A stretch of DNA of 38,834 nucleotides from a virus, in the IMG/VR virus record IMGVR_UViG_3300013115_000530, positions 1-38,834 of that record. The stretch is one strand, 5' to 3'. Position numbers and translations under genes: made by a program. Below, piece after piece: positions 1-38,834 of the stretch. Within the stretch, counting starts at the first letter, position 1, and every line of letters begins with the position of its first letter. The notes under the pieces are model-generated. The model ran no database searches. It saw only the letters and a program-made list of their open reading frames with translations, and was not told where the DNA came from.

Positions 1-3000
1 ATACTTGTACCGTTTACAGATTTGAACCTAACTGTACAACCTGTATTCGTACCCGTTTCCAATGGTGTAACCTTACCATCTGCTCCACGTAACAACTCAA
101 CAGCACCTTCACCAGATGATATAACTGCACTAGTAGCCGCATTAACTGCATCCGTTATATAGACTATTGCCGTTTCTACCACAAAATCTGTAGTGATTTC
201 AGTAATTGTAGTAGTATTGAATGAAGTTGCACTAACTGCGTTCTTAGATAATACCAACGATAATGTCTGTAATGGTAACAATGATGGGTCTTTATAGTTT
301 GGAATCACTTTCAGATTTTTAATTCGTGATGGACGTGCCGTATTACTACCTTTCAACACAATCTTGGTGGTAACGATAGAAAAGTCTGTCATACCATCTT
401 TGCTGTACACATATTCGGTAAATTCTGCCGAATCCCCATCAGTAGTTGCCGTTTGTTGTGTTAGTTGAACCCAACTTTCTGTATCAAAATTGGCATTTCC
501 AGCAGAGGTCAAAGTCTTAACATAGACATCAATACCACTACCTTTGGAAGTTTTGGCATCAAATACAACTGTAACCGAATTGGCACTTTCTTCCAATTCT
601 AGTTTTCTTGAGATATAAGCAGAAGTTCCAGCAGAATCAACCGCATTAGCAATCACAATAGCATTCAGAGAGCTGACATCAATTGCTGGTGAAACTCTAT
701 CGTTATTACTATCTCCAGTGAATGATGCCTTCAAGAATTTCTGTATAAACTGTGATGAAACAGAATAATCCACATTAGAATTCAATCCAACGTTAGTTGC
801 CCCAAACATATTATTACCAACTGCTTCCTGATATGAGATACTAGTACCACTCGGAATTATTTCTTCACCTGTGTAATTTATCAAATCTGCTCTACGTCTT
901 GGACTATCGACCACAACTAAAGTTTCCCCCTGCGGATACCCATCCTGATAAACTGTAAATGCAGTTGTATCATTTTTGATAACATAACTATCTGCTGTAA
1001 CAGAATCAATAGTAAAAGTATCATCATTCATACCTGTAATACCATTAATTTGAAATGTAGCATCCCCATTACCACCAGAAACAGTAATCACTTCATTATC
1101 AGCATAACCAGATCCAGCAAAGGCTATTGTTGCATTTGTAACTCCACCACTACCATTGACAGTTGTATTAACACGCAACCCTGTTCCACTACCAGCAGAA
1201 GATGTTGCCACACCAACAGAAGTACTATCAGCACTATACCCACTGCCATTGACATAATTATCAAAACCAGATGGAACACCTATCCCAACACCATGCAAAC
1301 GTTTCACTGTATTAACAGCACCAGCAGTACTAGAAACAGTTCTTGAAGTTCCACTAGACACACCTGTAATCTGATTCGCAGAAGCAAATGTACCAGAGAT
1401 GGAAGCAACTTTCAAGATAAACTTGGAAGAATCCCATGATATTACTTTACCCCATGCACTTCCATAATTGAACGAACCAGAACCATAAAATACAACTTCA
1501 CCCACTGTATAATTTCCACTACCACTATTCATCAAAACATCTTGTTCATTACTACCCTTAACTCCACTAAAACTCAATGTAGTACCAACAACATATCCAT
1601 GTCCTGGCTGTGTAACCGTAATTCGATTTTCTGATGATGTTGTAGTATAAAACGGATTATCAATCAATGCTTTAGCAGTATTTTTAGTTTGTAAAATAAT
1701 ATTATTTGTTCCACCACTCAAATCAAATTTTGCCCGATTAAGTGTAAACTTCAGAATCTTATTATTGACTTTATCCGTACCCAAATACATACTATCAACA
1801 CCAAGTGCATTTGAACCCTTTTGTGTTTCAACATCCAATGCTTTAACTGTGTACTCAGTTGCTGGTGTGATAATCGTAATGGCATATTTTCCTTTTTTGA
1901 GATAAACTGGATTGCTAAATGTAAATTTAGTTTCTGTACCATCAACATCAATACCTGTTGCTAACGCAGACTTTGTAGAATATGGTAATACATTATTACT
2001 GACTTTTCCATCTTCAATAGTTCTCAACTGAACAATAACTGGTCTAGTAAAATCAGCATCTTCTGCCGAAAAATACAAATCCAAACTAGTTACAAAACAT
2101 TCGGAAAAAACCTCTATGCCCTGTGATACTGTTTCAATAGTTTGTGCATCCCACGAACTATCAAAAGGTCTTGTGGCCAAACCATCAGTGTCTACATGAC
2201 CAACTGCATGATAATAACCTTCAGCATAGGATTGATTTGCTTCAATTATAATCTGCTTGCTACCTGTTTGAAATTTAGTTGAACCAACATCTTCATCGAC
2301 ATTAGGAATAACATATGAATTAGTCCATTTTCCATTAACATCTGTTTTCGGTGTAGTGAATGAACTGGTTATGTCGATTCCATCGAATTTAACTGTAGAA
2401 ATACTGGTCAGTGGTTTCATACCTTCAACTATAATCGTTATAGTCTGTGATCTAATGTATGGTACATAATGTGTGCCTAACTCACTATCACCGATTTTCT
2501 TGCTCAATAAACTAGCACTATTAGGTAGGGCTGGTGATTTAGGTAACTCGTTGTATGACATACCGAAACTTGGATCTTGAAAATCACTATTCTTAGCACC
2601 TGACCAATGAGTTTCCCACTCATTCCAAACTGTTCCTTGTGTTTTAGTAGAATCATCCAAATATTTTATAGAATCCCATGCTCCATTACGATTATATCTA
2701 ACATTCTCCCTAGAATCAGTAGACTTCCATTTATCATATCCAACCGATACCACACCCTGATAAGTAGAAACTTCAGATGTCCTCACTTTCTGATCTAAAC
2801 TGGAATCCAAATTCTGAACTTCGGGTGTCTCGGTATAAGGAAATGTCACTAAATTACTATTATGTACCAAATCAGTTTGTGCATTAGAAGAAAATACTTC
2901 CATTGCCAAACCATCTTCATGGAAATGTGGCCTCAATTCATTGTTGATAGGATCAACTGAAATCTTATGATCTGCATCTGTTGAATCACCAAACCCATGA

Positions 3001-5744
3001 CCTACAAATGGATCAACAAATACATTCCTTCGCAATCTGCCAACACCGATATTATAATTTTCTGCCGAATTCTCCAGTGCAGATAATGCACTAAAATAAG
3101 CAAAATCATCGTATTCAGAAACACCAAATTTCTGAACTACAATATCATCCGTTCCGTATGTGTAAGGCATAAACTTAACAATATACAATGGCACACCAGA
3201 ATATGGTGCATTTGGTGGTGATGGATTACTACTTGCAACACCCTCAACCACTCTTAAAGTTCCTTCGGTATCCAAATAGACAATATCAATTCTACCCAAA
3301 TAGAAATCAGAACCATCACCACTAACAACAGCCCTTTCTGGTGGATGTATAGCAGTTGCACCAGATCCAGAAAATGCTGAATTACTGACACCATTATCAT
3401 TCTTATAACTTCTCAAATCTATACAATCACCCAATCGGTACTTTCTGCCTGTCGTATCACTGGTATAGGTTGGAATATCACCATTCTTGAATTCCTGTAC
3501 ACCATCATGCAAAGATGCCCAAACCCATGTACCATAAGAATCAGTTACACTGTAATTAGAATTTGCTGTAGTATTATTGTCTGTGGTTGTAGGGTAAGAT
3601 GATGCCGAAATGTAATCCCCTGCTGATATTACAAAATACCAATAAGCAACAGTTATTCTACCCGTAGGATAGGATTTTCCACTTTTTAGTTTCAATGCAC
3701 CTAATGCATAAAAATTATCTCGTTGCCCCGTATCCATTGCATACCGATCTGAAATATCAGTATGACTAGACAATGCAGCCGTTCCGAAATCTGGTGACAT
3801 GTATACTTTCCATTGAGTTGGAAGAACATCTGCTTTAGTTAATGCCAACGTAGAAACTTCTACCGATGTCTTGGTAGTAAAGACATCAGATTGATGTGAC
3901 AATGATTTATTTGCTTGTGTTGATGTATTTTTAGAAACCGTAGCAAAAACAGCATAATTTTCTCCCGTTTGAAAGGATGCTCCTACAATACTTGCCGATG
4001 TTTTTGCTCCATTCAAAGTGGTTGTCATTTCACTATCAGCAAATATTTTATTTTTCGTTCCATCATTCCCATAAACCAAAATCTTAGTAGTATCGGCATC
4101 AAATGTGCTATTTGCATTTGCGGCTACTGTTAATGTAGTACCCGATGCCGTTACGACTGAAGTTTGTCGTGTGGCACTAACAACAACTGTAGTATCAAAT
4201 TCTGTTATCCCTTTACCGATTTGATATAGTAATGTATTCTTGCCCGTATCTTTCAGTGATGTCAAGGTATCATCAACACCATGTGTAGTCACAGTTGCTG
4301 TTGACTGTTCAGTTTTCAAATCACAAAGTTTATTAGTTGCTGATGGTGTAGACGATGATGTCCATACATGTAACTCATTGACATTAACCAAATTCTTACC
4401 CGAATTCATGCTAATATCAAATAGATAGACCTTGAATTCATTACCCAATCGTTCTATATTTCGGATTCGTGCTGTACCAATAAATGCCGATGAATCTTTC
4501 ATATTTACCAAAGGGAATGGTACACCCGAACTTGCTGGTGAGAAATTCAATACTGCTCGTTGATTATCTGCTGATGCAAAATTTCCTACTATCCCACCAT
4601 CAGTGACAACATAATTTCCAATGTCTGCGGCGGCAGAAACATCAGCAGTAGATTCTTCGATAGTCCTTGCCTTACTTAGTGCCAAAAACGTTTTTTGCTC
4701 TAATTTAGTCCTTACCCCATCTATGTTTGCGACACCTGTATTAACTCCAAAGGAAACTTTGTCACTACTTCCACTGGCATCTGTACCTAACAATCCGTTA
4801 GCATCGGTCATGGTAGACTTATTTTCACGCAACTCATAGTCAAATCCAGAAATGACTTTATACCCTTTACTGCGTTCAATACCCTCTGCTTTCTTGTGTA
4901 ACTTTCCATTTACAACTTCTGCAATCTCGATGAATTTTGCACTGGTAGTAGCCGTTAAGGATTTCTTTGCTAATGTAAGTGAAATTTTAAATCGGTCTGC
5001 ACCATCTGCCTGATAATTGGTAGATGAAACTGCATTATCAGTTAGGGTACTATCTTCGGTAGTGGTTATTATGCTTTCTGCAACATCAAATCCTATCTTA
5101 TATGAAGGTGTAGTAGTATATTTGTCTAGGATTAATGTTTGATCGGCAACTTCAACCGCATAACCGTTGATATAGTAAACCCCTGCTTTAACATGCACAG
5201 CAGAACCAGAACCAATGACAGTAGTTGGATCACCAGCAGATACATTTCTGCCCACTGTATTCCACGCACTAGATGCTAAATTCGTACCAGTAGTCTGTTT
5301 ATATAAAGAATCTGCACTGGCAAAGGTAGTATTAGTAGATCCACCTTTAAGATATGAAACCCAAATAGTTAATGTATCAGCATCTGTTATTTGCAAAACT
5401 TCTCTATCTGATGCCGCTATAATTTTAGCATAGACATCACCAGTGGTTCCATCCTTAGAACCAATAACAGTGCCTACAATATTAGTAGTTGTATCAGTTC
5501 CTGATAAATCATCCACCAATGCCACATATGAAAGATCGGTATCAAGTATTATCTCGCCTGGAACTAATGACTTTCCATTCCTGACATCTGTTGCTTGTTT
5601 TAATTGATTCTGTAATATAGTTTGCAGTTGAGTTAATTCTCTTGCCTGTACTGCAAAACTGGGTCTGAATAATACCCTATGATAGCCCTTAGATGAATCA
5701 TAATCATCGTAATACGGACTTATGTTGAAATCTTTAGTTGCCAT
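1..5744 (-). CDS. Giant virion structural protein, DUF4815-type, C-terminus cut by window edge
   Basis: The frame is open from an ATG at 5744 to the left edge at every place I checked, giving about 1,914 residues without the C-terminus. The N-terminus (ATKDFNISPYYDDYDSSKGY, then FRPSFAVQARELTQLQTILQ) is the signature of the large DUF4815 structural proteins that follow gp8 in T4-like cyanophages and relatives. A central segment contains PYIRSQTITIIVEGMKP, also typical of this family. Nearer the visible end are glycine-rich GSGY-type beta motifs (for example FAGSGYADNEVITVSGGNGD). A ribosome site AAGGTGGAT lies just upstream of the ATG. It is the last visible gene of the baseplate operon, so a role in the baseplate periphery or fibre attachment is inferred. 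Family assignment is fairly sure; exact function is not. Confidence 0.85.
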   Translation of the reverse strand, partial: MATKDFNISPYYDDYDSSKGYHRVLFRPSFAVQARELTQLQTILQNQLKQATDVRNGKSLVPGEIILDTDLSYVALVDDLSGTDTTTNIVGTVIGSKDGTTGDVYAKIIAASDREVLQITDADTLTIWVSYLKGGSTNTTFASADSLYKQTTGTNLASSAWNTVGRNVSAGDPTTVIGSGSAVHVKAGVYYINGYAVEVADQTLILDKYTTTPSYKIGFDVAESIITTTEDSTLTDNAVSSTNYQADGADRFKISLTLAKKSLTATTSAKFIEIAEVVNGKLHKKAEGIERSKGYKVISGFDYELRENKSTMTDANGLLGTDASGSSDKVSFGVNTGVANIDGVRTKLEQKTFLALSKARTIEESTADVSAAADIGNYVVTDGGIVGNFASADNQRAVLNFSPASSGVPFPLVNMKDSSAFIGTARIRNIERLGNEFKVYLFDISMNSGKNLVNVNELHVWTSSSTPSATNKLCDLKTEQSTATVTTHGVDDTLTSLKDTGKNTLLYQIGKGITEFDTTVVVSATRQTSVVTASGTTLTVAANANSTFDADTTKILVYGNDGTKNKIFADSEMTTTLNGAKTSASIVGASFQTGENYAVFATVSKNTSTQANKSLSHQSDVFTTKTSVEVSTLALTKADVLPTQWKVYMSPDFGTAALSSHTDISDRYAMDTGQRDNFYALGALKLKSGKSYPTGRITVAYWYFVISAGDYISASSYPTTTDNNTTANSNYSVTDSYGTWVWASLHDGVQEFKNGDIPTYTSDTTGRKYRLGDCIDLRSYKNDNGVSNSAFSGSGATAIHPPERAVVSGDGSDFYLGRIDIVYLDTEGTLRVVEGVASSNPSPPNAPYSGVPLYIVKFMPYTYGTDDIVVQKFGVSEYDDFAYFSALSALENSAENYNIGVGRLRRNVFVDPFVGHGFGDSTDADHKISVDPINNELRPHFHEDGLAMEVFSSNAQTDLVHNSNLVTFPYTETPEVQNLDSSLDQKVRTSEVSTYQGVVSVGYDKWKSTDSRENVRYNRNGAWDSIKYLDDSTKTQGTVWNEWETHWSGAKNSDFQDPSFGMSYNELPKSPALPNSASLLSKKIGDSELGTHYVPYIRSQTITIIVEGMKPLTSISTVKFDGIDITSSFTTPKTDVNGKWTNSYVIPNVDEDVGSTKFQTGSKQIIIEANQSYAEGYYHAVGHVDTDGLATRPFDSSWDAQTIETVSQGIEVFSECFVTSLDLYFSAEDADFTRPVIVQLRTIEDGKVSNNVLPYSTKSALATGIDVDGTETKFTFSNPVYLKKGKYAITIITPATEYTVKALDVETQKGSNALGVDSMYLGTDKVNNKILKFTLNRAKFDLSGGTNNIILQTKNTAKALIDNPFYTTTSSENRITVTQPGHGYVVGTTLSFSGVKGSNEQDVLMNSGSGNYTVGEVVFYGSGSFNYGSAWGKVISWDSSKFILKVASISGTFASANQITGVSSGTSRTVSSTAGAVNTVKRLHGVGIGVPSGFDNYVNGSGYSADSTSVGVATSSAGSGTGLRVNTTVNGSGGVTNATIAFAGSGYADNEVITVSGGNGDATFQINGITGMNDDTFTIDSVTADSYVIKNDTTAFTVYQDGYPQGETLVVVDSPRRRADLINYTGEEIIPSGTSISYQEAVGNNMFGATNVGLNSNVDYSVSSQFIQKFLKASFTGDSNNDRVSPAIDVSSLNAIVIANAVDSAGTSAYISRKLELEESANSVTVVFDAKTSKGSGIDVYVKTLTSAGNANFDTESWVQLTQQTATTDGDSAEFTEYVYSKDGMTDFSIVTTKIVLKGSNTARPSRIKNLKVIPNYKDPSLLPLQTLSLVLSKNAVSATSFNTTTITEITTDFVVETAIVYITDAVNAATSAVISSGEGAVELLRGADGKVTPLETGTNTGCTVRFKSVNGTS

Positions 5745-5757
5745 TTCTATCCACCTT

Positions 5758-6942
5758 CTAAAATTGAATGACTAGTCTTATTAAATCTGTATTAGAGTCA
5801 TTTGTTCTTGCTACAGTTGCTCTCTGATCCACATACAGAATCTGCCCAGAGTATTTTAGTAACCCTGCTTGTAAGTATGAAGTATCACTTGCTCTAGTAC
5901 CCGATGCTATACTTGTACCCGATGTTGTTATATCATCCTGTGAACTACCTGTAATTATTGGATCTAAAATTAATGCTACTGTAGCATATTGCGTGACTGT
6001 TGCCCTAGCAATATCAGAATTAGTTATCTGACACGTTACCATTAAATCCTTTGCCCCAACTTCTCTTTCTACATCAAACCCATGCCCACTAATTGGTGAA
6101 ATCATTGCCGTTAAACTGGCATCAGCAGAACCATTAACATTAACAGCAGTTACATTTCGATAACCAGCACCAGCATTAGTAATATTCACATATTGTTTTG
6201 AATTTGCAGTTGCGATTTCACCAGCAAAAACAGTTGTGTTAGTTCCTGACAATGTAACCGCATGTCCATTTGTATACCCCGTAAGATTAGAACTATGGAT
6301 GATAGAATTCACTGCCCCATCTACCGCAGCTGCTTGTACATTCCACTGTTTCAGAAGTTCAGCATTTGATGGTTTGAGTTGCAATGATTCAACTGGCATC
6401 CACTTAAAATTGGTATCATTAACATTAAAAACACTATTTTTCGCAAAAGAATATAAATATTTCCAATGATACCCATCCGATTGTATAAAAACACCCGTAT
6501 TGCTATCATCATTTCCCGATGGTGAAGAATCAGAGGATGCTGGTACATCAGATACAGTTGCACCAGAACCATTGAACAAACATTTCCAGACCCTAATATA
6601 GGTAGTTCCTTCAGTATAACCCAAAAATTCAGTTGGTGAACCAAATAAATCTAATGTATGGTTATATGGTGTAAACCCAATTCCAGAATCCAATTCCTTC
6701 AATGAAGAACCAGACCCATGTTTGACTACCATAGAAACATCAGCACTCGTAATCCTCTTTATTCCCGCCACTTTATCCCAAAACGAAATATCACTAGAAA
6801 GACTTTCCGTTGGAGTTGATTCCGATTGACTATTCGTAGTATTTCCAATCACAGCATAAATTCGATGTGAATTGCTGGAAAACAACTCTTTAAACTGTTT
6901 TGCTGTTCTATAACTATGATTTCTCGTTAAAAGTGTTCCCAT
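5758..6942 (-). CDS. gp8: Baseplate wedge protein gp8
   Basis: This 394-residue protein resembles T4 gp8 (334 residues), a dimeric wedge protein of the contractile-tail baseplate. Landmarks are the N-terminal YRTAKQFKELF, the central GYHWKYLYSF (T4 has GYVWEYLFEI) and the C-terminal YSGQILYVDQRATVARTNDS followed by NTDLIRLVIQF, matching T4 HSGEMIYMENRPPIIMA. It lies between the gp7-position protein and the giant structural protein, as in related phages. Residues about 250-280 carry an ITNAGAGYRNVTAV glycine-tyrosine beta motif not present in T4 gp8, shared in style with its neighbours. The start is 10 bases downstream of the previous stop, behind GGAAT, a weak ribosome site. Confidence 0.88.
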   Translation of the reverse strand: MGTLLTRNHSYRTAKQFKELFSSNSHRIYAVIGNTTNSQSESTPTESLSSDISFWDKVAGIKRITSADVSMVVKHGSGSSLKELDSGIGFTPYNHTLDLFGSPTEFLGYTEGTTYIRVWKCLFNGSGATVSDVPASSDSSPSGNDDSNTGVFIQSDGYHWKYLYSFAKNSVFNVNDTNFKWMPVESLQLKPSNAELLKQWNVQAAAVDGAVNSIIHSSNLTGYTNGHAVTLSGTNTTVFAGEIATANSKQYVNITNAGAGYRNVTAVNVNGSADASLTAMISPISGHGFDVEREVGAKDLMVTCQITNSDIARATVTQYATVALILDPIITGSSQDDITTSGTSIASGTRASDTSYLQAGLLKYSGQILYVDQRATVARTNDSNTDLIRLVIQF

Positions 6943-6952
6943 TTTTTTATTC

Positions 6953-8716
6953 CTATGATATTAGTGTATTACAAACAGCAGATGTCACCGTTTGATTAAC
7001 CTGTGTTGGATTATCTATGGTAAATTCTGTAAATATTTTCATCCCTGCTGGATGTGCAAATTTATTTAGTTGTCCTCTCCACTTATTAGGATCTTCTGAA
7101 GCCCTAACTTTATATGACCACCATTGATAATAATCCAAATCTTGAACATACGATTCCGAATCACTGACATTTGATTTCAACGAATATCCAGAACCACCAT
7201 GATCTACTAATGCACCATATATGACTGTACCTGTTGCCCGATGTAATGGTGAACTTGGATCGTGACTTCTAAATGTAACAGTTGATGCACTATCTGCAAG
7301 ACCTTTAGTAATTACTTTAACTTCCTCGATACCACCAGCAGTTGCACTATATGACAATAATTTATCAGTAGAAACATTTGTATTAGAATCTACATATGCT
7401 CTAGGTAACGATGTGTAATTCACACCACCCGAATTAACATCAATTTTATTGGAAGCCATAACAGTAGCAGAAGCAGACACATCACAAATTGTAATCATCC
7501 TGTCTGCCCTCAATCTATTTGTACTACTAGTAATTTCTTCACCCAAATATTCCCCCTCGACACTTTCATCCGTTGTAAATGTACCAGAGATGGTATCAAT
7601 CCAATACCTATTCCCCTCAATATATCTCAATTTTGCTGTCGCACCACTGTTAGAACCAGTTAGTGTATCATTTACAGCAAATGTTCCCTCTACTCCATAA
7701 ACTTCCAAATAATCATTAACAAAACTAACTTGCTCACCCACTAAACCAGATAGATGAGTTTGAATGGAAGTCGGTATATAAAATTCACTCACAACACCAG
7801 TTGCCAATTTTGTAATAACCATTGTAGTTTCTTGAACGTTTGCCAATGTAACTGTATCATCCAAATAATAACCCGATCCTTTATTAGTAACTGCTATCCC
7901 CTGTGCCGATGGTGTTATCTTGGCCTGCAATTGATCTGATGTGCCAGATTTATTAACAACATACCCTTCATTAGTTTGCACCACTATCACTTCATCGGAC
8001 TGAAACGCACCAGTTATACCAGTTTCCAAATCAAGATATAAATCAGTAACGAATTCTGTACCAATATTCCGAACCAACGCACTCTCAACCACTGCCTTTG
8101 CACCAGATGCCATTCCAACGATATAATACCCCTTGAATGATTCATGGTCATCAGTTGTTGTAGAACCAGAAGTTTTTACTCTAATAGATTTTTGTTGTTT
8201 CCAATCACTGTCACTTACCGTAAACACTTGCTCTTTTGGATATATAGTAACTGGAATTTTCTGATAAAGAATTCTGAAAAATATACTAAATACCGATTCC
8301 GTTCCCCTTGCCCGATAGATTTCCTTAACTCGTTTGATTAATTTTCTATCATCTGCATATGTATTGCTAGGCAAATCTGGATTATATTCTGACTTGATAT
8401 ATTGTAGTAACTTATATATGGTATTATCAACATCCCTAAAGGATTCTAACCGCACCAGGCGATCATAAACATTCCCATTCTCCGAATGTAGATCGGATAT
8501 GGCCATGTCACTAACTTGCTGAATGGACTGAAATTTGAAATCATCAATAGTAGCATCATATGACGTTTCCAACCATTCATAATACAACTGCATAAATCGA
8601 CCAAACACAGAAATTGACCCATCTGCAACCTTGTCATAGTGCAGATCTAGGTATAAAGGCAGTTGTGAATGTATAAACGGTGATATTTTCCGTTGTATTT
8701 TATCCTTATGTAACAT
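6953..8716 (-). CDS. Baseplate wedge structural protein in the gp7 position
   Basis: This 587-residue protein sits between gp6 and gp8, where T4 has gp7. I do not see direct similarity to T4 gp7. The N-terminal 170 residues are helical and conserved in style with marine T4-like phages (ISPFIHSQLPLYLDLHYDKV, then RFMQLYYEWLE, RARGTESVFSIFFRILYQ and IYPKEQVFTVSD). The rest is beta-rich with several Gly-x-Gly-Tyr motifs: ITNKGSGYYLDDTV, VNSGGVNYTSLPRAYV and VDHGGSGYSLKSN. The start overlaps the end of gp6 by 11 bases, suggesting coupled translation. A wedge role is inferred from position. Confidence 0.7.
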   Translation of the reverse strand: MLHKDKIQRKISPFIHSQLPLYLDLHYDKVADGSISVFGRFMQLYYEWLETSYDATIDDFKFQSIQQVSDMAISDLHSENGNVYDRLVRLESFRDVDNTIYKLLQYIKSEYNPDLPSNTYADDRKLIKRVKEIYRARGTESVFSIFFRILYQKIPVTIYPKEQVFTVSDSDWKQQKSIRVKTSGSTTTDDHESFKGYYIVGMASGAKAVVESALVRNIGTEFVTDLYLDLETGITGAFQSDEVIVVQTNEGYVVNKSGTSDQLQAKITPSAQGIAVTNKGSGYYLDDTVTLANVQETTMVITKLATGVVSEFYIPTSIQTHLSGLVGEQVSFVNDYLEVYGVEGTFAVNDTLTGSNSGATAKLRYIEGNRYWIDTISGTFTTDESVEGEYLGEEITSSTNRLRADRMITICDVSASATVMASNKIDVNSGGVNYTSLPRAYVDSNTNVSTDKLLSYSATAGGIEEVKVITKGLADSASTVTFRSHDPSSPLHRATGTVIYGALVDHGGSGYSLKSNVSDSESYVQDLDYYQWWSYKVRASEDPNKWRGQLNKFAHPAGMKIFTEFTIDNPTQVNQTVTSAVCNTLIS

Positions 8717-10544
8717 CTTCCACCATCGTTACCGTTATATCGGCATCTTGAATAGTAATTACTTGTCTTGCTACTGGTTTGACATCTGCTTCATCGACAT
8801 CTGCCGTGATATAAACATAGTCTGTACCGCCCGCAATGACATCAACCGCAACACCAGAAATAGTTATTTTTCCTGTTGTATAATCAACTGTACCTATATC
8901 GGCAAATATGATCGTTCCACCAGATGTCAAATTGATTACACCATTGCTATCATCAGTGAAAATCACATTCCCACCATAGGATATATTATTGCAAACTGTA
9001 AATTCGTCGGATGTAACTGATCCCTTGACTATAGCACTTCCATATTTTAATGTGTCCTTACCAACCCAACCTTGAAGTTTGCCTAATGTGGGTTTAATTC
9101 GTTTTTTCAATTTGATTTTAGTAACATTACTCCGTATTGGATCATCAGTATCATCAATCAAACCTACAAGTTGAGAATGTCGAAATATCGTACCAAATTT
9201 ATTCAAAGTGCTGTTGTTGTAGTCTTTTATAGTTGTAGTAACATTCTCTTTCATAGTTTCTGCTGGAATCAGTGATGTAGTTGAATTGTAATTGACTATA
9301 GTATCAACAATCACAAAAGTATAATCTGGATCACACACAACTGGTGTGATTGCCAATACCTTATACTTATTCAAAATAGTTTTAACATCTTCCTTTGATA
9401 CATCAGTCAAAGTCAAACCTGTAACTGGTCTAATTGCAATATAGACCTTTCCATAATCAGGTGGATCGTTATCCTCTCCACCCCAAACAGAAACTGAACT
9501 GGCATTTGTATACTTATTAATTACTATTGACTTATAATCTTCAAGTGTAACTGCTCGATCTTGAGTTTTGAATGCTTTTGGTGCATTATACTTAATGGAA
9601 TCAATAGTTTCAGCAACTGTACCACCCGTTGCGGCTGATGTTGCTTCTATAGTAGGTGTGACTGTACCCGTTGTACCAGCATCTGGTCTACTGTAAGATA
9701 ATGCTGTTGCAATTGTAAATGGATTTGCCGTATCATTCCCTGCACCATTTGCCACTGCACCTTCACTGGTCAAATACTCGACTGTAATTACATTACCCTG
9801 TGTTAATTTTGCCCCAAGAACACCATCACCAAAATAGATCTCGTATTTTCCATCTTCAACTTCCTGTAAAAAATAATTCTTGGATGTGCTGGTTAGGTTG
9901 GTTACATTTTCGTATAACGTCCAGAGATCATATGTTCCATCACTGGCTGCATCTTTAATCTTGACGATCAAAGTCGATGTATCTAAATTATCAACAGGTA
10001 TAATGTATTTTTCCTCAAACCCTGTTTGGTTGACCACAAAATCTATCGTACCCTGCTTACCCTGTTTCAACTTAACACCAGTTGCCGTATAAGTTCGATT
10101 TGCACCCGTATCTGTTGTAGTGGCCGTATAAGACTTTAGAGTGTAGAATATATATGATACATCATCCAGTTTTATAGTAAACTTGGTATATTGAGGTATG
10201 GTTATAGTTGCTGGACTGTCTATTGAAGTTTCAGCAGTAACACATTTTAATGTTACAGTTGCTTCTGCCCCCGTTGTGGACTGCGTAACATATCCCAAAT
10301 GTTTTGCTATGGATACTGCCGATGAACGTTGCGAAACACTATCCAAAAACATTTCATTAGCAACCATATTCAAATAATAAGACATGTAGTGTGTGTTATA
10401 AGCAAGCACATCGGTCAAGACGGATAAACCAGCACCTTCAAAATCATAGTCTGAAAATTCAGACTGTTTCTTCATGAAATCAACTATGTTGGTTTTGATC
10501 TTGTCAAAATCTAATTCAGTGATTCGTAATTTACTATTTTGCAT
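8706..10544 (-). CDS. gp6: Baseplate wedge protein gp6 (baseplate J family)
   Basis: This 612-residue protein matches T4 gp6, which forms the iris-like inner ring of the baseplate. The N-terminus LRITELDFDKIKTNIVDFMK, the FEGAGLSVLTDVLAYNTHYM block and NMVANEMFLDSVSQRSS are diagnostic of the gp6/baseplate J family. A central YNAPKAFKTQDRAVTLEDYK segment is another family hallmark. The C-terminal about 120 residues are a beta domain (TIIFADIGTVDYTTGKITI), as in gp6 of cyanophages. It follows gp25 with a one-base gap, the usual gp25-gp6 pairing. Its end overlaps the next gene by 11 bases. Confidence 0.93.
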   Translation of the reverse strand: MQNSKLRITELDFDKIKTNIVDFMKKQSEFSDYDFEGAGLSVLTDVLAYNTHYMSYYLNMVANEMFLDSVSQRSSAVSIAKHLGYVTQSTTGAEATVTLKCVTAETSIDSPATITIPQYTKFTIKLDDVSYIFYTLKSYTATTTDTGANRTYTATGVKLKQGKQGTIDFVVNQTGFEEKYIIPVDNLDTSTLIVKIKDAASDGTYDLWTLYENVTNLTSTSKNYFLQEVEDGKYEIYFGDGVLGAKLTQGNVITVEYLTSEGAVANGAGNDTANPFTIATALSYSRPDAGTTGTVTPTIEATSAATGGTVAETIDSIKYNAPKAFKTQDRAVTLEDYKSIVINKYTNASSVSVWGGEDNDPPDYGKVYIAIRPVTGLTLTDVSKEDVKTILNKYKVLAITPVVCDPDYTFVIVDTIVNYNSTTSLIPAETMKENVTTTIKDYNNSTLNKFGTIFRHSQLVGLIDDTDDPIRSNVTKIKLKKRIKPTLGKLQGWVGKDTLKYGSAIVKGSVTSDEFTVCNNISYGGNVIFTDDSNGVINLTSGGTIIFADIGTVDYTTGKITISGVAVDVIAGGTDYVYITADVDEADVKPVARQVITIQDADITVTMVEDVT

Positions 10545-10545
10545 A

Positions 10546-10968
10546 TTATCTCAACCGTTCTAAAAAGAATTCTACTGCTGTTGGTTCTGGTAAATTGACA
10601 AAGGATACAATTAATGTAATTAAGTATCCATTGTTATCTGGATCTGGATCAACCAATACTTGATTAACCAATGCTCTTGGTTCATAAGTATTTATAACAT
10701 CTTCAATGCTGGTTTGTAATGCAATGGTAGTCTCTGGTACAATGTTATCAAATAGCAAATTGTAGACATACGATCCAACCAATGGATTAAACAACTTTTC
10801 ACCAATCCGAGTTAAGACTAAATTCTTTATACTCTGTTTTATTGCATTCTGGCCCTTTTTGGATACAACATCATTAGTAATCGGATTTCTTTTGAAATTC
10901 AAATCCAGATCTACAAATTGCCTGTTCTGAAATTTAGTGGTATTCTTTTCTGTAACTGAATAGTTCAT
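10546..10968 (-). CDS. gp25: Baseplate wedge protein gp25 (GPW/gp25 family)
   Basis: This 140-residue protein is a gp25 homologue, a small lysozyme-fold protein of the wedge core that contacts the sheath initiation site. Seen in the sequence: FKRNPITNDVVSKKGQNAIK, then NLVLTRIGEKLFNPLVGSYV, the classic pattern in which one aligned segment is followed by an arginine-containing turn and GS. The C-terminal FVNLPEPTAVEFFLERL is also typical. The length fits the family (about 130 residues). GGAGCATAGGAT precedes the ATG and supports this start. It lies between the PAAR protein and gp6. Confidence 0.93.
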   Translation of the reverse strand: MNYSVTEKNTTKFQNRQFVDLDLNFKRNPITNDVVSKKGQNAIKQSIKNLVLTRIGEKLFNPLVGSYVYNLLFDNIVPETTIALQTSIEDVINTYEPRALVNQVLVDPDPDNNGYLITLIVSFVNLPEPTAVEFFLERLR

Positions 10969-10971
10969 ATC

Positions 10972-11394
10972 CTATGCTCCAATTTTAACTGATCCTACCC
11001 CTGTCATGATTTTCGATGAACAAATGACAGGTGATCCCACCCTCGCAGTCTCAACACCATTTGTTTTAACCGTTTTACTACCACTCTTAGTATGGGGCAT
11101 TAAACCACCATTATATGCCCCTGCATTAATAAATAACTCTGGTGAATATGGTGGTGATGCTTGAATGTGTGGTACTCTAACATCAAATTGCCTATGTACC
11201 CCCAAATTCTTATGTTTACATCCTATCTTAACATTTCCTGACGCAGAAAACATGTTTTTTGCATCTCCAGTTGTATACCCCAAAGGTGCAGATGGAAGCA
11301 CTGCTGGGCCTGGAAGAAAAGCACCATGTGGGCTATCAATATTTCCCCAAACTGCTATTGGTCTTGTATCTGGTTTTTCAACTTTTTCTGTCAT
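10972..11394 (-). CDS. PAAR-like spike tip protein
   Basis: This 140-residue protein is rich in Gly, Pro and short beta turns and has repeated features of PAAR proteins: TRPIAVWGNIDSPHGAFLPG near residue 10, KIGCKHKNLGVHRQ in the middle with His and Cys candidates for metal binding, and the end GSPVICSSKIMTGVGSVKIG. PAAR proteins cap the central spike of contractile machines; T4 uses gp5.4. Its position one gene away from the gp5 spike and next to gp25 supports this role. The start overlaps the end of the upstream gene by four bases. The exact metal ligands cannot be settled by eye. Confidence 0.72.
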   Translation of the reverse strand: MTEKVEKPDTRPIAVWGNIDSPHGAFLPGPAVLPSAPLGYTTGDAKNMFSASGNVKIGCKHKNLGVHRQFDVRVPHIQASPPYSPELFINAGAYNGGLMPHTKSGSKTVKTNGVETARVGSPVICSSKIMTGVGSVKIGA

Positions 11395-12641
11395 CCTAGT
11401 AACTCTATTTCCCTTATAACACCTGTATTGGTTCTCAACTGAAACCCCAACCTAGCATCTATTTTAGTTTCACCGTATTTCATAAATCCCGATACTAATG
11501 GTATATTTGCCGAATCCCCACTAGTTTTTCTGAATGGCATATACCAAGTTGCGGCTGGTACAAATTTCTCAGTATCACCAAAATAGTAAACATAAGAATC
11601 ACCCGTAACCGCATCAAATTCTGTCTGTATTGGTAATTCTTCTACTGGAATTAACTTATCCCGTACACCATCAAAATTCTGCCTAACATTCAAAGTGTAA
11701 TCATTGGTATCTGTATATTCAGTAGAATCTGGTGTTCTCAATCCCAATGTGAAATTAAAGTCTTTCTCAAATTTGGATGATACCTCTACTGGCATAACTT
11801 GCTTCACATCATCAAATGAAACCGCAATTTGCCCATTAGTAGATACGAAAGATCCTCTCCAATCTTCTTTGATCGTAGGATTCATATCATCATCAAAAGT
11901 CACCCTTCCATTATAGTAATCAAATTGACTAGGAACCTCTACTTCATAATCACCAAAAGTTAAAGTTTCCATTTCGGCCGAAAACTCATTTACAACAAAT
12001 TTTGTTCGAGATTCTTCACCAACATTATAAGTCTCAATTTTTGCAATAGTTGAAAAACTATTTGTTGCTTGGTCGATAACCAAATCACCAACTTTGAAAA
12101 CAGAACCACTATCCAAACTTTTGGTATACTTTATATTCATGAATTCAAGTTGCCTTTGCATGTGCAACTTTTCAACTTCTTCCAATGTCGTATGGTCAAA
12201 GTTATCTTCACTGGCATATCCTTCAATTTTGTATGTATCTCCATCCTTTACCAGAGATATGCCTTTGGGCAAACTTCCACTTACCAACTCAATAATTTCA
12301 TCAGAACGACCACGAATATTATATTCAAGAGTCTTGCTAAATTTTAACTTATTTAATGCTCTATCATCAGCATAAAACGGAGCAACCATCGCACCATTGC
12401 TACGATACCCCATCTCACGCATCACATTATCATTATTCATATTAGCAGTAATAAGTGCTGTCAGTATTTCTGCTAATGAAGATTCCACACCCGTACTTAA
12501 TTGTAAGAATCTTAATGGCACTTGTAAAACAGTACCATCTTCCATGTACAGATCTATGTATAATATATTTGCCAATACTGAAAGATCCAGTATTTGCGAC
12601 GAACCATCCTTGAGTGTAAACTCTAACGTATTAGTGGCCAT
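11391..12641 (-). CDS. Baseplate-operon structural protein of unknown function
   Basis: I do not recognise this 416-residue protein. It begins MATNTLEFTLKDGSSQILDL, is acidic, and looks largely beta-stranded. Residues about 115-150 (EYNIRGRSDEIIELVSGSLP, then KGISLVKDGDTYKIEGYASE) resemble Ig-like or cadherin-like segments of virion proteins. There is no membrane segment or signal peptide. It overlaps the small gene upstream by 19 bases and the PAAR gene downstream by four, so it is translated as part of the baseplate operon. A virion role, perhaps around the hub or spike, is inferred only from position. Confidence 0.7.
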   Translation of the reverse strand: MATNTLEFTLKDGSSQILDLSVLANILYIDLYMEDGTVLQVPLRFLQLSTGVESSLAEILTALITANMNNDNVMREMGYRSNGAMVAPFYADDRALNKLKFSKTLEYNIRGRSDEIIELVSGSLPKGISLVKDGDTYKIEGYASEDNFDHTTLEEVEKLHMQRQLEFMNIKYTKSLDSGSVFKVGDLVIDQATNSFSTIAKIETYNVGEESRTKFVVNEFSAEMETLTFGDYEVEVPSQFDYYNGRVTFDDDMNPTIKEDWRGSFVSTNGQIAVSFDDVKQVMPVEVSSKFEKDFNFTLGLRTPDSTEYTDTNDYTLNVRQNFDGVRDKLIPVEELPIQTEFDAVTGDSYVYYFGDTEKFVPAATWYMPFRKTSGDSANIPLVSGFMKYGETKIDARLGFQLRTNTGVIREIELLG

Positions 12642-12937
12642 TCAATTTCACTCTGTTCTATGTATTCCTCATCACCAACCACAATCTCACCTTTACTATC
12701 TACAACTGGATTCAACCAAATGGAAAATTGTTCTTTCAACTCAGGATCAATACCCTTGCCACTATTTAGTACCATATGTTCCTCGCAATCAACTTGAAAT
12801 TTACCCCTAACTTTGAGGTTGAGATCCATATTGATAACAATTTCATTCTTTTCTGCATCATATTCTATAATTTTCTTTTCTGCAAGAACACTTAACGCAT
12901 TCAAAACATCTTTATCCAACTTCATTAACTGGTGCAT
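12623..12937 (-). CDS. Small conserved baseplate-operon protein, unknown
   Basis: This protein of about 104 residues reads MHQLMKLDKDVLNALSVLAE, then KKIIEYDAEKNEIVINMDLN, with an acidic C-terminus EEYIEQSEIEWPLI. No family was recognised. The start is ambiguous. The ATG at 12937 has a strong ribosome site GGAGAGG ten bases upstream. An ATG at 12925 forms a TAATG overlap with the gp5 stop, and one at 12958 is further out. I chose 12937 because of the ribosome site; this gives a 13-base overlap with gp5. The gene is probably co-translated with gp5. Its function is unknown. Confidence 0.6.
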   Translation of the reverse strand: MHQLMKLDKDVLNALSVLAEKKIIEYDAEKNEIVINMDLNLKVRGKFQVDCEEHMVLNSGKGIDPELKEQFSIWLNPVVDSKGEIVVGDEEYIEQSEIEWPLIR

Positions 12938-14484
12938 ACGCAAGTTACCTCTCCACATGTCTCACAGCAATTTGTCATTTTTGGTGTCTCCGTTGAAACA
13001 GGTATAACATTATCAACTGGTTCTGGTTCTGGTTCATCATCTTTGAAATAACTTAACACCTTGCCACTTTCCACTAAAGTTATGGCATCATCCAACGATG
13101 TAACAGTATGTGTCACACCATCATCATCAACCACCTCTAAACTTCCACCTTCAGATTCCAATGCATCTTTCAATTCAACATCAACATTCACCTTTTCCTT
13201 TTTTAATACAGTTTCAATTTCAGTTTTCATACCAGCATATTCAGGCCCAACCGTAGAACCAGTTCTTTCCAAAAATTCCTTAAAATCTTCTTTCAGACCT
13301 AATTTCTCTGGAAGTTCGATATTAGTTGTCTGTGATGTATTTTTACCTACCAAATTGAATATCTTAGTTAGTAATTTTAACATATCCAATGCATTAAAAT
13401 TTGCTTTCAACTCATCAAGCATATCCGTACCACATTCAGCAGGGCCAAGAAACATAGTTTTCTTTGCATTAAATCCACCTAAGATGGTTGCCCTTAAAAG
13501 TGCCAATGAATTGACAGGTGGATTTTCCCGAACAACAACAGAATCACTTTTAGAACTTGGTACATCAACCATCAATGCATCTGGTGATATTCCAGCTGGA
13601 GCCACAAACGGTGAACCAATTGCCCCATGCAAAATTGCACCACCCAATTTAGGATCTGTACTCAAAAATGGTGCTGATACAAATGCACCAACAGGTGATT
13701 CTACTAACACACCCAAATCACCCTTGATTCTCACTTGCTGTCCTTCTAATCTTATAATCCTACCTTTAATATTAACATCATTATCAGCAGTGATATTAAC
13801 CGAACCCTTAGTGTAAATGTTATTATTCTTTACTACAATAGAATAATTATCACCCATGACCTTTGCGACTCTATCACCCGTAGAACCCATAACATCAACT
13901 GTACCAGATTTATGTGCAACTGCGATCCTTTCTTTTCCTTCTGTATCATCTATCTCATGTACATGCCCTGATTGACTTTCTTCCACTCTATTATAGGGAT
14001 ATTCAGCACCATATTCCAACTCTTTGAGTTCCCATGATTCATTTAATGACCCTGCAACCGCAATCTTACCCATTGATTCATAATTATCTACATAGGTATC
14101 TGTTTTATCACCTCTTGCTAACCTATTGACATTTACTTCACCCGTTGATATTTTAGATTTACCCCAACTAGGTTCTGGTGTAATCGTTGGATCATCTGCC
14201 GTTTTATAACCAGCATCAATAACATGTGTCATTATCGGTTGCTGTGCATTTTCACCATCGGCAAAGAACCCCATCACCCACGTACCCTCTACGGGGCCAA
14301 TAGGTGAATCACTCGGTCTAGTATTAATAGGCATTGCTGGATAGGCAAAGGGAAGATCTTCTGTCGGAATTTCCGATTTGTCATCTGTATGGTATCCAAG
14401 TATACGTACCTTACACCTGCCCAACTTCAACGGATCTTTCCGATCTTCAACCTTCCCCTTCCACCAGACGAAAGTAGGATTCAT
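12925..14484 (-). CDS. gp5: Baseplate hub/spike protein gp5 without lysozyme domain
   Basis: This 519-residue protein is a gp5 homologue. Residues 1-95 are the OB-fold (FVWWKGKVEDRKDPLKLGRC, then KVRILGYHTD and GPVEGTWVMGFFADGENAQQ). Residues about 185-300 are the beta-helical spike type (DRVAKVMGDNYSIVVKNNNI, then GSVNITADNDVNIKGR). T4 gp5 has a lysozyme domain between these; here it is absent, as in other marine T4-like phages, so cell wall cutting must come from elsewhere. An added acidic C-terminal region of about 150 residues ends in a cysteine cluster, CCETCGEVTCVC (residues 506-517). The gene follows the P-loop and 52-residue genes in the hub part of the operon. Confidence 0.9.
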   Translation of the reverse strand: MNPTFVWWKGKVEDRKDPLKLGRCKVRILGYHTDDKSEIPTEDLPFAYPAMPINTRPSDSPIGPVEGTWVMGFFADGENAQQPIMTHVIDAGYKTADDPTITPEPSWGKSKISTGEVNVNRLARGDKTDTYVDNYESMGKIAVAGSLNESWELKELEYGAEYPYNRVEESQSGHVHEIDDTEGKERIAVAHKSGTVDVMGSTGDRVAKVMGDNYSIVVKNNNIYTKGSVNITADNDVNIKGRIIRLEGQQVRIKGDLGVLVESPVGAFVSAPFLSTDPKLGGAILHGAIGSPFVAPAGISPDALMVDVPSSKSDSVVVRENPPVNSLALLRATILGGFNAKKTMFLGPAECGTDMLDELKANFNALDMLKLLTKIFNLVGKNTSQTTNIELPEKLGLKEDFKEFLERTGSTVGPEYAGMKTEIETVLKKEKVNVDVELKDALESEGGSLEVVDDDGVTHTVTSLDDAITLVESGKVLSYFKDDEPEPEPVDNVIPVSTETPKMTNCCETCGEVTCVCTS

Positions 14485-14639
14485 TTACTATTTTTCCTAC
14501 CCCTTTTTCTATTGGCTATATAACCAGTTGTAGATAACTTCTTGCGACGATCATACCTTTTATAATCGGCATGGTCTTTCAAGTGTGGATATTTCTTATC
14601 AAATTCCTTTGCCGTTAGTGTTTTTTTAGTTTTGTCCAC
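14481..14639 (-). CDS. Small basic protein with GTG start
   Basis: This 52-residue, strongly basic protein (VDKTKKTLTAKEFDKKYPHL, then KRYDRRKKLSTTGYIANRKR) lies between the P-loop protein and gp5. The frame is open up to 14702, but a start there would overlap the upstream gene by 77 bases. GTG at 14639 has AAGGGGAG nine bases upstream and overlaps by only 14 bases, so I prefer it. The stop overlaps the gp5 start by four bases. The function is unknown; the charge would suit binding nucleic acid or an acidic partner. Confidence 0.55.
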   Translation of the reverse strand: MDKTKKTLTAKEFDKKYPHLKDHADYKRYDRRKKLSTTGYIANRKRGRKNSK

Positions 14640-15678
14640 GTTGCCAATCTCCCCTTGTTGTTTCCATATCACCAACATCATCTTTGTCTTTTGGGTAATC
14701 AATACCTACCACTTTTGGTGGATTGCTCCACAACCCCTTGGTGGCATCACTTCTTGGTACATTATCCTTAATCCAATCCAATACCTGTTGATTAACTTCA
14801 CCCTGATCGTTCCAACCTTTACCTTCTGGTTTTAAGGTAAGATAAGTAAAGTCTTTTATTGTACTGGTCTTAGTTCCATCTGGTCTTTCCCAAAATATAG
14901 TATTTTCTCGATTTGCCAAAATAACATGAACTCCACCACCAAGACTAGGAACACCCTTGCTCTTGATTAGACCATACATGGTATTCGCAGCTCCTTCATG
15001 AGTTTGCAAAAGTATATCATCAGGAACAACCCTTTCACGTTCTGCATTTGCCTTAACTGCTACATGGTAGTTGGCCAGTACCCACACCAAATGAATGTTC
15101 CTTGCTTCGTATCCGACACCCGTAAGTTTAGGTATAACTTCTGTAATATCTTCGGTTTCTTTAAGTGTGATGTCAAATAGAATATTAGGCAAATGTCTCT
15201 TGTTGAGATCTTGTAATAGCAATTTCAAACTCTTATCCTTAACCCCAATCTTCTTGACTGCCATATGAAGTGCAAAAACATGCTCTGGATTTTTCAAATC
15301 CAAATCACCCAACAACCTACCCTTTTTATCCATATATTTTGGATTTATATTGCCTTCCCAATCAGTTGAATCTTTTTGAATCCTAGAAATGGCCATAAAT
15401 GCCTTTTTCCATTCATCAACATCTCTGATCTTAAATTTTTCACCTTCCATGAAATTCTTAGTGGCAAATCCCTTACCAGAACCAGCACCACCAGCAAGAA
15501 AAACTGCTTGCCCGTACTTCTTACCCTGATTGAACTGAATCAACTTTTCGTCAATCTGTTCCTGATTCCCATTCATATGGGCAATCACTAAATCCATTGT
15601 TGTTTTGAAATGCTGTGATCTATCCAACAGCACATCTGCTGATGTTTCCACCAACTTTGAAAATTCTTTCGATAGCAT
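14626..15678 (-). CDS. P-loop NTPase, zeta-toxin/kinase-like, in baseplate operon
   Basis: This 350-residue protein has a clear Walker A motif GGAGSGKG at residues 63-70 preceded by a beta strand (GQAVFLAG), then IRDVDEWKKAFM. It also has helical insertions such as LLLQDLNKRHLPNILFDITL, where the Asp after ILF could act as a Walker B or catalytic base, and a later HLVWVLANYHVAVKANAERE segment with arginines suited to a lid. This arrangement resembles zeta-toxin/ATP-dependent small-molecule kinases. Homologues occur among baseplate genes of marine T4-like phages, as far as I recall. It follows a good ribosome site AGGAG. Substrate and role in assembly are unknown. Confidence 0.65.
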   Translation of the reverse strand: MLSKEFSKLVETSADVLLDRSQHFKTTMDLVIAHMNGNQEQIDEKLIQFNQGKKYGQAVFLAGGAGSGKGFATKNFMEGEKFKIRDVDEWKKAFMAISRIQKDSTDWEGNINPKYMDKKGRLLGDLDLKNPEHVFALHMAVKKIGVKDKSLKLLLQDLNKRHLPNILFDITLKETEDITEVIPKLTGVGYEARNIHLVWVLANYHVAVKANAERERVVPDDILLQTHEGAANTMYGLIKSKGVPSLGGGVHVILANRENTIFWERPDGTKTSTIKDFTYLTLKPEGKGWNDQGEVNQQVLDWIKDNVPRSDATKGLWSNPPKVVGIDYPKDKDDVGDMETTRGDWQRGQN

Positions 15679-15687
15679 TTTAATCTC

Positions 15688-16995
15688 CTATTCTGTCGGT
15701 AATGAACTAAAATATGAATCTTTGACAACTTCCATCACCATCAGATGGCTGGCATTGTCTATTTTATGTCGTAACGCTGTAACCAAATATCTTCCATTAT
15801 ATAATTTATCCATTGGAACCGTACCATCTATAACTGGTTCAACTGATGGTAATTCTAAATCCAATACATCCCCAACCTTTCTGGTGGTGTCACCTGATAT
15901 GGTAATATTTAGTTTGATGTTATTTAATTGTTGCATCTGTGAAATTCTATTCTGCAATGTCTTTTCGTAATAAGTATTGGTATCATTGAACCGACTAACC
16001 AGAGTTTGTTTGCTTAATGGGCTGGAAGTTAATTCATCAGCAGTTTCATGTACCATCATACTTGAGCCCTGCCCACTCATATTTTGAGTATCTGATAATC
16101 TCCAATTATTTGTTTTCTTATTATCTTCCAAGTGTGTCATCTTGGAATACTCTTTGCCATAATCATAATCCAACGTTTCTGTTTTTCGATTTATCATATC
16201 ATGAATGACCAATCTATTGGCATACATTCCATTGGGTATATTAGCCACCATATCAAATGAATTGACAATCTCTATTCGATTCACAATCCTATACTGTTCT
16301 TCGTCTGGATTACCATCACTAACATTTGCTGGTTTCCGTGTGTACACACCAACACTTTCTTCTTCGGCAAGTGATTCTAACGACCTAAAATGAAAACCAT
16401 CTCTGGTTTCATAAAACATATAATTAGCCCCATCTCGGTGTTCTGCCATAGATCTCTTTGCTAACCAATTCATAGCATCAAAAGGTTTCCAATTGGGTAT
16501 CACTATATCATAAACATTTTGAGTTTCTTCGATGTCAAGGTTCTTATCTGATTCCAAGTCTGTTCTAAATATCTTTTCGGCAATAGTTGATGTAGTACTT
16601 TTTGGAAATGATCGACTGACTGCACCCTTTAAGTTCATAAAAAATTCATCAGATAGCAAATGTATATTGTACCTTCTCATGCCTATATTCGGGCTATTGA
16701 CACCTGTAACTTTATAAATTCTGAATTTCTTTATTTGCACCCTCTCTATATTAGGTGTTCCCATAGTTATATGCACTTCTTCATGCCCAACAATTGGAAA
16801 ATTGGAAATCAAATTCCCAGTATCACCAATACTCATATTCCCTGTTAAAGTATTAGTAAATATATCCTCAAACAAATTAAAAGAATCCACCATGTTGCTA
16901 ATATCCATAGTTCGATCTACACTTACCGACTTCAACATTATCTCACTAAGTGTTATCCTACCACCAACAATGGTATCTGGCCTATTACTAAGCAT
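15688..16995 (-). CDS. Baseplate hub protein, gp27-like
   Basis: This 435-residue protein looks like the hub ring protein of T4-like phages. Residues 1-110 (ITLSEIMLKSVSVDRTMDIS, then FNLFEDIFTNTLTGNMSIGD and FPIVGHEEVHITMGTP) form the first tube-like beta domain. Residues about 120-330 contain the helical linker and second domain (IPNWKPFDAMNWLAKRSMAE, FYETRDGFHFRSLESL). The C-terminal region includes NIKLNITISGDTTRKVGDVL, a beta motif common to hub proteins. T4 gp27 is 391 residues. The assignment is by overall pattern and position beside gp53 and gp5, not by a unique motif. Confidence 0.65.
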   Translation of the reverse strand: MLSNRPDTIVGGRITLSEIMLKSVSVDRTMDISNMVDSFNLFEDIFTNTLTGNMSIGDTGNLISNFPIVGHEEVHITMGTPNIERVQIKKFRIYKVTGVNSPNIGMRRYNIHLLSDEFFMNLKGAVSRSFPKSTTSTIAEKIFRTDLESDKNLDIEETQNVYDIVIPNWKPFDAMNWLAKRSMAEHRDGANYMFYETRDGFHFRSLESLAEEESVGVYTRKPANVSDGNPDEEQYRIVNRIEIVNSFDMVANIPNGMYANRLVIHDMINRKTETLDYDYGKEYSKMTHLEDNKKTNNWRLSDTQNMSGQGSSMMVHETADELTSSPLSKQTLVSRFNDTNTYYEKTLQNRISQMQQLNNIKLNITISGDTTRKVGDVLDLELPSVEPVIDGTVPMDKLYNGRYLVTALRHKIDNASHLMVMEVVKDSYFSSLPTE

Positions 16996-17761
16996 TCATC
17001 AATTCCTCAAAGTTCTGTTCAAACTGCTGTAAATATATTCCATCCAACACCATAACTTCTCGTTTCTTTTCGTTCTCGTTATTTTCAAAGGTTTCGTTGG
17101 TTATTTCCGATGCACCTGTATGGGATCTTCCAACAATAATACCATCTGCACTTTCATAATGATGTACTCCAGCACGTTCAGTAGTAACTCCACCTGTGGC
17201 AATCTTTCCAACTGCACCACTATCATCACCCTTTACAAATGCACCAGTATCAAACGCATTGTCAGTCAACTTATAAGTCAATTGAATTAGGGTAGCATCA
17301 AAATCCACCACAGTTCCTGTTCCATTTAACAACGTACCATCTGCCAGATATTCTTTTATAACTTCACCCTTGACAAAAAACCTCTTTGCTGATGGATCAA
17401 CATCTCCATATGTAGTATCAGAATGATGTGTCGATTCCAATAGTAAATTACTATCTGGATATTTCAAATCTATAAATTCATTCAATGTCCTTTCTTCTAC
17501 CACCCAATCATGATATGGATCAATAATGGTATTCATGTGCAACATAATCCAATGTGAGAGTATATCACCATAAGCAGAATATGCCGAAAATTCTGGTCGT
17601 TCACTGGCAGAAAGAATACTCTTATAGTAAGTTGGTAATAATTTCTTAAAATCACCACGAATACCAATCCGTTTCAAAAGATTAGTAATTTCTCTGGTCT
17701 TACTATCCTTACCAATATCATAGTCCACCTTCGGAAATGTACCAAAATAGTCTATTGCCAT
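16988..17761 (-). CDS. gp53: Baseplate wedge protein gp53
   Basis: This 257-residue protein matches T4 gp53, a wedge protein that joins the wedges around the hub. Characteristic elements are the N-terminal DYFGTFPKVDYDI, the LLKRIGIRGDFKKLLPTYYK block and AYGDILSHWIMLHMNTIIDP, followed by YHDWVVEERTLNEFI. T4 has the equivalent AIYGNPQLYWVLLMCNDNYD. The C-terminal half is a beta segment. A good ribosome site (AGGAG) precedes the ATG at 17761. It overlaps the next gene by eight bases. Confidence 0.88.
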   Translation of the reverse strand: MAIDYFGTFPKVDYDIGKDSKTREITNLLKRIGIRGDFKKLLPTYYKSILSASERPEFSAYSAYGDILSHWIMLHMNTIIDPYHDWVVEERTLNEFIDLKYPDSNLLLESTHHSDTTYGDVDPSAKRFFVKGEVIKEYLADGTLLNGTGTVVDFDATLIQLTYKLTDNAFDTGAFVKGDDSGAVGKIATGGVTTERAGVHHYESADGIIVGRSHTGASEITNETFENNENEKKREVMVLDGIYLQQFEQNFEELMNA

Positions 17762-17772
17762 GATTTCTCCTA

Positions 17773-18816
17773 TTAATTCTCCCAGACAGGTTGTGTTTCA
17801 TTTTCAATACTTTGCTTTGTAACATATTCCATCTCTCTAAATGAAAGAGTTATTTCAATATCAACTGGTGCTAGGTTACTGTGATATGAAGGTGTATTTG
17901 ATGCAAAATGATTAACATCTACTTTCTCCAACACACATCTTTTTACTGTAGGAAGCCATTCCGATTCATAAACTTGCCCATCACGATTGGGATCTGCTTG
18001 GAAAAATCTAATTCTCCAAGTTGATGGATACCTATACATCAAGGCATGATCTGTTGCAAGGCCAGGTGAAGAATGCCACCTAAACGTTTTAATTATTTTA
18101 TTAATGGTAATAGTATCCTTTTTCTCAAATGCAATCAACTTATGCTTAAATGAAAAAGTCCTGTACTCTACCCCTTGGAAAAACTGAGACTCAAAGGGTC
18201 TGAGAGCATGTCCATGTTGCCTATCCCAACTCTTTCTTAGATTTTCGGGAGTTATCAAACCCTTAGTAAGTAATTCTGCTACTTCACCTACTACCTTTGT
18301 TGAAATGTTTTTCGTGGCTTCGGAAGCTATACCAGATAAAGCTTTATCCACACCTATCTCACTTGCTTTAGCAACAATATCCTCACCTGTATCCCATTTT
18401 GCTGAAACAGAATCAGTTAAATCACTTGGCATATGTAAATTTACTTGGAGTGGATTTGGAACCACCGACCCCAACGACATAGAAGATGACCCATATGCAC
18501 CACCACGACCATGTGTATCATTCATCCCTGCCTGTGGTTTTCCATGAGCATAAGGCATGTAATTAACGAATCCTAATGGATCTCCTGTAATAGAATTAGG
18601 ATAACTATGAGCTCCAGATAGATTTGTAACATTTGTATTCTTACCATCTGGATTTCTAGGATAACCAGATCGAGTTGGGGTTGACGTATCAACTTGATTT
18701 GTCACTCGGTTTTTCAAATCAGTCGCAACGGCATCCGTATAATTCTTCGCAGAATCATACACTCCTACGACTGTATCCACAGCCCCTTGGTAAAATGCCT
18801 TTTCATTTGCACTCAT
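17773..18816 (-). CDS. gp48: Baseplate tail tube cap protein gp48
   Basis: This 347-residue protein resembles T4 gp48 (364 residues), which sits on the hub and starts the tail tube. The C-terminal half has the family pattern: ALRPFESQFFQGVEYRTFSF, then KHKLIAFEKKDTITINKIIK, FRWHSSPG, YPSTWRIRFFQ and VDIEITLSFREMEYVTK. The N-terminal half is Gly/Asn/Pro rich (GDPLGFVNYMPYAHGKPQAG). It is the first gene of the leftward baseplate operon, with ribosome site AAGGAGGAT and a late promoter directly upstream. Confidence 0.85.
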   Translation of the reverse strand: MSANEKAFYQGAVDTVVGVYDSAKNYTDAVATDLKNRVTNQVDTSTPTRSGYPRNPDGKNTNVTNLSGAHSYPNSITGDPLGFVNYMPYAHGKPQAGMNDTHGRGGAYGSSSMSLGSVVPNPLQVNLHMPSDLTDSVSAKWDTGEDIVAKASEIGVDKALSGIASEATKNISTKVVGEVAELLTKGLITPENLRKSWDRQHGHALRPFESQFFQGVEYRTFSFKHKLIAFEKKDTITINKIIKTFRWHSSPGLATDHALMYRYPSTWRIRFFQADPNRDGQVYESEWLPTVKRCVLEKVDVNHFASNTPSYHSNLAPVDIEITLSFREMEYVTKQSIENETQPVWEN

Positions 18817-18836
18817 AACATTATCCTCCTTTATTC

Positions 18837-18844
18837 TATTTATA
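18837..18844 (-). promoter_or_regulatory. T4-type late promoter for the baseplate operon
   Basis: On the minus strand the sequence is TATAAATA, identical to the T4 late consensus recognised by gp55 with gp33. Transcription would start about six bases later, near 18831, just before the AAGGAGGAT ribosome site and the gp48 ATG at 18816. No other minus-strand late promoter was seen between here and the left edge, so it may drive the whole operon. Confidence 0.8.
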
Positions 18845-18857
18845 AGTATCGTGAACT

Positions 18858-18865
18858 TATAAATA
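18858..18865 (+). promoter_or_regulatory. T4-type late promoter for gp4
   Basis: TATAAATA on the plus strand ends five bases before the ATG at 18871. With the usual T4 late spacing the transcript would start at or next to that ATG, leaving little or no leader. It is the mirror image of the minus-strand promoter in the same inverted repeat. Confidence 0.75.
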
Positions 18866-18870
18866 TGATT

Positions 18871-19311
18871 ATGGCATACAGTGGAAAATACCCCGTTATC
18901 AACAGAGATAAGTACATCGGAAATCCCAACAAGGTAATATATCGTTCCTCTTGGGAAAAGGATTTCATGCAGTACTGTGATCGGAATAAGAATGTGCTAA
19001 ATTGGTGCAGTGAAAATCCCATCATCAAGTACTTTTGCCCCACTGACAAAAAATGGCACAGATATTTTCCAGACTTCTATATTAGAGTTAAACAATCGGA
19101 TGGGAACATAAAAGAATTCATTATTGAAGTAAAACCAATACGTCAAACCAGACCACCGAAACAAGGCAAAAGCAGACGTAGATATTTATACGAGCAATTT
19201 GCATGGACAAAGAATAAAGCAAAATGGGAAGCCGCAACACGATATTGTGAAAAACGAAAATGGGAATTTAAGATACTAACCGAGAAGGAACTCAAAATAG
19301 GATATAAATAG
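18871..19311 (+). CDS. gp4: Head completion protein gp4
   Basis: This 146-residue protein is a gp4 homologue, needed to complete DNA-filled heads before tail joining; the family has a nuclease-like fold. It begins AYSGKYPVINRDKYIGNPNK, then VIYRSSWEKDFMQYCDRN, KKWHRYFPDFYIRV and EFIIEVKPIRQTRPP. The D-F...E-V-K pattern fits a PD-(D/E)xK-type site (Asp of FPDF, Glu and Lys of IEVKP). An ATG two codons earlier (18865) overlaps the promoter box; I chose 18871 because the family starts with M-A-Y-S-G and because of the promoter spacing. No clear ribosome site is visible. A following gene starts within five bases. Confidence 0.88.
   Translation: MAYSGKYPVINRDKYIGNPNKVIYRSSWEKDFMQYCDRNKNVLNWCSENPIIKYFCPTDKKWHRYFPDFYIRVKQSDGNIKEFIIEVKPIRQTRPPKQGKSRRRYLYEQFAWTKNKAKWEAATRYCEKRKWEFKILTEKELKIGYK
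19303..19310 (+). promoter_or_regulatory. T4-type late promoter inside the end of gp4
   Basis: TATAAATA here overlaps the last codons of gp4 (Gly-Tyr-Lys-stop) and ends exactly five bases before the ATG at 19316. This is the same spacing as the promoter in front of gp4, so it again predicts a transcript starting at or beside the start codon. Confidence 0.65.
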
Positions 19312-19315
19312 TCAT

Positions 19316-19873
19316 ATGGCAACTATATTCGACAATCTAAAAAAAGCGGGGCAAAATGCAATCACATGGTTAAGGCAGAATGCCGCCAAACTGAGTTCAG
19401 TTACACCAGCAGAATTAATGCGTGATGCCGACAACAAGACCAATAACATACAAATGGGAAAAATGTATATGTTTCATTACGATCCCAAGCACAAAACTAG
19501 ATTGCCCTACTATGATACATTCCCATTAGTCATACCCATAGAAAAATACTCCAACGGGTTTCTCGGTCTAAATTTGCACTACCTTGCACCCAAACTAAGA
19601 ATGGATCTCTTAGCAGGTCTGACGACAATTACTAATAACGAAAGTATGAATGAAAATACTAGAATGATGGTAACATATAATTTACTGGAGTCAACCAAAA
19701 GACATCGGTACTTCAAACCAACAGTAAAACGATATTTGGCAACTCACATCCAAAGTAGTTTTCTCAACATCAAAGCAAGTGAATGGGAAACAGCAATTTT
19801 TTTGCCAGTTGAACAATTTGTCAAAAAAAATAAAAAGGCAGTGTGGAAACTCTCAGAGGAATTACTATCATGA
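19316..19873 (+). CDS. Conserved T4-like phage protein of unknown function
   Basis: This 185-residue protein has the conserved-looking core MGKMYMFHYDPKHKTRLPYY, then DTFPLVIPIEKYSNGFLGLN and LHYLAPKLRMDLL. I have seen this kind of sequence among marine T4-like phages beside head and tail completion genes, but I know no function for it. The N-terminus has a short amphipathic helix (FDNLKKAGQNAITWLRQNAA) and the C-terminus is basic. No ribosome site is evident before the ATG; a late promoter ends five bases upstream. The stop overlaps the next gene as ATGA. Confidence 0.75.
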   Translation: MATIFDNLKKAGQNAITWLRQNAAKLSSVTPAELMRDADNKTNNIQMGKMYMFHYDPKHKTRLPYYDTFPLVIPIEKYSNGFLGLNLHYLAPKLRMDLLAGLTTITNNESMNENTRMMVTYNLLESTKRHRYFKPTVKRYLATHIQSSFLNIKASEWETAIFLPVEQFVKKNKKAVWKLSEELLS

Positions 19874-20847
19874 ACAACATCAATCAAACAATTAATGGAT
19901 TGTCAAATTATATTGCAAGTCAAGGTGGCATACCACATCTAAACCGATTTGCAGTGGAAATACCCTATCCCGAATCAATGAAGGTAAGATATGGTGATGA
20001 TGAAAGATATAAAAACGTACTGAAGTTTCTACACTTCAGTGCCAGATCTGTAGGTCTGCCATCTAAATCAATTAGTACCAATGCAGTACTAGCTGCAGGC
20101 CCAGAACAAAAATACCCATATACAGACGTTTATGACGATCTAACAGTTACTTTCATGCCAACTAAAGGGAAAGGGGAATTTGGATTACCCGAAAGAAAAT
20201 TCTTTGAAGATTGGATTTCTACTGTGGTAGATCAAAATAATATGCTAGTTGGATTTTCTGAAGGAGAAGGTGCTTATAGTGTTCCATTGAAACTGTCTGT
20301 ATTATCAGACCAAAGAGGGAGTCCATCAAGGTTGGTACAATACAATTTTTCTAGGGCTTATCCTATCGCCATTAGTGAAATTCAATTTGCAGCTGCAGCT
20401 CACGAACTCATGATATTTAAGGTGACATTCTCATACGACAAAATTAACAGAGAAGACATAACAAACATGCCAGATAATAAAGACAATCCAGCATCTGTAT
20501 TACCAGATCAAACATTGTTGGGAAAACCAGAAACACCAGAACGTCCAGATAGGATTTGGGCATCCGACCAATTCTACGCACAACCACCAAAACCCAAAAC
20601 TCCAGAACGTCCGAATAGAGTAAAAAAACCAGAACCACCAAAACCCAAAACTCCAGAACGCAAAGATAGAGTAGAAAAATGGGAAGCAAAAAAAGATGAT
20701 TGGACAAAATCACCAATAGAAAATAAAAGAGTAGTAGGTGGACACGCAAACACTCCTACACCCAAAAAACTAACTAAAGCAGTACTCGGTAGAGTAGCAA
20801 ATCGTGCCAGAGCAGAACTCGGAATAAGACCAATGCTTGATGAATAA
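19870..20847 (+). CDS. Tail tube-fold protein, gp54/gp19-like, with Pro/Lys-rich tail
   Basis: This 325-residue protein has an N-terminal domain (about 1-205) of tail tube type: HLNRFAVEIPYPESMKV, KFLHFSARSVGLPSKSISTN, YPYTDVYDDLTVTFMPTKGK, ERKFFEDWISTVVD and RAYPIAISEIQF ending in FKVTFSYDKI. T4 gp54 (tube initiator, 320 residues) and gp19 (tube, 163 residues) share this fold. Length and the location beside baseplate genes favour gp54. Residues about 225-280 are a Pro/Glu/Lys-rich linker with three P-x-T-P-E-R motifs. The ATG at 19870 overlaps the previous stop (ATGA) and has AGAGGA nine bases upstream, so I prefer it to the in-frame start at 19843. Confidence 0.72.
   Translation: MNNINQTINGLSNYIASQGGIPHLNRFAVEIPYPESMKVRYGDDERYKNVLKFLHFSARSVGLPSKSISTNAVLAAGPEQKYPYTDVYDDLTVTFMPTKGKGEFGLPERKFFEDWISTVVDQNNMLVGFSEGEGAYSVPLKLSVLSDQRGSPSRLVQYNFSRAYPIAISEIQFAAAAHELMIFKVTFSYDKINREDITNMPDNKDNPASVLPDQTLLGKPETPERPDRIWASDQFYAQPPKPKTPERPNRVKKPEPPKPKTPERKDRVEKWEAKKDDWTKSPIENKRVVGGHANTPTPKKLTKAVLGRVANRARAELGIRPMLDE
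20582..20660 (+). repeat. 28-base in-frame direct repeat in tail tube-like gene
   Basis: An identical 28-base stretch occurs at 20582-20609 and 20633-20660, 51 bases (17 codons) apart. It encodes the repeated PPKPKTPER motif of the C-terminal linker. The preceding PETPERPDR is a third, diverged copy. This looks like recent tandem expansion of a flexible linker. Confidence 0.85.
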
Positions 20848-20866
20848 AAATAGGAGATAATAAATT

Positions 20867-21571
20867 ATGCCTTTACCCGTAATAAATGCACCAACATATG
20901 AATTGACCATACCATCAACTGGACAAACCGTTCAGTATAGGCCATTTCTAGTCAAAGAAGAAAAAATCCTACTAATGGCAAATGAAGGTGGAGAAGCATC
21001 TGAAATAGTTCGTGCCATGAAACAGATCATCGGTAACTGTATTCAGGATGGATACAATACCGACAACATGCCATTGTTTGACGTGGAATACATATTCCTA
21101 AAACTCAGATCTAAATCAGTAAACGAATTCTCTGAAGTTGGATTTAGATGCCCCGAATGTGATGAGGTAAATAGAATTCAAATCGACCTATCTAGTGTTG
21201 AAATTTCAACCAATGACACCCACAGCAACAAAATAGAACTTACAAATGATATTGGCCTGATAATGAAATATCCACAACTGGATTCCATAAATATGAATGA
21301 CCTACAAAGTACCGATGTGGATACCATATTCAATGTAGTTAGTTCTTGTGTAGATTCCATCTATCAAGGTGAAGAAATACACGATAGTGGTGATTACACT
21401 AAACAGGAAATTTCCGAATTCATAAATAACTTAACACAAGAACAGTTTCTAAAAATACAACAGTTCTTCGATACAATGCCTAAACTATCGCATACAGTAC
21501 CATATAACTGTAGTAAATGTGAATACGACGATCCTTTATTATTGGAAGGGTTGCAGAATTTTTTCGCATAG
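20867..21571 (+). CDS. gp26: Baseplate hub assembly protein gp26
   Basis: This 234-residue protein belongs to the T4 gp26 baseplate family. The N-terminus APTYELTIPSTGQTVQYRPF followed by LVKEEKILLMANEGGE is diagnostic. It has two CxxC pairs, FRCPEC (Cys95, Cys98) and YNCSKC (Cys215, Cys218), which could form one zinc site. The middle contains DTIFNVVSSCVDSIYQGEEI. A ribosome site AGGAGAT lies upstream. The last codons include a T-TTT-TTC slippery heptamer, and a long open frame continues in the -1 frame past the stop, so a second, longer product is predicted. Confidence 0.88.
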   Translation: MPLPVINAPTYELTIPSTGQTVQYRPFLVKEEKILLMANEGGEASEIVRAMKQIIGNCIQDGYNTDNMPLFDVEYIFLKLRSKSVNEFSEVGFRCPECDEVNRIQIDLSSVEISTNDTHSNKIELTNDIGLIMKYPQLDSINMNDLQSTDVDTIFNVVSSCVDSIYQGEEIHDSGDYTKQEISEFINNLTQEQFLKIQQFFDTMPKLSHTVPYNCSKCEYDDPLLLEGLQNFFA

Positions 21572-21609
21572 GGTTAGGACATGAAACGTTAGAAAGTATG
21601 TACCTAACC
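21559..21609 (+). promoter_or_regulatory. Programmed -1 ribosomal frameshift signal
   Basis: The gp26 frame reads AAT TTT TTC GCA TAG. The heptamer T-TTT-TTC (21559-21565) is a classic slippery site in the correct phase. After a six-base spacer that includes the stop codon, a hairpin begins: GGTTAGG (21572-21578) pairs perfectly with CCTAACC (21603-21609). After a bulged A at 21602, ACATG (21579-21583) pairs with TATGT (21597-21601), including one G-T wobble. The loop is 13 bases. The -1 frame is open from here to 21756. Confidence 0.8.
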
Positions 21610-21756
21610 AATTTCGCAATGATGCAACACCACAACTACAATTTAAATGATTTAGAAAACATGATACCATTTGAGAGGGAACTATACGTCACCCTTCTTT
21701 CAAATTATATCAAAGAGGAAAACGAAAAAATAAAGGCACAACAATCAAAGTTTTAA
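21565..21756 (+). CDS. gp26 frameshift extension (gp51-like hub catalyst segment)
   Basis: In the -1 frame relative to gp26, 63 codons follow the slippery site: RIGLGHETLESMYLTNFAMM, then QHHNYNLNDLENMIPFEREL and YVTLLSNYIKEENEKIKAQQ. This resembles the short proteins I recall being annotated as gp51 (hub assembly catalyst) after gp26 in marine T4-like phages. Here it has no well-placed start of its own: the first in-frame ATG is 21598, inside the conserved-looking part and without a ribosome site. Frameshifting would give a gp26-gp51 fusion of about 296 residues. The layout parallels lambda G/GT, which also precedes the tape measure gene. Confidence 0.7.
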   Translation, partial: RIGLGHETLESMYLTNFAMMQHHNYNLNDLENMIPFERELYVTLLSNYIKEENEKIKAQQSKF

Positions 21757-21971
21757 TTAGATTATTACAATACGGATGGTTAGTTAAACGTAAAGGATGG
21801 TGGTATAAATTTCCATTCTTGCCCATCCCACCAAAAGCATGGTTACTATGGAGACTTGAAACCGCATGGGGAATTGACTCTATGAATCCTAAATGGGAAG
21901 ATTTCCCAACTATCCCTGTTATGATACATGATGTCTATAATTTTGGTCATTGGTTGACCCAATTCAAATAA
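21744..21971 (+). CDS. Small hub-region protein with an unusual start codon
   Basis: An open frame encodes KVLIRLLQYGWLVKRKGWWY, then KFPFLPIPPKAWLLWRLETA and WGIDSMNPKWEDF, ending VYNFGHWLTQFK. It looks like a real protein (Trp-rich, regular) and fills an otherwise empty gap between the gp51-like segment and the next gene. The only in-frame ATG (about 21889) would remove most of it. Upstream there is ATC at 21744, seven bases after AAAGG, or ATT at 21756. I take ATC as the likeliest start (75 residues), overlapping the preceding frame by 13 bases. The function is unknown. Confidence 0.5.
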   Translation: MKVLIRLLQYGWLVKRKGWWYKFPFLPIPPKAWLLWRLETAWGIDSMNPKWEDFPTIPVMIHDVYNFGHWLTQFK

Positions 21972-21977
21972 AACGAT

Positions 21978-22583
21978 ATGGATAGCATGGAACAAGAACT
22001 TATTAATAGGATACCAGAACTCACTGACCTCATTCTACCGTGGCTAGGAATTATGCTATCGGTAGTTATCTTCATGTGGTTTAAAGATTATGCACTGCAA
22101 ATATCTAAAGGATTGAAATTCAAACTAGACCCACACTTCCAAGAGGGAGATCAGGTCTGGTTAGAAGATGAACCAGCAGTGATTGTCAAGATTGGTCTAT
22201 CCTCAACCGTATTCGGTATAGTAAATGGTCGTGGATATATTTGGAGATTTGTACCCAACGAGTCTATCTTTGATATGAAATTAGAAAAAATCGTTAGTGA
22301 TAAGATACACTATGATTCAGAAGCAGAGCAAGGTAGAAAAATCAAACGATTGTTATCCATAGACGAAGAACAAGATTACAAAATTGCCCAAAACAAAAGG
22401 CACGATGTAGAACAGGATGTGGAATTGGAACAGAATTTAGTACGAGATCTACAACATGATAAAATATTGGAAGAACACAGCAAAGCAATCGCACAAATAT
22501 CATCTTTGGTGCAATCACACGGTTCAGAAGAACTGAAAGATGCAGCTGAAGATCTCATGAAAGATCTAACCAATAAGGCATAG
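21978..22583 (+). CDS. Membrane protein with MscS-like beta domain
   Basis: This 201-residue protein has one strong membrane helix at about residues 17-36 (TDLILPWLGIMLSVVIFMWF). A segment at 52-100 follows (FQEGDQVWLEDE, then VIVKIGLSSTVFGIVNGRGY and VPNESIF) and has the order of the MscS beta domain: G-D-x-V, I-G-L-x-S-T, then a loop and V-P-N. The C-terminal 90 residues are charged and helical, likely coiled coil. MscS channels normally have three membrane helices, so a whole channel is unlikely. It ends four bases before the tape measure gene, in an operon of tail assembly genes. Its role is unknown. Confidence 0.62.
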   Translation: MDSMEQELINRIPELTDLILPWLGIMLSVVIFMWFKDYALQISKGLKFKLDPHFQEGDQVWLEDEPAVIVKIGLSSTVFGIVNGRGYIWRFVPNESIFDMKLEKIVSDKIHYDSEAEQGRKIKRLLSIDEEQDYKIAQNKRHDVEQDVELEQNLVRDLQHDKILEEHSKAIAQISSLVQSHGSEELKDAAEDLMKDLTNKA

Positions 22584-22587
22584 TAAA

Positions 22588-24996
22588 ATGGCAGACTTAC
22601 AAGACGAAATACGAAAATTAGAAGAAGAACGACTAAAAAGAATCACAGAGGAAAGGAAATTAGCAGCTGAAATTTCTGATCTGACTAAAGAAACCAAAGA
22701 AAATCAAATTAAAGCTGAAAAAAATCTTCAAAATGCCAATGAAGAACATGCCAAACAACAACAAAAAATAGCAGATCTGAGAAAAAAACTGGACGGAGAA
22801 GAAGCAGAAAAAAACGAGAAAATGAAAGAAGGTCTGAATCAGGCAATAAAAACCCAAGAAGACCTTCTTAATAAACTAGACGAAGAACAAAAATCCAGAA
22901 AAAAAACATTAGATGTAAGTACAGAAGCCCTCAATATAAACACTGATTTAGCAAAAAAGGCAATAGCAAATCAAAAAGAACATGCTCTTGCTGAAAAACA
23001 AAAAACAGACGAAGCAAACAAAAAGAAACTAGAAGCACAAAAAAGTGATGCCAAAAAGCAAAAGGAAATTGCTGATAAAGAAAAACTACTATTCAAACTA
23101 AAAGAAACACAAATAAATGGTCTTCAAAATACATTATTGGGCATAAACAAATCAATAACTGAATTTGGTGATACCATAAAGGGAAGGTTTGCACAAACAA
23201 CAATAGGAAAAGGTCTAAGTTTAGCGGGAAAAGGTCTAAGTTTATTCAAAAAAGTAAAAGATCCCGAAATTGAAAAACAAGAAAAAGAACTGGCAAAACT
23301 AAAAGGTGAAAAACCAGAAGAAGAAAAAGAAAAAGAACTGGCAAAACTAAAAGGTGAAAAACCAGAAGAAGAAAAAGAAAAAGAAAAAGCAAAAGTATCT
23401 GCGTTACTGAAACCGTTTGGTATTGGGGGAATAATAGAAAAACAAGAAAAAAAGGACGAATTGCTAAATCCAAAAAAAGAAGAAAGTGAAGATAAATCAG
23501 ATACCCCACAAAATGTTAATATAGTTTCTCAGCCCAAACCAGAAAAGGATTCCTTCGCAGAAGAAAAGGCAAAAGAAGCTTCACATGTTCAAGCAGAACA
23601 AACAGAAACGCAAGAACGAATTGCCGACTCTTTAGAAAAAAGTCAAACACTAAAAGTTGAAGGAAAAGAAGGTGGAATATTTGGAAAAATTATAGGTGGA
23701 ATATTCAACCCACTAAAAACACTTGGAGATATGGTAAGTGGAATATTCGATATAATTGACGCATTTATTAAAGGTATTGGCCAAATTCTAAAATCAGCAC
23801 TTGGGGTAGTTAAAGATTTAGTTAAGGGTATTGGTGATATTCTACTCACACTCGTTGATATTATAGGTAAAGGATTCGTAAAGATAATGACCTTTGCTGG
23901 TCGAGGTATCGCCGCACTATTCAAAGCACTAGGATCAATTCCCCCACAAGCACTTCTGATAGGAGCAGCTGCAATAGGTGTACTAACACTGGCATTTATG
24001 GGATTGGGTAAGGGTCTACAAATGATGACCCCTGCAATCAAAGAATTGGCAACCATACCATTTGACAATTTCCTATCACTTGCTGGTGGATTACTGGTTC
24101 TCTCACCAGCACTAATTGCATTTGGTGTTGGGGCTGCAATTGCCACGCCAGGATTTCTCGGTCTAGCACTCGGTGTTGGTGCATTGGGATTGGCAATGAA
24201 ATTACTTGCCCCTGCTATTGAAACCATAGTACCACCCATAACCGACTTATTAGGTGGTTTTGGTGATTTCCTCTCGACCCTACAAGGTATTGTTAGCAAA
24301 TTCTTTACCTCCATCGGTGATTTCATTGCTACAGTTGGAACGGCAATCAGTGACTTTATTAGTAACTTTGCCCAATCATTAGTCATAATGAACGATGCTG
24401 ATTTCGTACATATAGCAGCTGGATTTGTTGCTTTGGGGGTTGCTCTTGCTGGTTTTGGTGTTGCAGCTGCAATTGCCATACCATCACTACTCGCACTAGG
24501 CAGTGCTTCCAGTGGCCTTGCTGATTTGATTAATGTACCACCAGACAGGTTTGATGCACTTAGAGAAAGTTTCAAACTATTAGGCAAGGCAGTCAAAGGA
24601 TTTGCCAAAGATGCAAAAGGATTGGGTAGTACTGTTGTAGCAATGGGGGCATTGAGTATGATGCCATTTGCCAGAAAGTTACTAGATGTACAACTGGCAA
24701 AAACTGAAACTAGAAATGTAGTTGACAACTTTAAAGGTGGGGTCGCAGAAGCAATTCAACCAGTAGACATCGTATCGTTCTCTGGAGCAAGAACAGAAAG
24801 AGGTATAGAAATGCTAAGACAAGCAGCTGAAACTAATGAAATACGTGATGAAACCATAATGCAAGCAACATCATCACCGCAAATAGTTTCAACACCAATC
24901 ACGACTGCCAATTCTGTCACTAATAATGCACTAATCGTACAAGACTCACCAACTGATTCTGGTTTTCGAGCATCAGTAGGAACTTATGGGCCATAA
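22588..24996 (+). CDS. Tail tape measure protein (gp29 role)
   Basis: This 802-residue protein has the make-up of a myovirus tape measure. Residues 1-190 are a charged Lys/Glu coiled coil (DLQDEIRKLEEERLKRITEE). Residues about 230-270 hold tandem Lys/Glu/Pro repeats, followed by another charged stretch. From about 370 to 700 it is hydrophobic and glycine-rich, with several membrane-like helices (ALLIGAAAIGVLTLAFMGLG, ALIAFGVGAAIATPGFLGLA) that may help DNA cross the inner membrane. The C-terminus is Ser/Thr-rich. T4 gp29 is 590 residues. It lies downstream of the frameshift chaperone candidates, as in many tailed phages. Confidence 0.82.
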   Translation: MADLQDEIRKLEEERLKRITEERKLAAEISDLTKETKENQIKAEKNLQNANEEHAKQQQKIADLRKKLDGEEAEKNEKMKEGLNQAIKTQEDLLNKLDEEQKSRKKTLDVSTEALNINTDLAKKAIANQKEHALAEKQKTDEANKKKLEAQKSDAKKQKEIADKEKLLFKLKETQINGLQNTLLGINKSITEFGDTIKGRFAQTTIGKGLSLAGKGLSLFKKVKDPEIEKQEKELAKLKGEKPEEEKEKELAKLKGEKPEEEKEKEKAKVSALLKPFGIGGIIEKQEKKDELLNPKKEESEDKSDTPQNVNIVSQPKPEKDSFAEEKAKEASHVQAEQTETQERIADSLEKSQTLKVEGKEGGIFGKIIGGIFNPLKTLGDMVSGIFDIIDAFIKGIGQILKSALGVVKDLVKGIGDILLTLVDIIGKGFVKIMTFAGRGIAALFKALGSIPPQALLIGAAAIGVLTLAFMGLGKGLQMMTPAIKELATIPFDNFLSLAGGLLVLSPALIAFGVGAAIATPGFLGLALGVGALGLAMKLLAPAIETIVPPITDLLGGFGDFLSTLQGIVSKFFTSIGDFIATVGTAISDFISNFAQSLVIMNDADFVHIAAGFVALGVALAGFGVAAAIAIPSLLALGSASSGLADLINVPPDRFDALRESFKLLGKAVKGFAKDAKGLGSTVVAMGALSMMPFARKLLDVQLAKTETRNVVDNFKGGVAEAIQPVDIVSFSGARTERGIEMLRQAAETNEIRDETIMQATSSPQIVSTPITTANSVTNNALIVQDSPTDSGFRASVGTYGP
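23281..23376 (+). repeat. Perfect 48-base tandem duplication in the tape measure gene
   Basis: Bases 23281-23328 are repeated exactly at 23329-23376, followed by a partial third unit. Each unit encodes the 16 residues EKELAKLKGEKPEEEK. The exact DNA identity points to a recent duplication. In tape measure proteins such helical repeats would lengthen the tail. Confidence 0.9.
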
Positions 24997-24999
24997 AAA

Positions 25000-25025
25000 A
25001 ATGCCCAACATTTCTGTTGGGCATT
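25000..25025. terminator. Hairpin terminator between convergent genes
   Basis: AATGCCCAACA (25000-25010) and TGTTGGGCATT (25015-25025) form a perfect 11-base-pair stem with a TTTC loop. Read on the minus strand it is followed by a run of seven T (24995-25001), a good intrinsic terminator for the gp32 operon. On the plus strand no T run follows, though the stem may still stop or stabilise the tape measure transcript. Confidence 0.85.
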
Positions 25026-25050
25026 ATCATTACTAATTGCTTATGAGCAA

Positions 25051-25566
25051 TTATTGTACACGTCTACCTCTACGAAACCGCATCATAGAACCATCACGTT
25101 TGTTATCTGTCATGCTTACCAACAAGTTGTACTTTTCAGTACCGATGGTCTGCTTGACCTGTTCTGTAAATTCCTCTACGATGGCATCGTATTCACCTTT
25201 AGTGTTTTTCTTTTCCGATGGTGAAATGTTATTCGGATTATCAGCATACCCTTTGAAAATCGCACCAGATTTGCTAATTACCCTTGCATAGACATCACGC
25301 AAACGCAAGAATTCTTCATCGGACAGATCCAACGAAAAGGATGCAATAAACCAACTAGTAACTGTTTGTTGTACAAAATTTCGTTGTCGATAGTTGAATC
25401 GGATTTCAGAACTGACCTCTTTTCGGATTCTTGAAAATTCTCGATCCTTCCGATCCACATGTTCTTCTTCTGCATTCCCAATACTACCAGCAATCAAGGC
25501 AGTCGAAATAACTGCCATTCCCACTACGACTTTAGTAAATAGATTCTTCAACTCTACTTGTTTCAA
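25051..25566 (-). CDS. Predicted secreted or periplasmic protein, unknown
   Basis: This 171-residue protein starts at TTG (25566) behind a GGAG site. Residues 4-12 are polar/basic and 13-28 form a hydrophobic core (VVVGMAVISTALIAG), followed by SIGNAEEEHVD, which reads as a Sec signal peptide with cleavage near Ala-x-Ala-like residues. The mature part is charged and helical (DLSDEEFLRLRDVYARVISK) and ends in a basic tail (MMRFRRGRRVQ). It lies 21 bases after gp32 with no promoter between, so it is likely made early together with gp32. No family was recognised; a superinfection or envelope function is only a guess. Confidence 0.65.
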   Translation of the reverse strand: MKQVELKNLFTKVVVGMAVISTALIAGSIGNAEEEHVDRKDREFSRIRKEVSSEIRFNYRQRNFVQQTVTSWFIASFSLDLSDEEFLRLRDVYARVISKSGAIFKGYADNPNNISPSEKKNTKGEYDAIVEEFTEQVKQTIGTEKYNLLVSMTDNKRDGSMMRFRRGRRVQ

Positions 25567-25587
25567 AATGTTTCTCCTATTCTTCTT

Positions 25588-26463
25588 CTATTGATCGTTT
25601 GCTAAATTAGCAAAATATGATAAGGTTTCATCACCATCAGCACTAACCGTTTCGGCAGTCACTGGTGCTGGTGCTTCCCTTGTTGCAAAATCACTTGTAT
25701 CGAACTTAGTTGCTGGATCTTCAGTCAATCCCAAAGTTCTATCCAATTTGGTTTTTAATTCATCATAGGTCTTAAAGTTCTCACGGTCTAGTAACTCTTG
25801 CAGACTGTACTCGCTAGTCCAGACCTTTTCCAATTCAGTATCATCCTCAGACAATGGTGCAATGACATCAAATTCAGATTTATCATAGTTGACAAAACCA
25901 TCAACCATACGAATCTTAATTTTGAAATTTGCTCCACCCCACAAATCAAATGGGTTGACAGGAGTTTCATCTGCAAATTCTGGATTCATCAGATCGTTAA
26001 TCTTATCAAAAATCTTCTTACCATACTTAAACAAACGAACCTTACCGTTGTTCTGCGGATTTGCTGGATCTTCAATAACATAGATATTACTAAAATAGTT
26101 CAACCTACGTTTCTGTTTACGTGCTTGCTCTTTCCCTGCTTCTGTTCCATTATTCCACAAGGATGTGTTATATTCACTAACAGGATCTTTCTCATTAAAG
26201 GTGGTCAATGAATTTTCAATGTACCATCCACCCTGACCTTGAAAACCATGTGAGAAAATGCGTACCCACGGCGTCGATTCACCTTCAACTGGTGGAAGGA
26301 ATCGAATGACCGCATATCCGTTTCCAGATTTATCACGTTCACATTTCCAAATTCGATCATCTTCATATGAGTTACTATTGTTAGTTTGGGTTTTTTCTAA
26401 TTCGGTGGAAAGACTGTCTAAAAAAGACTGTCGGTTGCTTTTCATGGATGCAAAACCATTCAT
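25588..26463 (-). CDS. gp32: Single-stranded DNA-binding protein gp32
   Basis: This 291-residue protein matches T4 gp32, which coats ssDNA in replication, recombination and repair. The start FASMKSNRQSFLDSLSTELE is the basic N-terminal cooperativity region. The core has IWKCERDKSGNGYAVIRFLP, HGFQGQGGWYIENS and NYFSNIYVIEDPANPQNNGK, then YGKKIFDKINDLMNPEF, all conserved in the OB fold. The acidic C-terminus (VSADGDETLSYFANLANDQ) binds partner proteins. The classic zinc Cys-His cluster of T4 is not evident. I chose ATG 26463 (GGAG nine bases upstream) over an upstream in-frame codon. A consensus sigma70 promoter and a leader hairpin precede it. Confidence 0.92.
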   Translation of the reverse strand: MNGFASMKSNRQSFLDSLSTELEKTQTNNSNSYEDDRIWKCERDKSGNGYAVIRFLPPVEGESTPWVRIFSHGFQGQGGWYIENSLTTFNEKDPVSEYNTSLWNNGTEAGKEQARKQKRRLNYFSNIYVIEDPANPQNNGKVRLFKYGKKIFDKINDLMNPEFADETPVNPFDLWGGANFKIKIRMVDGFVNYDKSEFDVIAPLSEDDTELEKVWTSEYSLQELLDRENFKTYDELKTKLDRTLGLTEDPATKFDTSDFATREAPAPVTAETVSADGDETLSYFANLANDQ

Positions 26464-26504
26464 ACTCGTATTCTCCGTATTGTTTGTATATTGCTTATTC
26501 ACAT

Positions 26505-26525
26505 CACAATCAACTCTTGATTGTG
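26505..26525 (-). promoter_or_regulatory. Leader hairpin at the 5' end of gp32 mRNA
   Basis: CACAATCAA (26505-26513) and TTGATTGTG (26517-26525) form a perfect nine-base-pair stem with a three-base loop. It begins within about two bases of the predicted transcription start (near 26527), leaving an A/T-rich unstructured leader of about 40 bases before the gp32 ATG. T4 gp32 controls its own translation through a 5' structure followed by unstructured leader; this may be an equivalent. Confidence 0.6.
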
Positions 26526-26533
26526 TAATAGTA

Positions 26534-26562
26534 ATTATACCATATTTTTCCTCAAATGTCAA
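26534..26562 (-). promoter_or_regulatory. Consensus sigma70 promoter for gp32
   Basis: On the minus strand TTGACA (26562-26557) and TATAAT (26539-26534) are both perfect and are 17 bases apart, with an extended -10 TGG before TATAAT. Predicted start is near 26527. The -35 box lies in the last codons of gp59, so gp32 can be expressed early apart from the upstream genes. Confidence 0.85.
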
Positions 26563-27136
26563 GCTTATTTTTCAATATTTCACGAAAAACTTTAACATCG
26601 ACATCAAGAAAACTAACATATTTCTGACACAGATTTCGTGTTTCTGGCCACATGATGTCATCTTCAATCTGACTATCAAACTGTGGAAAAAAATTCAAAA
26701 TCTGGTTCACTATCACGAAAGTTTCCAACGATATATCCCCACGATAATACATGGTTAATATTGTTGGATTCTGCCCATCTTCGACCATGAACAGTTGGTC
26801 TAAGTCGGACACATCTAGCAATTTAGATATATCCGACTTGAATTGATAACGCAATCTCTGTGTTCGTTTTCTCCAATCCTGATAAACCTGATCTGATTCT
26901 TCTGTATGAAGACCACCATATTTATCACCACTGGAGAAATTTGCCACAAAGAATTGCATTATATTCTTTTCATTGTACTGACGACAAAGATGATCGAACC
27001 TGTACTTATCCCTTCGTTTGTAAAAGGAATCACTACTTGCCCGTACCTTGCCATTGTACTTGAAATAATCATAACTCTTGCTAAAAAAATGCAACCTAAT
27101 TGCCATGTACACTTTATAGCAATCCAAAGGATTCAT
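26552..27136 (-). CDS. gp59: Helicase loader gp59
   Basis: This 194-residue protein matches T4 gp59 (217 residues), which loads the gp41 helicase onto gp32-coated forks. Seen: CYKVYMAIRLHFFSKSYDYF, then KYNGKVRASSDSFYKRRDKY and RFDHLCRQYN, which align with T4 VYKLYLMIKQH, KYNWCMRVSDAAYQKRRDKY. The middle YQDWRKRTQRLRYQFKSDIS and the end WPETRNLCQKYVSFLDVD also fit. Its ATG overlaps the gp33 stop (ATGA). The order gp33-gp59-gp32 on this strand is the same as in T4. Confidence 0.93.
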   Translation of the reverse strand: MNPLDCYKVYMAIRLHFFSKSYDYFKYNGKVRASSDSFYKRRDKYRFDHLCRQYNEKNIMQFFVANFSSGDKYGGLHTEESDQVYQDWRKRTQRLRYQFKSDISKLLDVSDLDQLFMVEDGQNPTILTMYYRGDISLETFVIVNQILNFFPQFDSQIEDDIMWPETRNLCQKYVSFLDVDVKVFREILKNKLDI

Positions 27137-27390
27137 ATAGGCAATGCACCTGTTCTTGGTAGCAGATTCAATTCCATTGCCTCTAACTCTAATTTATCCT
27201 TCAGTGACTTGTTTAGTAACTTCGGCACTATGTCAACCGCAATATCATTTTCATCAATAAATGCAAATACTGCATCAACATAACTGCTCAGTTCCCAATC
27301 ACGTTTAATAGTCTCAACCCCCAAAGAAAAACTTTTACTGGTATGCTCAGTTACAACCTCTAAGAATTCTTCTTCCGTTAGTGCCAACAT
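27133..27390 (-). CDS. gp33: Late transcription co-activator gp33
   Basis: This 85-residue protein fits T4 gp33, which bridges RNA polymerase, the sliding clamp and gp55 at late promoters. The segment SYVDAVFAFIDENDIAVDIV, then PKLLNKSLKDKLELEAMELN, is the conserved beta-flap-binding region, resembling the RpoD domain 4 helices, and it ends with LNLLPRTGALPI, a short C-terminal clamp-binding-like tail. The position next to gp59 and gp32 is as in T4. Its presence agrees with the TATAAATA late promoters found at 18837, 18858 and 19303. Confidence 0.85.
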   Translation of the reverse strand: MLALTEEEFLEVVTEHTSKSFSLGVETIKRDWELSSYVDAVFAFIDENDIAVDIVPKLLNKSLKDKLELEAMELNLLPRTGALPI

Positions 27391-27395
27391 TTATC

Positions 27396-28292
27396 TTACC
27401 CCTGTAAAAGTTGCATCACAGTCTGTGATAATTGCTGTGCCTGTGCCATCATAGCAATTGCTGTTTGCTGTCGAATCTGAAAATCAGCAAGAGATGCCAT
27501 CTCAGCTGCTTCATCAAAATCCAATATAGTGGCAAGACTTTCTTCATTCATTGTAATCATATTACCCAAATGACTGATAGTAAAGTTAAACCGTTCTATT
27601 TTGGAATTGACATCAGATGCTTCTGCTTGAACAGTTGCAATGGCTGCATCTATACGTGCCAGTGCATCATCGGCATCATTTGCACTGTCGATGGATGTGG
27701 CAGAAACCGATACTGTATCACCTTCAGAATAAGTACCACCCTGACCATTATCTTGACCAATACGGCTATCTCCTGATTCCAATGTAACCGTATGTGCAGT
27801 CAATTTCAATCCATCAAGGGTGAGATCTGATAATTCAATATTGATGGTTTCGGTTTCCCCCGTACCTTCGATAATAACATCTCTATCACCAAAAGTACCA
27901 TCCAATAATTCAACCCCATCGTAAGACGTATTCTTTGCCACATAATCTAATTCCTTTACTAATGCATTAAACTCATCAATCAACCCTGCTCTAGTATCAG
28001 CAGTCAAATCCTCATTTGAAGATTGAACTGCAATTTCTCGCAATCGAGTTAGAACGTCATTGACAGAACTAACACCACTCTCTGCTGTTTCTAGCAAATC
28101 TTGACTTTGTTTGACAGTACTATTTGCCAATCGCAACATACTCAAGGTGGTGTTCATTCTCCCAACCCTTGCTTTATCACCAGAATTTAGATCTGGTCGT
28201 CCTTCTGCAATTCTACGCATTGAATTTTCAACTTCTCTAGTTGCCAGTGCATACTGCGTGTGTGCTTTTGCGGTTATTCCACTAAGATTCAT
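27396..28292 (-). CDS. Phage-encoded flagellin homologue
   Basis: This 298-residue protein has both conserved ends of bacterial flagellin (FliC). Residues 1-135: INLSGITAKAHT-like start (MNLSGITAKA), then SMLRLANSTVKQSQDLLETA, LTRLREIAVQSSNEDLTADT and YDGVELLDG. The L-R-E-I-A-V-Q-S motif is a flagellin hallmark. Residues 205-298: ALARIDAAIATVQAEASDVN, RFNFTISHLGNMITMNEESL and a hydrophobic helical end (AIAMMAQAQQLSQTVMQLL). A short middle domain (about 140-205) is what a compact flagellin has. I chose ATG 28292, five bases after AAGGGGAA, over 28313. It lies directly upstream of gp33, on the same strand. Its role in a phage is unknown: virion fibre, decoy or host-surface change are possible. 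Confidence 0.87.
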   Translation of the reverse strand: MNLSGITAKAHTQYALATREVENSMRRIAEGRPDLNSGDKARVGRMNTTLSMLRLANSTVKQSQDLLETAESGVSSVNDVLTRLREIAVQSSNEDLTADTRAGLIDEFNALVKELDYVAKNTSYDGVELLDGTFGDRDVIIEGTGETETINIELSDLTLDGLKLTAHTVTLESGDSRIGQDNGQGGTYSEGDTVSVSATSIDSANDADDALARIDAAIATVQAEASDVNSKIERFNFTISHLGNMITMNEESLATILDFDEAAEMASLADFQIRQQTAIAMMAQAQQLSQTVMQLLQG

Positions 28293-28315
28293 ACGAATTC
28301 CCCTTTTTTCCATTA

Positions 28316-28531
28316 CTATGCTATTACGTCTAAGTTAGAACCCCATTTTCTTGGAGCCATAACATCATTGTTTCGGTTGTCATTTGCACTAACCATGTGC
28401 TTTTCTCGTTCATGAGTTGCCAATTGGGTTTGGACGTTCACTCTGGCAAGTTCCTTTGCCGCCTGCACTTCTTGGAATACCTTATAATATTCCATTGATG
28501 ACATCTTGCGAACTCCATACGTGTTTATCAT
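28316..28531 (-). CDS. Small hypothetical protein upstream of flagellin
   Basis: This 71-residue protein (YYKVFQEVQAAKELARVNVQ, then EREKHMVSANDNRNNDVMAP) is predicted helical in its first half, with a polar tail. No family was recognised. It is on the same strand 23 bases before the flagellin homologue and may be expressed with it. An internal ATG (codon 10, MSSMEYY) is an alternative start; the ribosome site of the first ATG is weak (GGGGG). Confidence 0.55.
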   Translation of the reverse strand: MINTYGVRKMSSMEYYKVFQEVQAAKELARVNVQTQLATHEREKHMVSANDNRNNDVMAPRKWGSNLDVIA

Positions 28532-28540
28532 TACTGCCCC

Positions 28541-28714
28541 CTACTTTAGTGCATCAAACAAAATTGCAGAAAACGTTGTTGGTGGAACACGTTGATGCCT
28601 ACGTTTGTTCAAATCGTTTTCTAGTTTTATGGATTTCTCTATTTTCTCTACTCGTTGTACCTTTGATCTATCGGGAAACAACAACCGTTTCCAATTGACA
28701 TTTGGTATCCACAT
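28541..28714 (-). CDS. Small basic protein, unknown
   Basis: This 57-residue frame reads MWIPNVNWKRLLFPDRSKVQ, then RVEKIEKSIKLENDLNKRRH and QRVPPTTFSAILFDALK. Its ATG at 28714 overlaps the stop of the upstream gene as TAATG, and GAGAGG lies about nine bases before it, both signs of coupled translation. It fills the gap between two longer genes. The basic, helical character could suit binding of nucleic acid. Function unknown. Confidence 0.6.
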   Translation of the reverse strand: MWIPNVNWKRLLFPDRSKVQRVEKIEKSIKLENDLNKRRHQRVPPTTFSAILFDALK

Positions 28715-29370
28715 TATACAAACCTCTCTCCAAAATCTTGTTTATAATCTAAAACGGGGCCGATCTCCGTATCTCTCCAATCACTATTAATAAATGCCGA
28801 CCTTGCCCATTCACCCATACGTGAAAGTTTCTGTGCCTTGTGTTCAGTAATTACTACTTCCTCAAAGACAAACGGACGACCTTTCATCTTGGTCATAAAT
28901 TCACCTGACTTCCCAAATATTGGATTGCCAACTGGAATGACGTTTTTAAAGCCAGGAAATTCAGCATCGTTCGTACCGATCAGTTTGCCATTCTTAGCAC
29001 CCTTCTCTACGTACAAAACAGAATCTTGATACCAATCAATCCCTGCTTGTGTAACATCCTTTTGCAAGTTACCCGTATCATCTTGGTCAACCACAAAGAA
29101 AGTTACTTCCCCAACCTCTTTGGCATCATCTGTACCATAGTCCTCAATATACTTACCCTGCACCACTGTAATATTATATTTCTTGCTCAGTTGTGCTTTC
29201 AACTGAGAATTACGTTTCAAATTTTGTTTACGTGTAACCGTAACTTTCTCTCCGTTTTCATCCTTGATAAACCCTCTGAACGCAGTTATCATTGCAGTAT
29301 CATGTTCCATCATATGCTGACGCATTCTGGATAAACTACTTTCATTGACAACTTGCCTATAGTCTTTCAT
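28714..29370 (-). CDS. Hypothetical protein, weakly DUF3293-like
   Basis: This 218-residue protein begins MKDYRQVVNESSLSRMRQHM, followed by AMITAFRGFIKDE, then NLKRNSQLKAQLSKKY, GEVTFFVVD and WYQDSVLYVEKG. The order (ITA start, an N...RN...L...L helix, a flanking E-x-T-F-F-V strand and a Q-D-S-V-L-Y strand) recalls DUF3293, a small family of unknown function. This is a weak call by pattern. The end (WRDTEIGPVLDYKQDFGERF) is specific to this protein. It is coupled to the next small gene. Confidence 0.6.
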   Translation of the reverse strand: MKDYRQVVNESSLSRMRQHMMEHDTAMITAFRGFIKDENGEKVTVTRKQNLKRNSQLKAQLSKKYNITVVQGKYIEDYGTDDAKEVGEVTFFVVDQDDTGNLQKDVTQAGIDWYQDSVLYVEKGAKNGKLIGTNDAEFPGFKNVIPVGNPIFGKSGEFMTKMKGRPFVFEEVVITEHKAQKLSRMGEWARSAFINSDWRDTEIGPVLDYKQDFGERFV

Positions 29371-29380
29371 CTATAACCCC

Positions 29381-29542
29381 TTATATTGGTGTGTTTAACC
29401 AATTTACTATCTTACCCCAAAAGGTAAGTTTTTTGATTTTTTTCTTTGCTGATTTCTTCTTGTATCGTACACCTGTATGAACTCCAAACTCTGCATTATC
29501 CAATTTTCTTTTTAATCCACGTTTGAATTTTGTTGATTTCAT
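29381..29542 (-). CDS. Small highly basic protein
   Basis: This protein of about 53 residues (KSTKFKRGLKRKLDNAEFGV, then YKKKSAKKKIKKLTFWGKIV) is strongly positively charged. The frame is open to 29575 (64 residues), but the ATG at 29542 gives a smaller overlap with the PQ-loop gene (47 bases). Overlap of this size is unusual in this genome, so the start is unsure. Function unknown; binding to DNA, RNA or membranes is possible. Confidence 0.5.
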   Translation of the reverse strand: MKSTKFKRGLKRKLDNAEFGVHTGVRYKKKSAKKKIKKLTFWGKIVNWLNTPI

Positions 29543-29810
29543 TTTTATTGTAATCCTTATAGATAGACCAAACAACCATACACAAAAAAGTCATTATAAA
29601 CCCTAATGTGTAGTTGAGAATCAACCATATTGCATTGACTTCTCTAATTAAAACGTATCCTAAACCACACCAATACCCTAAAGCATTGATAATTAACATC
29701 ACCAAACTCACATCTTTTGAACTCTTACGTCTAACCATCTTTACTATCTGTGGTATATATGCACCACTAAAAGAAATGGTCAATATTGCCCCGAAAATGC
29801 TATCTATCAT
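29496..29810 (-). CDS. SemiSWEET-like PQ-loop membrane protein
   Basis: This 104-residue protein has three membrane helices: about 3-20, 39-57 and 61-84. The first carries the PQ-loop signature (SFSGAYIPQIVKMVRRKSSK, Pro-Gln then a polar loop), then LVMLIINALGYWCGLGYVLI and WLILNYTLGFIMTFLCMVVW. Three helices in about 90 residues is exactly the SemiSWEET plan; these proteins dimerise to make a sugar uniporter. The ATG is supported by AAGGGAT about ten bases upstream. Its substrate in a phage-infected cell is unknown. It lies downstream of the tmRNA locus. Confidence 0.75.
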   Translation of the reverse strand: MIDSIFGAILTISFSGAYIPQIVKMVRRKSSKDVSLVMLIINALGYWCGLGYVLIREVNAIWLILNYTLGFIMTFLCMVVWSIYKDYNKNEINKIQTWIKKKIG

Positions 29811-29901
29811 GCTTATTGAAATCCCTTATCATAACAAAAAACCAAAATAATCCATTACAAATCCAAACAGTTACCACAAGATTAACAAAAAACATTTCCA
29901 T
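29800..29901 (-). CDS. Possible tiny membrane peptide
   Basis: A 33-residue frame, MEMFFVNLVVTVWICNGLFW then FFVMIRDFNKHDR, makes a single hydrophobic helix with a charged end. Its stop overlaps the start of the PQ-loop gene by 11 bases. Support is only the composition, the overlap and a weak GGGA upstream; it could be chance. Confidence 0.28.
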   Translation of the reverse strand: MEMFFVNLVVTVWICNGLFWFFVMIRDFNKHDR

Positions 29902-29927
29902 AAATTCCCATTTCTTTTATTTTAAGT

Positions 29928-30184
29928 CGTGCCACACGATTGTATCAAGTCGGTAGTGTGGCATACCTTTATCATATCGCTTGGGTTGCTATAACTCTTG
30001 GGATATGACAGAAAATGGGCAGTTTCTGTTGACAAGTACTGCCCAAACTCCGGCCTACCTATTAGGCAGCCATGGGTAATTGATTGTAGTTTCCAATTAC
30101 TATTTTGCAACTTCTGAGTTGTTGCCACTCCATGCAATCTACTCTCCACCATCGTCGTACCTGTCGATTTCCAATTGCGCCCCC
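29928..30184 (-). ncRNA. ssrA: tmRNA coding piece of a permuted two-piece ssrA gene
   Basis: Read on the minus strand it starts with GGGGGCGCAATTGGAAATCG, the tmRNA 5' acceptor strand and D-loop region. Pseudoknot PK1 follows: ACTC/GAGT at 30127-30130 with 30116-30119, and GTTGC/GCAAC at 30121-30125 with 30107-30111. Then come AAAATAGTA and the tag frame. PK2 is formed by 30038-30045 with 30016-30023 (eight pairs) and 30024-30029 with 30008-30013 (six pairs). Further hairpins pair 30002-30008 with 29972-29978, and 29956-29963 with 29930-29937. The first seven bases pair with the acceptor piece, including G3-U70, the alanine identity pair. The 3' end is approximate. Confidence 0.85.
30062..30097 (-). 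other. tmRNA tag reading frame
   Basis: After AAAATAGTA the frame is ATT GGA AAC TAC AAT CAA TTA CCC ATG GCT GCC TAA, encoding the peptide IGNYNQLPMAA. The hydrophobic ending M-A-A is the typical protease signal (like LAA or VAA), and two stop codons follow. The resume codon, placed by comparison with E. coli (ATA GTC GCA), would be Ile rather than the usual Ala. Confidence 0.75.
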
Positions 30185-30188
30185 GTAA

Positions 30189-30260
30189 TGGAGTAGATCG
30201 GATTTGAACCGATGACCCCTTGCTTGCAAAGCAAGTATTCTCCCACTGAACTACTACCCC
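30189..30260 (-). tRNA. tRNA-Ala(UGC), inside the tmRNA intervening segment
   Basis: The minus-strand cloverleaf is complete: acceptor GGGGTAG/CTACTCC with G3-U70, D arm GTTC...GAAT, anticodon stem CTTGC/GCAAG with loop TTTGCAA (anticodon TGC), and T arm ATCGG TTCAAAT CCGAT. The discriminator is A and CCA is not encoded. It lies seven bases after the acceptor piece of tmRNA and four bases before the coding piece. Confidence 0.92.
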
Positions 30261-30267
30261 AAATGAA

Positions 30268-30338
30268 TGGTGGAGGCGAGGGGAATCGAACCCCTGTCCA
30301 GTATACCGACAATTTCGTATCAACAATTGCAAGTCCTT
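30268..30338 (-). ncRNA. ssrA: tmRNA acceptor piece of the permuted ssrA gene
   Basis: On the minus strand the end is the tmRNA T arm and acceptor: AGGGG TTCGATT CCCCT, then CGCCTCC, A and an encoded CCA ending at 30268. CGCCTCC pairs with GGGGGCG of the coding piece at all seven positions with G3-U70 as the wobble. Upstream, CAATT and AATTG can form a hairpin, and GTC...GTA can pair weakly with TAC-GAC of the coding piece as helix P2. The 5' end is placed just after the preceding gene's stop and is approximate. Confidence 0.85.
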
Positions 30339-30339
30339 G

Positions 30340-30666
30340 TTATGGTTTGTAAAAAGTTTTCAAATCTGTTTTTATTTTACCACCAATATTATCTTGATAC
30401 TCATCTTCTAGGTTCACCATTCTCGATTCTACATCGGAACAATGTTCTTTGATCCTCTTATTGACCACATCCTGTTCAACTAACAGTTGACCTTTACTAT
30501 CATTATCCACTTTGATGTCTATCTGTTCTGCACCCAAAAGGTCAATCAAATCCCGATATGTTTTCGATACATAATCAGGTAGTTGCTCTTGATCTAAACC
30601 TTTGACTTCAATACTATATTCCCTTTTGGGATTCATCGACATAACTTTAATTGAAACGTCTGGCAT
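30340..30666 (-). CDS. Hypothetical protein upstream of tmRNA
   Basis: This 108-residue protein (DVSIKVMSMNPKREYSIEVK, then YRDLIDLLGAEQIDIKVDND, VVNKRIKEHCSDVESRMVNL) looks like a small alpha/beta domain with a helical C-terminal half. No family was recognised. It starts one base after the stop of the gene before it and ends just before the tmRNA acceptor piece, so tmRNA is probably transcribed as part of the same unit. Confidence 0.65.
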   Translation of the reverse strand: MPDVSIKVMSMNPKREYSIEVKGLDQEQLPDYVSKTYRDLIDLLGAEQIDIKVDNDSKGQLLVEQDVVNKRIKEHCSDVESRMVNLEDEYQDNIGGKIKTDLKTFYKP

Positions 30667-30667
30667 A

Positions 30668-30925
30668 CTAAACTCCGTTTACTAAATCCTTTATTACATC
30701 AGCCACTACATCGGGTTCTATGTAATGATACTCACATAGAAAATGTCCGAATACATGTGGTATGTCTGCATCTTCTGTGAGTCTGACTACACTAGATGAA
30801 GTATATTCAAATTCATCCGTACTTTGTTCTATATCAGGATAGATCAGTTCAAACCTATCACACAACCTATAGAATTCACCTATTTTATTACTCAACTTAC
30901 CCTCACATGGATAATTGGATTCCAT
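30668..30925 (-). CDS. Hypothetical protein, acidic
   Basis: This 85-residue acidic protein (GKLSNKIGEFYRLCDRFELI, then YTSSSVVRLTEDADIPHVFG and CEYHYIEPDVVADVIKDLVN) has no recognised family. Its ATG overlaps the stop of the LigA-Ia-like gene as TAATG. Nothing in it resembles the missing catalytic domain of the ligase. Confidence 0.65.
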   Translation of the reverse strand: MESNYPCEGKLSNKIGEFYRLCDRFELIYPDIEQSTDEFEYTSSSVVRLTEDADIPHVFGHFLCEYHYIEPDVVADVIKDLVNGV

Positions 30926-31497
30926 TACAAATTCTCCAAATTGCTTTCGAGGTGTGCTTGTGTTTCACTACCAGAAAATCCAACTCTAACCGATGGTGAA
31001 CTCTCTTTAGTAAATTGTGGAAACCATTCTTCTAATTGCTCCAATCGTTTCATTTTCATATCATACTCATAATCTGATATTTCCACATTATCAGGATCGG
31101 TATAATAGAGTTTTTCATGGTATTCCAATTCCTTTCGCAATTCAGCAACCTCTTTCTTTGCCTTTGCTAACGTTGGAACATCATATGCATCAACACTTTC
31201 TGTGTATACAGGTGCAACAAAATTCGGATCAAAAACTCTAGGTGGTGTTTCTGAAATCCTTTCCACCAACTGATCGAAATAATCTTCACCTTTGATTTGG
31301 ATGACTGTACTTGCCGCTAATAAATTCTTAGTAATCTGATCCCGACCACCAAAATCGTATGCTTGCTGAACCATTGATTCAGCATAACTTAGTTGACTTG
31401 GATCGGGTACGTAATTCTCGACAACCATGATCTGGACATCCTTGCCTGTAACCACACTCTTTTCTGTTCTGTAAGAAACTTTCGTTTTGTTATTCAT
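30925..31497 (-). CDS. Protein with C-terminal NAD+-ligase domain Ia, no catalytic domain
   Basis: This 190-residue protein has an unrecognised N-terminal part (1-110) and a C-terminal segment (113-176) that matches domain Ia of bacterial DNA ligase LigA: AELRKELEYHEKLYYTDPDN, then VEISDYEYDMKMKRLEQLEE, FPQFTKESSPSVRVG. By alignment with E. coli LigA the NMN-binding residues Tyr22, Asp32, Tyr35 and Asp36 are kept (Tyr131, Asp142, Tyr145, Asp146); His23 is Tyr132, as in many LigAs. The protein stops where the adenylation domain would begin. A consensus promoter precedes it so closely that the mRNA would begin at the ATG. It may bind NAD+/NMN or be one half of a split ligase. Confidence 0.75.
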   Translation of the reverse strand: MNNKTKVSYRTEKSVVTGKDVQIMVVENYVPDPSQLSYAESMVQQAYDFGGRDQITKNLLAASTVIQIKGEDYFDQLVERISETPPRVFDPNFVAPVYTESVDAYDVPTLAKAKKEVAELRKELEYHEKLYYTDPDNVEISDYEYDMKMKRLEQLEEWFPQFTKESSPSVRVGFSGSETQAHLESNLENL

Positions 31498-31503
31498 ACC
31501 TAT

Positions 31504-31532
31504 ATTATACCATTTTTTTCTGCATTTGTCAA
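31504..31532 (-). promoter_or_regulatory. Consensus sigma70 promoter, leaderless position
   Basis: TTGACA (31532-31527) and TATAAT (31509-31504), both perfect and 17 bases apart, with an extended -10 TGG. It shares AGCTTGACA, GAAAAA and ATGGTATAAT with the gp32 promoter. The -10 box ends six bases before the ATG at 31497, so the start point falls on that ATG or within a base or two of it. Confidence 0.85.
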
Positions 31533-31550
31533 GCTAAAAATGCATTTATA

Positions 31551-31997
31551 TTAATTTTTTTCTTCAAGGCCAATATGTCTTTGTCTTAACAACGACTGCT
31601 TTGATCCTTCCCAATGTGGTTTGATATTTTCGGCCATAAACAATTCCCCATTGAGGAATTCCTCTGGCATCATTACTTCAAATGTGTGGTGTGGTTTGTG
31701 ATAAGGTTTATCTTTATTTTCGGCAGTTGGGTGAACTTCAACAATCCAAGATGTGTATTCATCTTGACCCGTATAGTTAAAATTTCTCATATATGTATAC
31801 CATGAATTTTTTGAACCAAAATTTGTGGCATTTCGAGTGAGATGCCGATACTCAAATAAAGGATCATAGTTATGTGCAATCTGCATCAATTCTTTTTTTA
31901 GAATTGGGTTGTCACGTTCCCAACGTTCCCTATACGTAAGACCATCATAATTGTTATAAGTGTAATTCCAAAAATCCTTTTCATTACTATCTGGCAT
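31551..31997 (-). CDS. Hypothetical protein, aromatic-rich
   Basis: This 148-residue protein (EKDFWNYTYNNYDGLTYRER, then FEYRHLTRNATNFGSKNSWY, HTFEVMMPEEFLNGELFMAE) is rich in Tyr, Trp, Asn and His. No family was recognised and no signal peptide or membrane helix is seen. It starts within the end of the upstream gene (11-base overlap). A 53-base gap with a strong promoter follows. Confidence 0.65.
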   Translation of the reverse strand: MPDSNEKDFWNYTYNNYDGLTYRERWERDNPILKKELMQIAHNYDPLFEYRHLTRNATNFGSKNSWYTYMRNFNYTGQDEYTSWIVEVHPTAENKDKPYHKPHHTFEVMMPEEFLNGELFMAENIKPHWEGSKQSLLRQRHIGLEEKN

Positions 31998-33003
31998 TAT
32001 TATATCTCACTTGTTGTAAAAATAAATCCTTGAAATGCTTCTGTGCCGATTCATCCATACCACTGGTATCAGTATTATTTACTACAATGGTTTTATACCT
32101 TCTATTGTACCCTGCTTCCATATAAAAATCATGAGTTCCATTATAATATGCTATGTCATCCTCATCCATGAATGCCAACACATCATCGTCTGGATCATCT
32201 GGATCACCACCAGCATCTATAATCCATTGCCTAAAATCAAATTTCACAACATGAACTTCTACAATTTCGGTATCCACTAAATCAATTTCGTTCCAATCAC
32301 TGTCATACGAACCACTTAACAACTCGATTACTTCACTGATGTGTGGTTTCCATACCATAGTTTCAACCAATTCCATGTATCTCCTGATTGCATACCCCTG
32401 TATTTGCCTACGACTAGCAGTTCTCTCCAATAATCCAGCATCCCTAAGTTCATCATCTTCTATCTTTTCTTTACGTCTATCAGGCAATTTCATGTTTAGA
32501 TAATCCCAAAACTGGGCTCGAAAGTTGAACTTTTTCCGAATTTCGATCATGATCTTTGATCTAACCGCATGTAACTTACCTAGTAAAGTTTTCTCTATGC
32601 TAGAATCTTTAGATACTTCGGCAATCTGGTCGATGTCGATCCATCTCCGACCTTGATTATCTACCCTTGTGTGTAAATCATAATTAGATTCAAATACTGG
32701 ATACCCTTCCAGCACCACTGCAATACCACCACCAGCAGATACACCCATCTTGACAACTGATGCAAACCGAGTTTTATTCATAGTGGCAATTTGCTTACGT
32801 GTACCAAGCAAAGGTAGTAAATCTTCAAACCCCTCAAAATCGGTAACATGAATAGACCGAACCCGTTTCTTTTCTGATGTCAAACGTGCAAACATCATTT
32901 TGCTGATAGGCAATGACACCCTGCCATCCAGATTACTGAAGACCAAATCCTTGACTGATTTGAGTCCATATATTTCGTTTAGGTGTTGTTTAAATGTTCG
33001 CAT
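31987..33003 (-). CDS. Conserved phage protein of unknown function
   Basis: This 338-residue protein begins MRTFKQHLNEIYGLKSVKDL. Residues about 42-80 (SEKKRVRSIHVTDFEGFEDL, then LGTRKQIATMNKTRFAS) recall a pattern seen in many large phages, a basic strand then I-H-V-T-D. Next is VKMGVSAGGGIAVVLEGYPV. The middle is helical and basic, with RRKEKIEDDELRDAGLLERT, and the end is acidic (DPDDPDDDVLAFMDEDD). I know no function for this family; the basic N-terminal segment starting like a capsid-targeted protein is only suggestive. It overlaps both neighbours slightly. Confidence 0.7.
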   Translation of the reverse strand: MRTFKQHLNEIYGLKSVKDLVFSNLDGRVSLPISKMMFARLTSEKKRVRSIHVTDFEGFEDLLPLLGTRKQIATMNKTRFASVVKMGVSAGGGIAVVLEGYPVFESNYDLHTRVDNQGRRWIDIDQIAEVSKDSSIEKTLLGKLHAVRSKIMIEIRKKFNFRAQFWDYLNMKLPDRRKEKIEDDELRDAGLLERTASRRQIQGYAIRRYMELVETMVWKPHISEVIELLSGSYDSDWNEIDLVDTEIVEVHVVKFDFRQWIIDAGGDPDDPDDDVLAFMDEDDIAYYNGTHDFYMEAGYNRRYKTIVVNNTDTSGMDESAQKHFKDLFLQQVRYNNAR

Positions 33004-33368
33004 AGTTGGTATCCTCTTTCAGATTCATCCCATCCTATGGGATCTAGTTGATATTGTGAATCCTTTTGTCTAATTCTTTTTGCCCTCTTTTTATTACGAT
33101 CTTCTTCGTCCATCTCTGCATGAATTTCATCCTGTTCAGTTGTCAAATCATTAACAACAGCAGTAACTCTACCGATTTTCATCAGAACGACAAATGCTGA
33201 TGCAGCTGATGCTCCACCGACACCCATAAGTAAATCTGCTCCCACACCTTCAAATTCAGATAGAATAGGCAAAATACAAGACAAAAGACTTCCAGCACCA
33301 GCATAATTGTGCCAATCTGCCTTATGAGTTTCCTCTATCCTTGATGTCATGTGTCCAGCATCAGACAT
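32979..33368 (-). CDS. Small membrane protein, possible lysis component
   Basis: This 129-residue protein has two hydrophobic segments at about 26-40 (GSLLSCILPILSEF) and 45-66 (LLMGVGGASAASAFVVLMKI), then a charged helical tail (EQDEIHAEMDEEDRNKKRAK). Hydrophobic helices followed by a charged tail close to an endolysin gene are seen in holins, but the endolysin is about 1.3 kb upstream, so this is weak. It overlaps the next membrane gene upstream by eight bases. Confidence 0.6.
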   Translation of the reverse strand: MSDAGHMTSRIEETHKADWHNYAGAGSLLSCILPILSEFEGVGADLLMGVGGASAASAFVVLMKIGRVTAVVNDLTTEQDEIHAEMDEEDRNKKRAKRIRQKDSQYQLDPIGWDESERGYQLCEHLNNT

Positions 33369-33618
33369 TGTTCAGTTCACCTATTTCTGCGATAAAGAAC
33401 TTTACTATGAGGTACAATATAATTCCAACACCCGTACCACCACCAATAAATTCGGCAACACTGTCACCGAAAAAATCTATTGCATCCAGACCGACACTAC
33501 CCAAAACACCAGTTACACCTATACCAGATATTGCCTGTATCTGTGCTTTATCCTTTTGGTGCTTTGGATCTGCTTTAACTTTCCTAACAATTTCTTGATG
33601 CTCTTTATCAACACTCAC
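33361..33618 (-). CDS. Small membrane protein, possible holin-like partner
   Basis: This 85-residue protein starts at GTG (33618) behind GAGGAT. A charged N-terminus (EHQEIVRKVKADPKHQKDKA) is followed by two hydrophobic stretches: AISGIGVTGVLGSVGLDAI and VGIILYLIVKFFIAEIG. Size and layout fit a class II holin or similar. It is paired with the next membrane gene by an eight-base overlap. No family was recognised. Confidence 0.58.
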   Translation of the reverse strand: MSVDKEHQEIVRKVKADPKHQKDKAQIQAISGIGVTGVLGSVGLDAIDFFGDSVAEFIGGGTGVGIILYLIVKFFIAEIGELNNV

Positions 33619-33621
33619 ACC

Positions 33622-34011
33622 CTATCCTCTGGTTAGTCTAAGAATCCTCTCTATCTGAGATTCTATGATCTCCTTCCGTTTAGGCCAATATATGTAAGGT
33701 TCATCCGACGACTTTGCCAGATTTTGCAGTAAAGGTATAATCATCTTTTCTAATCTTTCAAACTTACCTTGATTCTCGGATTCCAGTTCGATGGATTTTT
33801 CTTGTAAACGATCTTCGTATTTCTGATTGGCAATTGCCAATACCTGTTCCAACTTTGTATCTAACCCGTTTAGTTGCTGTTGAAGGTTATCTGAACCTTC
33901 AACAACTTTGTTTATGGCTTCTGATTGTTGCTTACCCTTATCGACCTCATCGGCACTGACTGCCGTGAACCCCCAATCAAAACCTTCGTCGAGATCTAAA
34001 TCAAATTCCAT
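33622..34011 (-). CDS. Coiled-coil protein, unknown
   Basis: This 129-residue protein begins with an acidic stretch ending in DWGFTAV, a short motif that I associate with virion-related proteins of marine T4-like phages. A long coiled coil follows (INKVVEGSDNLQQQLNGLDT, then EDRLQEKSIELESENQGKFE). The end is KEIIESQIERILRLTRG. No family was recognised. It overlaps the exonuclease stop by 11 bases and starts within it. Confidence 0.65.
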   Translation of the reverse strand: MEFDLDLDEGFDWGFTAVSADEVDKGKQQSEAINKVVEGSDNLQQQLNGLDTKLEQVLAIANQKYEDRLQEKSIELESENQGKFERLEKMIIPLLQNLAKSSDEPYIYWPKRKEIIESQIERILRLTRG

Positions 34012-34684
34012 CTGCGTACTCCCTGTTATAGTAATCTATAGATTCTATTAAACCCTTTGTCCATGTATCCCTATGCTCAACAAAAATCTGTGGATTATCG
34101 TTATCTACCATAATCAGTACTACCAACTGGACAATTGGCATACCCGTTCGTTCTTCCCACATAATAGAGTATGCTGATGCTTGTTTGAAATAATCATGTA
34201 TCCATTCCCGTTTTTTCGTCTTACCCGATGTCTTGAAATCTATAACCGATAACTTATCATCAAATTCGGCCACGCAATCAACCCGACCAGCAACCCCTAA
34301 ATGGTCTGAATACAATGCCACCTCTTGTGCATAAATGTTATCCAACCTATCGTCTAAGGTTGGTTGTATCATACTAAACATATCCAAACCCAAAGGGTTA
34401 TCATCGTATTGCCCATTCAGATTATTGTTCAAATAATCCTCAACTATATTATGAACCCTTGTACCACGTCTTGCTGATTGTGTAGAAATCTTATTTGCTT
34501 CGTCACTGCCAACTCGTTTTCTCCACTGCGCCAAACCCTTCAGTTTATCTGGATTCTTGCCCAATACCGTTGTTACCGATGGGTAAAACTTCCCATCTTC
34601 AACGATGTAATGCCTAGAACCATTGATGGTCTTAGTTTCTAACTCACTAAGACCATCAATAGTAACATGCCTAAAGATTTTCAT
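34001..34684 (-). CDS. PD-(D/E)xK exonuclease, RecB/Cas4-like
   Basis: This 227-residue protein has the full nuclease pattern: ARRGTRVHNIVEDYLN with His78, then GRVDCVAEFDDKL with Asp136, VIDFKTSGK with Asp149 and Lys151, and QASAYSIMWEER (Q-x-x-x-Y motif, Gln168-Tyr172). This order defines RecB-type exonucleases, found in many T4-like phages where they act in DNA recombination or host DNA breakdown. The first 60 residues (FYPSVTTVLGK) are also typical. Its ATG overlaps the endolysin stop as TAATG. Confidence 0.85.
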   Translation of the reverse strand: MKIFRHVTIDGLSELETKTINGSRHYIVEDGKFYPSVTTVLGKNPDKLKGLAQWRKRVGSDEANKISTQSARRGTRVHNIVEDYLNNNLNGQYDDNPLGLDMFSMIQPTLDDRLDNIYAQEVALYSDHLGVAGRVDCVAEFDDKLSVIDFKTSGKTKKREWIHDYFKQASAYSIMWEERTGMPIVQLVVLIMVDNDNPQIFVEHRDTWTKGLIESIDYYNREYADGI

Positions 34685-35337
34685 TAATGTAGGTTAAAAC
34701 AGCGACGAATCCACCCACGAATAAATTTTGCTTGATTGTTTCGTTTGCCGTAAAACGACCCCTTGAAAACTAGGTTCCAATAGAACCCCGATCTCTCGAC
34801 TTGCACTTCCCAAAGTTTCAGATCACTGCAAGCACCAATTGTATTAGGGCCAATACCACCATCAACTTCCAGATTTCCACCTTTGGAATTTACACAAGTC
34901 TGTAAAATCTTGACTGCATTTCGTTGACCATGATTGACACACATGTCAAAGTATACTTCACGAACTTCTGCTGGTAGTTTTTCTGCCTGTGATGGAATCC
35001 AAAATTCCTCTTTGTATAGTTCGATTGCCTGTTCCCTAGTAAATCCTTTTACATCCTCACTAGTAAACTCATCTTCAAGAAAATCTTCCCATACTGCCTG
35101 TGTCACGCCCCAATTAGTTGCACCGCCCTTATCGTCAGGATCATCTACGAACCCACCTTCATGTGCCAGTACAACCTCTATAATTTCTTCAAATGTTGTT
35201 CTAACTGCATTATCTGCCATAACTTCTATCTCCTTTTCTGGAACATCTAAATTATCGGGAATCTTCTTCTCGGATTTCAATGCTGATTCCAGTTCCTTTA
35301 CTACTCGTTTTACCACCTTCGACATCTTATCATCCAT
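34684..35337 (-). CDS. Endolysin, GH108 muramidase with PG-binding domain
   Basis: This 217-residue protein carries the GH108 lysozyme motif at residues about 55-75 (VLAHEGGFVDDPDDKGGATN, then WGVTQAVWEDFL), with Glu60 of HEGG as the likely catalytic acid. A C-terminal peptidoglycan-binding_3 region follows (VYFDMCVNHGQRNAVKILQT, GGIGPNTIGA). The start is unclear: ATG 35337 follows GGGGG and overlaps the upstream stop; ATG 35220 (MADNAVRTTF) has AAGGAGAT seven bases upstream and is where GH108 proteins usually begin; ATG 35394 would overlap the upstream gene by 65 bases. Two in-frame forms are possible, the longer with a charged helix in front. Confidence 0.87.
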   Translation of the reverse strand: MDDKMSKVVKRVVKELESALKSEKKIPDNLDVPEKEIEVMADNAVRTTFEEIIEVVLAHEGGFVDDPDDKGGATNWGVTQAVWEDFLEDEFTSEDVKGFTREQAIELYKEEFWIPSQAEKLPAEVREVYFDMCVNHGQRNAVKILQTCVNSKGGNLEVDGGIGPNTIGACSDLKLWEVQVERSGFYWNLVFKGSFYGKRNNQAKFIRGWIRRCFNLH

Positions 35338-35584
35338 ACCGACCCCCATCACCACCAGCACTTTTATTAATTTGTACCAAACGTTCTTGAACATCTCTTG
35401 GTGGTTTCTTTACACCCAACTGTATTGGATCACCTAAATTCACCTTACCAATAACAAGACTAATATCACCAGATGCTCCACACTCTGGACATGGATTATA
35501 TCTTGGAACATTTCTGGCATCAACAGTCTGGAATTCATCCCAAGTATGGTCACACTCTTTGCATTTATAATCATAAAACGGCAT
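35330..35584 (-). CDS. FmdB-type zinc ribbon protein
   Basis: This 84-residue protein begins MPFYDYKCKECDHTWDEFQT and has CxxC pairs at KCKEC and NPCPEC. This is the FmdB-like zinc ribbon (Zn-ribbon_8) known in bacteria and many phages as a putative regulator. The tail is Lys/Gly-rich (QINKSAGGDGGRYG). It lies between a helical peptide gene and the endolysin, with three-base spacing. Confidence 0.82.
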   Translation of the reverse strand: MPFYDYKCKECDHTWDEFQTVDARNVPRYNPCPECGASGDISLVIGKVNLGDPIQLGVKKPPRDVQERLVQINKSAGGDGGRYG

Positions 35585-35586
35585 TC

Positions 35587-35778
35587 CTAGTCCTCATCAT
35601 CGAGTCCAAACGACTCCAAAACCTTTTCTAGTAATTTATCAATAACCCTATCCATGAATTCATCAGATTCCTCTAATAACTTCTCCATAACCTTATCAAT
35701 AATTTCATCCCCTTCCTCGATTATCTGCTCGATAACCTTGTCGGCGATCTTTTTAACCAATCCTCTTGTATTCAACAT
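35587..35778 (-). CDS. Small amphipathic repeat helix protein
   Basis: This 63-residue protein consists almost entirely of a heptad-like repeat (DKVIEQIIEEGDEIIDKVME, then KLLEESDEFMDRVIDKLLEK, VLESF), i.e. three copies of a D-K-V-x-E-x-L-L-E-E-x-D-E unit. It should form one long amphipathic helix or coiled coil. The ATG is preceded by GAGGGGGAA. Its role is unknown; it lies just upstream of the FmdB and endolysin genes. Confidence 0.65.
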   Translation of the reverse strand: MLNTRGLVKKIADKVIEQIIEEGDEIIDKVMEKLLEESDEFMDRVIDKLLEKVLESFGLDDED

Positions 35779-35781
35779 AGT

Positions 35782-36720
35782 TTATTCCCCCTCTGTATTT
35801 ATGACATCCTCGAAACTGACTGTGCCATTTCCGATCTGCGAAATCACCTTGCCAGCACCCCTGTTTGCCAATTTTGCCGCTGCATCTATGTTATACCCTT
35901 CTGCCACTGCATAGGCCAATACTGCTGTCACTGTATCCCCTGCACCCGTCACATCAAAAACGTTCTGGGCATCTACTTCTATTTTACTATAACCAGCATT
36001 CTTCTGGTGTAATGTCATACCATCTGCACCTTCGGTCACTAGGATATTCTCACTATCTATAATTCTACGCATTTCCCCAATCAATATACTGGTATCCTCA
36101 CCATCTATTTCATTTAGTTCCAATGATGCCTTGCTATTCACAGTACACAATGCTTGCCAACACTCACGTTTGTTGGGTTTGAAACACCAGACATCCTTGT
36201 ACTGCCAGAAGTTTTTAAACTTAGGATCGGCAATTATCTTAGTACTGAACCGACTAACCACATGGTTGATAATCTCTCTGTTGATAACCCCATAATCATA
36301 ATCAGAAAAGATTACTACATCGGTTTCGTTAGGTATGTTAGGCAAGAAACTCTCAAATACATTATCACCTTGCTGATAATCTACTCGCAATAATTGCTTT
36401 TGCCCTGCTAAGAAACGTGTTTTGGTAGTGGTTTTCCGACCCTCTACAATTTTGACTAACGATGTGTCAATCGAGTTTTGCTTGAGCAATTTCAACAACC
36501 TTGCTCCGCATTCATCATTACCGACTGCTCCCATCAGTCTAACCTTGCTATCACTGCCTAACTTAATTAGGTTGTGGGCCACATTGGCTGCACCACCTAA
36601 TGTATAGTAACTTTCATCTACGTCCAATATCTGTACTGGTGCTTCTGGTGAAATACGACTAACTGAACCAACGTGATATTGATCCAACATCAAATCACCG
36701 ATTACGAAAAAATTCTTCAT
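35782..36720 (-). CDS. Heptose-phosphate kinase-like PfkB sugar kinase
   Basis: This 312-residue protein is a PfkB kinase closest in pattern to the kinase half of HldE (RfaE domain I), which phosphorylates D-glycero-beta-D-manno-heptose 7-phosphate in LPS core synthesis. Motifs: VIGDLMLDQYHVGSVSRISP, APVQILDVDESYYTLGGAAN (substrate side, Gly42-43), GRKTTTKTRFLAGQKQLLRV, and the catalytic GAGD at 259-262 (FDVTGAGDTVTAVLAYAVAE). No cytidylyltransferase domain is attached. It follows a good AAGGAG site. It is probably an auxiliary metabolic gene altering host LPS or sugar phosphates. Confidence 0.85.
   Translation of the reverse strand: MKNFFVIGDLMLDQYHVGSVSRISPEAPVQILDVDESYYTLGGAANVAHNLIKLGSDSKVRLMGAVGNDECGARLLKLLKQNSIDTSLVKIVEGRKTTTKTRFLAGQKQLLRVDYQQGDNVFESFLPNIPNETDVVIFSDYDYGVINREIINHVVSRFSTKIIADPKFKNFWQYKDVWCFKPNKRECWQALCTVNSKASLELNEIDGEDTSILIGEMRRIIDSENILVTEGADGMTLHQKNAGYSKIEVDAQNVFDVTGAGDTVTAVLAYAVAEGYNIDAAAKLANRGAGKVISQIGNGTVSFEDVINTEGE
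35796..35803 (-). promoter_or_regulatory. Possible late promoter variant before the lysis genes
   Basis: CATAAATA on the minus strand differs from the late consensus by one base at the first position. A start near 35790 would precede the GGGGGAA site and ATG at 35778 and could drive the helix protein, FmdB and endolysin late. It lies within the end of the kinase gene. Confidence 0.35.
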
Positions 36721-36729
36721 GATGTCTCC

Positions 36730-36897
36730 TTACCTTCTCTGCCTAATCATTACCCATGTACATGCTTCTGCACGACTACCCATAACTGTTGCCACCTTTT
36801 TACTACCAAACTTCTCTCTAACAACCCAAAACTTTTTATGTCTCCCAAGTGATTCTTTCCTTACAGTATACGAGGGAGGTTTATCTAGTGACTCCAT
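36730..36897 (-). CDS. Small basic protein with strong ribosome site
   Basis: This 55-residue frame reads MESLDKPPSYTVRKESLGRH, then KKFWVVREKFGSKKVATVMG and SRAEACTWVMIRQRR. AAAGGAGAT lies seven bases before the ATG, the strongest ribosome site in this part. The sequence looks like a small beta-sheet fold (FWVVREKFGSKKVATVMGS) similar in style to small phage proteins of unknown role. It lies between two genes with nine-base spacing. Confidence 0.65.
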   Translation of the reverse strand: MESLDKPPSYTVRKESLGRHKKFWVVREKFGSKKVATVMGSRAEACTWVMIRQRR

Positions 36898-36911
36898 ATC
36901 TGTTATCTCCT

Positions 36912-37145
36912 TTATTTAAAACAATGTGGGCAAAAATCTATTTTGCCCTTTAAAAAATGTGCAAGGGTATTTTCCACTTCTTCTTTAGAAATGTCATACC
37001 CCTTGCGATTGGTACTGTCATACACATTCTGAACATACCACTGAAATGGCATGTTCTGAAATAATTCACCATAGTAAGTCAGTAAACACTTATGTATAAC
37101 ATCTTGATGACTAACGTATTTTGAATGGTGTCTATGATCTGCCAA
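36912..37145 (-). CDS. Hypothetical protein with TTG start
   Basis: This 77-residue protein (ADHRHHSKYVSHQDVIHKCL, then LTYYGELFQNMPFQWYVQNV, DISKEEVENTLAHFLKGKID) has a CPHC at the end, perhaps half a zinc site. It starts at TTG (37145), about 11 bases after AAAGGAT, just after the ThyX stop. No family was recognised. Confidence 0.6.
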   Translation of the reverse strand: MADHRHHSKYVSHQDVIHKCLLTYYGELFQNMPFQWYVQNVYDSTNRKGYDISKEEVENTLAHFLKGKIDFCPHCFK

Positions 37146-37149
37146 ATTA

Positions 37150-37797
37150 CTATTTATCCTTTCTAAGTTCTTTCCATGATACTGGAAATTCTTCAGCTGA
37201 TAATTTATCTATCTGATCGGTCACTATTCTAGTTTCCAATTGTGCATCAGGTTTACACCTGAGATTACATACTCTGGCAAATGCCATCAACGTACCAGAC
37301 CAATACCATTCGGTCATCATACTTTGTGGTAATACCATTCTTGCCTGTTCTGGGCAAATATTCAAGACGTTGACCCAATGTAGATACTTGCTTTTGGCAT
37401 CATTACAAATATTCTGATAGGCAACATTGGGATCATCCACTATCGAATCTGCTTCCCACACCTCATTACTACTACCCTGTTTCTTATCATCTGCCTTCAA
37501 TCTCCATTCTTCTGGTTGATAAAATTCTGGTTCAGTGTCCACATACCTACGTGAAACCTCATTCCAGACTAATCCGACTTGGTGTTTGACCAACTGACGA
37601 GCAACAAAAACAGGTGCAGATATATGATACTGCATAGAACAATGACCAAAGGGAGTCCAATGGTTATGATTAGCAAGGTATCGAATGAGTTTTTCATCTT
37701 GCTTAGTAAACTTCTTTTTCTTTTTTCCAAAACTAACCCTCGCTGCGTTTACTACTGTTAGATCTGTACCCATTTTATCTACTAGTGTCACGTTCAT
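37150..37797 (-). CDS. thyX: Flavin-dependent thymidylate synthase ThyX
   Basis: This protein of about 215 residues is ThyX, which makes dTMP from dUMP with FAD. Seen: VVNAARVSFGK at the start, ANHNHWTPFGHCSMQYHISA, then the signature region KHQVGLVWNEVSRRY and DTEPEFYQPEEWR. The C-terminal PQSMMTEWYWSGTLMAFARV, then CKPDAQLETR, is typical. The signature ends in the canonical N-E-x-S-x-R-Y, but the first half (usually RHRxxS) is changed to HQVGLV. ATG 37797 lies one base after the previous stop; an upstream in-frame start at 37842 overlaps that gene and is less likely. Confidence 0.9.
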   Translation of the reverse strand: MNVTLVDKMGTDLTVVNAARVSFGKKKKKFTKQDEKLIRYLANHNHWTPFGHCSMQYHISAPVFVARQLVKHQVGLVWNEVSRRYVDTEPEFYQPEEWRLKADDKKQGSSNEVWEADSIVDDPNVAYQNICNDAKSKYLHWVNVLNICPEQARMVLPQSMMTEWYWSGTLMAFARVCNLRCKPDAQLETRIVTDQIDKLSAEEFPVSWKELRKDK

Positions 37798-37798
37798 A

Positions 37799-38554
37799 TT
37801 AATACGTTCCCTCATCTTCTTTACTGAGATCCCATTTATCACAATACACTCTTACATTTCCAGCAATAACTATTCTACGATTCTTGTTTGTATCAGTTCT
37901 ATAAACATTAGCTGAATGTAGCATATCTGCTGGAAAGGCAATCATCAATCCATTTTCTGGTTGCGGTGAAAATATATCAGAATGTTGCCAAAAATTTCCA
38001 AATTCCTGATACATGTTAATAATATGACTATAAAATAAATTATTCCCATTATCTATTGTAGAATCTGCAATATCAACGTAATAAATCAACCCCCAGCTGT
38101 GGCTAGGATGATGGTGCGTTCCATGATACCCACCATCACCAGTGATGTGCAACCAAGATTCACGTAGGTCTACCTTAATATCATCTACAGTTATACCTTT
38201 CTTGGCAAATATTTCCACATAAGAATCACTGTAATGCCCTTCACCACCAAAATAACTGTAAAATACAGTCCTAAATGCATCCGACATCCATTCCTTTAAA
38301 ATCAGTAATGTTGGACAATCACCACGTTGTTCTGCCTCATCAAAAAAACTAAAAGAGCTTTCATAGATACCACTTTTGAACATCTTACCTGGCCGATGGT
38401 TTGAATTTCTATCAGTCAAAAGTTTTCCATCCAGTTCGGCATCCTTGCCCCAATGCATTGATTCCTTAACTAACAATTGTTGTATGTCATCGTGCATTTC
38501 ATTTTTCATAATCATTATAGGCATTGCCCATTTATTATAATAAGTATATTTCAT
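37799..38554 (-). CDS. 2OG-Fe(II) oxygenase family protein
   Basis: This 251-residue protein resembles the 2OG-Fe(II) oxygenases common in T4-like marine phages. The segment LRESWLHITGDGGYHGTHHH with His147-149, then SWGLIYYVDIAD, PENGLMIAFPADMLHSANVY with His213, and NKNRRIVIAGNVR with Arg226-227, supplies the H...D/E...H...R pattern of the double-stranded beta helix. The nearest named family by pattern is PF13759. The first 100 residues are specific to this group. It is upstream of thyX with a one-base gap. Its substrate is unknown. Confidence 0.8.
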   Translation of the reverse strand: MKYTYYNKWAMPIMIMKNEMHDDIQQLLVKESMHWGKDAELDGKLLTDRNSNHRPGKMFKSGIYESSFSFFDEAEQRGDCPTLLILKEWMSDAFRTVFYSYFGGEGHYSDSYVEIFAKKGITVDDIKVDLRESWLHITGDGGYHGTHHHPSHSWGLIYYVDIADSTIDNGNNLFYSHIINMYQEFGNFWQHSDIFSPQPENGLMIAFPADMLHSANVYRTDTNKNRRIVIAGNVRVYCDKWDLSKEDEGTY

Positions 38555-38555
38555 A

Positions 38556-38834
38556 TCAATCCGTATCCCTCATTGAATTTTTATTACTATTGCCATTGCC
38601 ATTTTTGTTACTAAGAGTAAAATTACGAACATCAAAGAAACTGGAAACGGCCCCACCTACGATACCTATAAAGACCAATATTATTCTCTCGAAAAATGCC
38701 ATTTCCCGTTCAATAGTTGTTTGCCCTGTAGTCCAACCTATACCAACCAACACACCCATCATTACAATAAGACTAAGCACACCATAAAAGATGTGCCTTA
38801 GTATGGTGTGCTGTGCTGATAACTTTTCGTGTAT
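38556..38834 (-). CDS. Membrane protein, N-terminus cut by window edge
   Basis: The frame stays open to the right edge, so the true start lies outside. The visible part (92 codons) has two membrane helices: HIFYGVLSLIVMMGVLVGIG and ERIILVFIGIVGGAVSSFF, with a short loop between. A polar Asn/Ser-rich tail follows (NKNGNGNSNKNSMRDTD). An internal GTG at 38780 could also serve as a start but leaves an open frame upstream unexplained. No family was recognised. Confidence 0.6.
   Translation of the reverse strand: MHEKLSAQHTILRHIFYGVLSLIVMMGVLVGIGWTTGQTTIEREMAFFERIILVFIGIVGGAVSSFFDVRNFTLSNKNGNGNSNKNSMRDTD

Follow-up and report, generated by a model that had tools for sequence, protein, structure and literature searches.

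A permuted tmRNA gene with a tRNA-Ala gene in its intervening segment in a T4-like phage fragment

A permuted tmRNA gene was found on the minus strand of a 38,834-base IMG/VR virus fragment, the whole of which is referred to here as the window, and most of its intervening segment is a complete tRNA-Ala(UGC) gene. The locus probably (about 0.75) encodes a functional phage two-piece tmRNA, with the intact tRNA-Ala(UGC) gene in place of the usual hairpin segment and a precursor that RNase P cleaves. The same architecture recurs in other phages with at least three tRNA isotypes (Ala, Arg and Gly).

The phage fragment and its tmRNA locus

Baseplate and tail genes of T4 type are present in the window, a single metagenomic contig. 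It is a fragment of a marine T4-like myophage, distantly related to the Pelagibacter phages HTVC008M and Mosig and also to Melnitz. These are its closest isolates, with 37-38% identity in the baseplate wedge; its ThyX is 59.5% identical to that of Mosig. All four relatives searched (HTVC008M, Mosig, Melnitz and BUCT-ZZ01) contained a permuted tmRNA, and none of the four had a tRNA in the tmRNA segment. Permuted tmRNAs are thus ordinary in this phage group and common in marine T4-like phages, consistent with a report of 53 phages with two-piece tmRNA, which were aquatic for the most part (PMC9004378). An initial view that such genes are uncommon in phages, taken from the sequence-only reading of the window, is not supported.

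Several other minus-strand genes were recorded in the region, namely, a flagellin-like gene with Flagellin_N and Flagellin_C Pfam matches (27396-28313) within this T4-like genome, an S-adenosylmethionine lyase family protein (PF23780) that is possibly anti-restriction (28714-29370), a 190-aa protein that is similar in its C-terminal part to the N-terminal domain of NAD-dependent DNA ligase (30925-31497) and a PfkB-family sugar kinase (35782-36720). No homologues were found for a neighbouring protein of 338 aa.

The tmRNA locus lies in a 530-nt gap between two genes on the same strand, 30340-30666 and 29496-29810, the latter encoding a PQ-loop membrane protein directly downstream. ARAGORN placed the permuted gene at 29971-30361(-) with the tag GNYNQLPMAA. 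The general Rfam model RF04321 (tmRNA_permuted) matched 30062-30331(-) over its full length (model positions 1-213) with 91.7 bits (E 1.4e-16; cut-off 47 bits). When the alpha, beta and cyano sub-models (RF01849-51), which had been suggested for the locus, were run on the window, none reached its cut-off and, for this reason, no subgroup is claimed. The standard one-piece model RF00023 scored 25.5 bits, below its cut-off of 47, and no other tmRNA reached a cut-off in the 38,834-base record; a standard one-piece tmRNA elsewhere in the record, which had been named as evidence against permutation, was accordingly not encountered. The assignment to the permuted tmRNAs is based on the RF04321 score, complete pairing of the acceptor strands and an AA-ending tag between two pseudoknots.

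The order from 5' to 3' on the minus strand is acceptor piece, 7 nt, tRNA-Ala(UGC), 4 nt and coding piece. According to the RF04321 alignment, ARAGORN and the coordinates, the core of the acceptor piece spans 30268-30331(-) and consists of the P2 strand UGCAAU, a T-arm, the acceptor 3' strand CGCCUCC and an encoded CCA, ending with CGCCUCC-ACCA at 30268(-). The core begins at 30331, and the true 5' end may lie as far out as about 30361. Between this CCA and G1 of the coding piece is the segment of 83 nt (30185-30267(-)) that is not part of the mature tmRNA; UUCAUUU (30267-30261) precedes the tRNA-Ala and UUAC (30188-30185) follows it. The coding piece (29971-30184(-), 3' end approximate), delimited with ARAGORN, RF04321 and the sequence, starts with G1 of the acceptor 5' strand GGGGGCG at 30184(-), followed by the D-loop region, a P2 strand, PK1, the tag and PK2.

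The two pieces are joined by two pairings: GGGGGCG and CGCCUCC, which flank the segment, pair at 7/7 positions with G3-U70, and UGCAAU (30331-30326) pairs with AUUGCA (30138-30133) as P2. PK1 is an H-type pseudoknot (30107-30130(-); GAGU/ACUC and GCAAC/GUUGC). The tag frame at 30059-30094(-), predicted by ARAGORN and coinciding with the tag position in the RF04321 alignment, ends with the stops UAA UAG; its peptide GNYNQLPMAA is not typical. PK2 (30009-30044(-)) is formed by GGGCAGU/ACUGCCC and CAGAA/UUCUG. An 8-bp hairpin located 3' of the coding piece (29930-29963(-)) possibly marks the tmRNA 3' end or the transcript end; it does not have the form of a standard terminator, and no terminator-like site was predicted at this hairpin. 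No SmpB gene was found within the 38.8-kb fragment.

The inserted tRNA-Ala(UGC), from G1 to A73, occupies 30189-30260(-) and was recognised by RF00005 with 70.4 bits, by folding and by ARAGORN, which reported tRNA-Ala(tgc) at 30188-30261(-) within the permuted tmRNA. All identity features of tRNA-Ala are present (UGC anticodon, cloverleaf, G3-U70 and A73), and the minimum free energy (MFE) fold of the isolated tRNA is the cloverleaf with -22.0 kcal/mol. It lacks an encoded CCA and thus requires CCA addition. Both Rfam scores and ARAGORN bear out the central claim of the sequence-only reading, a permuted two-piece tmRNA whose segment consists mostly of a complete tRNA-Ala. The ends given there for the two pieces and the 83-nt segment were likewise correct, as were the seven acceptor pairs with G3-U70 and the readable PK1, tag frame and PK2.

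tRNAs and tRNA-like elements in other tmRNA segments

The usual segment of a permuted tmRNA is a hairpin with a long closing stem, e.g. TAAGCACAC...GTGTGCTTATGAT, and is otherwise highly variable in length and sequence. The acceptor strands paired 7/7 in 209 of 215 distinct permuted-type sequences from viral contigs with many compensatory types, so the paired conservation on which the interpretation of the window had been staked was observed. Small reading frames following GGAG were noticed inside the segments of L121 (158 nt) and Melnitz (L186, 142 nt), and that of Melnitz extends from the segment into the coding piece.

With default thresholds, ARAGORN detected a tRNA in one of 177 distinct permuted segments from viral contigs, namely, that of the window. 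These segments were mostly 62-92 nt long and longer ones were not sampled free of bias; intact tRNAs are thus rare at segment lengths of 62-92 nt. Searches with exact tRNA-Ala patterns returned no second tRNA-Ala case in IMG/VR or in GTDB genome contigs. Fourteen GTDB contig matches were rejected, as ARAGORN predicted a tmRNA in none of them (0/14) and they were mostly ordinary tRNA genes or arrays. The IMG/VR contigs L122, L123 and L126 were dismissed because their tRNA-Ala is upstream of a standard-type tmRNA start and outside any segment, and the other IMG/VR matches were chance matches.

Further cases came from a search of viral contigs that required a T-loop inside the segment; this set is therefore ascertained for the T-loop, and the cases are those among the matches listed. 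Within segments of RF04321 matches, tRNA-Arg(UCU) was found in L416 (69.4 bits) and L429 (70.7 bits) and tRNA-Gly(UCC) in L441 (57.5 bits), while odd or degenerate tRNAs above the cut-off were present in L477 (57.7 bits) and L415 (40.2 bits). The prediction in L374 was spurious, and L502 was rejected as an intact tRNA with only 24.3 bits. The L416 and L429 contigs carry T4-like replication genes and the L441 contig a head maturation protease and an endolysin. CCA is encoded in the tRNA-Gly of L441 and appears to be encoded in both tRNA-Arg genes. As the same build with different tRNAs occurs in other phages, it is recurrent and not specific for alanine, and an assembly error is unlikely. The alanine theme emphasised at the outset is consequently not essential.

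The tRNA-bearing segments of L416 and L429 are 95.5% identical, whereas the flanking tmRNA parts share 68-71%, which would fit selection on the tRNA or a recent transfer. In L441, the junction CCA-ATTT-tRNA-Gly resembles the T4 tRNA-Leu/tRNA-Gly junction CCA-AATTT-tRNA-Gly. This likeness points to recombination with a tRNA array at the shared T-arm and CCA of the acceptor piece.

A T-arm near the 3' strand of a closing stem of 9-11 bp was seen in 16 of 35 segments, compared to 0.005 in shuffles, among the matches listed of the T-loop-ascertained set. The strict T-arm test on 167 of the 177 segments gave 0 against 0.005 expected, so this tRNA-like class is also rare. One element is common to the segments of L053, L214, L448, L451, L452, L462, L476, L479, L492 and L466. 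It combines a D-loop-like GTGGGAA loop with a GGTTCRAATCC T-arm, and its closing stem covaries, 9 of its 12 pairs having changed on both sides; L053 matched no Rfam family besides the tmRNA ones. Judging from the T-arm beside the closing stem in several families, such segments may be tRNA-derived or tRNA-mimicking. L427 and L442 each contain two T-arm-like hairpins within a single segment.

Proposed processing and alternative explanations

Single-unit transcription, cleavage, charging of the tRNA and function are proposed as follows. One minus-strand transcript would span the acceptor piece, the tRNA-Ala and the coding piece. One cut by host RNase P, at the 5' end of the tRNA-Ala, would free the acceptor piece, whose 7-nt trailer would be removed back to the CCA. 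Another RNase P cut, immediately before G1 of the coding piece, would leave the tRNA-Ala with a 4-nt trailer that is trimmed before a CCA-adding enzyme supplies its CCA. Three RNAs would thus arise from one transcript: the tmRNA pieces, once paired, would rescue ribosomes together with host SmpB, while the tRNA-Ala would enter the translating pool. The segment itself may be a slot into which recombination with phage tRNA arrays brings tRNAs, and some of these tRNAs would have decayed to tRNA-like elements.

Forcing the precursor to the native tRNA, acceptor stem, T-arm and P2 gave -121.0 kcal/mol versus a free MFE of -123.6, a cost of 2.6 kcal/mol. The functional reading is favoured because of this low cost, both RNAs scoring far above their cut-offs, the same build in other phage contigs, the high identity of the L416 and L429 segments relative to their flanks, the T4-like junction of L441 and the T-arms beside closing stems in many segments, which covary in one family. 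Counted against it are the non-native fold of the free MFE, a precursor stability not above that of shuffles (z -1.45), the sub-models that were not passed, the atypical tag, the missing SmpB in the fragment, the lone metagenomic contig, the failure to find a close relative and the plain segments of the nearest isolates.

At somewhat less than even odds, the tRNA is a neutral passenger from an array that recombined beside the acceptor piece, where any spacer would serve and the tmRNA is processed as usual. The variability of segments, their capacity for other cargo such as the small reading frames of L121 and Melnitz and the L441 junction all agree with such a passenger, but the Arg-bearing segments are far more conserved than their flanks and degenerate segments retain a T-arm and a stacked stem together with a D-loop-like GG, as would be expected if processing required them to stay tRNA-shaped. 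It is unlikely that the tmRNA copy has decayed and that the tRNA-Ala alone is in use; the odd tag, the fragment without SmpB and the sub-models not reaching their cut-offs would suit decay, which would yet be expected to break some of the acceptor stem, T-arm, P2, PK1, double-stop tag frame and PK2, all of which are intact. It is very improbable that the tRNA gene came to lie inside the tmRNA gene through a chimeric assembly. Although the exact locus is known from one metagenomic contig and IMG/VR pattern searches found no second copy, the tRNA sits exactly within the removable segment and unrelated phage contigs have the same build with other tRNAs.

Beyond the functional reading of the window, it is conceivable, and offered tentatively, that the segments of phage two-piece tmRNA genes are tRNA-processing modules. 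Intact tRNAs (Ala, Arg and Gly) and several families of tRNA-like elements lacking an anticodon would then occupy them because RNase P and 3'-end enzymes are recruited by the tRNA elbow to split the precursor, the tRNA-like families being decayed tRNAs.

Relation to known systems and implications

In T4, several tRNAs are cut by tRNA enzymes from the single transcript of a tRNA array. The window locus would resemble this array (tRNA-Leu/tRNA-Gly) in yielding several RNAs from one transcript, and the T4 junction resembles that of L441, but the T4 array contains no tmRNA. The window shares piece order, the acceptor stem between the pieces, G3-U70, tag, PK1 and PK2 with RF04321 and with the ssrA genes of Caulobacter, cyanobacteria and betaproteobacteria; those ssrA genes have a hairpin segment where the window has a complete tRNA gene. 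Phage group and gene order are as in Melnitz, Mosig and HTVC008M (PMC9004378), whose segments are plain or ORF-bearing and, unlike that of the window, without tRNA.

Cleavage of permuted tmRNA transcripts by tRNA-processing enzymes has been described (PMC11915505). The same work devotes one sentence to a permuted tmRNA, nominally archaeal, whose intervening sequence contains a tRNA-Ala, which is termed a unique feature. This sequence, GCA-2688965__sp002688965.2, is from a possibly misbinned MAG and was given without further analysis. By that description alone, it is like the window in having an intact tRNA-Ala. No other description of a tRNA within a tmRNA segment was found in the literature searched, so the assumption that no such tmRNA had been described was almost right, this single sentence being the exception. 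The window gene is a permuted tmRNA variant and not a new kind of RNA; what is new is the tRNA within the segment as a recurrent phage feature.

In practical terms, real tmRNA genes will be lost to filters that discard any tmRNA prediction overlapping a tRNA. For phage biology, what was a one-line curiosity becomes a gene architecture that recurs with at least three tRNA identities. It provides a model, concrete enough to be tested, of how the precursors of two-piece tmRNAs may be cut and of how parts may be exchanged between phage tRNA arrays and tmRNA.
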